58,750 bases of DNA from Clostridia bacterium (GTDB lineage: Bacteria; Bacillota; Clostridia; Christensenellales; Borkfalkiaceae), in contig JAGAIW010000091.1 in assembly GCA_017626305.1 (NCBI GenBank), positions 1-58,750 of the forward strand, given 5' to 3'. Each line of letters opens with the position of its first letter. Position 1 is the first letter of the stretch. Of the stretch, positions 1-58,750 are shown one piece after another. Both the position numbers and the translations under genes were made by a program. The notes beneath the pieces are model-generated. The model did no database searches and was not told the origin of the DNA. It worked only from the letters and a program-made list of their open reading frames with translations.

Positions 1-260
1 ATAAAGGGATACTTCATTACGCTTTGCTCCATTCAGTATGACGTTAGGGGCGACCCGTCATTCTGACCGAAGGGAAGAATCCCATGGAAGAAAGTATGGA
101 CTTACGTAATTAGGGATACTTCACTACGTTCAGTATGACGTTTGGTCGGTACGGACTTCGTATCAAGGGATACTTCATTACGCTTTGCTCCATTCAGTAT
201 GACGTTAGGGGTGACCCGTCATTCTGACCGAAGGGAAGAATCCCATGGAAGAAAAACGGG
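1..260 (+). repeat. Mosaic intergenic repeat, two 90-bp copies
   Basis: Positions 4-93 and 165-254 are the same 90-bp unit with one difference (C51 versus T212). Each unit contains a part resembling CATTCAGTATGACGTT and a part resembling CATTCTGACCGAAGG followed by GAAGAATCCCATGG. Between them lies a shorter variant (about 100-145) with TCACTACGTTCAGTATGACG. Related modules recur at 38580-38700, 40350-40420 and 45710-45860. No gene is supported here; short open frames across the repeat are chance translations. Confidence 0.85.
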
Positions 261-280
261 TACTTTCATTCAATATTCAA

Positions 281-311
281 AAAAAATCGGCTTGGGTAAA
301 GCCGATTTTTT
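281..311 (+). terminator. Intrinsic terminator
   Basis: An AAAAAATCGGCTT stem (281-293) pairs with its complement at 299-311 around a GGGTA loop and ends in T6. It directly follows the repeat and precedes the ddh promoter, so it ends transcription coming from left of the window. The repeat at 40350-40420 is likewise followed by a terminator. Confidence 0.75.
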
Positions 312-386
312 GTTATCCATACGAAAAACGCATACTTTGCATAAAAAATTCTTTTGAAAAACTGTTTATTTTTCTTTTGTCAACGC

Positions 387-415
387 TTGAAAATCGCGTT
401 TTCTTGTGCTATAAT
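387..415 (+). promoter_or_regulatory. ddh promoter
   Basis: TTGAAA at 387-392 and TATAAT at 410-415 are separated by 17 bp. Transcription should start near 422, giving a leader of about 18 nt that contains the AAAGGAG ribosome site in front of the ATG at 440. Confidence 0.75.
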
Positions 416-439
416 AATACCGTAAAAGGAGAAAATAAT

Positions 440-1423
440 ATGGCAATTCGTATCGGTATTTACGGTTACGGTAATTTAGGACGGGGTGTAGAGCTTGCGT
501 TGCAGCAAAACCCCGATATGTCGACGGTGGGGGTATTCACCCGTCGCGATCCTGCTACGTTGCAAACGCTGACGGGCGCGCCCGTATATGCGGCGGCGGA
601 AGTGGAACATATGGCAAAGGATATCGACGTGCTCATTCTTTGTGGCGGCAGCTCGACCGACCTGCCTAAGCAAACGCCCGCGTTGGCTAGCCTGTGCAAC
701 GTGGTGGATAGCTTTGATACCCACGCAAATATTCCTGCACACGTAAAAAACGTAGACGCTGCGGCAAAAACCGCGCAAAAGACGGCAATCGTTTCCGTGG
801 GTTGGGATCCTGGAATGTTCTCTCTTGCCCGCGCGTATGCGTCCGCGGTACTTCCCGACGGAAAAGATTACACTTTTTGGGGTAAGGGCGTTAGCCAAGG
901 ACATTCGGACGCCATTCGCCGTATCGACGGCGTAGCCGACGCTAAGCAATATACCATTCCCGTGGAAAGCGCTTTGCAGGCGGTTCGGAATGGGGAAAAC
1001 CCTGAGCTCACCACCCGTCAAAAGCACGTACGCGAATGTTTTGTGGTGGCAAAGGACGGCGCGGATAAAGAAAAAATCGAAAAGCAAATCAAGGAAATGC
1101 CCAACTACTTTGCCGATTACGACACCACCGTGCATTTCATATCCCAAGAAGAATTGAATACAAACCATAGCGGACTTCCGCACGGCGGCGTAGTCATTCG
1201 CAGCGGCGCAACGGGGAAAAACGGCGAACATAAACACGTAATCGAATACGGCTTAAAGCTGGATTCCAACGCAGAGTTTACCGCATCTGTTTTGGTGGCA
1301 TATGCCCGCGCGGCGTACCGCTTGAACAAGGAAGGCGCGTACGGCTGTAAAACGGTACTGGACGTTCCGCCTATATACCTTTTAAAAGAAAATCGCGAAG
1401 AGTTAATTGCAAGTCTTGTATAA
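440..1423 (+). CDS. ddh: meso-diaminopimelate dehydrogenase
   Basis: A 327-residue protein, the usual length for this family. It performs NADPH-dependent reductive amination of tetrahydrodipicolinate to meso-diaminopimelate in one step, bypassing the acylated lysine/peptidoglycan route. The N-terminus holds the Rossmann motif GYGNLG (residues 9-14), and the order of conserved segments (CGGSSTDLP, VDSFDTH, SVGWDPG, WGKGVSQGHSDA) fits Ddh closely. The open frame extends upstream to 245, but ATG440 has AAAGGAG seven bases before it and lies just after the promoter, so it is the start. The gene is monocistronic between its own promoter and terminator. Confidence in the family is very high. Confidence 0.95.
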   Translation: MAIRIGIYGYGNLGRGVELALQQNPDMSTVGVFTRRDPATLQTLTGAPVYAAAEVEHMAKDIDVLILCGGSSTDLPKQTPALASLCNVVDSFDTHANIPAHVKNVDAAAKTAQKTAIVSVGWDPGMFSLARAYASAVLPDGKDYTFWGKGVSQGHSDAIRRIDGVADAKQYTIPVESALQAVRNGENPELTTRQKHVRECFVVAKDGADKEKIEKQIKEMPNYFADYDTTVHFISQEELNTNHSGLPHGGVVIRSGATGKNGEHKHVIEYGLKLDSNAEFTASVLVAYARAAYRLNKEGAYGCKTVLDVPPIYLLKENREELIASLV

Positions 1424-1429
1424 AAACAA

Positions 1430-1461
1430 TCACACGCCAAACGGCGTGTGATTTCATTTTT
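1430..1461. terminator. Bidirectional terminator between ddh and the XRE gene
   Basis: A nine-base-pair stem TCACACGCC (1430-1438) / GGCGTGTGA (1443-1451) with an AAAC loop is followed by TTTCATTTTT on the plus strand and by TTGTTTTTA on the minus strand. It sits between convergent genes and can serve both. Confidence 0.8.
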
Positions 1462-1489
1462 CTTGGATATCTTCCGTCGGGATTTACGT

Positions 1490-1696
1490 TTATCCATTGA
1501 GCAATTCGTCTATGGAAACGTTAAAAATTTCCCCAAGCTTTCTAAGCATATCGATATTCGGCTCGGTACGTCCCTGTTCCCAGTTGGCGTAACAGCTTTC
1601 GACGACGCCTAAACGTTCGGCAACCTGTTTTTGCGTGAAATTAGACAGGTTGCGCGCATCCTTTAAATTTTTACAAAATATTTTATCCATAGACAT
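1490..1696 (-). CDS. Small XRE-family HTH regulator
   Basis: A 68-residue protein consisting almost only of a Cro/CI-type helix-turn-helix: NFTQKQVAERLGV, then a recognition helix in SCYANWEQGR and the typical ending IDELLNG. It is a DNA-binding repressor-like protein with no sensor or dimerisation domain. Starts at 1696 (MSMDKIF) and 1690 (MDKIF) are both possible; neither has a clear ribosome site. It lies 17 bp downstream of the acyltransferase gene on the same strand and is probably cotranscribed with it. A small hairpin (AACGAAG/CTTCGTT, 1707-1723) spans the acyltransferase stop codon. Target unknown. Confidence 0.85.
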   Translation of the reverse strand: MSMDKIFCKNLKDARNLSNFTQKQVAERLGVVESCYANWEQGRTEPNIDMLRKLGEIFNVSIDELLNG

Positions 1697-1713
1697 ATTT
1701 TTGATAAACGAAG

Positions 1714-2985
1714 TTACTTCGTTAAATTAGCTTTCAACGTTTTATATAGCTCTTCGGCGGCGAAACGCGCTTTGGATACGGGTACGCGCTTATCCTTGGG
1801 GAAACAGCAGTACAATCTTCCTTTCTCGCTGATACAAATCATATCCCCGATTTCATACCAGTAAAAATCGACGTTAAGCCCGTGGGTAAATAGCGGCGCT
1901 TGATTGCATTGTAGCTTGCCGTCGCAGCCCGTCAGCGTAACGCCCTTTTCGTCGTGGACAAGCTTACCTTTGCCAAGCAAATACAACGCCTTAAAATCCA
2001 CCATCATAGCGATATCGACGTCCGTTTCCATACGGTAGCTGCCGTCTAAAAGCTCTTGCTGAACGCAAGCGCGTTGCCAGTCGTTCCAGTCGGGAATATG
2101 AGCAAATTCCGTTTCGCCTACCGTAGCGTGCATGCGCCCGTATTCGTCCATACGGTACGTTTTTCCACAATGCGTACATTTGAGTGTTTCGCCTTCGCCA
2201 AGCATATATCCTTCGGCGTTACAGGCAGGGCAGCGGTACAAAAGGCGGTGCAGACCTTCCGCGCGGTCGGCGTTGTCAATTACCGTTTTGTTTTCGTATT
2301 GCGCGGCAAAATCGTCAAACGAGAAAGCGTTATCCACAGCCGCTTGAATTTCTTCGGGGGATTTTTGCGCAAGCTCGTCCTTAGAGAGTAAGCATTTTAC
2401 CGTAGCCGTTACCTTATTTTTGCGCATATGCAAATTATTATACAGCGGTTGGTGTAAAAACGCGCCTTGGGTAATGACCGTCAGTACGGGCACGTTTAAT
2501 TTTTTGATGAGCGCACCCGAATTACGGGGAATGGTGGTCGTTCGCCCGTCGAAGGAATATCCCGCTTCGGGAAAGAGCAAAACGCTGGTTTTCTTTTCGT
2601 GTAAAGCGCGGTGCATATCGCGCGCAAGCGATACGTCGGGGGTGAATTTGCGGGTGGGGATACAGCCGATATTTTTCATTAGCCATTCCTTACCGATAAA
2701 GGTATCCCACGTAGAAACGATAAAATACCGTTTCGGCCAAAAAATTTTAGCCGCAATCTTCAAATCGATAAAGCTGGAATGGTTCATTAAAATGAGATAA
2801 GGGCCTTTTCCTGCCTTTTCCATATCTTCCTTTACGTACGAAAATTTCGCGCCGCAAAGCTCGGGAATGGACAGGATACGTACAAGCGTTTGGAACAAAC
2901 GGCTGGGCTTTCTCAGCTTTTTCCGCTTGGGCGGCTGTATTGCCATCGCTTTTTCAAAGGTGACGTTTTTTACTTTGATATTCAA
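1714..2985 (-). CDS. PlsC-type acyltransferase with C-terminal zinc ribbon
   Basis: A 423-residue protein. Residues about 40-200 match the glycerol-phosphate/lysophosphatidate acyltransferase fold: the catalytic NHSSFID motif (His69, Asp74) and the substrate-binding block LFPEAGYSFDGR (about 137-148). Residues 252-273 form a CPAC...CTHC zinc ribbon, followed by about 150 residues of beta-rich sequence I do not recognise. Ordinary PlsC enzymes are about 200-250 residues, so the C-terminal half is extra. The start is TTG at 2985, with GGGAG eight bases upstream; the next ATG is internal. Likely role is acylation of lysophosphatidate in membrane lipid synthesis; the added domain could change substrate. 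Its own promoter lies at 3015-3043. Confidence 0.85.
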   Translation of the reverse strand: MNIKVKNVTFEKAMAIQPPKRKKLRKPSRLFQTLVRILSIPELCGAKFSYVKEDMEKAGKGPYLILMNHSSFIDLKIAAKIFWPKRYFIVSTWDTFIGKEWLMKNIGCIPTRKFTPDVSLARDMHRALHEKKTSVLLFPEAGYSFDGRTTTIPRNSGALIKKLNVPVLTVITQGAFLHQPLYNNLHMRKNKVTATVKCLLSKDELAQKSPEEIQAAVDNAFSFDDFAAQYENKTVIDNADRAEGLHRLLYRCPACNAEGYMLGEGETLKCTHCGKTYRMDEYGRMHATVGETEFAHIPDWNDWQRACVQQELLDGSYRMETDVDIAMMVDFKALYLLGKGKLVHDEKGVTLTGCDGKLQCNQAPLFTHGLNVDFYWYEIGDMICISEKGRLYCCFPKDKRVPVSKARFAAEELYKTLKANLTK

Positions 2986-3014
2986 GATATTTTCTCCCTA
3001 CGTTATATATTTAT

Positions 3015-3043
3015 ATTGTACCGCAAAAGGAAAAGATTGTCAA
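3015..3043 (-). promoter_or_regulatory. Promoter of the acyltransferase-XRE unit
   Basis: Reading the minus strand, TTGACA (3043-3038), a 17-bp spacer and TACAAT (3020-3015) precede the TTG start at 2985 by about 23 nt of leader. Confidence 0.75.
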
Positions 3044-3060
3044 GATAAAAAACAAATCGA

Positions 3061-3080
3061 CCCCTGCTTTTTTGCAGGGG
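3061..3080 (-). terminator. Terminator of the rqcP-ispDF-radA operon
   Basis: A seven-base-pair GC-rich hairpin CCCCTGC/GCAGGGG with a six-base loop lies 25 bp after the radA stop. The T-rich tract on the minus strand is interrupted (TCGATTTGTTTTTT). It separates this operon from the acyltransferase promoter immediately downstream. Confidence 0.6.
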
Positions 3081-3104
3081 TTTTGTCATGACTTTCTATG
3101 ATTT

Positions 3105-4499
3105 TCACGCGTTCGGCGTATGTTTTAAGCCCAAAGCCTTAATGGCTTGCCCGACGTACTGCACGGGGATAAGCTCTATCTTATCGGCAAATTTTTCGCA
3201 AGCCTTTTTATTTTTTAAGGGAAAAATCACTCGTTTAAAGCCTGTTTTCAAACACTCGTTCACCCGTTTTTCGGCGTACGTTACGGGACGGATTTCGCCC
3301 GTTAAACCCACTTCCCCGAAAATAGCGGTGTCCTTATCGATAGGCACGTCCGTCGCCGCGCTGGCAAGCGCCGCGCAAATGGCAAGGTCGACCGACGGTT
3401 CTCCAAGCTTAATGCCGCCCATGGCGTTGATATACACGTCGGCGTTGAAAAAGGGGATACCGCAACGCTTTTCGAGTACGGCAATCAATACGACAAGTTT
3501 ATTATAGTCCACGCCAAGGCTCATTCTACGGGGCATACCGTAGGCGGTTTTGGATATCAGCGTTTGAATTTCTACCGCCATACAGCGGTTACCGCTTTCC
3601 GACGGCGTTACCGCCGAGCCTGCCGCAAGTCCGCGTGAGTCGGAAAGAAAGAGCGCAGAGTAGTCGGCTACGCTTTTCACGCCCGTATCCGTCATTTCAA
3701 ACACGCCTACTTCCTGCGCCGAACCAAAACGGTTTTTTACTGCGCGAAGGAGTTTGAAATTATCTTCGGGCTGTCCTTCAAAATACAGCACCGTATCCAT
3801 AATATGTTCCAAAACTTTCGGGCCTGCCAACGCGCCTTCCTTGGTGACGTGACCGATAATAAAGAAGGTGATATTCCTTGATTTGGCAATCCGCATAAGC
3901 TTTGCGGCACATTCTCTTACCTGTCCGACGCTACCCGCCGCCGACGAAAGCGTTTCGGTGTAGATTGCCTGTACCGAGTCGATTACGACGAATTCGTGGT
4001 CTTCCACAGCCGTTTCGATATCTTCCAAGCACGTTTCGTTGAGCAAAAACAAATTGTCTGATGCAAGCCCTAACCGATCGCAACGCATTTTTACCTGTGA
4101 ACAGCTTTCTTCCGCCGAAACGTACAACACCTTTCTACTTTGCGCTAAGTGCGCCGATACCTGCGTGAGCAGGGTGGATTTTCCGATACCGGGGTCGCCG
4201 CCAAGAAGAACGAGCGAGCCCTTGACGATACCGCCGCCAAGGACGGTGTCAAACTCCGCGATACCGCTTTTTACCCGTTCAAATTTTTCGCTGCCGATTT
4301 TGGATAAGGGCAGGGCGCGCGTTTTCATTTGCGAAACGCCCGCGCGTGTAGGCGTGGGCGTATCCGCTGCGCGGACGAGCTCTTCCTGCATGGTGTTAAA
4401 GTTGCCGCAGTCGGGGCACTTACCCAACCATTTGGGGGCGGTATAGCCGCATTGACTGCAAACGAATTGCGTGGTGGGGGCTTTGGTTTTCGTGGGCAT
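3105..4499 (-). CDS. radA: DNA repair protein RadA (Sms)
   Basis: A 464-residue RecA-like ATPase that promotes branch migration in homologous recombination. The N-terminal zinc finger is CSQCGYT...CPDCG (Cys14, 17, 28, 31). The Walker A motif GGDPGIGKST begins at residue 100. The RadA-specific KNRFG motif is at 255-259. The C-terminal third is the Lon-like domain that forms the hexamer scaffold. Length is typical. The gene starts 9 bp after the ispDF stop, so it is the last gene of the rqcP-ispDF-radA operon. Confidence 0.96.
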   Translation of the reverse strand: MPTKTKAPTTQFVCSQCGYTAPKWLGKCPDCGNFNTMQEELVRAADTPTPTRAGVSQMKTRALPLSKIGSEKFERVKSGIAEFDTVLGGGIVKGSLVLLGGDPGIGKSTLLTQVSAHLAQSRKVLYVSAEESCSQVKMRCDRLGLASDNLFLLNETCLEDIETAVEDHEFVVIDSVQAIYTETLSSAAGSVGQVRECAAKLMRIAKSRNITFFIIGHVTKEGALAGPKVLEHIMDTVLYFEGQPEDNFKLLRAVKNRFGSAQEVGVFEMTDTGVKSVADYSALFLSDSRGLAAGSAVTPSESGNRCMAVEIQTLISKTAYGMPRRMSLGVDYNKLVVLIAVLEKRCGIPFFNADVYINAMGGIKLGEPSVDLAICAALASAATDVPIDKDTAIFGEVGLTGEIRPVTYAEKRVNECLKTGFKRVIFPLKNKKACEKFADKIELIPVQYVGQAIKALGLKHTPNA

Positions 4500-4508
4500 A
4501 ATAACTCC

Positions 4509-5633
4509 TTATTTACGCTGTAATAAAACGTATGCGTTGACGGTGATTCCCTTGCCTTCGCCCACGTAGCCAAGACCTTCGTTCGTACCCGCGGTGATGC
4601 CGACGGCGGTGGGGTCTATGCGTAAAGCTTGGGCAAGACGGATTTTCATCTCGTCTATGTACTTAGCAAGACGGGGTTTTTCCGCTTGAACGGCGATAGA
4701 AACGTTTTGCGTTTGATAGCCGCGTTCGTCAAGCAGCGAAAGCACTTGTTTTAGCATTTCCATGGAATTTGCGTCTTTCCACTTCGGGGAAGAATCGGGA
4801 AAATAAAAACCGATATCTTTCAAGCCTGCGGCTGAGAGCAGAGCGTCCATCAAAGCGTGTACCAAAACGTCGCCGTCGCTGTGGGCGATAAGTCCGCTGT
4901 CGGACGGAATTTTCACCCCTGCAAGCAGGATATAATCTTGCTGTTTGCCAAAGGCGTGGGTGTCTACACCAAAGCCGCAACGGGGCGTTTTGTCAAAATC
5001 TTCCGCATACGTCAATTTAATATTTTCACGCGCGCCTGCGCAAAGACGGGGCGCGCCGACGTAAGCGGCGTACACCGACGAATCGTCCGTAAACGTATGT
5101 GCGCCGTCTTGAAACGCTTTTTCATAGGCAAGCGTGATAGTTTCACGCAAAAAGCCCTGCGGCGTTTGGATTTGTTGGAGTGAATTTCTATTCGGCACGC
5201 TTTGGATACAGCCGTCTGCGCATACGGCGATCGTGTCCAAACAATCCACCGCGCAAACGCCGCTGCCGTAGCTTATAACCGACTGTATACAGCCGTCTAT
5301 CGTCTTTTTCGTAACAAACGGCCTTGCGCCGTCGTGAATGAGTACGATATCGGTGTTCAGCGCCCGTAAGCCGTTGTAAACCGATTGCGTTCTCGTTTCG
5401 CCGCCCAGTACGACGCGCGTGCGGGGGAATGTCCTGCAAAGCTCGGTGATTTCCTGTATATCCGCTTGCGACGCCGTGACGACGATTTGGGAAACGGCAG
5501 GATAATCAAAAGCCGAAAGCGTCTTTTTCAATACCCGTTCGCCTTGCAGGGGAACGAGCAGCTTGTTCTTTTCAAAGCCCGCGCGAAAGCCCTTGCCCGC
5601 CGCGCAGATAATTACGCCGACAGTACCGCTCAT
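4509..5633 (-). CDS. ispDF: Bifunctional IspD/IspF isoprenoid enzyme
   Basis: A 374-residue fusion of two MEP-pathway enzymes. Residues 1 to about 215 are 2-C-methyl-D-erythritol 4-phosphate cytidylyltransferase (IspD): AAGKGFRAG nucleotide loop and HDGARPFV at 100-107. Residues about 218-374 are 2-C-methyl-D-erythritol 2,4-cyclodiphosphate synthase (IspF), with metal ligands Asp224 and His226 (VDTHAF), AHSDGDV with His251, and FPDSSPKWK. The IspF C-terminal motif reads GITAGTNEGLGY rather than the common KATTTEKLGF. The two enzymes are not consecutive in the pathway (IspE acts between them). The start codon overlaps the rqcP stop (ATGA). Confidence 0.95.
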   Translation of the reverse strand: MSGTVGVIICAAGKGFRAGFEKNKLLVPLQGERVLKKTLSAFDYPAVSQIVVTASQADIQEITELCRTFPRTRVVLGGETRTQSVYNGLRALNTDIVLIHDGARPFVTKKTIDGCIQSVISYGSGVCAVDCLDTIAVCADGCIQSVPNRNSLQQIQTPQGFLRETITLAYEKAFQDGAHTFTDDSSVYAAYVGAPRLCAGARENIKLTYAEDFDKTPRCGFGVDTHAFGKQQDYILLAGVKIPSDSGLIAHSDGDVLVHALMDALLSAAGLKDIGFYFPDSSPKWKDANSMEMLKQVLSLLDERGYQTQNVSIAVQAEKPRLAKYIDEMKIRLAQALRIDPTAVGITAGTNEGLGYVGEGKGITVNAYVLLQRK

Positions 5634-5872
5634 ACAATCACCTCGTACAGGGTTGACGCTTCGTCTTTTTTCACCGTTTCTTTAATATTACACACGCGGA
5701 ATTTTAAGCTGCCCGACGCGTATAAAACTTCCACGACGTCGCCGATTTTTACCGCCGTGGACGGTTTGGCGGCTTTGCCGTTGACGAGTACTTTATTTTC
5801 GCCGCAGGCTTCTTGGGCGACGGTGCGACGTTTTAAGATGCGGGATACCTTTAAAAACTTGTCAATTCTCAT
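5630..5872 (-). CDS. rqcP: S4-domain RNA-binding protein, RqcP-like
   Basis: An 80-residue protein that is essentially one S4 fold (MRIDKFLKVSRILKRRT... and VLVNGKAAKPSTAVKIGD). This is the YabO/RqcP/Hsp15 type, which binds stalled 50S subunits and, in Firmicutes, assists RqcH in adding alanine tails. The open frame extends upstream to 6193, but homologous sequence begins at Met 5872, which has AAAAGG upstream. The stop overlaps the ispDF start. YabO versus a generic Hsp15 homologue cannot be separated without a tree. Confidence 0.88.
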   Translation of the reverse strand: MRIDKFLKVSRILKRRTVAQEACGENKVLVNGKAAKPSTAVKIGDVVEVLYASGSLKFRVCNIKETVKKDEASTLYEVIV

Positions 5873-5962
5873 AAAATTTGCCTTTTCTTGTCGAAAAAAA
5901 GAAAAACGTTTCTGCTCGTTTGGGAATTTTTTGAAAAAAACCGAAAATCCACGAAAAAATGC

Positions 5963-5991
5963 TTGACATCTTTTTTTTCGAAAGATATAAT
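5963..5991 (+). promoter_or_regulatory. rpoBC promoter
   Basis: TTGACA (5963-5968), 17-bp spacer, TATAAT (5986-5991): a consensus vegetative sigma promoter. The predicted start near 5998 leaves a 270-nt leader before rpoB. Confidence 0.85.
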
Positions 5992-6134
5992 TAAATAATG
6001 TATCATTATGCTTAATATGGCGTAATGCCGCTCGGCGAATGAAAAACGGAGTGCTCTTTTCATAGAAAAGATAGCCATATTCCCTTGGAATATAAAGGGG
6101 AAACGCCGTTTGAAAATCGTTTGCGGATATAGGT

Positions 6135-6163
6135 ATTATACCGCAAAGGCGCGCAAAAGTAAA
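6135..6163 (-). promoter_or_regulatory. Candidate rqcP-ispDF-radA promoter
   Basis: On the minus strand, TTTACT (6163-6158), a 17-bp spacer and TATAAT (6140-6135) predict a start near 6128, about 256 nt before rqcP. The -10 is perfect and the -35 matches at four of six positions. Confidence 0.55.
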
Positions 6164-6269
6164 GCATAACGGACAAAAAAATAGTAAAAGCATGAAAAAT
6201 TCGATTTTTATCGATGAAAAGATATACTCGGTAGATCGCTAAAAAATATGTAAGGAGCAATTACAACAA

Positions 6270-9200
6270 ATGGATTTACCTATTTCAAAGTACGGCAAAA
6301 CCGAAAGACGGAAGTTCGGGAAGATCAACGAAGTAATCGATATCCCCGATCTCGTTGAGATTCAGAAAGACAGCTATAATGCGTTCATTGAAGAAGGCAT
6401 TGACGAAGTCTTTGAAGATTTCTCTCCGATTACCGACTACTCCGACCACTTTGAGCTCTATTTCTTAGAGCACAGATTTGGCGACAAACCCAAGTATGAC
6501 GAAAAGGAATGTCGTACGCGCGACGCTACGTACGCATTACCGCTCCGCGTCAAGGTTCGCCTTGTGAACAAGGTCAAGAATGAAGTTCTCGATCAGGAAG
6601 TGTTCATGGGCGATATCCCCAAGATGACGGAAAACGGCGCTTTCATCATCAACGGTGCAGAACGTGTTATCGTTTCGCAGCTCGTTCGTTCCCCCGGCGT
6701 TTACAACGCGTCGAGAAAGGATAAGACGGGTAAGGAAATGTTCGACACTACCGTTATGCCCAACCGCGGCGCTTGGTTGGAACTTGAACAAGACGCACAA
6801 GACGCATTGTACGTGCGCGTAGACAGAAAGAAAAAGCTCTGCGCGACGGTGCTTTTGCGTGCGATCGGGTTCGGCTCGAACCGCGCTATCGAAGACTTGT
6901 TCGAAGGGGACAAGATGATTGCCGCTACCCTTGCAAAGGACACGGCAAAGAGCGAATCGGACGGTTTGAGAGAACTGTATATCCGTCTTCGTCCCGGCGA
7001 CGCGCCTACGGAAGACGCGGTAAGAACGCATCTTTATAACCTGTTCTTCGACCCCCGTCGTTACGACGTGGCGAAGGTCGGCAGATACAAGTACAACAAA
7101 AAGCTCAACTTAGCGTACCGTTTGCCCGGTCAACGCGTAGCGGATACGATTATCAATCCCGAAACGGGCGAAGTGCTTGCCCAAGAAGGGGAAAGAGTTT
7201 CCGAACAGCAGGCAAAGGATATTCAAAACTGCGGTATCAACGAAGTGTTCGTCTTGGTAGACGACGCGGAAGACGGCGAAATCAGACATAAGATTATCGC
7301 CAACAACACCGTGGATTTTGCGGCAATCTCCGACGTGCCTATGGCGGCGAGAGCGAAAGACTTCGGTCTTCTTCCCACCGTATATTATCCTAACTATAAG
7401 TTCTCCAAAATTTTGGCGGCGGAATGTGCTACGCTTTCGGTAGAAGAAGTTGCGGAAAAATATATGGACGATATCGACGCGTTGTACTACACGCACGAAA
7501 AGCCCGAAGAACCCGACGAAAAACCCGAAGAAACCAAAAACAGAGAAAAGAGAAGGGACAACCGTCGCAAGTTTGTTGCGGCTTGTAAGCTCTTCCATGA
7601 AGTACTGTTTAGCGAACGTCCCGTTCCTACCAAAGAGCAAAAGAAGGAAATGCGTCCTTTAATCGACAAGCTGTGCCACAAGCATGTTACCGTCGACGAT
7701 ATCGTTGCGTCCATTTCCACCAACCTTGACTTGAAGTACGGTATCGGTACGATTGACAATATCGACCACTTGGGCAACCGTCGCGTTCGCTCGGTAGGCG
7801 AATTGTTGCAAAACCAACTCCGCGTAGGTATTGCGCGTTTGGAAAGATTGATCAAAGAAAGAATGGCGACGCAAGATCCCATGGAAATTACGCCGTCCGC
7901 GCTGATCAATATTCGTCCCGTATCGGCGGTTATCCGCGAATTCTTCGGTTCTTCGCAGCTGTCGCAATTCATGGACCAAACCAACCCGATTGCCGAACTT
8001 ACGCACAAGCGTAAGCTTTCCGCGCTCGGTCCTGGCGGTTTGAATCGTGACCGTGCGACGTTTGAAGTACGTGACATTCACCATACGCACTACGGTCGTA
8101 TGTGTCCTATCGAAACGCCCGAAGGTCAAAATATCGGTTTGATTACGTCGCTTGCGACCTTTGCCCGCGTCAACGAATACGGCTTTATCATGAGCCCGTA
8201 CAGAAGAGTGGACAAGGCTACGGGCGTCGTTACTACGCACGTTGACTACTTGACGGCGGACGAAGAAGATAAATATATCGTAGCGCAGGCAAACGAACCG
8301 TTGGACGAAGAAGGAAAATTCGTCAACGAACGCGTAGGCTGCCGTCACCAAAACGATATTACCGAAATGCCCCGTGAAAAAATGGACTACATGGACGTTT
8401 CGCCCAAGCAGCTCGTTTCCGTAGCCGCCGCGCTGATTCCTTTCCTTGAAAACGACGATACCAACCGTGCGTTGATGGGCTCGAACATGCAACGTCAGGC
8501 AGTTCCCCTTTTGAAGACGGAATCGGCAATCGTTGCAACGGGTATCGAAAGCTCTATTGCACAGTATTCGGGGGTTATCGTAACCGCGAAAGAAGCGGGC
8601 GTCGTCGTCGGCTGTTCTTCCAACTGTATTAAAGTACGCGAAGACGACGGCAATATCACCGAATATCCCTTGAAGAAGTTCGAGCGTTCCAACGCGGGTA
8701 CGTGCTTGAACCAACGTCCTATCGTTTCGACGGGGGATAGAGTAGCCAAAGGCGAAATTATCGCCGACGGTCCTTCCACCAACAACGGCGAACTTGCCCT
8801 TGGTAAAAACATTCTTATCGGTTATATGGAATGGGAAGGCTACAACTACGAAGACGCTATCTTGCTTTCTGAAAAGCTCGTACAAGACGACGTGTTCACG
8901 TCTATCCACATTGAAGAATACGAAACGGAAGCGAGAGATACCAAGCTTGGTCCGGAAGAAATCACGCGCGATATCCCTAACGTGGGCGACGACGCGTTGA
9001 AGGATTTGGACGAAGACGGTATTATCCGTATCGGTGCGGAAATCACCAGCGGCGATATTCTCGTCGGTAAGGTATCGCCTAAGGGCGAAGCAGAGCTTAC
9101 GCCCGAAGAAAGATTGCTCCGTGCAATCTTTGGTGAAAAGTCGAGAGAAGTGCGCGACACTTCCTTGAAAGTTCCCCACGGCGAAGGCGGCGTCGTCGTA

Positions 9201-10316
9201 GACGTTAAGGTATTCACCCGTGAAAACAAAGACGAACTCGAACCGGGCGTTAATAAGCTGGTTAGAGTATATATTGCGCAGAAACGTAAAATCCAAGTCG
9301 GCGATAAGATGGCAGGTCGTCACGGTAACAAGGGCGTTATCTCCCGCGTGCTTTCGCAAGCGGATATGCCCTTCCTTGCAGACGGTACGCCGTTGCAAAT
9401 CTTGCTCAACCCCTTGGGCGTTCCTTCGCGTATGAATATCGGTCAGGTTTTGGAAGTCCACCTTGGTTACGTATGTAAACAGCTTGGTTGGAAGATCGCT
9501 ACGCCCGTATTTGACGGCGCAACGGAAAAAGACCTTGAAACCATGTTCCGTGAAAACAACTTGCTCAACCCCGACGGCAACGTTGACGGTAAATTCCAAG
9601 TGTTCGACGGTAGAACGGGCGAACCTTTTGAAAACCGCGTTACTATCGGTGTGCAGTATATGATTAAGCTTATTCACTTGGTCGACGACAAGATTCACGC
9701 CCGTGCAATCGGACCTTACAGCCTTGTTACGCAACAGCCTTTGGGCGGTAAAGCGCAATTCGGCGGTCAGCGTTTCGGTGAAATGGAAGTTTGGGCGCTG
9801 GAAGCTTACGGCGCGGCGCATATCCTGCAAGAAATCCTTACCGTAAAATCGGACGACGTGGTCGGTCGTGTGAAGACGTACGAATCGATCGTTCGTGGCG
9901 AAAACATTTCCGAACCGGGTATTCCCGAGGCGTTTAAGGTACTCTTGAAAGAATTGCAAAGTTTGGCGTTAGACGTCAAAGTTCTTACCGAATCGGGTGA
10001 CGAACTCATCATTCGCGAATTCGAGGAAGAAGAAGATACGATGGAAACGTCGGCAAACCGCAGCGTGGGCATCAAAGAAGAAGAGCTTGAAGAAATCGAT
10101 TTCAGCATGGACGAAGACGAAGACGAAGACGACGATACGGACTTCGACGTTAAGTCCATCTTTGAAGACGAAGACGACGAAGACGGCTTTACTTCTTCCG
10201 ATCCTGACGAAGACGATTCGTTTGAAGACGACGAAGACGACGAAACGTTCGGCTTTGGCAAACTGTTTGAAGACGACGAAGACGACGACACCGATTTATT
10301 CGGCGACGACGAATAA
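6270..10316 (+). CDS. rpoB: RNA polymerase beta subunit
   Basis: A 1348-residue protein, longer than the roughly 1190-1250 typical of Firmicutes. It forms half of the RNA polymerase active cleft. The rifampicin-pocket segment ([28 protein letters not shown]) looks wild type. There is a charged insertion around residues 410-435 ([19 protein letters not shown]). The last 99 residues (from 10017) contain 54 Asp/Glu with short repeats such as FEDDEDD, forming a highly acidic, probably disordered tail after the normal C-terminus. rpoC follows 12 bp later with AAGGAG. Ribosomal protein genes rplKAJL, usually upstream, are absent. Confidence 0.97.
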
Positions 10317-10328
10317 GGAGATAATACT

Positions 10329-13300
10329 ATGTACGAATTAAACGATTTCAATTCTATTCAAATCAGCATTGCTTCTCCTGAAAAAATCAGAGAATGGTCG
10401 TACGGGGAAGTTACCAAACCCGAAACGATCAACTACCGTACGCAAAAACCCGAAAAAGACGGCTTGTTCTGTGAAAAGATTTTTGGGCCTATGAAGGACT
10501 GGGAATGTCATTGCGGTAAATACAAAAGAGTAAAATATAAGGGTCACGTATGTGAAAAGTGCGGCGTAGAAATTACCCGCTCGAAGGTTCGTCGTGAAAG
10601 AATGGGTCATATCGAGCTTGCCGCTCCCGTTTCGCATATTTGGTATTTCAAAGGCGTGCCTTCCAAAATCGGTTTGCTTTTGAACATGGGACCTAAACAG
10701 TTAGAACAGGTTATCTATTTTGCGTCCTACGTCGTTATCAATCCCGGTAGCGTAGAAGGCGTGGAATATAAGCAGGTGCTCAAAGACAAAGAACTGCGCG
10801 AAATCGAAGAAATGTACGGCGATTCTTCCGTAACCGGCTTGAAAGTGGGCATGGGTGCGGAAGCCATTCGCGAGCTTTTGATGGCAGTAGATTTGGATAA
10901 AGAAAGCGAAGAATGTAAAAAGGCTTTGGACGAAAGCGCAAACAGCCAAAAAGGTCCTAGCCAAAAGGCAATCAAGGCGATTAAGCGTTTGGAAGTTATC
11001 GAATCGTTCAGAAAGAGCGGCAACCGCCCCGAATGGATGATTATGACGGTGCTTCCCGTTATTCCGCCCGATATCCGTCCTATGGTGCAGCTTGACGGCG
11101 GTAGATTTGCTACGTCCGACTTGAACGATTTGTACCGTCGCGTTATCAACAGAAACAACCGTTTGAAGAAGATGATGGAAATCGGCGCGCCCGAAATGAT
11201 CATCAAAAACGAGAAACGTATGTTGCAAGAAGCGGTAGACGCGCTTATCGACAACGGCAGACGCGGTAAGGCGCTTTCCGGCCCTTCCAACCGTGATTTG
11301 AAATCGCTTTCCGCAATGCTCCGTGGTAAGCAAGGCCGTTTCCGTCAAAACCTTTTGGGTAAGCGTGTCGACTATTCTGGTCGTTCGGTTATCGTCGTCG
11401 GCCCTGAACTCAAAATTTATCAATGCGGTTTGCCTAAGGAAATGGCAATCGAGCTTTTCAAGCCGTTCATTATGAAACGCTTGGTGGAAAGCGGTCAATG
11501 CCACAACATTAAAACGGCAAAACGCGCGGTAGAACGCGGTAAAGATATGGTATGGAACGTTTTGGAAGACGTTATTAAAGACCATCCCGTACTTTTGAAC
11601 CGTGCTCCTACGTTGCACCGTTTGTCCATTCAGGCGTTCGAGCCCGTGCTTATCGAAGGTAGAGCTATTAAAATTTCACCCCTTGTTTGCGGACCTTTCA
11701 ACGCCGACTTCGACGGTGACCAAATGGCTGTGCACCTTCCTTTGAGCGTAGAAGCGCAAGCCGAAGCAAGATTCTTAATGCTTTCGGCAAATAATATTTT
11801 GAAACTTGCCGACGGTAAGTCCGTCATGTCGCCTACGCAAGATATGATTATCGGCGCGTACTGCTTGACCATTAAGCGTAAAGAAGAAGGCGGTAAGTAC
11901 GACGAACAAGGCCGTCCTTGCGAAGACGGCGAAGTGTATATCCCGCCCGTATATTCGTCTGAAAACGAAGCAATCCTTGCTTATCAAAACAAGATCGCGC
12001 ACGAACAGGACGAAATGTACCTTAAACGCGTGGTAGAACTTCCCGAAGGTCAGTTTGACGACTTGCCTTTGCCGTACCGTTGTCCTGTGGAAAACAAGGC
12101 GGGCGAAGCGCCTATTAAGTGGGCGGAAGTGCGTTTGAACGAAAAGACGGGCAAACGCGAAGTAATCGGTGTTATCAAAACGACGATCGGCCGTTTGATT
12201 TACAACGAAGGCTTGCCCCAAGACCTTGGTTTCGTTAAGAGAAATACGCCTGAATCGTATTTGCGCTTAGAGCTTGACGCTGAATTTATCGGCAACGCGC
12301 GTGCAATCGGTAAAAAACACCTTTCCCGTATCGTTGAAGCTGCGTTTAGAACGGGCAAAGCGCCTAAGGCGTCGTACGTGCTTGACGCTATGAAGGAACG
12401 CGGGTATAAGTATTCCACGCTTGCCGCTTTGACGACGTCGGTATTCGACATGAAGATTCCCCCCGAAAAGCAGGAAATCGTCGACAATGCGGAAAAAGAA
12501 GTTTCCAAGATCGCGAAGAAATATGCGCGTGGTCTTTTGAACGAAGAAGAACGTTACAGCGCGGTTATCGCACAATGGGATTCGGCTACCGATCAAGTAG
12601 CAAACCTTTTGAAAAAGCAAGGCGCGGAAGATAAGTTCAATCCGATTTGGATGATGGCGGACTCTGGTGCGCGTGGTTCTATCGACCAGATTAAGCAGCT
12701 TGCTGGTATGCGTGGTCTAATGGTTAACCCCCAAGGTAAAAAGATTGAAGTTCCCGTTAAATCGTGTTTCAGAAACGGCTTGTCCGTTCTCGAATACTTC
12801 ATTTCGTCGCACGGTGGTCGTAAGGGTCTTACCGATACCGCTTTGAAAACGGCGGACTCGGGGTATCTTACCCGTCGTCTTGTCGACGTATCCCACGAAA
12901 TTATCGTCCGTGAAGAAGATTGCTGTGCTGGTAAAAAGCCGCAGGGCTTGAAGGTTAAGGCGATCTACGACGTAGTTGGTAAAGAAATCGAAGGTTTGAA
13001 GTCGAGAATTTTGGGTAGATTTGCTGCGGAAGATATCGTTGACCCCGCAACGGGCGAAGTACTTGCTGCCATGAATCAATTTATTGATGAAAAGGAAGCG
13101 GACGCAATTTGCGCGGCAGGTATCACCGAAGTTTCTATTAGAAGTATCTTTGGCTGTGCGTCCAAGTTCGGCGTTTGCGCGAAGTGTTACGGTAAGAACA
13201 TGGCTACCACGTTACCCGTACAAGTTGGCGAAGCCGTCGGTACGATTGCAGCGCAATCTATCGGTGAACCCGGTACACAGCTTACCATGCGTACCTTCCA

Positions 13301-14105
13301 CACGGGCGGTATCGCTGCTACGGGGGACATCACGCAAGGTCTTCCCCGTGTCGAAGAATTGTTTGAAGTTCGTAAACCCAAGGGCGTTGCGACGATTTGC
13401 GAAGTCGAAGGTATCGTTTCTATCGACGATTCCGACGGCGCAAAGCGCATCAAAGTCAGCGACGAAACGACGGGCGAATTGAAGAAGGAATACCTGCTTG
13501 CTTTCAACGCCGAAATCAAGGTAAAAGAAGGCGACAAGGTACACCCCGGCGACTTGCTTAACGCAGGTAGCGTATATCCCCAAGATATCTTGCGCGTGCA
13601 AGGTGTTAAGGGTGTTCAAGACTATATCCTTGAACAGGTACAATCCGTTTACCGTTCGCAAGGCGTTGAAATCAACGACAAGCACGTTGAAATTATCGTT
13701 CGTCAAATGCTCAAAAAGGTTCGCGTAGAAAACGCAGGGGACACCAACCTGTTGCCCGGTGAACTCGTCGATATGGTTACCTTCCAAGACGAAAGCGCGA
13801 AGGCTATGGCAAACGGCGGTAGACCTGCTCTTGCAAAACGTGTGCTCCTTGGTATCACCAAAGCCGCGCTTGCAACCGACAGTTTCTTGTCCGCGGCGTC
13901 CTTCCAAGAAACGTCGAGAGTGCTTACCGAAGCGGCTATCCGCACCAAGCGCGACTACCTTGTCGGCTTGAAGGAAAACGTTATTATCGGTAAACTCATT
14001 CCCGCAGGTACGGGTACAAAGTCGTACAAAAACGTTATGCCCCAGTACGTAGGCAACTACGCGGCGACGGAAACGAAAGCGGAAGAAACGACGGAAAACG
14101 CGTAA
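10329..14105 (+). CDS. rpoC: RNA polymerase beta' subunit
   Basis: A 1258-residue catalytic subunit. The N-terminal zinc-binding domain has Cys60, 62, 75 and 78. The active-site motif NADFDGD places the Mg-binding aspartates at residues 460, 462 and 464. Near residue 980 the second zinc site and the trigger-loop region are intact ([16 protein letters not shown]). Length is normal for Firmicutes. It is cotranscribed with rpoB (ATAAGGAGATAATACT before ATG) and ends at a strong terminator. Confidence 0.97.
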
Positions 14106-14120
14106 AACTTACAAAAAAAC

Positions 14121-14151
14121 AAAAACTCCTTGTTCTTTGCAGGGAGTTTTT
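14121..14151 (+). terminator. rpoBC terminator
   Basis: A 12-bp stem (14121-14132 with 14140-14151, one G-U pair), loop TTCTTTG, and a T-rich 3' arm. It lies 15 bp after the rpoC stop. Confidence 0.85.
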
Positions 14152-14265
14152 TCGTGCGACCATGTATCATTCCACAAAAAAATGGCTATACCATGTATGC
14201 GTTGAGATGTATCAAGACTATACGCATAAGGTATTTTTCCAAAAATGGTAGAATATGCTTTTTTA

Positions 14266-14294
14266 TTGACATTTTTCGCGTATCGTAGTATAAT
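14266..14294 (+). promoter_or_regulatory. Promoter directly abutting the FAD oxidoreductase
   Basis: TTGACA (14266-14271), 17-bp spacer, TATAAT (14289-14294). The expected start (about 14301) coincides with the first in-frame ATG, leaving no room for a ribosome site. Confidence 0.8.
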
Positions 14295-14300
14295 GTAGGT

Positions 14301-15884
14301 ATGGAAACGACAATGAAAGAAAAAAGGGTAATCATTATCGGCGCAGGCCCTGCGGGGCTTACCGCCGCATACGAGCTGCTGACGAAAGCAAACCACGTCA
14401 AACCCATTGTGTTGGAGGCGGAAAATTTCGTCGGCGGTATTTCGCGTACGGCAACCTATAAGGGTAACCGTATGGATATCGGCGGTCACCGCTTTTTTTC
14501 CAAGGACGATAGAGTGGTTGACCTTTGGACAAAGCTGTTGCCCGTTCAGGGCGCGCCTGCCAAGGACGATTTGATTTTGGATAGGGAAAAACCGCTTGCA
14601 AAAGACGGACCCGACCCCGAGCAAACGGACGATACTATGTTGGTGCGCGACCGCGTTTCGCGGATTATTTATAAACGCAAGTTCTTTGATTATCCGATTT
14701 CTTTGAAAGCGCGTACCTTTATCAATATGGGTTTTATAGATACCATGAAGGCGGGCTTTGGATATTTAGGCAGCTGCTTGCACAAGAAAGAAGAAAGCAA
14801 TTTGGAAAACTTCTATATCAACCGTTTCGGCAAGCCGTTATATTCCATGTTTTTTGAAGACTATACCGAAAAGCTGTGGGGCGTGCATCCGCGCGATATT
14901 TCCGCAGACTGGGGCGCGCAACGCGTCAAGGGCTTGTCCGTTTCCAAAGCCATTAAAAACGCGCTTGCAAAATTCTTCGGTAAGAAAAATAAGGAAGTAG
15001 AAACCAGCTTAATCGAACAGTTTATTTACCCCAAGAAAGGTCCTGGACAGCTCTATGAAAAAATGGCGGACGAAATCGTCCGTATGGGCGGAGAACTGCA
15101 CTTTAATCAAACGGTGAAGAAAATCGTTACGGAAGAGAACCGTATCGTATCGGTAGTAGCCGAAAGCTCGAATGGTGAACAAACGGAGTATTTGTGCGAC
15201 GAATGTATTTCGTCTATGCCCATTAAAGACTTGTTGGAAAGTATCGGAAACGACGTCGCGCCTAAGGACGTTTACGAGATTGCCACAACGCTCCCGTATC
15301 GTGATTTCATGACGGTGGGCTTGCTGGTCGATAAACTCAAAGTGCAAAACAAGACGAAAATGAAAACGCTGGGGAATATCGTCCCCGATTGTTGGATTTA
15401 CGTACAGGATAGGGACGTGCGCTTGGGGCGTATACAAATTTTCAATAACTGGTCGCCGTATATGGTGGAAGACCCCGAAAACAGCGTTTGGATAGGGTTG
15501 GAATATTTTTGTTCCGAAGGGGATAGTATGTGGACGAGCTCTGACGACGCGTTTATTCAAAACGCTGTGGACGAGCTTGTGAAAATCGGCGTAATTGAAA
15601 GCAAAGAAGTCGTCAAAGACCAAACGCTGATTCGAGTGAAAAAGGCGTACCCTGCCTATTTTGGCAGTTATGCGCAGTTTGATACCGTCAGGGCGTATTT
15701 GGACGGGTTTGAAAACCTGTACTGCGTAGGCAGAAACGGGCAGCACCGCTATAATAACATGGATCATTCCATGGCAACGGCTATGGTGGCTTGCGAAAAT
15801 ATTTTAAGCGGAGAAAGGGATAAAACGGCAATTTGGAGTGTGAACACCGAAAAGTCGTATCACGAAACGAAAAACGAACGGTAA
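14301..15884 (+). CDS. FAD-dependent oxidoreductase, amine-oxidase/UGM-like
   Basis: A 527-residue flavoprotein. The N-terminus has the dinucleotide-binding motif [16 protein letters not shown], then [20 protein letters not shown], typical of the NAD(P)-binding, protoporphyrinogen-oxidase/UDP-galactopyranose-mutase-like group. The C-terminal FAD segment [16 protein letters not shown] is also typical. The substrate cannot be read from sequence. It is followed by a polytopic glycosyltransferase and a GtrA flippase, so a role in making or modifying a lipid-linked sugar for the envelope is inferred. ATG14301 lies at the predicted transcription start; ATG14313 is an alternative with only a weak GGAAA site. 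Confidence 0.85.
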
Positions 15885-15889
15885 CGGGT

Positions 15890-17533
15890 ATGGAAGAGCA
15901 AACGCAAACGATAAAAAAGAAAATACTTTCTTACGTTTGGGAAACGTCGGTATATATCGGCGTGTTTTTGGCTACCCTTATTTTGTATCTTACGATAAAG
16001 CCTAACGCGCAATTTCACCGCAACGGCGTTTTGCCGCAAACGCTGATGGCGTTTGGATTACTCTCTCTTTTGGGAGTGGGCGTAGGCTTGTTTTGGTGGA
16101 AAAAGCTGAACTATAAGCGCGTAATGGTTTTATTGCTTTTGGCGGGGTATATTTTGCGCGTGGGGTATATGTTATATACGGCGTCTACTTCCCGTCAATA
16201 CGATACGTGGACGAAGAATTTTGACGGGCACGAAGCGTATGCTTGGACGATTTTTTCCACGGGCGCGTTGCCGACGAGTAACGTGTATCAGTTCTATCAT
16301 CCGCCCTTTAACGCTATGGTGCAGGCGGCGTTTATGCATTTTATGCAAGGACTGACGAACGGCTTGACAAGCCTGTTTGCCTTGGGCGATTATTTTCCCA
16401 CGGCGTTTGCGTACGCCAAGCCCGAATACGTGGACGAAACGCGGTATTTTTTGTATTCGTCCTGTCAAATTTTGTCCGTGCTGTATTCGTTCGTCGTGGC
16501 GTTCGTGTCCGTAAAAACGATAGCGTTATTTGATTTTTCTAACAAAACCAAGCTCGTGGCGGCGGCGTTTGTCATTTTTTATCCGAGAAATATCCAAGTT
16601 TCCGCGCAACTGAATAACGACGGAATTTCCTTTATGCTGGGCATTTTGGCAATCTATTTTGCGCTCAAATGGCAAAAGGGCGGCAAAGACCTGCTGTGGA
16701 TTTTACTTTGCGCCGTTGCCGTGGGGCTTGGCATGATGTCCAAGCTTTCGTCCGCTACCGTTTGCCTGCCGATTGCAGGGATTTTTATCTATGAGTTTGT
16801 CCGTACGCTTGCAAAAAAACAGGGCAGCCTGCGCTTGCCGTATATGATTGTGCAGTACGTGCTGTTTTTGGCAGTATGCGCGCCGCTAGGGCTGTGGTTT
16901 CAAGTGTACGCCTATCAAACGTTTGGGCAGGAATTTGGGTACGTGTTCTCCAACTTAAATCAAAAATTATCTACGGCGCATTATTCCTTTTTTGAACGGT
17001 TCATCTTCGCGTTTGACGCGAAAGAGTGGTTTGGTTCGCTGTATTGCCGTCCGTTCGATTATAATTATTATCTGTTTCATTATGCGTTGCGTTCGTCTAT
17101 TTTCGGGGAGTTTTCTTACTGGCAGGGCGAAGGCTTTGCCGTAGCGGCTACCGTTTTTGCGTATCTTGCGGCAGGAGCTTTGCTTGTTGGGCTTGTATGG
17201 TGCTTGACGTTGTATTTGAAAAACCGCAAAAAGGAAGATAGCTTTTTGAAAGGGTTAAAGATATCCTTTGCCGATTTGCTGTTCGTGTTTTTGTTTATGC
17301 AATCGCAGGTGCTGTCCGAAACGTATTTTTATATCAAAATGCCGTATGCGTGCACCATGGATTTTCGCTATATTATGCCCATGATTTTGGCAATGGGTTT
17401 AACGCTTGCGTTCGTGCATAAGACGCTTTCTGCGGAAGGCGGGAGAGTTTCCGTGGCTATCAACCGCGTATTGCTGATAAGCTGCGGACTGTTTTTATTA
17501 TCGTCGTCGCTGTTTTATTGCGTGTGTATTTAA
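15890..17533 (+). CDS. Polytopic glycosyltransferase, GT39/ArnT-like
   Basis: A 547-residue integral membrane protein with about a dozen hydrophobic segments. An acidic loop follows the first helices (YDTWTKNFDGHEAYAWT), a position where GT-C enzymes have catalytic aspartates; later blocks include PRNIQVSAQLNNDG and TMDFRYIMPM. This suggests a lipid-phosphate-sugar-dependent transferase working on the outer face of the membrane. ATG15890 lies 5 bp after the previous stop; an upstream start at 15833 would overlap the previous gene. Specific donor and acceptor are unknown. Confidence 0.8.
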   Translation: MEEQTQTIKKKILSYVWETSVYIGVFLATLILYLTIKPNAQFHRNGVLPQTLMAFGLLSLLGVGVGLFWWKKLNYKRVMVLLLLAGYILRVGYMLYTASTSRQYDTWTKNFDGHEAYAWTIFSTGALPTSNVYQFYHPPFNAMVQAAFMHFMQGLTNGLTSLFALGDYFPTAFAYAKPEYVDETRYFLYSSCQILSVLYSFVVAFVSVKTIALFDFSNKTKLVAAAFVIFYPRNIQVSAQLNNDGISFMLGILAIYFALKWQKGGKDLLWILLCAVAVGLGMMSKLSSATVCLPIAGIFIYEFVRTLAKKQGSLRLPYMIVQYVLFLAVCAPLGLWFQVYAYQTFGQEFGYVFSNLNQKLSTAHYSFFERFIFAFDAKEWFGSLYCRPFDYNYYLFHYALRSSIFGEFSYWQGEGFAVAATVFAYLAAGALLVGLVWCLTLYLKNRKKEDSFLKGLKISFADLLFVFLFMQSQVLSETYFYIKMPYACTMDFRYIMPMILAMGLTLAFVHKTLSAEGGRVSVAINRVLLISCGLFLLSSSLFYCVCI

Positions 17534-17543
17534 GGGAGAGAGT

Positions 17544-18026
17544 ATGAGTCAAACGAAAAGACAATTGTTTTGGGAAATATTCCGTTTTCTCTTGGTGGGG
17601 GGAACGGCGACGCTCGTCGATTATTTCGTGTATTATCTCTTCCGTCAATGGATTTTACCGCCGACGCTGATAAACTCCGCCGCGTGGGATACCGTTTCGC
17701 TGATTTTAGCTACGGCGTTTGGGTTTTGCGTGGGGTTGACCGTCAACTGGATACTTTCCGTACGCTTTGTCTTTCTCGACGTGAAGGATAAGGAAAAATC
17801 GTCGTCCAAAAAATCGTTTGCGGTGTTTGCGCTGATCGGTTTGGTGGGTTTGGGGATTACCGAGCTTGGTATGAATATCCTTGTAGGTGTTTTACCTAAA
17901 TTTTCGCTGTTTTCCACGACGGCGTTTTTGGGCTTGCCTTGGAGTGAATGGCTTGCCAAAGTGATAATGACCTGTATCGTGCTCGTTTGGAATTACGTGG
18001 CGAGAAAACGTTTGGTGTTTCAGTAA
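17544..18026 (+). CDS. GtrA-family membrane protein
   Basis: A 160-residue protein with four predicted membrane helices. The N-terminal FRFLLVGGTATLVDY, central NWILSVRFVF and C-terminal NYVARKRLVF are hallmarks of GtrA, thought to flip polyprenyl-phosphate-linked sugars across the membrane. GGGAGAGAGT precedes the ATG, 10 bp after the glycosyltransferase stop. With the two preceding genes it forms a small sugar-transfer operon ending at the terminator at 18025. Confidence 0.9.
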   Translation: MSQTKRQLFWEIFRFLLVGGTATLVDYFVYYLFRQWILPPTLINSAAWDTVSLILATAFGFCVGLTVNWILSVRFVFLDVKDKEKSSSKKSFAVFALIGLVGLGITELGMNILVGVLPKFSLFSTTAFLGLPWSEWLAKVIMTCIVLVWNYVARKRLVFQ

Positions 18027-18051
18027 AAATCGGCGTATAGCCGATTTTTTT
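18025..18051 (+). terminator. Terminator after gtrA
   Basis: A ten-base stem AAAAATCGGC / GCCGATTTTT (18025-18034 / 18040-18049) with a GTATA loop and a T7 run, overlapping the gtrA stop codon. Confidence 0.85.
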
Positions 18052-18148
18052 GTTCGTCGTCGTTTGCCCTTTCCAAAGGTGGGTTATATTAGAAACGTAG
18101 GTATAATTTCCCTAAGGGAAAAGTTTATAAAAAAAATCAAATAAAGGC

Positions 18149-18177
18149 TTGACAAACGTACGCCATGGTGATATAAT
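18149..18177 (+). promoter_or_regulatory. pfl operon promoter
   Basis: TTGACA (18149-18154), 17-bp spacer, TATAAT (18172-18177), a full consensus promoter. Predicted start near 18184, leaving a 68-nt leader that contains a terminator-like hairpin. Confidence 0.85.
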
Positions 18178-18193
18178 AAATATGTAAATGGCG

Positions 18194-18231
18194 AAAGGGC
18201 GTCACGCGTGGGTCGCGTTGCGCCTTTTTTT
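18194..18231 (+). terminator. Leader terminator or attenuator upstream of pflA
   Basis: Left arm 18194-18208, loop TGGGT, right arm 18214-18228 form a 15-position stem (two G-U pairs and one mismatch), followed by seven Ts ending at 18231. It lies between the promoter and the pflA ribosome site, so it would stop most transcripts unless countered. Confidence 0.7.
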
Positions 18232-18251
18232 GGGGGAGTAAGGAGCAGTTG

Positions 18252-18983
18252 ATGACAGGATATATCCATTCATTTGAATCGTTCGGGACGGTAGACGGCC
18301 CGGGGATTAGATACGTTATATTCCTGCAAGGTTGTCCGCTCCGCTGTCAGTACTGTCACAACCCCGATACGTGGGGACAGGGCGGTACGCCGTACACGGC
18401 GGAAGAAGTGGCGGCGCGCGCGTTAAAATACCGTAACTATTTCGGGAATAACGGCGGCGTGACGGTAACGGGCGGTGAACCGCTCGTGCAAATGGATTTC
18501 GTCATAGAGCTTTTTACCATTCTCAAACGTTACGGCGTGCATACCTGTGTGGATACTTCGGGTATCACGTTCAATCCCGAAAGCGATAAAAGTGTGGAAA
18601 AACACGAACAGCTTATAAAAGTCACCGATTTGTTTTTGCTGGATATCAAGCATATTGACGACGAAGCCTGTAAAAAGCTGACGGGACAATCCAACGCCCA
18701 TACGCTTGCCTTTGCGAAGTTTTTAAGCGAACGGGGCAAGAAAATGTGGATACGCCAAGTACTCGTGCCGAATATTACGGACGGCGAAGATACTTTGCGC
18801 CGTACGCGAGCGTTTATCCAAACGCTCGCCACGGTGGAAAAGGTAGAAGTTTTGCCCTATCATACTATGGGTATAAATAAATATGAAAAACTGGGCATTG
18901 AGTATCCGCTTGGTGATTTAGCCGCTCCGTCCAAAGAACGGGTGGCGTATGCAAAACGTGTTTTGCGTGGAGAGAGTGAATGA
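18252..18983 (+). CDS. pflA: Pyruvate formate-lyase activating enzyme
   Basis: A 243-residue radical-SAM enzyme. It binds a [4Fe-4S] cluster through CxxxCxxC (Cys28, 32, 35) and uses S-adenosylmethionine to install the glycyl radical. The N-terminus HSFESFGTVDGPGIR and the GGVTVTGGEPL motif are characteristic of PflA, and the length is normal with no extra ferredoxin domain. ATG18252 is chosen over TTG18249 because AAGGAG is then six bases away. It is the first gene of the operon, before the enzyme it activates. Its stop overlaps the next start. Confidence 0.96.
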   Translation: MTGYIHSFESFGTVDGPGIRYVIFLQGCPLRCQYCHNPDTWGQGGTPYTAEEVAARALKYRNYFGNNGGVTVTGGEPLVQMDFVIELFTILKRYGVHTCVDTSGITFNPESDKSVEKHEQLIKVTDLFLLDIKHIDDEACKKLTGQSNAHTLAFAKFLSERGKKMWIRQVLVPNITDGEDTLRRTRAFIQTLATVEKVEVLPYHTMGINKYEKLGIEYPLGDLAAPSKERVAYAKRVLRGESE

Positions 18984-19306
18984 GTGAAATCAACAAAAAC
19001 AATTATAAAGAACAGCTGACGGGGCTTTGCTGTGTGGAAATCAGCGGCGAATCCTGCGCCAACTGCTTGACGCTGATGCCTATTTTGAAGGACATTTGTC
19101 AGCAAAGGGGCGACGTGCGTTTGGTGCACGTAGAAGCCGATTATACGACGTTAGAACTCATGGAGACGTGGGAAGTGGAAAAAGTTCCTACGATACTCCT
19201 TATGGACGACGGTGAGATATTCGCTAGATGTTCTGGGTTTCAGCCCGAAGAAATTTTACAGCTTTGGATAGACGCGAAGATAGACGCGCGTAAAGCGGGA
19301 AAATAA
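18980..19306 (+). CDS. Thioredoxin-like protein in the pfl operon
   Basis: A 108-residue thioredoxin-fold protein. The redox motif is CANC (Cys26, Cys29) in place of CGPC, and the cis-proline region is present (VEKVPTILLM). It overlaps pflA by 4 bp and precedes pflB by 81 bp, so it is translated with the activase. A role in keeping the pyruvate formate-lyase system reduced, or in electron delivery to PflA, is inference from position only. Confidence 0.88.
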   Translation: MSEINKNNYKEQLTGLCCVEISGESCANCLTLMPILKDICQQRGDVRLVHVEADYTTLELMETWEVEKVPTILLMDDGEIFARCSGFQPEEILQLWIDAKIDARKAGK

Positions 19307-19387
19307 ACTTGGGCAAATGAATTTGGCAACAACCGCCGTTTGGCGGGGAAGATAAATACGACAAATATATATATTAGGAGTACAGAT

Positions 19388-21421
19388 ATGATGCAATACA
19401 AAGGTTGGGAAGGTTTTCTTCCCGGTAAATGGTGTAACGACGAAGTAGACGTACGCGATTTCATTCAGCGTAACTATACGCCCTATGATGGCGACGCAAG
19501 TTTCCTTGCCCCTGCAACGGAAGCAACGAAAAAGCTTTGGGATATCGTTTGCGAGCTCTCGAAGAAAGAACGCGAAGCGGGCGGCGTACTCAACGCAGAT
19601 ACGAAAATCGTTTCTACGTTGACTTCTCACGGCGCAGGCTATTTGGATAAGGACTTGGAAACCATCGTCGGTTTGCAAACGGACGAACCCTTCAAACGTT
19701 CGTTGCAGCCCTTCGGCGGTATCCGTATGAGCGAAGGCGCTTTGGAAATGTACGGCTATAAGCTGGACGAAAGCGTAAAAGAAATCTTCACGAAATACCG
19801 CAAAACGCACAACGAAGGTGTGTTCGACGTATATACGCCGGAAATGAGAGCGGCACGTTCGGCACACATTTTGACGGGTCTTCCCGACGCATACGGCCGT
19901 GGTCGTATCGTAGGCGACTACCGTCGTGTAGCGTTGTACGGTGTAGATTACCTTATTCGCAAGAAGGAAGAAGATAAGCTTGGCATGAGCGGCGATATGA
20001 CTCCCGAAAAGGTTAGAAACCGTGAAGAAGTTGCCGATCAAATTAAGGCGCTCAAAGCTTTGAAGGAAATGGCGGCTATCTACGGCTGCGACATTTCCGA
20101 GCCCGCTACGACGGCACAAGAAGCTATCCAAGCGTTGTACTTTGGGTATTTGGCTGCTGTTAAAGATCAAAACGGCGCGGCTATGTCTATCGGTAGAAAC
20201 ACCACGTTCTTGGATATCTATATCCAACGCGACCTTGACAAAGGGCTTATCACCGAAGAACAAGCGCAAGAATTTATCGATCACTTCGTTATGAAACTTC
20301 GTATCGTGAAGTTCATGAGAACGAAAGAATATAACGAACTTTTCTCGGGCGACCCCACGTGGGTAACCGAATCTATCGGCGGTATGGGCGTAGACGGCCG
20401 TTCGTTGGTAACCAAGACGGCGTTCCGTATTTTGCATACCTTGGAAAACCTTGGTCCTGCACCCGAACCCAACCTTACCGTGCTTTGGTCGAAGGGTCTT
20501 CCCGTAGCGTTCAAGAGATACTGCGCGGAAATCTCTATCAACACTTCGTCCATTCAATACGAAAGCGACGATTTGATGCGTCCTGAAATGGGTGACGACT
20601 ACTGTATCGCTTGCTGCGTAAGCTGTATGCGCGTTGGTAAGGATATGCAATTCTTCGGCGCAAGAGCGAACCTTGCAAAGTGCTTGCTGTACGCAATCAA
20701 CGGCGGTAAGGACGAAATTATGAAAGATAAGAAGACGGGCAAACCCATGCAGGTATCCCCCGAATTCATGCCCGTACTTGGCGACGGTCCTTTGGATTAT
20801 AAGGACGTAACGGAAAAGTACGAAAACATGATGAAGTGGTTGGCTGATTTGTACGTCAATACGCTCAACCTTATCCACTACATGCACGATAAGTACAGCT
20901 ATGAAGCGTTGGAGCTTGCTTTGCACGACACCAACGTACGTCGTTTCTTCGCAACGGGTATCGCAGGTCTTTCCTGTGCGGCTGACGCGCTTTCCGCTAT
21001 CAAGTACGCAAAGGTATATCCTATCCGCAACGAAGACGGTATCGTAATAGACTACCGCATTGAAGGGGAATTCCCGAAATACGGTAACGACGACGACAGA
21101 GCAGACGAAATCGCCGTATGGATTTTGAAGACCTTCATGAAACTCGTGAAGAGCCACTACACCTATCGTGACAGCATTCCGACGACGTCTATCTTGACGA
21201 TTACGTCCAACGTCGTATACGGTAAGAAGACGGGGAACACGCCCGACGGCAGAAAGGCAGGCACGCCCTTAGCGCCCGGTGCGAACCCCATGCACGGCAG
21301 AGATTGTAACGGTGCGCTTGCATCCTTGAAATCGGTTGCTAAGCTCCCTTACGATTATTCTCGCGACGGCATTTCCAACACGTTCTCTATCACGCCCGGT
21401 TCGCTTGGTAAAGACGACTAA
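19388..21421 (+). CDS. pflB: Pyruvate formate-lyase catalytic core lacking the glycyl-radical segment
   Basis: A 677-residue protein matching pyruvate formate-lyase (about 760 residues) from its N-terminus through [17 protein letters not shown]. The catalytic cysteine pair is Cys409-Cys410 in CIACCVSCM, followed by the conserved [13 protein letters not shown]. The C-terminal block with RVSGYAV is missing and is encoded by the next gene. The stop TAA (21419-21421) is clean and the next gene is in a different frame, so this is not a simple nonsense mutation. Start ATG19388 has TAGGAG seven bases upstream. Product: acetyl-CoA plus formate from pyruvate and CoA, together with the next gene. Confidence 0.92.
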
Positions 21422-21465
21422 TCGGCGTTAGAGCATATACTAAATAAAAAAAGGAGAAAATTATT

Positions 21466-21699
21466 ATGTCGAATAGAGTAGATAATTTGGTAAACATGTT
21501 AGACGGTTACGTTGGTGACAGCGGATATCATCTGAACGTCAACGTATTCAACCGTGAAACCCTTTTGGACGCGCAAGCGCATCCTGAAAAATATCCCCAG
21601 CTGACCATTCGCGTTTCCGGCTATGCCGTAAACTTCATTAAATTGACGAAGGAACAGCAGGACGACGTTATTTCCCGTACCATTCACGAATCCATGTAA
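21466..21699 (+). CDS. Stand-alone glycyl-radical subunit of pyruvate formate-lyase
   Basis: A 77-residue protein equivalent to the last tenth of normal PFL. It begins at the NLVNMLDGY segment, continues [15 protein letters not shown] and ends with [17 protein letters not shown]; the radical glycine is Gly52. It starts 44 bp after the pflB stop with its own strong site (AAAGGAG, eight bases before ATG). It resembles the autonomous glycyl radical cofactor GrcA/YfiD, but lacks that protein's N-terminal extension and here complements a core that has no radical domain of its own. Confidence 0.93.
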
Positions 21700-21729
21700 T
21701 GGGCGGAAAACGTAACAAGCACTAAAACA

Positions 21730-21758
21730 AAAAGCCGCCGCATTTTGCGACGGCTTTT
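21730..21758 (+). terminator. pfl operon terminator
   Basis: A 13-position stem AAAAGCCGCCGCA / TGCGACGGCTTTT with one mismatch and a TTT loop, 30 bp after the glycyl-radical gene. Confidence 0.85.
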
Positions 21759-21773
21759 GTATCACGGTATATT

Positions 21774-22901
21774 ATGGCGAAAAGAAGAAAGACGAAAACC
21801 AAAAAGTTTATACGCAAACACCCCGTACTTACCTTTATCATTATCCTGCTCGTTCTTGCGATTGTCGGTACGTACGTGTTGCATACCAAAGGCATTATCC
21901 ATATCCCGTTTTTAAACGAAAATTCCTCGCATAGTGAAGAAAGCTCGTCCGCGCAAAGCTCGACGGTGATAGCGGAAGGGGAAATGGAAATTCATTTCTT
22001 ACAGCTTGGCAACGCCGTTTCGGGGGATAGTACGCTGATTAAAGTGGGGGATACAGAAGTGCTTATCGACGCAGGCTCTATGCGCGGATCGGCGGAAACG
22101 GTTGTGCCGTATATTCAACAGTATTGTACCGACGGTATTTTGGAATACGTAATCGCTACGCATGCGCATGAAGACCATATCGCGGCGCTCGTCGGCACTT
22201 CGACGGCGGACGGCGTGTTGGAAAGCTTTACCTGTTAAACGATTATCGACTTCCCGAAAACGACGGTGGATAGTAAGCTCTATCAAGACTACGTAGCCCT
22301 GCGCGGGGCGGAAGTGAACGCAGGGGCAAAGCATTACACCGCCTTGGAATGTTATAATAACGTAGGCGGCGCGCAGCGGACGTATACGCTTGGCGAAGGG
22401 ATTACCATGCAAATTCTGTATCAAAAATACTACGAAGAAAGCACGTCCAACGAAAACAATAATTCCGTATGCACGCTTATATCCTACGGGGACAACCACT
22501 TCCTGTTTACGGGAGATTTGGAACGTAGCGGCGAGCTTTCGCTTATCGAAGAAAACGATTTGCCTAAGTGTAAACTGTACAAAGCAGGACATCACGGTAG
22601 CGATACGTCCAGCTCGGCGGAGCTGCTTGCTATTATTCAGCCGGAAATCGTCGTGGCGAATTGCTGCTGCGGGGATAAGCACGGTTTTCCCAAACAACAG
22701 TTTTTGGAAAATATTTCGATATACACCGATAAGTTGTATATCCCCGTTATGAACGATAACGGATATAAGCTCTTAAACGGCAATATTGTCGTATCGGTGA
22801 ATAATGGGCAAATTACGGTGAACGGGTCGAATAATAATACGCTGTTTAAAGACACCGACTGGTTTAAGGAAAACCGTACCTGTCCAGACGCTTGGGAATA
22901 A
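21774..22901 (+). pseudogene. ComEC-like metallo-beta-lactamase-fold protein, interrupted by in-frame TAA
   Basis: Two collinear open frames (21774-22238 and 22239-22901) lie in the same reading frame, separated only by TAA at 22236-22238. Together they give about 375 residues. There is an N-terminal membrane anchor (residues about 15-35), a Ser-rich linker, then a secreted metallo-beta-lactamase domain like the C-terminal part of ComEC, with THAHEDH metal ligands before the stop and FTGDLE and AGHHGSDTS after it. TAA stands where related proteins commonly have Lys (AAA), one base away. No ribosome site precedes 21774. It could be a nonsense mutant, a base error, or a readthrough gene. Confidence 0.75.
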
Positions 22902-22934
22902 AAGGCATACCCATGTATGCGTTGAAGGAGTAAT

Positions 22935-23621
22935 ATGTATTCAAGAACAGTCCGTTTAATCGGAGAAGACGCGCTTAAAAAATTACAAAACGCCCGTGTG
23001 GCGGTGTTCGGCTTGGGCGGTGTAGGCGGCTACGTTGTCGAAGCTTTGGCTCGGGGCGGCGTAGGGGAATTGCACCTTATCGATAACGATAAAGTGCAGG
23101 AGAGCAATCTCAACCGACAAATCTTTGCGCTCCGTTCAACGGTGGGCAAATACAAAACGCAGGCGGCGAAAGAGCGCGTTTTGGATATCCATCCAAATAT
23201 CCGCGTGTATACGTACGAGCTGTTTTTCTTGCCCGAAAACAAAGCTGCGTTTGATTTTACGAAGGTCGATTACGTCGTGGACGCTATTGATACCGTCAGC
23301 GGAAAGCTCGCTATTATTGAAGAATGTACCCGTTTGGGAATTCCCGTTATTTCGTCCATGGGGACGGGGAATAAGCTGGACGGTGGCGCGTTTGAAGTTG
23401 CCGACGTGTTCAAAACGGACGTTTGTCCGTTGGCAAGAGTGATGCGACGGGAGTTGAAAAAACGGGGCATTGAGCGGTTGAAGGTGGTCTATTCCAAGGA
23501 AAAGCCCAACCATAGCGGCGTAGACGACGACGGTAAGCCCATTCCTGCAAGTATTTCTTTCGTACCACCCGTTGCGGGGCTTTTGATAGCAGGCGAAGTT
23601 ATCAAAGATTTGATTAAATAG
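22935..23621 (+). CDS. tcdA: tRNA threonylcarbamoyladenosine dehydratase
   Basis: A 228-residue ThiF/E1-like enzyme (YgdL/CsdL). It has the nucleotide motif VFGLGGVGGYV, the adenylation residues NLNRQ, and the family blocks VDAIDTVSGK, SSMGTGNKLD and SFVPPVAGL. It ATP-dependently cyclises t6A37 in tRNA to ct6A. A GAAGGAG site lies four bases before ATG22935. It is alone between the broken gene and a bidirectional terminator. Confidence 0.93.
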   Translation: MYSRTVRLIGEDALKKLQNARVAVFGLGGVGGYVVEALARGGVGELHLIDNDKVQESNLNRQIFALRSTVGKYKTQAAKERVLDIHPNIRVYTYELFFLPENKAAFDFTKVDYVVDAIDTVSGKLAIIEECTRLGIPVISSMGTGNKLDGGAFEVADVFKTDVCPLARVMRRELKKRGIERLKVVYSKEKPNHSGVDDDGKPIPASISFVPPVAGLLIAGEVIKDLIK

Positions 23622-23626
23622 AAACG

Positions 23627-23662
23627 AAAAAACCTGTGAACGATTGTTCACAGGTTTTTTTT
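23627..23662. terminator. Bidirectional terminator between tcdA and metA
   Basis: A near-perfect 15-bp stem (23627-23641 / 23646-23660), loop GATT, flanked by A and T runs on both sides. It separates convergent genes. Confidence 0.9.
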
Positions 23663-23665
23663 TCG

Positions 23666-24580
23666 TTATATTTTCGTAATATCGTAAGGAGTGCTTTGGT
23701 AAACGAAGTAGTTCAGCCAGTTGGAAAAAAGCAGGTTGGCGTGTCCGCGCCACGATACCAAAGGCGGTTGACTTGCGTCGTCGTTCGGGAAATAATGAAC
23801 GGGTATTTTAATGGGTTTGCCTTGCGATAAATCGCGCAAATATTCGTTTTTCAAGGTGTCCGCGTCGTATTCCGAGTGTCCCGTAATAAAGATTTGTTTA
23901 CCGTTTTGAGTGGAAACGGCATATACGCCTGTTTGGGTAGACGAAGCGAGAATTTTTAAATCCTTTATCTTCTCGATATCTTCTCGATAAACAGTCGTAT
24001 GACGGGATTGCGGCACCATAAACGTGTCGTCAAAGCCACGGAATAAAATGGACGATTTGTGTTCTACCTGATGGGGGAATACCCCAAACATTTTTTCAGG
24101 AACGCCGTGCTTTTGAATACCGTAATGGTAATAAAGCCCCGCTTGCGCCCCCCAACAAATATGCAGCGTACTGTGTACGTGCGTTTTGCTCCATTCCATA
24201 ATTTCGCAAAGCTCTTGCCAGTACTCCACTTCTTCAAAGGGCATATGTTCTACGGGCGCGCCCGTGATAATCATACCGTCGAAGTTTTCATTCTTCACGT
24301 CGTTAAACGTTTTGTAAAAGGCAAGCAAATGCTCCTGCGAAACGTTTTTCGATTGATGGGAAGTAGTATGGACGAGCGTAGGCTCAACCTGCAAGGGGGT
24401 ATTTCCCAAGAGCCGCGCAAATTGCGTTTCCGTTTCAATCTTTTTGGGCATGAGATTGAGAATGAGTATTTTCAAAGGACGGATATCTTGCGTGAGCGCA
24501 CGCGTTTCCGTCATGACGAAAATATTTTCCCCTTCCAAAGTTTTTACGGCAGGTAAGTTGTTGGGTATCTTGATAGGCAT
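23666..24580 (-). CDS. metA: Homoserine O-acetyltransferase (MetA family)
   Basis: A 304-residue enzyme of the MetA/HTS fold that activates homoserine for methionine synthesis. Catalytic Cys142 lies in [12 protein letters not shown], and His235/Glu237 in FITGHSEYD. Residue 111 is Glu (GAPVE). In this family Glu111 is associated with acetyl-CoA use and Gly with succinyl-CoA, so it is called an acetyltransferase despite the common succinyltransferase label. It follows metY by 18 bp with an AAGGAA site, and the neighbour uses O-acetylhomoserine, which supports the call. Confidence 0.93.
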
Positions 24581-24598
24581 ATCAAATTCCTTTTTCTC

Positions 24599-25882
24599 TT
24601 ATAACGTGTCCAAAGCCGCGCGGATATCGTCGATAAGATCTTGATAATGTTCAATGCCACAGGAAAGACGGATTAAATCTCCCGGTATGCCTGCTGCAAT
24701 GAGTTCTTGTTCGTTCATTTGTCTATGCGTTGCGCTTGCAGGGTGTAAACAGCAAGAGCGCGCGTCGGCTACGTGCGTTTCAATAGCAATCATTTTCAAC
24801 GCCTTCATGAATTTTTCCGCCGCGGCTCTACCGCCTTTTACCCCAAAGGATACGACGCCGCAAGTGCCGTTCGGCATATATTTTTTCGCTAATTCATAAT
24901 ACTTGTTAGACGGCAAACCAGGGTAATTTACCCAAGAAATACGGTTATCGCTTTCCAAGTATTCCGCTACCTTCTGTCCGTTGAAACAATGGCGTTCCAT
25001 TCTAAGGTGCAAGCTTTCCAAGCCAAGATTGAGATAAAACGCGCTTTGCGGGGATTGCGTTGAGCCGAAATCGCGCATGAGTTGCGCCGTCGCTTTGGTG
25101 ATATATGCACCGCCTTGACCGAATTTTTCGGTGTAGGTAATGCCGTGGTAGCTTTCGTCAGGCGTACAAAGCCCAGGGAATTTATCGGCGTGCGCCGTCC
25201 AGTCAAAGTTGCCTGAATCGACGATACAACCGCCTACTGCCACGCCATGTCCGTCCATATATTTGGTGGTGGAGTGGGTGACGATATCCGCGCCGAATTC
25301 AAACGGGCGGCAATTTACGGGAGTGGCAAACGTGTTGTCGATAATCAAAGGCACGCCGTGCGCATGCGCCGCTTTGGCAAAGCGTTCAATGTCAAGTACG
25401 GTAAGGGCAGGGTTGGCAATCGTTTCGCCGAACACCGCTTTGGTGTTGGGTTGAAACGCCGCGTTCAATTCTTCGTCCGTACAATCGGGGGAAACGAAGG
25501 TAAAGTCAATGCCCATGCGTTTCATGGTAACGGCAAACAGGTTATACGTGCCGCCGTAAATGCTGGACGACGAAACGACGTGATCGCCTGCGCTTGCGAT
25601 ATTAAAGATGGAGAAAAACGAAGCTGCTTGTCCCGAAGAGAGCAACATAGCCGCGCTGCCGCCTTCCATGGCGCAAATTTTCGCCGCTACCGTATCGCAG
25701 GTAGGGTTTTGTAAACGGGAATAAAAATACCCGCTTGCTTCTAAATCGAACAGCTTGCCCATGTCTTCGCTGGTCGCATATTTAAACGTGGTGCTTTGGA
25801 CGATAGGGATTTGGCGGGGTTCACCGTTTTGGGGCGTATAGCCGCCTTGCACGCATTTGGTTTCTAAACGTACGTCTTTCAT
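24599..25882 (-). CDS. metY: O-acetylhomoserine sulfhydrylase
   Basis: A 427-residue PLP enzyme of the Cys/Met metabolism family that converts O-acetylhomoserine and sulfide to homocysteine. The PLP lysine is Lys207 in THSTTKYMDGHG. LSSGQAA, YGGTYNLF and the C-terminal RLSCGIEH are typical of the long MetY type rather than cystathionine synthase. The start is 25882, because AAGGAG precedes it; the upstream ATG at 25897 is part of that ribosome site. First gene of metY-metA. The leader is about 24 nt, leaving no room for a SAM riboswitch or T-box. Confidence 0.93.
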   Translation of the reverse strand: MKDVRLETKCVQGGYTPQNGEPRQIPIVQSTTFKYATSEDMGKLFDLEASGYFYSRLQNPTCDTVAAKICAMEGGSAAMLLSSGQAASFFSIFNIASAGDHVVSSSSIYGGTYNLFAVTMKRMGIDFTFVSPDCTDEELNAAFQPNTKAVFGETIANPALTVLDIERFAKAAHAHGVPLIIDNTFATPVNCRPFEFGADIVTHSTTKYMDGHGVAVGGCIVDSGNFDWTAHADKFPGLCTPDESYHGITYTEKFGQGGAYITKATAQLMRDFGSTQSPQSAFYLNLGLESLHLRMERHCFNGQKVAEYLESDNRISWVNYPGLPSNKYYELAKKYMPNGTCGVVSFGVKGGRAAAEKFMKALKMIAIETHVADARSCCLHPASATHRQMNEQELIAAGIPGDLIRLSCGIEHYQDLIDDIRAALDTL

Positions 25883-25912
25883 AACGTTCTCCTTCATGAC
25901 CGTATTTTTTAT

Positions 25913-25941
25913 AGTATAGCAAAAATGCGGTTTTTCGTCAA
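25913..25941 (-). promoter_or_regulatory. metY-metA promoter
   Basis: On the minus strand TTGACG (25941-25936), a 17-bp spacer and TATACT (25918-25913). The predicted start lies about 24 nt before ATG25882. Confidence 0.7.
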
Positions 25942-25986
25942 GTATTTTGCGGTATAAAAATTTGAAGTCGGAACAAAATAGTAGAT

Positions 25987-28146
25987 ATGAATAGTTTGAA
26001 AAATATACGAAAAAAGAGCGTCGTTTGCTTGACGCTGCTCTGCGTATGGGGAATGACCGCTTGCGGCGGCAATCCCCAAAACGATTTTTTAGGCGACGTC
26101 GTTACCCGCGAAGACTTCCGCTCGGTTTACGGTGAAATCGGCAAAGACGTTACCGTGGATATGGTAACCGAATGGGACGGCTTGGCATACGTGAACGTAA
26201 ACGGAAAAGAATACGAGCTCGGCATGGATTTTTTATCTATGGCAATGGTATATAACACGACGCCGTCGGGGAGCTTTGACACGGCGGAAAAAGCGTACAA
26301 CGAATGGTGGCGATTGTTCATGCAACGTTGGAATTATCTCGTGCCCGAAGCGCCGCTCTATTCCAACCAGTACTACGACGTATATAATGCGAAAATCGAT
26401 AAATTAGACACAAACCCGTACTGGAACGTTGCCGCGGCAATCGTCGGGGCGAAAGTGGTGTCGGGCGAGAACGCCGTGGCGCTTGGCAGTAATACCGAGC
26501 TTTCGGGGCTTTTCCGTAACGCGTCGTTTGGAAAATCCATACCAGGGGCGGCAGACCTTGCCGTGCAGGAGCTTACGAGTGGATATTCTACCGTAGCGAC
26601 GGATAAGGACGGCAATTACGTTTGGGCGGGGAAGGACGTTTTGCTTTGGCATACGCAAACGGATAATGCGGACGGAACGAAAACGTTTACCTTCCATATC
26701 GCGGACGACCTTGTCTTTTCAGACGGTTCGCCCATCACGGCGGAAAATTATCTCGTTTCCTTGCTGGCAGGGAGCACGAAGGTTATGAAAGAAGCAGGCG
26801 GCAACGACGCGGCGGGGTTGACGGTGGTAGGCTATGAAAGCTTTTCCGCCTACGACGGCACGGGCGAGTCCGTTCCCTTTTCAGGCGTGCGGCTTTTGGA
26901 TAAGCACACCTTTTCGGTGACGGTGAAAAAGGAATACGCGCAGTATTATTACGCTATGCGTTACGGGGAATTTTCGCCTATGCCTACGGCTTTGTATTTG
27001 GGGGAAAACGTCGTTTTGGACGACGGTGACGGCGCGTATATTACCAAGGATTTTTATAAACGGACAGAACAAAACGGTATTCAAACGTACGCCATGGCAA
27101 AGGTGATAGAAAGAAACGTACGCGAAACGTCGTCCACCGTTTTTCCGTACGCAGGGCCGTACTACGTCGAACGCTACGACGCAAGCGAAAAGACGGCGGT
27201 ATTGAAACGCAATCCAAAGTATAAAGGGGATCACCGCGGTAAAGCGCAAATCGATAGAATTTCGTACGTTAAAATGGTCGCGGAAACGCAGCTTGACCAG
27301 CTGAAAAAAGGCAGAGTGGACGTTTTGGCGTCGGTGACAGGCGGGGAAGAAACGCGCGCCGCGCTTGCGGTGGTGGATAACGTGCGTTTTAAGGAAAATC
27401 ATTACGATAGGGCGGGGTACGGCAAGCTTGCCTTCCGTTGCGATTTTGGTCCAACGCAGTTTGCGCAGGTTCGCCGCGCCGTCATGCACACGCTCGATCG
27501 CGCGGAGTTTGCCCGTACGTTTACGGGCGGTTACGGTAGCGTGGTGCACGCGCCCTATTACGTGGGCTCGCCTGCCTATAAGGCGGTTGCGGATAGCATG
27601 CGCCTAGACGCGTACGAATACAGCGTGGATAAGGCGATAGAGTGTTTGGAAGACGGCGGCTTTATTTATAACGTTAAGGGTGAGCCCTATGAAGGACGGG
27701 GCGTGCGCTATAAAAAGCTGTCGGGATATGAAAAGAGTTATTCTAATTTGGCGTTTGCGTCCACCGATAATAAGTATAAAACGGTGAAGGTGGACGGGGA
27801 ATATTATATGCCGCTCGTAATCAACTGGATGGGTACGCAACCCAACCCCGTAACCGATCAACTGATTACTTCGTGGCAAAACAACCCCAACGCGGGCGAA
27901 AAAATCGGCGCGTATATCACCTATACGTCGGGGGATATGACTTCCGCGCTTTACGGAGAATACTATCAAATGCCTGCGTATGGGTTTACCAAAGCTCGTT
28001 TTGGCGCGGTCAACTTTGCCACGGGCTTTACGGGTGCGGCATACGATCAGTCCTTTTCATGGACGATTGACCCTGCCATGTACGCGCAGTACAGTAGTAA
28101 CTTTTTGCAGGATAAGGCGGATTTTTATCAGGAATATGATGGGTAA
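25987..28146 (+). CDS. Peptide-binding lipoprotein, OppA/SBP_bac_5 family
   Basis: A 719-residue extracellular solute-binding protein. It has a lipoprotein signal peptide with the lipobox MTAC (Cys26), then GGN. Family segments include TFTFHIADDLVFSDGSPITA and, later, KRNPKYKGD and RRAVMHTLDRAEFARTF. It is larger than typical OppA (about 540-600). It is the first gene of a complete oligopeptide/dipeptide-type transporter and its end overlaps the next gene by about 8 bp. The ribosome site is weak and no convincing promoter was found. Ligand class (peptide or nickel-like) is inferred from family only. Confidence 0.9.
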   Translation: MNSLKNIRKKSVVCLTLLCVWGMTACGGNPQNDFLGDVVTREDFRSVYGEIGKDVTVDMVTEWDGLAYVNVNGKEYELGMDFLSMAMVYNTTPSGSFDTAEKAYNEWWRLFMQRWNYLVPEAPLYSNQYYDVYNAKIDKLDTNPYWNVAAAIVGAKVVSGENAVALGSNTELSGLFRNASFGKSIPGAADLAVQELTSGYSTVATDKDGNYVWAGKDVLLWHTQTDNADGTKTFTFHIADDLVFSDGSPITAENYLVSLLAGSTKVMKEAGGNDAAGLTVVGYESFSAYDGTGESVPFSGVRLLDKHTFSVTVKKEYAQYYYAMRYGEFSPMPTALYLGENVVLDDGDGAYITKDFYKRTEQNGIQTYAMAKVIERNVRETSSTVFPYAGPYYVERYDASEKTAVLKRNPKYKGDHRGKAQIDRISYVKMVAETQLDQLKKGRVDVLASVTGGEETRAALAVVDNVRFKENHYDRAGYGKLAFRCDFGPTQFAQVRRAVMHTLDRAEFARTFTGGYGSVVHAPYYVGSPAYKAVADSMRLDAYEYSVDKAIECLEDGGFIYNVKGEPYEGRGVRYKKLSGYEKSYSNLAFASTDNKYKTVKVDGEYYMPLVINWMGTQPNPVTDQLITSWQNNPNAGEKIGAYITYTSGDMTSALYGEYYQMPAYGFTKARFGAVNFATGFTGAAYDQSFSWTIDPAMYAQYSSNFLQDKADFYQEYDG

Positions 28147-29161
28147 ATATATTGTTAAGCGGCTATTGTATATGCTAGTGACAATGTTGATTTTATCGCT
28201 AGTTATCTATCTTGTATATAATCTTATTCCCGTGGATAAGGCGGCGGATATGGCTTTGCAGGAGATTGCCGCAAATAAAAATTTAAACTATGCGGAACGG
28301 TATCTTTACTGGCAACGTCGATACGGCCTTGACGGGAATATCTTTGTTCGCTATTTGCGTTGGCTGGGACTTGCGCCCTTTTACGACGGCGCGTTCAAAG
28401 GGTTGTTGCAAGGCAATTTCGGGACTTCGCTCACCTACGGAAAGCCCGTATGGGAAGTGGTCAAAGAACCGCTTTTAAATACGCTGTTTCTCAATTTGTT
28501 TGCGACAACTGCGGCGCTGGGGATTACTCTGCCGCTTGGGATTTTTTGCGCCGAGAAACGGGGGAGTAAGCGTGACGCCGCCGTGCAGGTAGGGACGATT
28601 GTGGGGTACAGCCTACCCACCTTTATCGTAGCGATTTTATTCATTTGGTTGTTTGCCATCCGCTTGAATATCTTTCCCGTTTCGGGTATGTCGTCGGTGG
28701 GGAAAGACTATACGGGCATACGCGCGTTTTTGGATAGATTGTATCATTTTGCTTTGCCCCTTATCGTGATGACCTTTTGTTCACTTGGCGGTATGACCCG
28801 TTACGTACGCGCGGCAATGACCGAAGCGTTATCGCTTGATTGTATCCGTACGGCAAAGGCTAAGGGATTGCCTAAACGGCTCGTCGTGCGCTCGCACGCG
28901 TGGCGGAACGCGCTTATCCCGATTATTTCGCTTGTGATAGGGTGGTTGCTTGGCGTGTTTTCGGGGTCGATTATGATTGAAAACGTGTTTGGCATTAACG
29001 GTTTGGGGAAGGTGTATTTCGACGCTTTAACGACCAACGACAACGAAGTGGCGCTTGCTATGCAAATGTTTTATATCCTGCTTGCGCTTGTGGGGAATTT
29101 GCTCGTCGATATCGCGTACGGCTTGGTTGACCCGCGTATTCGCCTTGGGGGAAAGGTATGA
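28139..29161 (+). CDS. oppB: Peptide ABC transporter permease, OppB/DppB type
   Basis: A 340-residue permease with six predicted helices. The N-terminal MGKYIVKRLLYMLVTMLILS is the usual DppB start. The cytoplasmic EAA-like loop that contacts the ATPases is in CIRTAKAKGLPKRLVVRSH. ATG28139 is preferred over ATG28136 because the AGG upstream is then better spaced. Its stop overlaps the start of the next permease (ATGA), so the two are translationally coupled. Confidence 0.92.
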   Translation: MGKYIVKRLLYMLVTMLILSLVIYLVYNLIPVDKAADMALQEIAANKNLNYAERYLYWQRRYGLDGNIFVRYLRWLGLAPFYDGAFKGLLQGNFGTSLTYGKPVWEVVKEPLLNTLFLNLFATTAALGITLPLGIFCAEKRGSKRDAAVQVGTIVGYSLPTFIVAILFIWLFAIRLNIFPVSGMSSVGKDYTGIRAFLDRLYHFALPLIVMTFCSLGGMTRYVRAAMTEALSLDCIRTAKAKGLPKRLVVRSHAWRNALIPIISLVIGWLLGVFSGSIMIENVFGINGLGKVYFDALTTNDNEVALAMQMFYILLALVGNLLVDIAYGLVDPRIRLGGKV

Positions 29162-31071
29162 ACCGTAAACAGCAAAACGTCTTTCAAAGAGCATTTCACG
29201 CTACCATGTATGCGTTCAAGCGTATAGGCGTATGGATAAAACGGGCGTTTATCGGGAAACGCTTGGAAGGGCTGGACGGGCAAATCGAAAGTCCGTCGCG
29301 TCTATTAAAAGAAAATTTTTTTGCCAAAAAGTCGGCGGTGGCGGCTTTGTTTGTGCTTGTCGCGTTGTTTTTGTTTGTGTTTATCGCGCCGCTGTTCGTG
29401 CCCATGGACGTCAACTACACCGACGCCCTGCAACAAAATTTAGCGCCCACCTATTCCCTTTGCTCCGTGCCGAAAAAGCTGCGCGGCTCGGTGCGCTATA
29501 TCGACGGTTTTTCGGGGTTTACGATAGGTGTTTCAAGGCAAGGTGAGCTCTTCGTTTGGGGGGCGAGTAAAGACCGCTTACAAAAGACGGATTTAAAAAA
29601 AATTCCCGATAGCGTGCAACGCGAAGGCGTGGCGTTTGCGGCGGCGGGGAAAGACCATATCCTTGCCGTCACCAAAAACGGCAAGCTCGTCGGCTGGGGG
29701 GATAACAGCTGCGGACAGTATTCCACGTCTCCCGTGCTTAACGCGCTCCCCATGCCCGATTTTTCGTCGGGAATAGAGCTTGGCAGCGTGCGTTCGCTCG
29801 TATGCGGATATCAAGTGTCCGCGTTGGTGTACGCGGACGGCAGCGTGCAGGCATGGGGAAACGTCAACGCCGTTAAAAATTTATCGGCGATAAACGGTAT
29901 GCAAAACGTGCAAAGCGTTTGCTTTACCAACGCCGCCGCTATCGCGTTGCTTGCCGACGGGAGTGTATCGACGGGCGGGGAGCATTTATTCCAAAGCGCG
30001 TACAGCTTGCGGGAAGGCAGAGTATCGTGGGCGAGTTATTTGCAAAATAAACGGGTGATGGGCTTAACGGCGACGGGAAAATGCGTTTGTGCGTTGACCG
30101 AAGATTACGACGTGGTGGTTGCAGGGGCGATTGAAAACGGGGAGAACGAATTCCCTAACCTTTTGGACGGGGAGTATTTTACCGTTGTAGACGGCGGCGC
30201 GCGGCATTTTGTCGGGGTTACTAACCTAGGCAACGCGTACGGTTGGGGACATAACGCTTATGGACAATGCAAGCTTTCTTTCAAGGGGGAAAGCGCGCAA
30301 GCGTTTGCAGGGGCTATGCAATCGTATATAGTCAATGGAGAAGGTAAATTAGTCCAAACCGCAGGGCTGAAAGGGTATCTGATGGGCACGGACGGACGGG
30401 GACGGGACGTCTTTGCGCGTATCGTCCACGGGGGCAGAATGACCATGACGGTAGGGGCGGTAGCCGTCGTGATTTCGTCCTTGATTGCCGTTATCGTCGG
30501 TTGCTTGGCAGGGTATTTCGGCGGTGTCGTCGATACGCTGTTAATGCGCGTTACGGAAATATTTTCGTCTATCCCGTTCTTGCCGTTTGCCATGCTTTTA
30601 TCGCAGGTCATTCGCTATTACGACGTGTCCGAAGGTATGCGCATTTTTATCATTATGCTCATTTTAGGCGCGCTGTCTTGGACGGGGCTTGCGCGTATGC
30701 TGCGCGGACAAGTGCTTGCCGAACGGGAAAAGGAATTCGTTACGGCGGCAAAGGCGGTAGGCGCAAGCCCGTTACGGGTGGCGTTTCGCCATATCCTGCC
30801 TAACGTCGTTTCGGTGATTTTGGTGAGTATGACGTTGGACTTTGCGGGCTGTCTTTTGACGGAATCGTCGCTGTCGTATTTGGGCTTTGGCGTGCAACCG
30901 CCTCAACCCACTTGGGGGAATATGCTCAACGGCAGCAATAATAGTACGGTGATACAAAACTACTGGTGGCAATGGCTGTTTCCGTCGCTCTTTTTATCGC
31001 TTGCCGTCATTTGCATCAACGTCGTAGGCGACGCTTTGCGTGACGCGCTTGATCCGAAAAACAGCCGATAA
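29158..31071 (+). CDS. oppC: Peptide ABC permease OppC-type with inserted RCC1-like beta-propeller
   Basis: A 637-residue protein, about twice normal OppC length. Residues 1-57 are cytoplasmic and 58-82 form the first helix; NLAP (94-97) is where a normal OppC would go straight to the GTDGRGRD motif, here at 410-417. In between, residues about 100-403 (29455-30366) form seven RCC1-like repeats, with blade motifs GELFVWG 129, GKLVGWG 175, GSVQAWG 228, GSVSTGG 278, YDVVVAG about 327, GNAYGWG 368 and GKLVQTAG 396. The remaining five helices and the EAA loop (AAKAVGASPLRVAFRHILPN) are normal. The propeller would face outside the membrane. Confidence 0.92.
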   Translation: MNRKQQNVFQRAFHATMYAFKRIGVWIKRAFIGKRLEGLDGQIESPSRLLKENFFAKKSAVAALFVLVALFLFVFIAPLFVPMDVNYTDALQQNLAPTYSLCSVPKKLRGSVRYIDGFSGFTIGVSRQGELFVWGASKDRLQKTDLKKIPDSVQREGVAFAAAGKDHILAVTKNGKLVGWGDNSCGQYSTSPVLNALPMPDFSSGIELGSVRSLVCGYQVSALVYADGSVQAWGNVNAVKNLSAINGMQNVQSVCFTNAAAIALLADGSVSTGGEHLFQSAYSLREGRVSWASYLQNKRVMGLTATGKCVCALTEDYDVVVAGAIENGENEFPNLLDGEYFTVVDGGARHFVGVTNLGNAYGWGHNAYGQCKLSFKGESAQAFAGAMQSYIVNGEGKLVQTAGLKGYLMGTDGRGRDVFARIVHGGRMTMTVGAVAVVISSLIAVIVGCLAGYFGGVVDTLLMRVTEIFSSIPFLPFAMLLSQVIRYYDVSEGMRIFIIMLILGALSWTGLARMLRGQVLAEREKEFVTAAKAVGASPLRVAFRHILPNVVSVILVSMTLDFAGCLLTESSLSYLGFGVQPPQPTWGNMLNGSNNSTVIQNYWWQWLFPSLFLSLAVICINVVGDALRDALDPKNSR

Positions 31072-31099
31072 AAATAAAAATGCGTGGGGTATGTATTTA

Positions 31100-32143
31100 A
31101 TGAACGAAAATAATCGGTTGTTGGACGTACGCGATTTACGCGTACGTTTCCATACCCGTAAGGGCTCGTTTTATGCGGTAGACGGCGTTTCCTTTTCGCT
31201 TTTAGAAGGGGAAACGCTGTGCGTCGTGGGGGAAAGCGGTTCGGGAAAAAGCGTTACCGCCATGAGCGTTTTACGCCTGTTAGACGAAAACGGCGCAATC
31301 GAAAACGGAGAGATTTTATTTACCTTTGACGGGCAAACGCTTGACCTTGCTAAGCTGGGCGAAGAAGATTTGAGAAGGCTCCGCGGTAACCGTATCGCCG
31401 TCGTCTTTCAAGAGCCCATGACGGCGCTAAACCCCGTGTTTACCGTGGCAAGACAGCTGTGCGAACCCTTGCGCTTGCATAGAAATTACACCAAAAGCCA
31501 AGCGCTGGACGTAGCTAAGGAATTACTGATTAGCGTGCGCATTGCCGAGCCCGAGCGCGTTTTGCGCAGCTATCCGCACCAGCTTTCTGGCGGTATGCGG
31601 CAACGGGTGATGATTGCCATGGCGCTTGCCTGCCGACCTAAGCTTTTGATTGCGGACGAACCGACCACCGCTTTGGACGTATCCGTACAGGCGCAAATTT
31701 TGCGGTTAATGAAGGAATTACAAGCGAAACAGAGTACGGCGGTGCTTTTAATCACGCACGATTTGGGGGTGGTGAACGCCGTCGCCGACCGCGTTGTGGT
31801 CATGTACGGCGGCGTGGTGGTGGAAGACGGCGTCAAAGCGGATATTTTCAAGCAGGGCAGGTATTCCCATCCCTACACCGAAGGGCTGTTCGCCTGTTTG
31901 CCTGAAAACCAAAAAAAAGGCGAGCCGATTGCCTGTATCCAAGGTAACGTTCCGCACCCCGCCAACGTACCGAAAGGCTGTCCGTTTTGTACGCGGTGCA
32001 GTTATTGCACGCAGGAATGTATGGATAAGCGACCGCCTTTAACCGAACGGGAAGACGGACACCGTATCGCCTGTTTTTATGCGGACGTGAAAATAAGAAG
32101 GAGCAAAGCGCATGCCAAACGTATTGTCGATTGTCGGGCTTAG
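31100..32143 (+). CDS. oppD: Peptide ABC transporter ATPase, OppD type
   Basis: A 347-residue ATPase. It has Walker A GESGSGKS, Q-loop VVFQEPMTALNP, signature LSGGMRQR and Walker B LLIADEP. The C-terminal oligopeptide-transporter domain has four cysteines (CPFCTRCSYC...C), which may bind a metal or cluster. Start ATG31100 is chosen (domain begins LLDVRDLRVRF); ATG31091 is also possible. The 3' end overlaps oppF by 32 bp. Confidence 0.93.
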   Translation: MNENNRLLDVRDLRVRFHTRKGSFYAVDGVSFSLLEGETLCVVGESGSGKSVTAMSVLRLLDENGAIENGEILFTFDGQTLDLAKLGEEDLRRLRGNRIAVVFQEPMTALNPVFTVARQLCEPLRLHRNYTKSQALDVAKELLISVRIAEPERVLRSYPHQLSGGMRQRVMIAMALACRPKLLIADEPTTALDVSVQAQILRLMKELQAKQSTAVLLITHDLGVVNAVADRVVVMYGGVVVEDGVKADIFKQGRYSHPYTEGLFACLPENQKKGEPIACIQGNVPHPANVPKGCPFCTRCSYCTQECMDKRPPLTEREDGHRIACFYADVKIRRSKAHAKRIVDCRA

Positions 32144-33389
32144 AAAATATTTCCCCGTCAAGGGCGTAAAGAAAATTTTGCGCGCCGTGGACGGGGTAAC
32201 GGTGGATATTCAAAAGGGCGAAACCTTTTCTATCGTAGGGGAAAGCGGTAGCGGAAAATCTACCTTGGGAAGAACGGTGCTTGGACTATATCCCGCTACG
32301 GACGGCGAAGTGCTGTATCGGGATACCGATATTTGGAAACTTCGTCCCCGTTACGTGCAAAAAATACTCAAAAATGCGTATACGTATCGCAAAAAATATG
32401 CCAAACTCGTGGAAAAAGGGGAAGAGTTAAACGGGAAAATCCGTACCGCCGCGCGCGTGCTTGGCGGGCTTTTATGTGTGGACGAGCAGGCTTTTCAAGC
32501 AGGGTTATACTCTTTGCAAAGCGGGGATAGACGCTTGCTTTTAGACGTCAAAAGACGATACGAAGGCAATAAAGAATTTCAAAAATTAGACGCGCTGTTT
32601 GATAGCGGCGTGGATATCACCAAACTTACGGAGAGAGAACTTCGCACGTTGCGAAAGGATTTACAAATCGTGTTCCAAGACCCGTATTCGTCGCTTGACC
32701 CGCGTATGACGGTAGGACAAATCGTCGCGGAAGGGGTTCTTTTGCACGGCGTAGCAAAAAAGGAAGAATTGCAAAAATACGTGGCGGACGTATTACAAGC
32801 CTGTGGCTTGCCGCCACAGGTCATGCACCGTTATCCCCATCAATTTTCGGGCGGTCAACGCCAAAGGGTGTGTATTGCGCGCGCGCTTGCGCTTAAACCT
32901 AAGCTAATCGTTTGCGACGAGTGCGTGTCCGCTTTGGACGTTTCGGTACAGGCGCAAATACTCAATCTTTTAGCTGACTTAAAAAAAGAACGGGGCTTGA
33001 CCTATCTTTTTATCTCCCACGATTTGTCCGTGGTGGAGCATATTTCGGATAGGATAGCCGTTTTGTATCTTGGGAAAATCGTAGAGCTTGGCACTTCGCA
33101 GCAGGTAATGAAAGAACCGCGCCATCCGTACACCGTCGCGCTTGCCGCCGCCGCGCCTAAGGTGCGGGGCGAAGGGGAGCTTTTGCCTTTGCCTGCGCAA
33201 ATAGAAGGCTTGCGGGAAACGCACGGCTGTCCGTTTGCGCCACGCTGTTTTATGGCGCAGGAACGTTGTTTTGAGAGAGTGCCGCCGTTTGCCGATTGCG
33301 GCGACGGACATTTTGCGGCTTGCCATTTTGCAGGACAACCTGCCTTTGAGAAGAAAGAACGGTTAAAAAACGCGCAAAAGGGGGAATAA
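32112..33389 (+). CDS. oppF: Peptide ABC transporter ATPase, OppF type, with insertion
   Basis: A 425-residue ATPase, against about 320 for normal OppF. Walker A GESGSGKS is at 43-50, Q-loop IVFQDPYSSLDPRMTV near 185, signature FSGGQRQR, Walker B LIVCDE, and the C-terminal cysteine-containing domain follows. About 90 extra residues (75-165), rich in Lys, Arg and predicted helix, lie between the GEVLY strand and GVDITKLTERELR. AAGGAG eight bases before ATG32112 fixes the start. No terminator follows clearly. Confidence 0.92.
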   Translation: MPNVLSIVGLRKYFPVKGVKKILRAVDGVTVDIQKGETFSIVGESGSGKSTLGRTVLGLYPATDGEVLYRDTDIWKLRPRYVQKILKNAYTYRKKYAKLVEKGEELNGKIRTAARVLGGLLCVDEQAFQAGLYSLQSGDRRLLLDVKRRYEGNKEFQKLDALFDSGVDITKLTERELRTLRKDLQIVFQDPYSSLDPRMTVGQIVAEGVLLHGVAKKEELQKYVADVLQACGLPPQVMHRYPHQFSGGQRQRVCIARALALKPKLIVCDECVSALDVSVQAQILNLLADLKKERGLTYLFISHDLSVVEHISDRIAVLYLGKIVELGTSQQVMKEPRHPYTVALAAAAPKVRGEGELLPLPAQIEGLRETHGCPFAPRCFMAQERCFERVPPFADCGDGHFAACHFAGQPAFEKKERLKNAQKGE

Positions 33390-33444
33390 AGCGTAAAAAG
33401 GCGTAAAAAATTTGTGAAAAAATACAAACTTCCTTTCTTTCGTG

Positions 33445-33474
33445 TTGACAAAGCTTTGCCGAATGTATTATAAT
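33445..33474 (+). promoter_or_regulatory. Promoter of the CNNM-galE operon
   Basis: TTGACA (33445-33450), 18-bp spacer, TATAAT (33469-33474). The leader to 33540 is about 58 nt and includes a small ATAAGG/CCTTAT hairpin and an AGGAGG site. Confidence 0.75.
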
Positions 33475-33539
33475 ATTGTGGATAAGGTAGAACCTTATTA
33501 AAAATCTTTATTTTACAGGAGGATATTCAAAGATATCTT

Positions 33540-34817
33540 ATGGAACCCCTTCCCCTATCTATTATTATCGTAGTTTTGGTGCTCCTTTCCGGGTTTTTCT
33601 CGGGGACGGAGACGGCGTATTCCTGCGCGAACAAAATCAAGCTCAAAAGCATGGTCGCGCTGGGTAAGAAGAATGCGAAAGCCGTTTATAAATTTGCGGA
33701 CGAAAACTACGATAAGCTTGTAACCATCATTCTCGTCGGTAATAACATTGTAAATATTACCGCTTCGGCGCTTAGTACGATTTTGTTTGCACAGCTTTTA
33801 GTTGGCACGGGCATTGATTCTACCACCGTTTCTACGGCAGTTCTCACCGTTGTCGTGCTCTTATTCGGTGAAATTACGCCCAAATATCTTGCAAGCGTGT
33901 ACCCTGAAAAAATGTGTTTCTTCTTCTATCCTTTAATGCAGCTTTTCTACTGGCTGTTGCTGCCGTTTGGGAAAATTTTTGATTTATACAAAGCGGGACT
34001 TGCGAAGATATTCAAGCTGGAAAAGGACGAAACGGTCACGGATGAAGAACTTCGTTCGCTGGTTGACGAAGCGGAAGAAGACGGTACGCTTAAAGAAGAC
34101 GAATCGGAGCTTGTGCGCTCTGCGCTGGAATTCGACGACTTGAAGGTGGAAGATATTTTAGTACCCCGCGTAGACGTTTACGCCGTAAACGAAGGCGAAA
34201 CGATGGACGAGATCAAGGAAACGTTTGAAAAGACGGGATATTCCCGTTTGCCTGTGTATAGGGACACTATCGACAACGTCGTCGGGCTTATCCATCAACG
34301 TGATTTCTACGCTAGCTACATCAAAGGCGACAAAGATATCTCTTCCGTGGTGCAAGACATTGTTTTCACCACCGAATATACGCGTATCTCCGCTCTTTTG
34401 AAAGAACTGCAAAAAAGCAAGATACACATGGCTGCGGTATCCGACGAATACGGCGGTTTGGTGGGTATCGTTACCTTGGAAGATATTTTAGAAGAGCTTG
34501 TCGGTGAAATTTGGGACGAACACGACGAAGAAGAAGTGCTTTCGGGCAAAATTGCCGACGGGGAATTCTGGGTGGACGGTAAATGCGAGCTCACCGACTT
34601 TTTCAATCTTTACGATATGGAAGAAAACGATTTGGAATGTGAATCCAACACCGTTGGCGGTTGGGTGACCGAACAGTACGGCGCAATTCCGCCGATCGGC
34701 GAAGTCATTCGCTATAAGAATATTGACCTTAAAATCGTCAAGGCTACGCAACAAAAGGTATTGCGTATCCGTACCAAGCTGTCGGATGACCCGCTGTTTG
34801 AAGAAGAAGAAAATTAA
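33540..34817 (+). CDS. CNNM/CBS-domain membrane protein (HlyC/CorC family)
   Basis: A 425-residue protein. The N-terminal CNNM domain has about four helices (residues 5-160; FFSGTETAYS and GEITPKYLAS are family motifs). A tandem CBS pair follows (about 205-335; ILVPRVDVYAV and GLVGIVTLEDILEELVGE), and then a C-terminal CorC/HlyC transporter-associated domain (VDGKCELTDF to the end). Related proteins act in Mg2+ export or tolerance. AGGAGG lies 17 bases before ATG33540, unusually far, and no better in-frame start exists between. galE follows 25 bp later. Confidence 0.93.
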   Translation: MEPLPLSIIIVVLVLLSGFFSGTETAYSCANKIKLKSMVALGKKNAKAVYKFADENYDKLVTIILVGNNIVNITASALSTILFAQLLVGTGIDSTTVSTAVLTVVVLLFGEITPKYLASVYPEKMCFFFYPLMQLFYWLLLPFGKIFDLYKAGLAKIFKLEKDETVTDEELRSLVDEAEEDGTLKEDESELVRSALEFDDLKVEDILVPRVDVYAVNEGETMDEIKETFEKTGYSRLPVYRDTIDNVVGLIHQRDFYASYIKGDKDISSVVQDIVFTTEYTRISALLKELQKSKIHMAAVSDEYGGLVGIVTLEDILEELVGEIWDEHDEEEVLSGKIADGEFWVDGKCELTDFFNLYDMEENDLECESNTVGGWVTEQYGAIPPIGEVIRYKNIDLKIVKATQQKVLRIRTKLSDDPLFEEEEN

Positions 34818-34842
34818 AATATATGAAGGCAGGTAAATATTT

Positions 34843-35853
34843 ATGGCTATTTTAGTAACGGGTGGTTGCGGCTATATCGGTTCGCATACCGTGTTGGAGC
34901 TTTTAAACAAGAACTACGAAGTCGTCGTGGTAGACAATTTCAGCAATTCTAGCCCCGAAAGCTTGCGCCGTGTGCAAAAGCTTACGGGAAAGACGGCAAC
35001 TTTCTACGAAGCGGATATTCGCGATAGCGAAATGATGGATAAGATTTTCAAATCGCATAAAGTGGACGCCGTTATTCACTTTGCGGCGTTTAAGGCGGTT
35101 GGCGAAAGCTGTAAGCTGCCCTTGAAGTACTACGAAAACAATATCAGCGGTACGGTTTCGCTTTTACAAGTTATGGAAAAGAACAACGTCAAGAAGATTA
35201 TCTTCTCTTCTTCCGCAACCGTTTACGGCGACCCCGAACGTTTACCCTTGGACGAAAACTGCCGTCTTTCTACCACTAACCCTTACGGCAGCACCAAGCT
35301 CATGATGGAAAACATTATGCAGGATTTGTATAAAGCGGATAACGAATGGAATATCATTCTTCTTCGTTACTTCAATCCCGTCGGCGCGCATGAAAGCGGT
35401 TTAATCGGGGAAGACCCTAAGGGGATTCCCAACAACTTAATGCCTTTCGTGGCGCAGGTGGCGTCGGGTAAATTACAATGCATTAACGTATTCGGCAACG
35501 ATTACGATACTCCCGACGGAACGGGCGTACGCGATTACATTCACGTCGTCGACCTTGCTCTTGGTCATATCGCCGCAATCGAACAATGCACGAAAGCTGG
35601 CGTACATATCTATAACTTGGGTACGGGTCATGGATACAGCGTTCTTGAAATGATTCACGCGTTTGAAAAAGCGTGCGGCAAAAAGCTGCCGTATAAGATT
35701 TGCGAACGCCGCTCGGGCGATATCGCTGCTTGCTACGCGTCCCCCGATAAGGCGAAAGCCGAGCTCAAATGGGAAGCCAAATTCGGTATCGAAGAAATGT
35801 GCGCTTCACAATGGAAGTGGCAAAGCGGCAACCCTATGGGTTACGAAGCGTAA
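34843..35853 (+). CDS. galE: UDP-glucose 4-epimerase
   Basis: A 336-residue short-chain dehydrogenase-type enzyme interconverting UDP-glucose and UDP-galactose. NAD motif GGCGYIG is at residues 7-13, the catalytic Ser is in FSSSATVYG, and Tyr148/Lys152 lie in NPYGSTK. C-terminal blocks [10 protein letters not shown] and [12 protein letters not shown] are typical. Second gene after the CNNM protein; provides UDP-sugars for envelope synthesis. Confidence 0.96.
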
Positions 35854-35865
35854 ATTCTCGGCTGC

Positions 35866-36528
35866 ATGATACAGCCTGATACAATTATCCGTTCCGCACG
35901 TAAAACGCTGTCTGTCAGTATTGACTGTTTTGGCAGAGTTACGGTGCGCGCGCCTATGCGTTGCGCTACGGAACGGATTTTTTCCTTTTTAGCCGAAAAG
36001 GAGAGCTGGATACGCAAAAAACAGGCGGAATTTGCCGCCGCAAGCGTCGTGTTGCCTGCCGATAATTTACAGGGATACACCTTGTCGATTTTGGGAAAAA
36101 CGTATACGGTTTGTCTTTACGAAGGTACTTTAATTACCATGGATAGGGACAAAAATCGGCTATACGTACCTACAAAAAACGCACGAAAGCGGCTGGTTGC
36201 ATGGCTAAAAGAAAATGCGAAACGTATTTTTATGGAGCAGACGGCGCGGCTGGCGGAGCGTATGCGGGTTTCGTATAAAAGCGTAGCCGTTTCTACGGCG
36301 AAAAGTAAGTGGGGTTCGTGCTCGCACGACGACGCCTTGCGGTATACCTTTCGGCTTTTATACGCGCCTTCGGAAGTCGTGGAATACGTGATTATACACG
36401 AGCTTGCGCACGTCAAACACAAAAATCATTCGCCTTTGTTTTGGGCGGAAGTGGCAAAATACGCGCCCGATTACAAAACCCGTCGCAAATGGTTGAAAAA
36501 TCATGCCGCGCTCATGGAGATTTTTTAA
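35866..36528 (+). CDS. YgjP-like zinc metallopeptidase
   Basis: A 220-residue protein of the YgjP/DUF45 (WLM/SprT-like) group. The zinc motif HELAH is at 178-182 with a third ligand in NHSPLFW (His188). The SKWGSCS block (residues 147-153) is the family signature. It starts 12 bp after galE without a clear ribosome site, suggesting coupling. The substrate is unknown in this family. Confidence 0.9.
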   Translation: MIQPDTIIRSARKTLSVSIDCFGRVTVRAPMRCATERIFSFLAEKESWIRKKQAEFAAASVVLPADNLQGYTLSILGKTYTVCLYEGTLITMDRDKNRLYVPTKNARKRLVAWLKENAKRIFMEQTARLAERMRVSYKSVAVSTAKSKWGSCSHDDALRYTFRLLYAPSEVVEYVIIHELAHVKHKNHSPLFWAEVAKYAPDYKTRRKWLKNHAALMEIF

Positions 36529-36538
36529 CGCTACGCGT

Positions 36539-36567
36539 TTGAAAATTTACCGTTTGCGGTATATGTA
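36539..36567 (+). promoter_or_regulatory. Possible sufC promoter
   Basis: TTGAAA (36539-36544), 17-bp spacer, TATGTA (36562-36567), in the 71-bp gap before sufC. The match is only moderate; sufC may instead be read from upstream. Confidence 0.3.
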
Positions 36568-36599
36568 TAGTGGAAAATAAAAAAGGAACTCACGAAAAA

Positions 36600-37319
36600 A
36601 TGTTACAGCTTAAAAACGTCAGCTATAAAGTCAAGGACGAGCTGGGCGAAAAAGAAATATTAAAGGATATCAACTTAACGCTCGACGAACGGTTTGTGGC
36701 GTTCACAGGCCCGAACGGCGGCGGTAAATCGACTCTTGCCAAAATCGTTGCGGGGATTTTGCAACCGACGAGCGGGAAAATCTACTTGGACGGAGAAGAT
36801 ATTACAAACCTTTCGGTGACCGAACGCGCGCAAAGGGGCATTTCGTACGCCTTTCAACAGCCCGTGCGTTTTAAGGGCTTGACCGTACGCGATTTAATCA
36901 ATATTGCCGCAGGCAAAACCACCAAGGTCTCCGACGCTTGCGCCTATCTTTCCGAAGTAGGGCTTTGCGCGAGAGATTATTTAGACCGTGAAGTCAACGC
37001 GTCCCTTTCGGGCGGAGAGCTCAAACGCATTGAGATTGCCACCATTTTGGCGCGTAGTACCAAGCTTTCCATTTTCGACGAACCCGAAGCGGGGATTGAC
37101 TTGTGGAGCTTTGGCAATTTGATTAAGGTGTTTGAAAAAATGCATGAAAAGACGAAGGGGAATATTCTCATTATTTCCCACCAAGAACGTATTCTCAATA
37201 TTGCCGATACCATTGTGGTGATTGCGGACGGACGTATTGACAGCGTAGGAAAAAAGGAAGACGTTTTGCCTAAGCTGCTCGGATCGGACGCTTGCCGCGT
37301 GCTTACGGCAAAGCTGTAA
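36600..37319 (+). CDS. sufC: Fe-S cluster assembly ATPase SufC
   Basis: A 239-residue ABC ATPase without membrane partner domains. Walker A is GPNGGGKST, and SufC-specific segments are SYAFQQPVRFKGLTVRDL, LSGGELKRIEIA and FDEPEAGIDLWS. ATG36600 is used because the domain begins there and AAAGGA lies upstream; the GTG at 36570 has no site. It partners with the adjacent SufB-like scaffold. Confidence 0.93.
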   Translation: MLQLKNVSYKVKDELGEKEILKDINLTLDERFVAFTGPNGGGKSTLAKIVAGILQPTSGKIYLDGEDITNLSVTERAQRGISYAFQQPVRFKGLTVRDLINIAAGKTTKVSDACAYLSEVGLCARDYLDREVNASLSGGELKRIEIATILARSTKLSIFDEPEAGIDLWSFGNLIKVFEKMHEKTKGNILIISHQERILNIADTIVVIADGRIDSVGKKEDVLPKLLGSDACRVLTAKL

Positions 37320-37330
37320 AGGAGAACGCT

Positions 37331-38257
37331 ATGGACGCTATTGAAAAAGACCTGCTTATGCAAATAGCCGATTTGCACGGCGTACCCGAAGGGGCGTATA
37401 ACATTCGCGCAAACGGGCAATCGGCTGGCAGGAAATCGACTGAAAATATTGAAATCGTTCCCAAAACGGACGGAAAACAGGGGATTGATATTTATATTAA
37501 ACCTAACACCAAAAACGAGAGTATGCACATTCCCGTTATCATCAGCAAGGCTGGTTGGCAGGAAATGGTGTATAACGATTTTCATATCGGCGAAAACGCC
37601 GACGTCGTTATCGTCGCAGGCTGCGGTATTCATAATTGCGGCGGCGTAGATATGACGTCCCGTCACGACGGTGTGCATACCTTTTACGTAGGCAAAAACG
37701 CCAAGGTTAAGTACGTGGAAAAGCACTACGGCGACGGGGACGGCAACGGCGAAAACGTCATGAACCCCACCACGGTGGTGCATTTGGAAGAAGGCGCAAG
37801 CCTGACGATGGAAACCACGCAAATCAAGGGGATTGACTCCACCAACCGCGTAACCAAAGCGGATATGGCAGCTGGCTCGGAATTTATCGTTAAGGAAAAG
37901 CTCTACACCCACGGCAAGCAAACGGCGGACACCGATTTCGTCGTGGATATCAACGGCGAAGGTTGCCGTACGGACATCATGTCCCGTTCGGTAGCGGCAG
38001 GGCAATCCCGTCAAAATTTCGTGTCTACCATGAACGGCAACGCGCCGTGTAAAGGGCATACCGAATGTGACGCCATTATCATGGACGACGCGTCCGTTAC
38101 CGCCGCGCCTTGCCTTTCGGCAAACCATATTGACGCCGAGCTCATTCACGAGGCGGCTATCGGCAAAATCGCAGGGGAACAGCTGATTAAGCTGATGACC
38201 TTAGGATTGTCGGAGAAAGAAGCGGAAGAGCAAATCATTAAGGGTTTTCTCCATTAA
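37331..38257 (+). CDS. sufB: SufB/SufD-family Fe-S scaffold
   Basis: A 308-residue protein, much shorter than classical SufB (about 470-495). It retains the beta-helix core and the C-terminal block GHTECDAIIMDDASVTAAP to EAAIGKIAGEQL, equivalent to the cluster-assembly part of SufB. A cysteine-rich turn AGCGIHNCGG lies near residue 98. GGAG precedes ATG37331, 11 bp after sufC. No SufS, SufU or SufD is next to it, so this is a two-gene SufCB-type system; the sulfur donor must be elsewhere. Confidence 0.92.
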   Translation: MDAIEKDLLMQIADLHGVPEGAYNIRANGQSAGRKSTENIEIVPKTDGKQGIDIYIKPNTKNESMHIPVIISKAGWQEMVYNDFHIGENADVVIVAGCGIHNCGGVDMTSRHDGVHTFYVGKNAKVKYVEKHYGDGDGNGENVMNPTTVVHLEEGASLTMETTQIKGIDSTNRVTKADMAAGSEFIVKEKLYTHGKQTADTDFVVDINGEGCRTDIMSRSVAAGQSRQNFVSTMNGNAPCKGHTECDAIIMDDASVTAAPCLSANHIDAELIHEAAIGKIAGEQLIKLMTLGLSEKEAEEQIIKGFLH

Positions 38258-38830
38258 AAAACAAAAAAACGAATTATATACGTCGTAACTCAGCGTCGAA
38301 GGTGCGCTTTTCTTGCTCACGTACGCCAAGTACGCTCACGGCGAAAATGCTCCTTCTCCTTGATTTACTCGTATCTAATCCGTTTTCTCTTTCAAACAAG
38401 CAACGTTAAGTTTGCGCTTTTCTTGCTCACGTACGCCAAGTACGCTCACGGCGAAAATGCTCCTTCTCCTTGATTTACTCGTATCTAATCCGTTTTCCCA
38501 TTTCAAACGAGTGACACAAAGTCCGTCGAACTTGCGTTTGCCCTTGCGTGTTTACTGCCATTATTCAATTTGTAATCATGGTATGTAATCCGTCCCAAAC
38601 GTCATTCTGAGCAAAGCGAAGAATCCCATAGGCGAGATTACGGACTTACGTATGAAGGGATGTTTCACTACGTTCAACATGACGTTGAAGAAGGAAGTAC
38701 GGCGACGTTTTAATCTACCGTTTTTCCCTTTCAAACGGGCGACCGTTTAGATGATACCGTTTTTCCATTTCAAACAGACAATACATTTATCATTCAAAAT
38801 AAAAAAATCAATAAAGGAAGGATATATAAC
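38258..38830 (+). repeat. 573-bp intergenic repeat cluster
   Basis: No supported gene. An 85-bp unit is present twice without change (38303-38387 and 38413-38497), 110 bp apart, and contains CGTACGCCAAGTACG, which can form a small hairpin. It is followed by about four degenerate units containing TTTCAAAC, then by the GTCATTCTGA/GAAGAATCCCAT module (about 38600-38630) and a TCACTACGTTCAACATGACGTT module. The AAGGAAGG ribosome site of the next gene closes the gap. Confidence 0.85.
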
Positions 38831-40207
38831 ATGAGTCAACTTGCTTACAAAAGAACCAACGTTTACGAAAAAGCGGACGAAAAACTCTTAAAAGAAATTT
38901 TTGACTATGCCGAAGGGTATAAACGCTTTATCGACGAAGGCAAAACCGAACGCGAATCTTGCGCGTACGTAAAACAAGCGGCTATTGCCGCTGGCTACAA
39001 GCCGTTCAAATTCGGACAAAAGCTTGTCGCTGGGGATAAAGTATACTACGACAATCGCGGCAAAAACCTGTACCTTATCAAAATCGGTACGAAAAACGTT
39101 GCCGAAGACGGCGTACGTATTATTGCGTCGCATATCGACAGCCCCCGTATCGATTTCAAACAAGTGCCCTTGTACGAAACGGAAAATATCGCGTTTGCGA
39201 AAACGCATTATTACGGCGGTATCCGTAAATATCAATGGGCAACCGTACCCCTTGCGCTCCACGGCGCAGTCGCGTTGAAAAACGGGGACGTTATCAACGT
39301 AAAAGTGGGCGAAGACGAAAACGATCCCGTGTTCTATATCAGCGATTTGTTGCCCCACTTGGCGGCAAAGCAAAACGCCAAAACGCTTGGCGAAGCTATC
39401 GGGGGCGAAGATTTGAACATTTGGCTGGGGAATATTCCCTATACCGCGGCAAGCGACGATAAGGATAAGACGGTAAAAGAAAATCTTTTGAAAATCCTTA
39501 ACGAAAAATACGGCATGGACGAAGCGGACTTTTTAAGCGCAGAGCTTTGCGTAGTGCCTGCGTTCAAGGCAAAAGATATCGGCTTTGACAGAGCGCTGAT
39601 CGGCGCGTACGGACATGACGATAGAGTATGTTCGTATCCAGCATACACCGCGCTTTTGGACGAAACGGAAAACCCGCATACCACCATGGTCATTCTTGCC
39701 GATAAAGAAGAAATCGGCAGCGAAGGTACGACGGGCATGCAATCTTCGCTCTTTATCGACCTTATGGACGAAATTGCGGCGTCCTTTGGCGTATCGTCGG
39801 CGGCGGTTCGCGCAAACTCCATGTGCCTTTCGGCGGACGTAAACGCGGCGTACGACCCCAACTATCCCGAAGTTTGCGAAAAGCTCAATTCCGCATACGT
39901 TTCTTGCGGCGCAGGGATTACCAAATTCACGGGCGCACGCGGTAAGAGCGGTTCTAACGACGCCGACGCGGAATTTGTGGCGTACATTAGAAGGATTTTC
40001 GACGAAAACGGCGTTATTTGGCAAACGGGCGAGCTTGGTAAGGTCGACGTTGGCGGCGGCGGAACGGTTGCAAAATATATTGCAAAATATAATATCAATA
40101 CCATTGATATCGGCGTAGCCGTCGTATCCATGCACGCACCCTACGAAGTCGTTTCCAAAGCGGACGTATATGAAACGTATTTGGCGTTTAGAGCATTCTT
40201 GAAATAA
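38831..40207 (+). CDS. M18-family aminopeptidase
   Basis: A 458-residue zinc aminopeptidase of the aspartyl-aminopeptidase family. Metal and catalytic regions are ASHIDSPRIDFK, GAYGHDDRVCSY, DKEEIGSEG, LSADVNAAYDPNY and the final SMHAPYEV. Strong AAGGAAGG site. Acts in the cytoplasm on N-terminal residues of peptides, which fits the peptide-import genes nearby. Convergent with a second M18 gene. Confidence 0.94.
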   Translation: MSQLAYKRTNVYEKADEKLLKEIFDYAEGYKRFIDEGKTERESCAYVKQAAIAAGYKPFKFGQKLVAGDKVYYDNRGKNLYLIKIGTKNVAEDGVRIIASHIDSPRIDFKQVPLYETENIAFAKTHYYGGIRKYQWATVPLALHGAVALKNGDVINVKVGEDENDPVFYISDLLPHLAAKQNAKTLGEAIGGEDLNIWLGNIPYTAASDDKDKTVKENLLKILNEKYGMDEADFLSAELCVVPAFKAKDIGFDRALIGAYGHDDRVCSYPAYTALLDETENPHTTMVILADKEEIGSEGTTGMQSSLFIDLMDEIAASFGVSSAAVRANSMCLSADVNAAYDPNYPEVCEKLNSAYVSCGAGITKFTGARGKSGSNDADAEFVAYIRRIFDENGVIWQTGELGKVDVGGGGTVAKYIAKYNINTIDIGVAVVSMHAPYEVVSKADVYETYLAFRAFLK

Positions 40208-40420
40208 AAAACGGATGATATACGTCGTAACTCGGCGTTGAACTTGTGTTTGTTCTTGCTCATTTACTATCATTATTCAATCCGTAATCACGGCATGTAA
40301 TCCGCGTTAGCGGTATGTAATCCATCGTAAGATGGCATGTAATCCGTCCTAACCCGTCATTCTGACGCGTAAGCGGAAGAATCCCATGGAAGAAAAACGG
40401 ATACTTTTCATTCAATATCA
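40208..40420 (+). repeat. Intergenic repeat between the two M18 genes
   Basis: Begins like the other copies (ATATACGTCGTAACTCGGCG), passes through short units ending CATGTAATCCG repeated three times (about 40292-40350), then the GTCATTCTGA...GAAGAATCCCATGG module and AAAAACGGATACTTTTCATT, which matches positions 250-275 closely. No gene supported. Confidence 0.8.
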
Positions 40421-40425
40421 ACAAA

Positions 40426-40454
40426 AAAACGGCAGCCGATAAGGTTGCCGTTTT
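40426..40454. terminator. Bidirectional terminator between the M18 genes
   Basis: A 12-bp stem AAAACGGCAGCC / GGTTGCCGTTTT (one G-T pair) with a GATAA loop. Confidence 0.85.
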
Positions 40455-40471
40455 GCGTGCTTGATTTACTG

Positions 40472-41737
40472 TTAACGGACGCTAAATCCGTCGTCTTCCG
40501 TAATAATAGACGAAGAATAAAACGCCGTTAAGCCGTTGACCATTTCTTCATAATCGGCCTTGGCAAAACATTCGCAAGCGGAATGCATGGCAAGCTGCGC
40601 AAGCCCGATATCCACGCCGTTTGCGCCAAGTCTTGTCAACGCGGATACGCCAAGCGTACTGCCGCTGCGCATATCCGAACGGTTATAAAACGTTTGATAC
40701 TTCACGCCCGCTTTATCGAATACCGTCTTCATAACCGCCGAAGACAGCCCGTCGGTAAGGTATGCGCCGCCTGCGTGCGCTTTAATCACGACGCCGCCGC
40801 CGAGCAGGGTCGTATTCGTGGGGTCGGATTTTTCGCCGTGGTTGGGGTGCTTTGCGTGCGCGTTATCCACCGAAACGAAGAAGGACGACGCAATCGCCTT
40901 ATAAAATTCGTTATCGTCAAAGCGGAGCGCGTACGCAATACGGCGCAGGGTATGTTCTAAAAAGTCGCCGCCTGCGCCTTGCGGACCTGCGCTGCCCACT
41001 TCTTCACGATTGAAAAGCGCGGCTACGCAAACGCCTTCTTCGCCTGCGTGCGCCGTTAATGCCTGTAACGACGCGTAAGCGCTGGTCAAATTATCAATGC
41101 GCGGCGACGCCAAAAATTCACCGTTTACGCCAAAGCTATACGGTTCTTGCGTGTTGACGACGAACAAATCGTACGCGATAGCGTTATCGCCGACAAGCGC
41201 TTGCATGCAATCTGTTTCGCCCGTAGAAAGGGCGGTTAAGGGCAACAAATCCACTTGCGGATTGACCCCGAATTTTTCATTCACTTCGCGCTGTTGGTGT
41301 ACCGCTACCGATGGAATGGTGACGAAAAACGGACTTTCCATCGTTTGTGAAAGGATACGCTCGTCTTCCTTTTTAATCACTCTACCTGCGATTTTCAAGG
41401 GGCGGTCAAAGAAAGAATACCAAATACCGCCGCCGTACGTTTCGACGTTGAGCGTCGTATACGCGCCCGCGTTCATAACGGGATTTTCTTTGAGTTTTAA
41501 GGCAGGGGAATCCACGTGCGAAGCGACGATTTTATACGAAAATTCGTCCAAAGCGCCGACGGTGAACGCCAAAAGACAAGCGCCGCGCTTGACGTAATAC
41601 TTCCCGTCTTCGCAAAGCGCCCAGTCTTGCTTTTCCGAAAGACAGGTAAAGCCCTGTTCGTCCAAATACTTAGCCGCTTCGTCGACGGCGTGGAACGCCG
41701 TAAGGGATTTTGAAAGGTAGGATATAAGCTTTTCCAT
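40472..41737 (-). CDS. M18-family aminopeptidase (second)
   Basis: A 421-residue paralogue-like zinc aminopeptidase, closer to the classical DAP/PepC-type M18 enzymes. It has ASHVDSPALKLKENP, SPRIDNLTSAYA, FNREEVGSAGPQGAGG, SVDNAHAKHPNH and the terminal MHSACEC. The two M18 proteins differ clearly in sequence, so this is not a recent duplication. Start 41737 has GGAG a few bases upstream on the minus strand. Confidence 0.94.
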   Translation of the reverse strand: MEKLISYLSKSLTAFHAVDEAAKYLDEQGFTCLSEKQDWALCEDGKYYVKRGACLLAFTVGALDEFSYKIVASHVDSPALKLKENPVMNAGAYTTLNVETYGGGIWYSFFDRPLKIAGRVIKKEDERILSQTMESPFFVTIPSVAVHQQREVNEKFGVNPQVDLLPLTALSTGETDCMQALVGDNAIAYDLFVVNTQEPYSFGVNGEFLASPRIDNLTSAYASLQALTAHAGEEGVCVAALFNREEVGSAGPQGAGGDFLEHTLRRIAYALRFDDNEFYKAIASSFFVSVDNAHAKHPNHGEKSDPTNTTLLGGGVVIKAHAGGAYLTDGLSSAVMKTVFDKAGVKYQTFYNRSDMRSGSTLGVSALTRLGANGVDIGLAQLAMHSACECFAKADYEEMVNGLTAFYSSSIITEDDGFSVR

Positions 41738-41875
41738 AGTATGCTCCTAAGGTTTATATAGTACTATTGTAGCATGTTTTCTTGCTTTTGACAAGTCTTT
41801 CGACAAAAGATTTGTCATAGGCTTATGAAGAAAATGAAAAAACGGTGAAATCACCAAAAAATAGTTGTTTCTTAC

Positions 41876-41903
41876 TTGACAATCTTGACAAACTAACTAT
41901 AAT
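41876..41903 (+). promoter_or_regulatory. marR-ABC promoter with tandem TTGACAA
   Basis: TTGACA (41876-41881), 16-bp spacer, TATAAT (41898-41903). A second TTGACAA follows nine bases after the first, and TAGTTGTTT upstream imperfectly mirrors AAACTAACTA over the -10. Either repeat could be the site for autoregulation by the MarR protein. Confidence 0.7.
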
Positions 41904-41958
41904 AGTGTGTAGAGCAAAAAAAAGATGCGCCGCAGGGGCGGCGACAAGGGAGAAAACA

Positions 41959-42450
41959 ATGGATAAAATCAACAATAGCACGTTTGGAATTGACGCGCAG
42001 AACGAGCAGTACTTGGCAAAACTCTTTTCCATGCTGAAAAAACGGGAAAACATGTTAATCGTGGACAAAAAGGTACATTTTAATAATACCGAGTTGCGCA
42101 TGCTTTGCGAAATTATGTCGGCGAAGTATGAAGGCAAGCGTTTGATTTCTACGCAGCTTGCCAAGCTTTTGGGCATTACCCGTTCGGCGGTTTCGCAAAT
42201 CGTGAACCGTTTAGAAGAACGCGGAGTGGTAAAACGCGTAGACGACGACGTAGACAGAAAGATTGCGTATATCGAACTGTCGGAAGATATCGTTAATCTC
42301 TATCGGGAAGATTTACAGCAGTACTTAACGTGCGTGGGGTCAATCGTACAAGAATTTGGGGAAGAGAAATTCAACGCCATGTGTGATTTGGTGGAAGAAT
42401 TCAACGCGATTACGCAGGACAAATTAAAACGCGCCAAGAAAAAGGCGTAA
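41959..42450 (+). CDS. MarR-family regulator
   Basis: A 163-residue winged-helix regulator: recognition helix in TRSAVSQIVNRLEERG and the wing with VDDDVDRKIAYIELSE. ATG41959 has AGGGAG upstream; the longer frame to 41845 runs through the promoter. It precedes an ABC exporter by 21 bp, the usual layout for a repressor controlling its own efflux or antimicrobial-resistance pump. Confidence 0.92.
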   Translation: MDKINNSTFGIDAQNEQYLAKLFSMLKKRENMLIVDKKVHFNNTELRMLCEIMSAKYEGKRLISTQLAKLLGITRSAVSQIVNRLEERGVVKRVDDDVDRKIAYIELSEDIVNLYREDLQQYLTCVGSIVQEFGEEKFNAMCDLVEEFNAITQDKLKRAKKKA

Positions 42451-42471
42451 ATCCATTTTTGGGAGTAGTTT

Positions 42472-45426
42472 ATGTTACAGTTAAAAAACGTAAAAAAAGA
42501 TTACGTTGCCGCGAGCAATACCGTACACGCCTTGAAGGGCGTGTCGTTGCGTTTTCGCAAGAATGAGTTCGTTTCTATACTCGGCGCTTCGGGTTGCGGT
42601 AAGACCACGTTGCTCAACATTATCGGCGGTCTAGACCACTACACGTCGGGCGATCTCATCATTTGCGGCGTTTCTACCAAAGACTATAAAGACCACGACT
42701 GGGACGTATACCGCAATCACCGTATCGGGTTCGTCTTTCAATCGTACAATCTCATTCCCCACCAAACGGTGCTTGGCAACGTAGAGCTTGCCTTGACGAT
42801 TGCGGGGCTTTCCAAGTCTGAAAGAAAAAGACGCGCGGCGGAAGCGCTTTGTAAGGTAGGCTTACAAAAAGAACTTCATAAACGCCCCAACCAGCTTTCG
42901 GGCGGACAAATGCAGCGTGTGGCAATCGCCCGCGCGCTGGTCAATAATCCCGAAATTTTACTCGCCGACGAACCGACGGGGGCGTTGGATACTACGACGA
43001 GTATCCAAATTATGGAACTTATCCGCGAAATCGCAGGGGAACGGCTTGTCATCATGGTTACCCATAACCCCGAGATTGCGGAAGAATATTCTTCCCGTAT
43101 CGTCCGTTTGCAGGACGGGTTGGTAATCTCGGACAGCAATCCCTATTACGGGGAAGAAACCGAACGCGGTTTGCAAAAGGTAGAACGCTCGGCTTTACCC
43201 AAAAATGCGTCGGTGGAAACGCGGGTCAACCGCAAAATGAAATGCCCGTATTGCAGCGAAGAAATTCAAGTCAACGACGGGGATACGATTAACGAACGCA
43301 ACTTTACCTGTCCCCATTGTGGCAGTTTATTCAAAATCGCTAAACGGGTCAATTACTATAAAAAACCCGTGGAAAAGCAGGAAACGCAAACCAAACAACA
43401 ACGCCGTAAGCAACAAAAGCAACGGGCGAAAACGGATAAAAAAGAACGCTCGTCTATGTCCTTTGCTACGTCTTTGGGGCTTAGTTTTAGAAACTTAATG
43501 TCCAAAAAAGGCAGAACGGCGCTGACGTCGATTGCGGGAAGTATCGGCATTATCAGCGTATGCTTGGTGCTTGCGCTTTCCAACGGTTTTAACGAATATA
43601 TCCGTAAAACGCAGGAAGATATGCTCTCGTCTGCGCCTTTGGAAATCACCGAAACGACGTTGGACGTCGGGGCGATTATGACGGGTATGAGTTCGGCTAC
43701 CGACTTGCCCGAGCTCGATAAAATCGGGGATCAGGTATACGTCAATTCTTTCTTGACGAATATCGCTCACGGCATGACGGTTACCAACGATTTATCCAAG
43801 GAGTATATCGATTATATCGAAAGCATGGACGAAAGCTTGTACACGGCTATCGTGTACGGTACGGGCATGGATATCGGTAATAATTTATACACGCAGGTAC
43901 AGGTACAAAACGAAAGCGGCGTTACCGAAACGGCGGTTATGTCCTTGTCTGAAATTAAAAATTATTACACCTTAAAGCTCACCCAACAAGAAGAAAAATA
44001 CGCAAGCCTTGCGTACCTTGTCGATTATTTGGGCAGCGTATACGGCAAAATGCCGGGAACGACGGACGTAACGGACGACGAGTTTGGCGATTACGTGCTT
44101 TCGCAATACGACGTTTTGGGCGATCAAGGGCATTTCCCGACGAGCGCAAAGGAAGCGGTGTTGGTCGTCGGCGGTAATAACGATATGACCGACTTGACGT
44201 TGGCGCAGCTTGGGTTTATCAGCGAAAAGGATTTCTTGGCGCTTTTCCCCCAAGGAGATGAAGACGCGAACGACGTAGAAGAGATGCTGATTGATTTTAA
44301 CAGCATTATCGGTAAGAAGTTTGTGCTCAACTACAACGACGCGGTATATCTCGAAAACGACGCTACGGGTCAGTATATTTACGACTATAAGGGTAGAAGA
44401 GCAGAGCTTGGCACGGACGAAACGCAGGGGGTAGAAATTACCATTTCCTGTATTCTTAGACCCAAAGAAGGGATGAATTACGGCTGTCTTTCTAACGGCT
44501 TGTATATTACCGAACAGCTCGCCAACGAATTCCGTGAAGTGAATATGACTTCCAAAATCGCGGAAACGTTAAAAACGCAGGCGCAAAAGGTACAAGAGTT
44601 TAACGCGCTTGTACAGTTGCTTTCGTCTATGGATAAAACTGCGCCCGAGTATATGGCGAAGGTGCAGGAGTTTATGACCTTTTTCCAAACGAACGTATCC
44701 TATTTCCGCCGTATAGCGTCCACGCATACCGACACGTATATTTCGGGTGCGTCCATGGGCGGCGAAGGGGAAACGGGTCAACCCAACCCCATGGCGGCAA
44801 TGTTCAAGGACTGTTGGTTTATCTACGGTGACAGCGCGCTCCGCGCCGTGGGGGGGAAGGACGTCGTCAATTCTATCCAAATTTATACGGACAGCTTTGA
44901 GGCGAAAGAAAATATTCTTGCCCATTTGGATAAATGGAATGAAGAGCACGAAACGGCAAAACAGGTAAAATACACCGATACGGTGGGTATGATGATGAGC
45001 ATGGTGCAAACCATGTTAGACGCCATTACCTACGTTTTGGTGGCGTTTACGGCGATATCGCTGGTGGTTTCTTCCGTTATGATCGGCATTATCACCTACG
45101 TTTCCGTAGTAGAACGAACCAAGGAAATCGGCGTGCTCCGTTCGTTGGGCGCAAGAAAGAAGGATATCAAAAACCTGTTCAACGCAGAAACGTTTATTAT
45201 CGGGTTGGCGTCGGGCTTATTCGGCGTAGCCGTCAGCTACACGCTTTCCTTTGCGATTAACGCTATTTTGGGCGCGCTCACGGGCTTGACCACCCTTTGT
45301 TCGTTGCCTGTTCTTTCCGCATTCATTATGGTTTGCGTCAGCATAGGTTTGACCTTAATCAGCGGTTTAATCCCCGCAGGGGCGGCGGCGAAGAAAGACC
45401 CTGTTATCGCTCTCCGCACCGAATAA
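42472..45426 (+). CDS. ABC ATPase-FtsX permease fusion with internal zinc ribbon
   Basis: A 984-residue MacB-like half-transporter. Residues 1-230 are a LolD/MacB-type ATPase ([28 protein letters not shown]). Residues 256-293 are a CPYC...CPHC zinc ribbon, followed by a Lys/Gln/Arg linker. The permease starts at about 330 with one helix, has a large extracytoplasmic domain (about 380-840) and then three FtsX helices ending [12 protein letters not shown]. Such proteins export peptides or lipids or resist antimicrobials by mechanotransmission. Control by the upstream MarR gene is likely. Confidence 0.92.
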
Positions 45427-45914
45427 AACGGTTGAAATACTTCGTAACTCGGCGTTGAAGGTGTGCTTTTCTTGCTCACGTACGTCTATGTACTTCTCGT
45501 GCAACGTGCGGTAAACGTTGCACTCGGTCACCGTTCGCGCGGGCAAATGCGCTCACTCATCTCGCCCCTAAAAAGCATTATCAATGCTTTTCTTAACGGG
45601 CAGCTCGTCCCGTCGAACAATCCGCGTTCGCCTTGATTTACTCGCATTTGAACCGTTTTCTCCTTCCAAACGGGCAACCGTTTAGATTATACCATTTTTC
45701 CTAAACGTCATTCTGACCGTAGGGAAGAATCCCATGGGGGAAAGTACGGACTTGCGTATTATGGGATGTTTCACTACGTTCAACATGACGTTTAGTCGGT
45801 AGGGACTTGCTCATTAAGGCATACTTTATTACGCTATGCTCCACTTTGTATGACGTTAAAGAAAGTACGTGACTGTTTTAATCTACCGCACCTATTCACT
45901 AAAAGGAGTTTATC
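45427..45914 (+). repeat. 488-bp mosaic intergenic repeat
   Basis: Contains the same modules in the same order as 38258-38830: CTTCGTAACTCGGCGTTGAAGG, TTTTCTTGCTCACGTACG, a unique stretch (about 45486-45620), CTTGATTTACTCG, CCGTTTTCTCCTTCCAAACG, GTCATTCTGAC...GAAGAATCCCATGG, TTCACTACGTTCAACATGACG, and TTTTAATCTACCG. Ends at the AAAGGAG site of the next gene. No gene supported. Confidence 0.85.
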
Positions 45915-46823
45915 ATGCAAACGAAAAGCTTTGTTATCCGTTCTCATTTTGACGATTTGTCTTTGCACGGCGTTATCTTTACGCCCGATACTCCGCCGAA
46001 GGGCATTGTGCAAATTTCGCACGGTATGTGTGAATATAAAGAACGCTACGAAGGGTTTATGCGCTTTTTCGCAGAGCACGGCTATATTGTCGCCTGCTAC
46101 GATCAACGCGGGCATGGGGATAGCGTTTTATCCGAAAACGACCGTGGATTTTTCTATGAACGAAAAGCCAAAGCGGTGGTGGAAGACGCTGCGCAAATTA
46201 CCCGTTATCTGCGTGACGAGTACCCGAATTTGCCCGTCATTTTATTTGGGCACAGCATGGGTTCTATGATTGTGCGGTGTTATTTGCACGAACACGACGA
46301 CTTGATTGATAAGTTGATTGTTTGCGGTTCACCAAGCAACAATCCTTTGGCGGGCATGGGGATTTTCGTCGCCAAGTTTTTGGGCTTTTTCCGCGGACAA
46401 AGACACCGCAGCAAAATGCTTGCCTATTTGGCTACGGGCAAGGGAAACATGAACTTCCCCGGGGAAAGCTACGGTTGTTGGCTTAGCCAAAACAGGGAAA
46501 GCATTGAAGAATTTTACAACAATCCCAAAGGGAGATTTACCTTTACCTGCAACGGATTTGAAAACTTGTTCCGCTTGATGAAAAATACCTACGACAAAAA
46601 GCGTTATAAGCTTAAAAATCCCGACTTGCCCGTATTTTTCGTTTCGGGCAGCGACGACGCGGTGCTTATCAGCGAAGAAAAATTCCATCAATCGGTGGAT
46701 AAGCTGAAAAAGGCGGGATATAAGAACGTTTCGTTTAAAATTTACAAAGGCTTACGCCATGAAATTTTTCACGATATCGGCAAGGACGAAGTCATGCAGG
46801 ATTTACTTAATTTTATCGAATAA
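45915..46823 (+). CDS. Alpha/beta hydrolase, lysophospholipase/monoacylglycerol lipase-like
   Basis: A 302-residue serine hydrolase. The nucleophile elbow is GHSMGS (Ser114), the acid is in FFVSGSDDAVL, and the histidine in GLRHEIFHD. An oxyanion segment ISHGMCEY and DQRGHGDS are typical of the monoglyceride lipase/lysophospholipase group. AAAGGAG lies seven bases before ATG. Monocistronic with a terminator. The true substrate is unknown. Confidence 0.9.
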   Translation: MQTKSFVIRSHFDDLSLHGVIFTPDTPPKGIVQISHGMCEYKERYEGFMRFFAEHGYIVACYDQRGHGDSVLSENDRGFFYERKAKAVVEDAAQITRYLRDEYPNLPVILFGHSMGSMIVRCYLHEHDDLIDKLIVCGSPSNNPLAGMGIFVAKFLGFFRGQRHRSKMLAYLATGKGNMNFPGESYGCWLSQNRESIEEFYNNPKGRFTFTCNGFENLFRLMKNTYDKKRYKLKNPDLPVFFVSGSDDAVLISEEKFHQSVDKLKKAGYKNVSFKIYKGLRHEIFHDIGKDEVMQDLLNFIE

Positions 46824-46829
46824 CGCACG

Positions 46830-46860
46830 CGGACGGGAAAACGATTTGCCCGTCCGTTTT
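46830..46860 (+). terminator. Terminator after the hydrolase
   Basis: CGGACGGG (46830-46837) pairs with CCCGTCCG (46849-46856), followed by five Ts. Confidence 0.85.
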
Positions 46861-46914
46861 TATTTGCATAAACGCAAAAAAACAGACCATACTGTAAACA
46901 GGAGGGAAAGAAAT

Positions 46915-47145
46915 ATGCGTATTGCTAACATTATCGCTTATATTTTGGTTATCGTCGGCGCGCTGAACTGGGGCTTGTTCGGGTTCTTTGAATTCAACTT
47001 AGTATCGTCCATTTTTTCTGGCGCGAGAACGGTAGGCTCGGTCATCACGTATACGCTTATCGCGCTTGCGGCGATTTGGCTGATCCTTTCGCCGTTTATC
47101 ACCGACGGCGTGTTGTGGTTAAAAAACAGACGCGCACAAAGATAA
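46915..47145 (+). CDS. DUF378 small membrane protein
   Basis: A 76-residue protein with two hydrophobic helices (about 5-25 and 40-62). The sequence NIIAYILVIVGALNWGLFGFF is the DUF378/YuzA signature. AGGAGGG precedes ATG46915; the longer frame is a shadow of the hydrolase gene. Function unknown in the family. Confidence 0.88.
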   Translation: MRIANIIAYILVIVGALNWGLFGFFEFNLVSSIFSGARTVGSVITYTLIALAAIWLILSPFITDGVLWLKNRRAQR

Positions 47146-47159
47146 ACAGCGGGAAACGA

Positions 47160-47203
47160 CCCTTTCTTTTGTCATTTTTTACAAAAGAAAGGGCTGTTTT
47201 TTT
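47160..47203 (+). terminator. Terminator after DUF378
   Basis: A 13-bp stem CCCTTTCTTTTGT / ACAAAAGAAAGGG (47160-47172 / 47181-47193) with CTG then seven Ts. Confidence 0.8.
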
Positions 47204-47213
47204 CTTTCGACTA

Positions 47214-47242
47214 TTGACATTTTTTACCTTAGGTAGTATAAT
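47214..47242 (+). promoter_or_regulatory. lemA-DUF2207 promoter
   Basis: TTGACA (47214-47219), 17-bp spacer, TATAAT (47237-47242), about 40 nt before the AAAGGAG site of lemA. Confidence 0.85.
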
Positions 47243-47288
47243 AATGTAAGAAAGCGAAAAACGTTTTCAAAAAAGGAGATGGAAAAGT

Positions 47289-47900
47289 ATGTTGTATTCC
47301 TTGTTAGACGCAGGCACGGTTGCCTTAATCGTCGTTTTGGTCGTTTTAGGCGTACTGCTTATCGCAGGTATCGCTATCGTTTGTTGGTGGATTAGCACCC
47401 GTAACGCATTCGTCCGCTTGAAGAATAAAGTGGAAGAAGCGTGGGCAACTATTGACGTATACTTAAAAAAGCGTTTTGATTTAATTCCGAATTTAGTGGA
47501 AACGGTAAAAGGGTTTGCTAAGCACGAAAGCGAAACGCTGCAAAAGGTCATTTCGGCGCGTAATATCGCGGCAAACGCCGTAACCCCCGACGAAAAAATC
47601 AAAGCCGCTAACGAGTTGACGGGTTCGTTGAGAACGTTCTTCTCCGCGGTATCCGAAAGCTATCCGCAGCTGCAAGCAAACACCAACTTTTTGGATTTGC
47701 AAGGTCAGCTGAAAAATATCGAAAGCGAGCTGGAAAGCTCCCGTAGATATTACAACGGAACGGTCAAGTCGTTCAACACCAAGCTGGAACTTTTCCCCGA
47801 CAATATCGTTGGGAAACGTATGGGTGAAGAATACACCAAGCGCCCGTATTTCGAGCTGGACAGCGCGGAAGAAAGACAGAACGTCAAGGTGTCGTTTTAA
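47289..47900 (+). CDS. lemA: LemA family protein
   Basis: A 203-residue protein with one N-terminal helix (about 10-32) and a helical-bundle cytoplasmic or surface domain. VEEAWATIDVYLKKRFDLIP is the family signature, and SSRRYYNGTVKSFN is conserved. Function is poorly defined. It pairs with the DUF2207 gene 3 bp downstream, a common arrangement that suggests a membrane complex. Confidence 0.93.
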   Translation: MLYSLLDAGTVALIVVLVVLGVLLIAGIAIVCWWISTRNAFVRLKNKVEEAWATIDVYLKKRFDLIPNLVETVKGFAKHESETLQKVISARNIAANAVTPDEKIKAANELTGSLRTFFSAVSESYPQLQANTNFLDLQGQLKNIESELESSRRYYNGTVKSFNTKLELFPDNIVGKRMGEEYTKRPYFELDSAEERQNVKVSF

Positions 47901-47903
47901 CGT

Positions 47904-49841
47904 ATGATGAAAACTTATATAAGGGAGAAAAAGCGGCTTTGGCGATTGTTCCAAGCCGCCTTTCTCGTCATTTTAGCGATATTTCTTTTGATTCCCACTC
48001 CCGAAAAAAGGGTTTCGGCGTATACGTCCTACGACGTTATCAAAATCCATAGCTACGACGTTAAGGCGGAGATAGCTAAGGACAGAAAAGTGCGCGTCGT
48101 GGAAACGTTTGAAGTGGAGTTTTTAGCAAGCGGACTGACCATGTTTTACCGTAGCCTTCCCGTGGAAAACGCGCGATATATGGATATCAGCGCCACGTGC
48201 GCGGGCAACGACGAGTTTTTCTGCACGATAGCCGATAATCCCGATATCGACGGATTTATCGATATCAACTGCGTCGGCGGCGTGAGTAAAGGTAAAAAAT
48301 GGACGTACGTGATTGCCTTTACCATGGAAAACGGCGCAAACGCCGCCACCAAGGATAACGGCATGCTAATCGACGTCGTGCCGTTCGGGGCAATGGTGCC
48401 TATGCATAACGTAACGGTGAGCGTCACGCTCCCGTATGCGACGAGCTTGGAAAATTGCGCCACGTACGTAGGCTACGGCGCGGAAACGCCCACCGATTTG
48501 GGTATGCAGCTTTCCGCTGACAAGAAAACGCTTTCCTTTGCCGTGGATACGTTATCCGTACATTACAACGACGACTACGGCATTGACGTAGCCGACGGCG
48601 TTACGCTGGATTTCACCATGACGGGCGGCGCGTTCGACAGCTATTTTACTACCCGTTTCTTCACGGACGGTTTGCCGTGGATACTGGGGCTTGGCGTTAC
48701 GGCGATTGCCGTTGCGCTCGTCTTGCTGTTTACCGTCGGGAAAAAGCACGAGCTTATCAGCGTGGTCAATATCAAAGCCCCCGACGAGATGGACCCCCTT
48801 CGTATGGGGAAAATACTCGACGGGGTAGTGGACAGCGAAGATATCACTTCCATGATTTACTACTTTGCCCATAAAGGGTATTTGTTTATCAATTTAGAAG
48901 ACGAAGACGACCCCGTACTCATTCGCAAAGTCGTCAACCTGCCCGACGGCGTACCTATCTATCAAAGAACGCTTTTTAAAGGCTTGTTTTCTTCGGGGGA
49001 CAGCGTATCCGTGTCCGATTTGAAAAACAACTTCTACGCGACGGTAGACAAAGCGACAAAGCAGACGCCGCGGGTAAAAATGTATAAGAAAAGCTCGGTG
49101 GCAGGATTTATCGGCAACGGCGTATTGGCTACCTTTTGCGCGTTTTTAATCGGGTTTATACTCGCGTCCGTGCGCCTTGCCAACGGCTATGGCTTTGTCG
49201 GCGGTTTGGCGTTTGGTATTCCGATAGTCTTTATACTCGTTTTGGCGTATATCAGCGAAAATTACCGCTATAAATGGAAAAAGTCGGCGCGGCTGGGTAT
49301 GCAGGCGGCGCAAGTGGGCATAGCCCTGCTCTTTTCCTTGATTTACGTTTTCTTTATCGGTAATCATATTTTCACCGAATACGAAAAAATCCTTACCTGT
49401 ATCTTTGTTTTCGTTGCGGTGTTTATCGGCACGAACGTGATCGCGCGAAAAAAGAGCTACGTACGACGGCTGGGCGATATTATCGGCTTTAAGGAGTTTA
49501 TTATCGTCACCGAAGAAGATAAAATCAAGTTCATGTTAGAACAAGACCCACAGCTGTATTTTAAAGTCCTTCCGTACGCGCAGGTGCTTGGCGTTACCGA
49601 CGAATGGGAAAACAAGTTTAAGGACATCACCATTCCACCGCCCGAATGGTGCACGGGTTATAGCTGGTCGGTATTCGATTATATGATTTTCAACCGCTGT
49701 ATGCGTACGGCAATGATCGTTGCTATGGCAAGACCTGCCGAAAGCGGCAACGGCACACGAATCGGCGGCACGGGCGGCGGCGGACACTTTGGCGGCTTTG
49801 GCGGCGGAGGCTTTGGTGGCGGCGGGTTCGGCGCAAGATAA
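47904..49841 (+). CDS. DUF2207 membrane protein with glycine-rich tail
   Basis: A 645-residue protein. It has an N-terminal signal/anchor helix (about 13-33), an extracytoplasmic DUF2207 domain (about 45-250), a helix near 258-280, a cytoplasmic region, and three or four more helices at about 400-510. The C-terminus is a GGG/FGG-rich tail after the last folded part. Starts 3 bp after lemA. Function unknown; the LemA partnership and architecture are well known. Confidence 0.9.
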   Translation: MMKTYIREKKRLWRLFQAAFLVILAIFLLIPTPEKRVSAYTSYDVIKIHSYDVKAEIAKDRKVRVVETFEVEFLASGLTMFYRSLPVENARYMDISATCAGNDEFFCTIADNPDIDGFIDINCVGGVSKGKKWTYVIAFTMENGANAATKDNGMLIDVVPFGAMVPMHNVTVSVTLPYATSLENCATYVGYGAETPTDLGMQLSADKKTLSFAVDTLSVHYNDDYGIDVADGVTLDFTMTGGAFDSYFTTRFFTDGLPWILGLGVTAIAVALVLLFTVGKKHELISVVNIKAPDEMDPLRMGKILDGVVDSEDITSMIYYFAHKGYLFINLEDEDDPVLIRKVVNLPDGVPIYQRTLFKGLFSSGDSVSVSDLKNNFYATVDKATKQTPRVKMYKKSSVAGFIGNGVLATFCAFLIGFILASVRLANGYGFVGGLAFGIPIVFILVLAYISENYRYKWKKSARLGMQAAQVGIALLFSLIYVFFIGNHIFTEYEKILTCIFVFVAVFIGTNVIARKKSYVRRLGDIIGFKEFIIVTEEDKIKFMLEQDPQLYFKVLPYAQVLGVTDEWENKFKDITIPPPEWCTGYSWSVFDYMIFNRCMRTAMIVAMARPAESGNGTRIGGTGGGGHFGGFGGGGFGGGGFGAR

Positions 49842-49852
49842 AATACAATAAA

Positions 49853-49885
49853 ATAAACCGCTAGGTTATTCCTTGTCGGTTTGTT
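49853..49885 (+). terminator. Weak terminator after the DUF2207 gene
   Basis: AAACCG and CGGTTT arms flank a loop that can fold further (TAGG/CCTT), followed by TGTTTT. Imperfect, so uncertain. Confidence 0.4.
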
Positions 49886-49991
49886 TTATACCATATCAAT
49901 CGAAAAAATTGTGAATAAGCGTTTATGCAATTTGTTTTTTTAGTTTTTAATAATACACTATATATTCCCATAAAGAAAGGAGAAAATTGTT

Positions 49992-52307
49992 ATGAAAAAG
50001 AGAATGATACGAATCATGAGTATAATGCTTGCGTGCTTTGCGGCGTTTGCGGCGGGGTGTAACGACGGGGCGGGGAGTGTAAAAGACAGCTCGTCCATGG
50101 AAGAGAGTACGGCGCTTGGTTCAAGTGAAGACACGTCGAGCAGCGAAGAAGACAGCAGCAGCGAAGATAGCAGCGGCGAAGATAGCAGCAGCGGCGACAA
50201 GGAAGACGAGCTGTATTTTCCCGAGTACGAGCCAGACGCCGCGCCGACGGAAAAAATCACGGTGCAACCGGCGCAGATTGCGTCGGGGACGGCTCAGACG
50301 TTCCGCGTTGCGTTGGATAAGGACGGCAAGGCGTGGTGCTGGGGGGATAACAGCTACGGTCAGATAGGCAACGGCGAAGAAACGACGACAGCGTACGACG
50401 CGACGGCGTTCACGCCGCAGGCGGCGCAAACGGACGCGCGGTTTGTCAGCGTATCGGCGGGCGCGCGGCATGCGCTTGCCATTGATAAAGACGGCGGATT
50501 ATGGGGCTGGGGTACTTTTGATTCCCCTACGTCGGAAAGCATTTGGGGCGAAGAAACCTTTACGACGCCCCAACGGCTTTTGACGGGCAAACAATGCGTG
50601 TATGCGGAAGCAGGTACGTACTGTTCGTTTATTATTGATACGGCAGGTAAATTATGGGCGTGGGGAGAGAATAACGGCGGTCGTCTTGGCGACGGCACGA
50701 CGAATGATGCGGATACGCCGATATGGGTGGTAACGGACAAACGGTTTGTTTCCGTATCGTCTTGTTCCAGCGTAACGTACGGGATAGATACGGACGGACA
50801 TTTATGGGGCTGGGGCAACGCTCGTAATGGCTTTGGCGACGGAACGACGGGGACGCACTTGACCCCCGTGGCAATTATGCCCGAAAAGAAATTTGCGCAG
50901 ATATCCACAAACTCCTTTTGTACGTATGCCTTGGATGAGAACGGTAATCTTTGGGGTTGGGGCTCTAATCCGAAAGGACAGCTGGGGGACGGGACGAAGG
51001 AAACGCAAACCGCCGCCGTGCCCATAATGGCAGGAAAATATTTTACTTACGTAGAAATTGACGAGTTAAATACGTATGCAATAGACGTGCAAGGCAAGCT
51101 GTGGGCGTGGGGCTATGGAAATGAAGTAGATTTTTTAAATATGAAATATTATCCCCAACACGTGCCGTTTGATGGGAAAATCGTGCAGGTGTCCGAAGGG
51201 CTTGCCTTAGACGAAAACGGCGAGCTTTGGACTTGGGGTAGTAACGTAAACGGAGAAGTGGGGGACGGCGTAACGCAAAATGTCCTTACGCCTACGCACG
51301 TGTTTACCGATATGCGTTTTTCTAAGGTGGAAAGCACCACGGGTACTACGTATGCTATTGATACAAATGCTGGACTTTGGATATGGGGTAGCGGTTCTCT
51401 GCATAACACGGAAAATTCCTTACAACAAATTATGCCTGAGAAGAAATTTAAGGAAATAACACTACATGGCACAGCGGCATATGCAATCGATATAGATGGT
51501 GGGCTTTGGTTTGTGGATGTGGAAAACTCCGCGCAAATCATGCCTGATAGAAAATTTATGAAGGTGGCTGCTGGAACTGGTTTTACTCATGCAATAGATA
51601 TTTACGGCAATCTTTGGGCATGGGGAACTGGTGGAGATGGTTGCCTTGGTCTTGGAGATGGTATCCATCGTCAGGATACGCCTGCGCAGGTACGGGCTGG
51701 TGTCAAGTTTGTGGAGATAGAAGCGGGATATAATTACGTTGCTGCCATTGATGTAGACGGTAACTTCTGGGGCTGGGGCAATAATAAAGGCGGTCGTTTG
51801 TCGGTTTCTGAGCACAGATATGTGATTTATACGCCTGTACAATTCAGAAAAGGAATCGCTTTTTCACAATTGACATTTATGAAAAGAGCTTCCGCCATAG
51901 AGGCAGGCAATTACGCAATCGATAATAATGGGAAATTATACGGGTGGTGTGCTTATCAGGATATGCTTGATTATCATTCGGAGATATATTGGGAAGAAAA
52001 AACATTTTCTTCTGTTTCAACTGGGTACGTGCATGCGCTTGCCATAGATACGGACGGACGGCTGTATGCATGGGGGTATAATAGTCACGGTGAGCTTGGC
52101 GTAGGCATGAAGGGCGATAAAGTACATATACTTCATTATCGAACGGTTATGCAAGATAAAAAATTTACTTGTGCCGTGGCATCGTCGTTCAATTCTTCAC
52201 TTGCCATAGATACAGACGGTAAATTATGGGCGTGGGGAAATAATAAATTTGGGCAGCTGAACGGTGTACAACCGCAAATGATACCGAAAAAATTGAATTT
52301 GGCATAA
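49992..52307 (+). CDS. RCC1-repeat surface lipoprotein, about 14 blades
   Basis: A 771-residue lipoprotein: signal peptide with lipobox AAGC (Cys23), a Ser/Glu/Asp-rich linker (about 29-73), then RCC1 repeats to the end. Fourteen blade motifs can be counted, including GKAWCWG, GGLWGWG, GKLWAWG, GHLWGWG, GNLWGWG, GELWTWG, AGLWIWG, GGLWFVD, GNLWAWG, GNFWGWG, GKLYGWC, GRLYAWG and a final GKLWAWG. That number suits two seven-bladed propellers. Many blades also carry GQLGDG. It resembles the propeller inside the OppC permease at 29158. An AAAGGAG site precedes the ATG. The 3' half appears more AT-rich than the 5' half. Confidence 0.9.
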   Translation: MKKRMIRIMSIMLACFAAFAAGCNDGAGSVKDSSSMEESTALGSSEDTSSSEEDSSSEDSSGEDSSSGDKEDELYFPEYEPDAAPTEKITVQPAQIASGTAQTFRVALDKDGKAWCWGDNSYGQIGNGEETTTAYDATAFTPQAAQTDARFVSVSAGARHALAIDKDGGLWGWGTFDSPTSESIWGEETFTTPQRLLTGKQCVYAEAGTYCSFIIDTAGKLWAWGENNGGRLGDGTTNDADTPIWVVTDKRFVSVSSCSSVTYGIDTDGHLWGWGNARNGFGDGTTGTHLTPVAIMPEKKFAQISTNSFCTYALDENGNLWGWGSNPKGQLGDGTKETQTAAVPIMAGKYFTYVEIDELNTYAIDVQGKLWAWGYGNEVDFLNMKYYPQHVPFDGKIVQVSEGLALDENGELWTWGSNVNGEVGDGVTQNVLTPTHVFTDMRFSKVESTTGTTYAIDTNAGLWIWGSGSLHNTENSLQQIMPEKKFKEITLHGTAAYAIDIDGGLWFVDVENSAQIMPDRKFMKVAAGTGFTHAIDIYGNLWAWGTGGDGCLGLGDGIHRQDTPAQVRAGVKFVEIEAGYNYVAAIDVDGNFWGWGNNKGGRLSVSEHRYVIYTPVQFRKGIAFSQLTFMKRASAIEAGNYAIDNNGKLYGWCAYQDMLDYHSEIYWEEKTFSSVSTGYVHALAIDTDGRLYAWGYNSHGELGVGMKGDKVHILHYRTVMQDKKFTCAVASSFNSSLAIDTDGKLWAWGNNKFGQLNGVQPQMIPKKLNLA

Positions 52308-52414
52308 TAAAAATAAAGAAAGGAGAGTGTAGACCCATGTACAGAGTATAAGAGAAAAATAAGGTAGGTATTTTATTCATTTTCAAAAAAAGAAATAAAA
52401 AAGGAGAATATTTT

Positions 52415-54157
52415 ATGAAAAAAATAACTAAAAAAAGAATAATGGCAGTTTTATCAGCGGCTACGGTGTTACTTACTTCGGGTGTAGGTACGGGGATATC
52501 TTTGAACGCGGCAAAAGCAGATAATGCAACTTCGGCAACGGTTATCGTAGACGAACCGTTTACCGATTTGAATATCTTGACAAGGACGAAGGGTTCTTAT
52601 ACGGCAGATATGGTGTATACCATGATATACGATACCTTATTTACGCTGGATGCAAATGGGAATTTTGCGCCCAACTTAGTGGAAACTTGGGAAATTATTG
52701 CCGAGGGCGGATATAGTAGCTGGTCGCCGTTAGAACTTCCGAGTGGAGAGTTTGCGCCGGGGTGGGAAGTACCGCCTGAATTTGTAGATCTTGCTATATA
52801 TGACACAAACGTCACGGGTATTATGATTTGCCAAATTCTTGAAGGCGTTACTTTTCAAAACGAAACACCATTGACGGTTGATAGTTTGATTGCGTTGGTT
52901 AATTATGCCAAGGCGCAGCCAACGAATACGCTGATTTACCAAACCTGGGCGCCCGTTACCATTACGTATATTGATGATTATACGTTTGTGTTGGGGGTAA
53001 ATATGGTAAATTATAATATTGGCTTTATTGACGTGATGTTTAATTTGGCGTCGCCGCAGGGCAGTATCGTTGACGTTGGTGAATTAGGAAACGGAGCGGC
53101 AGGATATCCCCTTGGTACGGGCGCGTATACGCTTGAAGAAATTGTAACCGAATCTACGGGAGACACCACGGAATGTTATGCCGTTGAGCTTGAACGTTGG
53201 GCAGGTTGGCGGAATGTGACAGAAGTTCCTACGCAATACGTAACCTTTGAATACGTTGAAAACTCGAATGATGCAGAAATGGGAGTGAGAAGTGGCGACG
53301 CGGCGGCTGCGGTTGTGCGTGATACTATTTATAACAACCAAGAACTATTCTATTATTGGAGACGAAATGATGAATGGGAAGAAAAGAGAAAATATTATGC
53401 TCTTGAAGGAAATCCTTTGGCGTTGTACTTTAATTTGGATTCCGAAGAGAGCATATTTGGCATAACCGAATATAGACAAGCGGTAGCGGCAGGTATGGAT
53501 AAAGTTATTTTCCGTGAAAGCGGTGGTTTAGATTTTGATTCGAATGGTTTTTGGTGTTATTTACAAAATAGTCATTCAACTACGGATATACCCGTAAACA
53601 ATATGAATTATGCGCAATCTTTAATCGAAAGTGCCGGGGTGATTATCGGCGGTATTCAAATTGACGTGGTTGTATATGACGATAGCTATTTTGCCAACGA
53701 AACGGCGTATCAATATTATTGCAGCGTACGCGATACGTTGCGCGATTACTTGGAAGAATTGTTCAGCTATGTCGTTAACGTGAATATGATAGAAGCTAGT
53801 GAAAGTCAAATGGCGACGTATGAAAGTAACGGCAATTACGATATTATGCTGAAAGAAATCGATTTACATAATATCAATTCTGCGCACAAGACTCTCTATG
53901 GAAAGGGCAGCGACGATATCGACTATTGGCTGGATATTGCTGCACGTGCGTTAGATATAAATACGTATATGTTATTGCATTTGCAAGCGCAATATTATAA
54001 TTATGCGGAAGAGTCATACGTTACCAACCTTGGTTGGCAGAAGCGTGCGTTGCTTTTGCAAGACAACGTAAGCGGCGTTGAGCCGTATGAAGGGTTCTGC
54101 CCGACGGGGAGTTCGTCGCGGTTGGATTTCCGTTTTATTGAAGTGACGACAAACTGA
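52415..54157 (+). CDS. Peptide-binding protein, SBP_bac_5 family, no permease nearby
   Basis: A 580-residue exported protein: signal peptide (KKRIMAVLSAATVLLTS...) probably cut after AKA at about residue 36, with no lipobox cysteine. The remainder follows the OppA fold (TVIVDEPFTDLNILTR, MIYDTLFTLDANGNFAPNL, then GVTFQNETPLTVDSL and EYRQAVAAGMDK). It follows the RCC1 lipoprotein by 107 bp with its own AAAGGAG site. No transporter genes are adjacent, so it may serve the permeases at 28139-31071 or others. Sequence is visibly AT-richer than most of the window. Confidence 0.88.
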   Translation: MKKITKKRIMAVLSAATVLLTSGVGTGISLNAAKADNATSATVIVDEPFTDLNILTRTKGSYTADMVYTMIYDTLFTLDANGNFAPNLVETWEIIAEGGYSSWSPLELPSGEFAPGWEVPPEFVDLAIYDTNVTGIMICQILEGVTFQNETPLTVDSLIALVNYAKAQPTNTLIYQTWAPVTITYIDDYTFVLGVNMVNYNIGFIDVMFNLASPQGSIVDVGELGNGAAGYPLGTGAYTLEEIVTESTGDTTECYAVELERWAGWRNVTEVPTQYVTFEYVENSNDAEMGVRSGDAAAAVVRDTIYNNQELFYYWRRNDEWEEKRKYYALEGNPLALYFNLDSEESIFGITEYRQAVAAGMDKVIFRESGGLDFDSNGFWCYLQNSHSTTDIPVNNMNYAQSLIESAGVIIGGIQIDVVVYDDSYFANETAYQYYCSVRDTLRDYLEELFSYVVNVNMIEASESQMATYESNGNYDIMLKEIDLHNINSAHKTLYGKGSDDIDYWLDIAARALDINTYMLLHLQAQYYNYAEESYVTNLGWQKRALLLQDNVSGVEPYEGFCPTGSSSRLDFRFIEVTTN

Positions 54158-54180
54158 TATAAAAACAAACGATAAAAAAG

Positions 54181-54208
54181 CCACCGTAAGCAAAACTGCT
54201 TACGGTGG
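54181..54208. terminator. Bidirectional terminator
   Basis: A perfect 12-bp stem CCACCGTAAGCA / TGCTTACGGTGG with an AAAC loop, flanked by A and T runs, between convergent genes. Confidence 0.9.
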
Positions 54209-54228
54209 TTTTGAGTTTGGTCGTTATT

Positions 54229-55524
54229 TTATTTACTTACGTTGGGGTCGGTGAGAACGGGGGAGTTGAGCGCGAAACGCTTTACCGATTCTACCGCGCT
54301 TTGACAGCGGCGTTTGGTTTTGTAATGCTCACCAAGGCACAAAAGCTGTCCGTTGCCGTTGAGTAGCTTATAGATATAATCGCCGCGCTTGGTAAGGGAG
54401 ATACGGAAATTGCCTTTTTCGATATTGCTCTTATGCGTTTGAATACCGTTCATTGCGCCGATATACGAAGTATATTCTTCGCTGGAAAGCAGTTTTTCGC
54501 CGTTGTTGGCGAACAGCTCGAAATAGAACACTTCTTCGCCGTCGGGGGCTTTGTTGCTGGAAATCAGCCATTTGCCGTTATAGTTTTCCTGCACGGGTTC
54601 GACGTCCGTATCGTCTTCGACGGGGATTTTTACTAAATAGTCCTGTACGTTTTCGTCGATAACGGCGGTTTGGGCGAAACGCTTGGTGGATTCTATCGCG
54701 CTTTCGCAACGCGTTTTCGTGGGATAGTTTTCACCCATGCAAAGGAGCATGTTTTTACCGCTGAGCAGCTTGAAGATATAGTCGCCTTTCTTGGAAAGGG
54801 TGATTTTGAAGTTGCCTTTGGCGATATTGCTCTTATGCGTTTCAATGCCTTTTAACGCGCCGCTATACGAAGTGTATTCTTCGCTGGAAAGCAGCTTTTC
54901 ACCGTTGGACGCGCGCAGCTCGAAAAAGTACATTTCGTCTTGCGCGTTATCGTCGGTAAGGACGCGGCAAATCAGCCATTTGCCTGCATAGCGGCTGTTT
55001 TCCGTTTCTTCTTCGTCTTCGGGAATCACGGCTGCTTTTTTCGCCGCAACGGGTTTTTGCGCCGCGGTTTTTTGTGCAACAGGTTTTTGCGCCGCGGGTT
55101 TTTGCGCAGGGGCTGCCGCTTTTTTAGCGGCGGGCTTTTTCTCTGTCTTTTTGGCTTGTTCTTCTGCTTGTTGCGCGGCGAGCGCTTGTTCCGTTTTAGC
55201 CTGTTCTTCTTGCGCTTTCTTCTCGGCGGCGATTCTTTCCATTTCTTCGCGTTCCGCAGCCAAGCGAGCCTGCTCGGCTTTTTCTTCTTCGGCTTTGCGC
55301 GCTAATTCCGCCTGTTCTTGGGCGATACGTTCTTGTTCCGTTTTAGCCTGTTCTTCTTGCGCTTTTTTCTCGGCGGCAATACGTTTTTTGGCTTTCGAGC
55401 GTTTTACCGAAAGCGAAATGATAATGATGAGTACGAATACGATAAACACCGCGGCGAGCGCTAAGATAGCGACAAGCTCGGGATGGGCGGTGGCGTACGC
55501 GATACATTTTTCAATAAATTCCAT
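54229..55524 (-). CDS. Membrane-anchored coiled-coil protein with two DUF1508 domains
   Basis: A 431-residue protein. One helix at about 17-40 anchors it. Residues 42-125 are a Glu/Lys/Ala/Gln coiled coil containing the repeat RIAAEKKAQEEQAKTEQ twice. An Ala/Lys/Pro/Gln stretch (about 126-167) follows. Two DUF1508 (YegP-like) units come last (about 182-295 and 315-425), both with SNGEKLLSSEEYTSY- or NNGEKLLSSEEYTSY-type motifs. The first motif half (FELRA/FELFA + NGEKLLSS) is nearly the same in both. Function unknown; it looks like a cell-envelope or scaffolding protein. Confidence 0.88.
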   Translation of the reverse strand: MEFIEKCIAYATAHPELVAILALAAVFIVFVLIIIISLSVKRSKAKKRIAAEKKAQEEQAKTEQERIAQEQAELARKAEEEKAEQARLAAEREEMERIAAEKKAQEEQAKTEQALAAQQAEEQAKKTEKKPAAKKAAAPAQKPAAQKPVAQKTAAQKPVAAKKAAVIPEDEEETENSRYAGKWLICRVLTDDNAQDEMYFFELRASNGEKLLSSEEYTSYSGALKGIETHKSNIAKGNFKITLSKKGDYIFKLLSGKNMLLCMGENYPTKTRCESAIESTKRFAQTAVIDENVQDYLVKIPVEDDTDVEPVQENYNGKWLISSNKAPDGEEVFYFELFANNGEKLLSSEEYTSYIGAMNGIQTHKSNIEKGNFRISLTKRGDYIYKLLNGNGQLLCLGEHYKTKRRCQSAVESVKRFALNSPVLTDPNVSK

Positions 55525-55670
55525 GACGACAAATCTCCTTATAAAAATATAATGGCTTTATACGTTATGCAATAACGTATGCAAAAAATTCGTATATTTA
55601 TATTGTAATACAATTTGAAAAAAAAGTCAAGGCGGACAGCAGTTTTTTTTGTCGGTATTTTCTAAAAAAA

Positions 55671-55699
55671 TTGACATTTTCCTATAAATGATATACAAT
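55671..55699 (+). promoter_or_regulatory. Promoter abutting the HI0933-type flavoprotein
   Basis: TTGACA (55671-55676), 17-bp spacer, TACAAT (55694-55699); TATACA at 55692 is an alternative -10. The expected start (55704-55706) coincides with the ATG. Confidence 0.7.
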
Positions 55700-55705
55700 A
55701 TAACT

Positions 55706-56926
55706 ATGAAACCTTTAACCATTGCCGTAATCGGCGGCGGAGCGGCAGGGCTCGTCGCGTCCGCATTATTAACTTCATATGAAAATTGCCGCGTTTTATT
55801 ATTCGAGCGCAACGACCGTTTGGGTAAAAAATTATCCGCAACGGGCAACGGACAGGGGAATATTACCCACCGCGCTCTTTCCGTTGACGCCTATTTCGCG
55901 CAAAGCGCGTTACCCAAAAGCAAAGTGGCGCGTATGCTCTCGTTGTACGACGACGACAGCGTTTGCGCGTTTTTCCAAACGCTTGGCGTTTTGACGGATA
56001 CCGACGTTAAAGGCAGGGTATACCCTTCGGGACGGCAAGCGTCTGCCGTTACCGACGCGCTGCGTTTTTCGCTGGGAAAGAACGTGGACGTGCGTTTACA
56101 AACGAAGGTGACGTGGCTTGAAAAACAAGCAAACGGGTTTATGCTTACGGCGGAAACGCAGGACGGCGTTTGTCATTTTTTTGCCGATTACGTATTGCTT
56201 TGTACGGGCGGTAAGGCGGCGAAGAATTTTGGAACGGACGGCTCGGCGTATGCTTTGGCGGAAGGGCTGGGGCATAGCCGTACGGCGCTTTGTCCGTCTT
56301 TGGTACAACTGAAAACGGACGTGAAAGCGATTCGCACCTTGAAAGGGATTCGCGTGGCGGACGGTGGTGTGACGGCGTACGTAAACGGCGAGAAAAAAGC
56401 TACCTTGCAGGGGGATATTATCTTCACCGACTACGGCGTTTCGGGCGACGCTATTTTCCGTATTTCCGCGTATATCGCGGATAAAATCGACAAGGGTGTT
56501 ACGCTCTCTTTGGACTTGTTGCCGCGCTATACGCAAGAAGAGCTGATTAGCGCTATGCGCAATAAAAGAGAACGTTTTCCCGAGCTTGGGTTTTGCGAGC
56601 TGCTTGGCGGTACGCTGAATAATCAAGTGGGCAGGGCGGTTTTGAAGACGGTCAAGGACGGGGATATTCCTGCGGCGGCGAAAGCGGTGAAGGCGTTCCC
56701 TTTGACGGTGACGGGCACGCTGGGGTTTGATTACGCGCAAGTTACTAAGGGCGGCATACCGCTGGACGAAACGGACGATACCTTACAAAGTACGCTTATT
56801 CAAGGCTTATATTTTGCAGGGGAAACGTTGGATATTGACGGCGCTTGCGGCGGCTATAATCTACAATGGGCGTATACTTCGGCGCGGATTGTCGTGGACG
56901 CGTTGATTGAAAAAATAGGAAAATGA
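55706..56926 (+). CDS. HI0933-family flavoprotein (BaiN/RdsA-like)
   Basis: A 406-residue NAD(P)/FAD oxidoreductase. FAD motif AVIGGGAAGLVASALL is at the N-terminus, with the HI0933 signature LGKKLSATGNGQGNIT and the C-terminal GGYNLQWAYTSA. ATG55706 is the only start that preserves the fold; the frame's ATG at 55688 falls within the promoter. No ribosome site precedes it. The stop overlaps the next start. Reaction unknown; some homologues act on bile acids or other small substrates, which cannot be inferred here. Confidence 0.92.
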   Translation: MKPLTIAVIGGGAAGLVASALLTSYENCRVLLFERNDRLGKKLSATGNGQGNITHRALSVDAYFAQSALPKSKVARMLSLYDDDSVCAFFQTLGVLTDTDVKGRVYPSGRQASAVTDALRFSLGKNVDVRLQTKVTWLEKQANGFMLTAETQDGVCHFFADYVLLCTGGKAAKNFGTDGSAYALAEGLGHSRTALCPSLVQLKTDVKAIRTLKGIRVADGGVTAYVNGEKKATLQGDIIFTDYGVSGDAIFRISAYIADKIDKGVTLSLDLLPRYTQEELISAMRNKRERFPELGFCELLGGTLNNQVGRAVLKTVKDGDIPAAAKAVKAFPLTVTGTLGFDYAQVTKGGIPLDETDDTLQSTLIQGLYFAGETLDIDGACGGYNLQWAYTSARIVVDALIEKIGK

Positions 56927-58503
56927 CGGGGGCATGTATGCGTTTACTTACCATATCGGATATTAAATTATCCTTGGGAAAGGACGAAAGCGCGCTGTAT
57001 ACTATTGCGGCAAAGCGCTTGGGCACAAAGCCTGCGTATTTAAAAATCCGCAAAAAATCGTTAGACGCACGGGATAAGGAAAATATCCGTTTCGTGTACA
57101 CGATTGAGTGCTCCGCCACGCCTATTGCTAAGGAACAAGAAACGCCGGAACGCTTGCCCGTACGTTGTACGCCCAAACAAACGGTGCTCGTCGTGGGGAG
57201 TGGACCTGCGGGGTTGTTTTGCGCTTTGCGGTTATTAGAGCGCGGTATTGCGCCGCTGCTGATTGAACGCGGTGCGCCCGTGGACGAGCGTGAACGCGCG
57301 ATAAGCGTTTTTTGCGATACGCGGGTATTGGACGTGGAAAGCAACGTGCAGTTTGGCGAAGGGGGCGCGGGGACGTTTTCGGACGGAAAACTCAACACCC
57401 AAACGCACAGCGGTTTGAACGCGCAGGTGCTGGAAACGTTCGTCCGTTTCGGTGCGCCCGAAGAAATTTTATGGCTGAGCAAGCCGCATATCGGCAGCGA
57501 TCATTTGAAATCCGTCGTCAAGAATATGCGCGAATATCTCTTAAAAAAGGGTGCGCGGGTGCTATTCCATACCCGTTTGGACGATTTGGATATTCAAAAC
57601 GGAACGCTTTGCGGGGCGACCTTGAAAAACGTTAAGACGGGCGAAAGTGAAAAAATTCCCGTTTCGGCGGTTATTCTTGCCGTCGGACACAGCGCAAGGG
57701 ATACCTTTGAAAGGCTGCTTGCGCGCGGCGTTTGTATGCAGCAAAAGGATTTTGCCGTGGGGGTGCGTATCGAGCATTTACAGGCGAAAATCGGTTTCGC
57801 GCAATACGGAAAAGCGTATACGAAATTGCCGTCGGCGGATTATAAACTCGTTTCCCACGCAGGTGAGCGCGCGGCGTTCACCTTTTGTATGTGTCCCGGG
57901 GGCTACGTCATGCCCGCTGCAAGCGAGCTTGGCGGCGTCGTCACCAACGGCATGAGCAATTATGCCCGCGACGGTGAAAACGCCAACGCCGCGTTGATTG
58001 CGCAGGTTTCCGCCGCGGACTTTGCAAACGATACGCCTTTGGCAGGAGTATATTTTCAGCGCAAGCTGGAACAGGCGGCATACCGCGCGGGGGGAAATAC
58101 CTACGCCGCACCCGTGCAACGGGTGGAAGATTTTTTACGGGGGAAATGCAGCTCCGCGTTTGGGGAAGTTCTTCCCACTTACGCGGCGGGGACGGCGTTT
58201 GCCGATATCGGAGAGATTCTACCCAAAGGCGTAACGCAAACCTTGCAAGCCGCCTTAACGGATATGGGTAAAAAATTAAAGGGGTTCGACCACCCCGACG
58301 CTCTGCTTACGGGCGTGGAAACGCGCACGAGCTCGCCCGTGCGTATTCTTCGGACGCAGGATAGCCTGCAATCGGTCAACGTTGCAAGATTATTTCCTTG
58401 TGGCGAAGGCGCGGGATATGCGGGCGGGATTACTTCTTCCGCGGCGGACGGATTGCGTGTGGCGGACGCCGTATACCGCTTTTTTATGCAATCACACACA
58501 TAA
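56923..58503 (+). CDS. FAD-dependent oxidoreductase, NAD(P)/FAD dehydrogenase-like
   Basis: A 526-residue flavoprotein. It has a short N-terminal domain (MRLLTISDIKL..., about 1-80) followed by the FAD motif VLVVGSGPAGLFCALRLLE. Blocks NVQFGEGGAGTFSDGKLNT and FTFCMCPGGYVMPAA are characteristic of the conserved dehydrogenase family seen next to HI0933-type proteins. The C-terminal GEGAGYAGGITSSAADG is the FAD-binding end. Start 56923 is coupled to the previous stop (ATGA) with AGGAAA upstream; 56938 is an alternative that fits homologues' N-termini. Confidence 0.9.
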   Translation: MTGACMRLLTISDIKLSLGKDESALYTIAAKRLGTKPAYLKIRKKSLDARDKENIRFVYTIECSATPIAKEQETPERLPVRCTPKQTVLVVGSGPAGLFCALRLLERGIAPLLIERGAPVDERERAISVFCDTRVLDVESNVQFGEGGAGTFSDGKLNTQTHSGLNAQVLETFVRFGAPEEILWLSKPHIGSDHLKSVVKNMREYLLKKGARVLFHTRLDDLDIQNGTLCGATLKNVKTGESEKIPVSAVILAVGHSARDTFERLLARGVCMQQKDFAVGVRIEHLQAKIGFAQYGKAYTKLPSADYKLVSHAGERAAFTFCMCPGGYVMPAASELGGVVTNGMSNYARDGENANAALIAQVSAADFANDTPLAGVYFQRKLEQAAYRAGGNTYAAPVQRVEDFLRGKCSSAFGEVLPTYAAGTAFADIGEILPKGVTQTLQAALTDMGKKLKGFDHPDALLTGVETRTSSPVRILRTQDSLQSVNVARLFPCGEGAGYAGGITSSAADGLRVADAVYRFFMQSHT

Positions 58504-58633
58504 AAAGCCCTGTTTTCACCGTTCTGTCACTTATTTTTCATATAATTATCACAAAACGGGAATACAATAAAGAAAAATTAAAGAGTACGAAAAAACGACT
58601 ATACCTAACTTTTTTCATATTCTCTCACTTTGG

Positions 58634-58661
58634 TATGCGACGGGCGTTTGTCCGTCGCATA
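58634..58661 (+). terminator. Hairpin downstream of the FAD operon
   Basis: A perfect 10-bp stem TATGCGACGG / CCGTCGCATA with an eight-base loop. The T-tract is poor (TCTTTA), so it may be a weak terminator or an RNA processing/stability element. Confidence 0.5.
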
Positions 58662-58712
58662 TCTTTATGGAAAAACGCCGAATTCGCCTATCGGTTGAGT
58701 GGATAATTTGTC

Positions 58713-58726
58713 GGGGGGGGGGGGGG
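58713..58726 (+). repeat. G14 homopolymer
   Basis: Fourteen consecutive Gs near the end of the window, in a non-coding stretch after the last gene. Long G runs are prone to slippage and to sequencing error. Confidence 0.9.
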
Positions 58727-58750
58727 CAGGTTTTTTAAAGAAAAAAGCGG

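Follow-up and report, generated by a model that had tools for sequence, protein, structure and literature searches.

An RCC1-like repeat region inserted in an OppC-type permease of a Clostridia operon with a circularly permuted OppA

An OppC-type permease from a Clostridia bacterium carries seven RCC1-like repeats between its first transmembrane helix (TM1) and its transmembrane core (Table 1). We found it in a stretch of 58,750 nucleotides (contig JAGAIW010000091.1), hereafter the window. The original prediction of RCC1-like repeats within this permease is borne out: OppC_N, RCC1_2 and BPD_transp_1 all score above their cut-offs, and the blades are homologous to each other beyond chance. The operon encodes an ABC importer of the Opp/Dpp type, whose substrates, going by family annotation, are probably oligopeptides. 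We slightly favor the reading that the propeller serves as a docking platform for a lipid-anchored OppA on the OppC half of this importer.

Table 1 Features of the operon in the window
Feature	Position	Strand	Details
oppA, family-5 substrate-binding protein, permuted	25987..28146	+	SBP_bac_5 115.4 bits (cut-off 32.4)
Relocated OppA segment, residues 80-158	26224..26460	+	canonical HMM 562-634, iE 4e-18
Remaining binding-protein fold, residues 158-710	26458..28116	+	canonical HMM 48-560, iE 1e-134
oppB permease	28139..29161	+	340 aa from ATG at 28139; BPD_transp_1 and BPD_transp_1_N
oppC with inserted RCC1-like propeller	29158..31071	+	637 aa, ORF intact
OppC_N region including TM1, residues 52-97 (helix 63-81)	29311..29448	+	PF12911 at 52-97, 33.9 bits (cut-off 23.9); hydropathy
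Seven-repeat RCC1-like region, residues 105-404	29470..30369	+	blade-pair comparisons; PDB profile matches
BPD_transp_1 transmembrane core, residues 405-637	30370..31068	+	PF00528 at 444-635, 119 bits (cut-off 26.4); 8z21 aligned at 405-635
oppD ATPase, insert-free	31100..32143	+	Walker A to Q-loop 51 residues
oppF ATPase with insert	32112..33389	+	425 aa
OppF insert between Walker A and Q-loop, about residues 72-166	32325..32609	+	about 95 residues; ends approximate, by eye

Architecture and spread of the permease

The order OppC_N followed by BPD_transp_1 is that of OppC and DppC proteins, but the short extracellular segment expected between TM1 and TM2 is here taken up by about 300 residues of repeats. 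The nearest NCBIfam model is Opp4C at 304.9 bits, which is under its equivalog cut-off of 350, and an EAA-type coupling segment can be recognized by eye within residues 405-637. A simple topology scan placed a single helix behind an N-terminus (residues 1-61) of net charge +9 and detected no stretch of helix strength in residues 98-404; the same scan recovered five of the usual six helices. On this topology, the propeller is likely to lie outside the membrane. All nine motifs named in the original prediction (NLAP at 94-97, GTDGRGRD at 410-417 and seven blade motifs) sit where it placed them, but the first helix, which it had located at NLAP, precedes that motif. Across an alignment of 48 rows (A2; 44 propeller OppCs and four trimmed propeller-less controls), OppC_N was matched in 44 and BPD_transp_1 in all 48 (E 0.001). 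This alignment leaves out L112, which has an internal stop, L118 and L119, both cut by a contig end, and L120, whose match runs over two genes.

The blade motifs begin at residues 129, 175, 228, 268, 317, 358 and 396 (spacings 46, 53, 40, 49, 41 and 38), and RCC1_2 reaches 67.7 bits against a cut-off of 22, as expected of RCC1 repeats; WD40_RLD ("RCC1-like domain") scores 79.3 bits, under its cut-off of 150. Comparing blade profiles with each other gave scores of 14.5-60.7 in all 21 pairs, above every control (no more than 8.8 in 42 column-shuffled comparisons or 2.7 in 12 against segments of the transmembrane domain, TMD), which identifies seven homologous repeats. A profile of 73 rows (A1, window included; L026, L032, L064 and L070 omitted) matched the solved OppC 8z21 (2e-73) and the RCC1 propellers HERC2 (2e-47), UVR8 and BLIP-II (1.2e-38) in the PDB. 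Since UVR8 and HERC2 score better than BLIP-II, no special kinship with the latter is indicated. To RCC1 proteins the profile aligns in repeated local stretches, and among the matches listed none covers all seven blades; from its sequence repeats, the region is predicted to form a closed seven-bladed ring. No NCBIfam family was found for the window propeller, and one of 37 members gave a weak FtsQ match. The window holds a second RCC1 gene (49992-52307), encoding 771 aa with a start that appears lipoprotein-like by eye. A recent origin of the propeller from this gene is unlikely, because searching the remaining 56 genomes of the genus at E 1e-60 recovered no match to it, while the OppC form spans the phylum sample.

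How far the architecture spreads had been posed as a question alongside the original prediction. In the genus, 34 of 57 genomes have a propeller OppC, as do sampled genomes of the order, class and phylum and named isolates (the wider contig scan took the best 80 matches). Records not marked as metagenome-assembled genomes (MAGs) that share it include, among the matches listed, Butyrivibrio sp. AE2015, Falcatimonas sp. MSJ-15, Clostridium sp. Cult1 and Anaerococcus sp. Marseille-Q5996. The assembly of the window comprises 189 contigs, which might suggest a chimera or a mis-called gene; the recurrence of the identical architecture in independent assemblies, these records included, makes such an artefact vanishingly improbable, and we reject it. 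On a tree of the TMD (built without L112, L118, L119 and 24 same-genus rows), a single gain of the propeller suffices, the nearest outgroup being a propeller-less OppC (L128) that provides an empty-site comparison. All 14 propeller-less rows branch outside the propeller clade, in which losses could be missed because propeller rows were gathered by full-length matches. OppCs without any propeller exist elsewhere. The single gain, the Pfam domains and the low dN/dS of all but one of the four closest pairs agree with the earlier view of an intact, conserved permease.

The operon and its permuted OppA

As is usual for OppC and DppC, a substrate-binding protein, a B permease and two ATPases accompany OppC, both in the window and in its relatives. 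Their order is A-B-C-D-F wherever the flank reaches, with A-B-C-F-D at L117. The best NCBIfam model for OppB is Opp4B (234 bits; cut-off 450). The neighboring oppA, oppB, oppD and oppF had been described as complete, and all frames are indeed complete, but OppA is circularly permuted and OppF carries an insert. Outside the operon, 388 ORFs at 42 loci contain only three clusters that reach three loci each (ThiF-like, HAD-like and M20-like by eye), and no substrate lead from conserved neighbor genes was found among them.

In OppA, the C-terminal 75 or so residues of canonical relatives sit near the N-terminus, where the protein start appears lipoprotein-like by eye. The homolog of the relocated segment in the solved OppA 9p48 is residues 502-559 of 562, and relative to both this structure and the canonical HMM the window protein departs from the canonical chain order of SBP_bac_5. 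The order of HMM matches was swapped in 16/16 proteins typed as permuted and conventional in 20/20 typed as canonical; of 124 loci, 94 could be assigned a state, in many cases from the tail only, while L061 stayed undecided and 29 had no OppA in view. The OppA tree has the permutation arising once (support 99/98), while the OppC tree requires two changes to account for it, with weak support (85) on the branch concerned. Since many propeller operons keep OppA in its canonical form, the propeller does not require a permuted partner to function. In the domain description of AliD, the chain passes from domain III (297-582, lobe 2) back into domain I for residues 583-617 only (PMC11192437). By analogy, the cut in OppA, some 75 residues short of the canonical C-terminus, would fall in lobe 2, an assignment made by residue counting against AliD because E. 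coli OppA aligned to the HMM in parts only (91-186 and 207-331).

In OppF, the distance from Walker A to the Q-loop is 137 residues in the window and 140-242 in 39 of 41 operon OppFs, compared to 42-43 in controls (10 OppFs from eight propeller-less loci), which puts the window outside the standard spacing. Propeller operons have inserts in 39/41 OppFs and 0/46 OppDs. There is no strict link between inserts of this kind and propellers: OppF has none in L114 or in the close relative L081, and the spacing from Walker A to the Q-loop is likewise long (113) in OppDs of the same genome whose operons have no propeller. For the OppF insert of L120, Pfam gave weak P-loop-family matches running into the insert, which stayed unaligned in the one PDB alignment shown. 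DppC is described as pairing with DppF (PMC12136057), and by homology the insert-bearing OppF would be the ATPase partner of the C subunit.

Role of the propeller

We propose that the extracellular loop between TM1 and TM2 of OppC acquired a seven-bladed RCC1-like propeller in a single insertion, and that this propeller would hold the putatively lipid-anchored OppA above the pore through contact with lobe 2. Later, in one subclade, OppA would have been permuted at a lobe 2 loop, moving the exit of the anchor from lobe 1 to lobe 2 and so bringing the tether round to the OppC side. The Ami system, in which AmiC is the B-type and AmiD the C-type permease, offers an analogy. In its AF-Multimer model, the AmiD TM1-TM2 coil touches lobe 2 of the binding protein, which the extracellular domains of AmiC have been suggested to clamp (PMC11192437). 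Together with co-divergence, the AmiD contact indirectly supports a propeller facing the binding protein. Given the TMD, propeller divergence over 32 loci correlated with that of OppA at 0.64 (partial Mantel), OppB at 0.30, OppD at 0.30 and OppF at 0.18; the N-region of OppC reached 0.43 in the same test. Within the permuted group, OppA rose to 0.81 and OppB to 0.51, while within canonical operons the correlation with OppA was weaker (0.50, or 0.35 with more controls). Taken singly, every correlation passes its permutation test (p 0.001-0.003), and the OppA excess could stem from a fast tempo common to exposed proteins.

RCC1 propellers are general protein-binding folds, and the propeller might instead be a receptor for a target other than OppA, such as the cell wall, a surface protein or a host or diet polymer, siting the importer where peptides are released. 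Consistent with this are the second RCC1 gene with its lipoprotein-like start, the origin of many of 47 records in animal-gut samples (by title, among the matches listed) and the lower conservation of the propeller (mean distance 0.65 vs. 0.38 for the TMD). We nevertheless consider such a receptor unlikely, as among the subunits compared it is OppA that propeller divergence tracks closest, and the titles of Clostridium sp. Cult1 and Tissierellia MAGs, among the matches listed, give no gut source. BLIP-II is a secreted seven-bladed RCC1-like inhibitor, and its presence among the profile matches raises the further idea that the target of the propeller is an enzyme, for example a peptidase or penicillin-binding protein, whose binding or inhibition would feed or protect the peptides taken up by OppA. 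The M20-type peptidase-like gene that flanks three loci would fit, but the better scores of UVR8 and HERC2 and the lack of a conserved neighbor gene at the 42 loci speak against it and make this idea improbable.

To a similarly low degree we credit a tolerated passenger or spacer without a specific partner. The faster change of the propeller relative to the TMD would suit it, as would an unrelated insert in the same OppC loop of L162 and L164 and a propeller dN/dS of 1.11-1.18 in 3 of the 14 pairs listed (L041 excluded), at distances that make this estimate unreliable. Against it, the four closest pairs have dN/dS values of 0.16, 0.16, 0.10 and 0.41, and the propeller clade contains no propeller-less rows, with the above caveat on losses.

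Beyond docking of OppA, it is conceivable, and we put it forward tentatively, that these operons form a distinct subclass of peptide importer whose whole OppC-OppF half has been rebuilt into one coupled device, in which the propeller receives OppA, the OppF insert may report or gate this contact, and the permutation of OppA makes its membrane tether exit from the lobe facing the propeller. If docking is correct, this is a natural example of a peptide importer that gained a docking domain with a known fold and whose OppA was re-tethered by permutation in a single later event. Because close sister operons carry either canonical or permuted OppA, how the position of the tether affects ABC import becomes directly testable. 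There are also consequences for annotation: a canonical-order model breaks permuted OppAs into two pieces, and a propeller OppC is easily taken for a fusion artefact.

Comparison with known systems

The original prediction held the architecture to be undescribed, and in the literature searched, which omits most subscription journals, we found no published combination of RCC1 and permease. A passage on RCC1-like proteins of Hepatoplasmataceae does not concern a transporter (PMC10928387), and the legend of a domain network names RCC1 as well as binding-protein and permease domains (PMC2950845). MalF-P2 and AmiC are, however, known cases of extracellular additions to importer permeases, and solutions of this general class are therefore not new.

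OppC and DppC permeases, of which Opp4C is nearest, share the domain order, the A/B/D/F operon and the alignment to 8z21, and differ by lacking the propeller of about 300 residues in the TM1-TM2 loop. In the maltose importer, MalF-P2 differs from the OppC propeller in fold and loop. It is comparable, by description rather than by sequence, as an extracytoplasmic permease domain (residues 91-271) that touches the substrate-binding protein (PMC3150292). ECD1/ECD2 of S. pneumoniae AmiC likewise form a large extracellular addition with a modelled clamp on the binding protein, but they belong to AmiC, the larger permease, and are not called a propeller in that account, in which AmiD has mainly a coil at this place (PMC11192437). 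The E. coli DppB scoop, which follows TM1 on the periplasmic side and engages the binding protein, holds a position equivalent to the propeller insertion, but has only about 30 residues and sits on B rather than C (PMC12136057).

Regarding OppA, TpMglB-2 was the only relevant permuted binding protein in the literature searched. It too is a naturally circularly permuted binding lipoprotein of an ABC importer, for which the authors raise a link to tethering, but it is a Type I/Cluster B glucose binder in which N-lobe strands near the N-terminus moved near the C-terminus (PMC4990184). In the family-5 binder of the window, it is a C-terminal segment that moved to the N-terminus. Finally, the propeller shares seven homologous repeats and a profile match with the RCC1 superfamily (UVR8, HERC2, RCC1 and BLIP-II), from which it is set apart by a ring predicted from sequence and by repeats embedded in a membrane transporter.

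Propeller-bearing OppC and its distribution

Gene calls and domain matches place an oppABCDF operon within the window, in which the OppB stop codon overlaps the OppC start (ATGA).

Features of the operon (window positions) and of its OppC (residues)
Feature	Position	Strand	Remark
oppA	25987-28146	+	
oppB	28139-29161	+	
oppC	29158-31071	+	637 residues
oppD	31100-32143	+	
oppF	32112-33389	+	
OppC N-terminus			basic
OppC OppC_N region			contains helix 63-81
OppC repeat region	105-404		
OppC BPD_transp_1	444-635		Pfam

The original prediction was of an RCC1-like propeller inserted in an OppC-type permease, and every motif position it cited was confirmed. In Pfam, RCC1_2 lies above cut-off in this protein and the longer WD40_RLD model matches below it; in an alignment of 48 rows (44 with propeller, 4 trimmed propeller-less controls), OppC_N, RCC1_2 and WD40_RLD were matched in 44, its number of propeller rows. 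Seven blade columns, taken from a 73-row alignment including this OppC, were compared pairwise by profile. All 21 pairs scored between 14.5 and 60.7, the lowest being blade 4 against blade 7, while 42 column-shuffled controls reached at most 8.8 and 12 comparisons with segments of the transmembrane permease core (TMD) at most 2.7. Profiles also matched the solved chains UVR8, HERC2, RCC1 and BLIP-II in repeated local stretches, chiefly blades 2 and 3, and no match among those examined spanned all seven blades. Judged from sequence, the repeat region is a putative seven-bladed RCC1-like propeller, predicted to form a closed ring.

How far this architecture spreads had been raised with the original prediction; the form recurs across the genus, family, order, class and phylum samples. 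Full-length matches of the window OppC were found in 34/57 genomes of the genus (relatives 49-69% identical), in 26/251 of the family and 25/297 of the order sample (E 1e-80), and in 13/291 of the class and 9/299 of the phylum sample (E 1e-75); some genomes, the window's own included, recur between these last four samples, and more diverged forms would escape at such thresholds. Among the best 80 loci in named genomes, at least 47 (L081-L127, whole or cut by contig ends) have the propeller form, and in L128-L160 the match is essentially limited to the permease part (in L131 from residue 315). By record name, the 47 comprise 38 Clostridia, 4 Tissierellia, 3 Erysipelotrichia and one MAG each of Treponema (L111, 1003-2691) and Anaerolineaceae (L098, 8001-9815), these last two possibly reflecting transfer or mis-binning. 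An Erysipelotrichaceae MAG (L112, 1040-2782) carries one in-frame stop inside its propeller OppC, a pseudogene or a sequence error.

A TMD-only tree of 111 rows, of which 97 carry the propeller and 14 lack it, was rooted on 13 of the propeller-less rows. On this tree the propeller requires one change, and its clade has a support of 93. The nearest relative, on a long branch, is the propeller-less L128 from a Mollicutes MAG, whose OppC represents the site without the domain: about 7 residues (by eye) separate the segments that flank the repeat region in the window. For the four closest pairs of propeller OppCs, dN/dS was 0.16, 0.16, 0.41 and 0.10 in the propeller and 0.13, 0.09, 0.16 and 0.03 in the TMD; three more distant pairs of the 14 listed gave 1.11-1.18 and 0.65-0.84, respectively, with dS unreliable there.

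Circular permutation of OppA

Canonical relatives of the window OppA end in a segment that in this protein sits near the N-terminus, past a lipoprotein-like signal and linker. Chain order was typed by BLAST order and then by an HMM of 17 canonical OppAs from propeller operons: residues 80-158 match HMM positions 562-634 (iE 4e-18) and 158-710 match 48-560 (iE 1e-134). All 15 permuted relatives examined show this swapped order, and the converse HMM gave the swap in 20/20 canonical proteins. Chain order is canonical in the solved OppA 9p48, two of whose three matches are strong (3.5e-21, 3.5e-8), while that of the N-terminal part is weak (iE 0.15). By these matches, the window OppA is circularly permuted.

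Order could be typed in 94/124 loci, 46 permuted and 48 canonical. A tree of the OppA common core (45 rows) unites the permuted proteins in one clade (99/98), sister to seven canonical rows, while the OppC tree requires two changes, via a branch with support 85; we consider the OppA tree the better witness to the history of the permutation. In the canonical sister rows, the loop where the chain would later be cut is enlarged by eye, a plausible first step to permutation. One permuted OppA (L188, 3920-6280; 787 aa) had no OppB-OppF match within the 14 kb retrieved around its gene.

The cut lies about 75 residues ahead of the canonical C-terminus. In AliD, domain III (lobe 2) spans 297-582, and the chain returns to domain I only for 583-617 (PMC11192437), so the cut would fall in lobe 2, the C-terminal extension of AliD aside. 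This placement is a count, not an alignment, because the HMM alignment of E. coli OppA did not extend to its C-terminal part.

Possible partners of the propeller

We propose that the propeller, in the OppC TM1-TM2 loop, would hold OppA. It is well placed to do so, since earlier work describes such contacts: an AF-Multimer model of Ami puts the AmiD TM1-TM2 coil against lobe 2 of the binding protein, which AmiC extracellular domains may clamp (PMC11192437); a scoop after TM1 of E. coli DppB enters the DppA cleft (PMC12136057); and MalF-P2 contacts MalE (PMC3150292). Across 32 loci, with TMD divergence removed, propeller divergence correlated with that of OppA at 0.64, the OppC N-region at 0.43, OppB and OppD at 0.30 each and OppF at 0.18 (p 0.001-0.003 for each correlation singly, values that do not compare partners). 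The OppA correlation was 0.81 in the 14 permuted loci (OppB 0.51) and 0.50 in the 18 canonical ones (OppB 0.38). Such co-divergence suits direct propeller-OppA contact, without proving it.

The ATPases were compared by the residues between Walker A and Q-loop. In OppF this distance is 140-242 in 39/41 operons in view (exceptions L081, 46, and L114, 50), and in OppD it is 47-52 in 46/46; the window has 137 and 51, respectively. Ten OppFs from eight propeller-less loci have 42-43. However, the OppD of the propeller-less operons L002 and L003, in the window's own genome, has 113, which counts against a tight link between insert and propeller; ATPase inserts thus occur outside OppF and outside propeller operons as well. 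In E. coli, DppF is the partner of DppC (PMC12136057). At L117, which is included in these counts, the two ATPase genes lie in reverse order.

Other inserts and known systems

Two 641 aa OppCs of the same genus (L162, 2269-4194; L164, 606-2531) carry, instead of the propeller, an insert of another kind, about 330 residues long, in the TM1-TM2 loop, with weak MAM matches (E 0.05 and 0.009, below cut-off), and the loop may accept different domains. Each adjoins a 748 aa ATPase with its own insert.

RCC1_2 matches in the window's genome identified two proteins, OppC and an RCC1-repeat protein of 771 aa (49992-52307) whose start is lipoprotein-like by eye. The gene of the latter is followed by that of a family-5 binding protein (52415-54157), and nothing matched this second RCC1 gene at E 1e-60 in any of the other 56 genomes of the genus. 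In genome G035 (L167, 1201-4522), the gene of a 536 aa RCC1-repeat protein (by eye) adjoins one for a putative extracellular binding protein of, by appearance, another type.

In the literature searched, we found no description of a propeller in an importer permease or of a permuted OppA. The propeller system belongs to the Opp/Dpp importers, as a variant form. The lipoprotein TpMglB-2, a sugar binder, is also circularly permuted, and its authors raised tethering as a possible advantage (PMC4990184).
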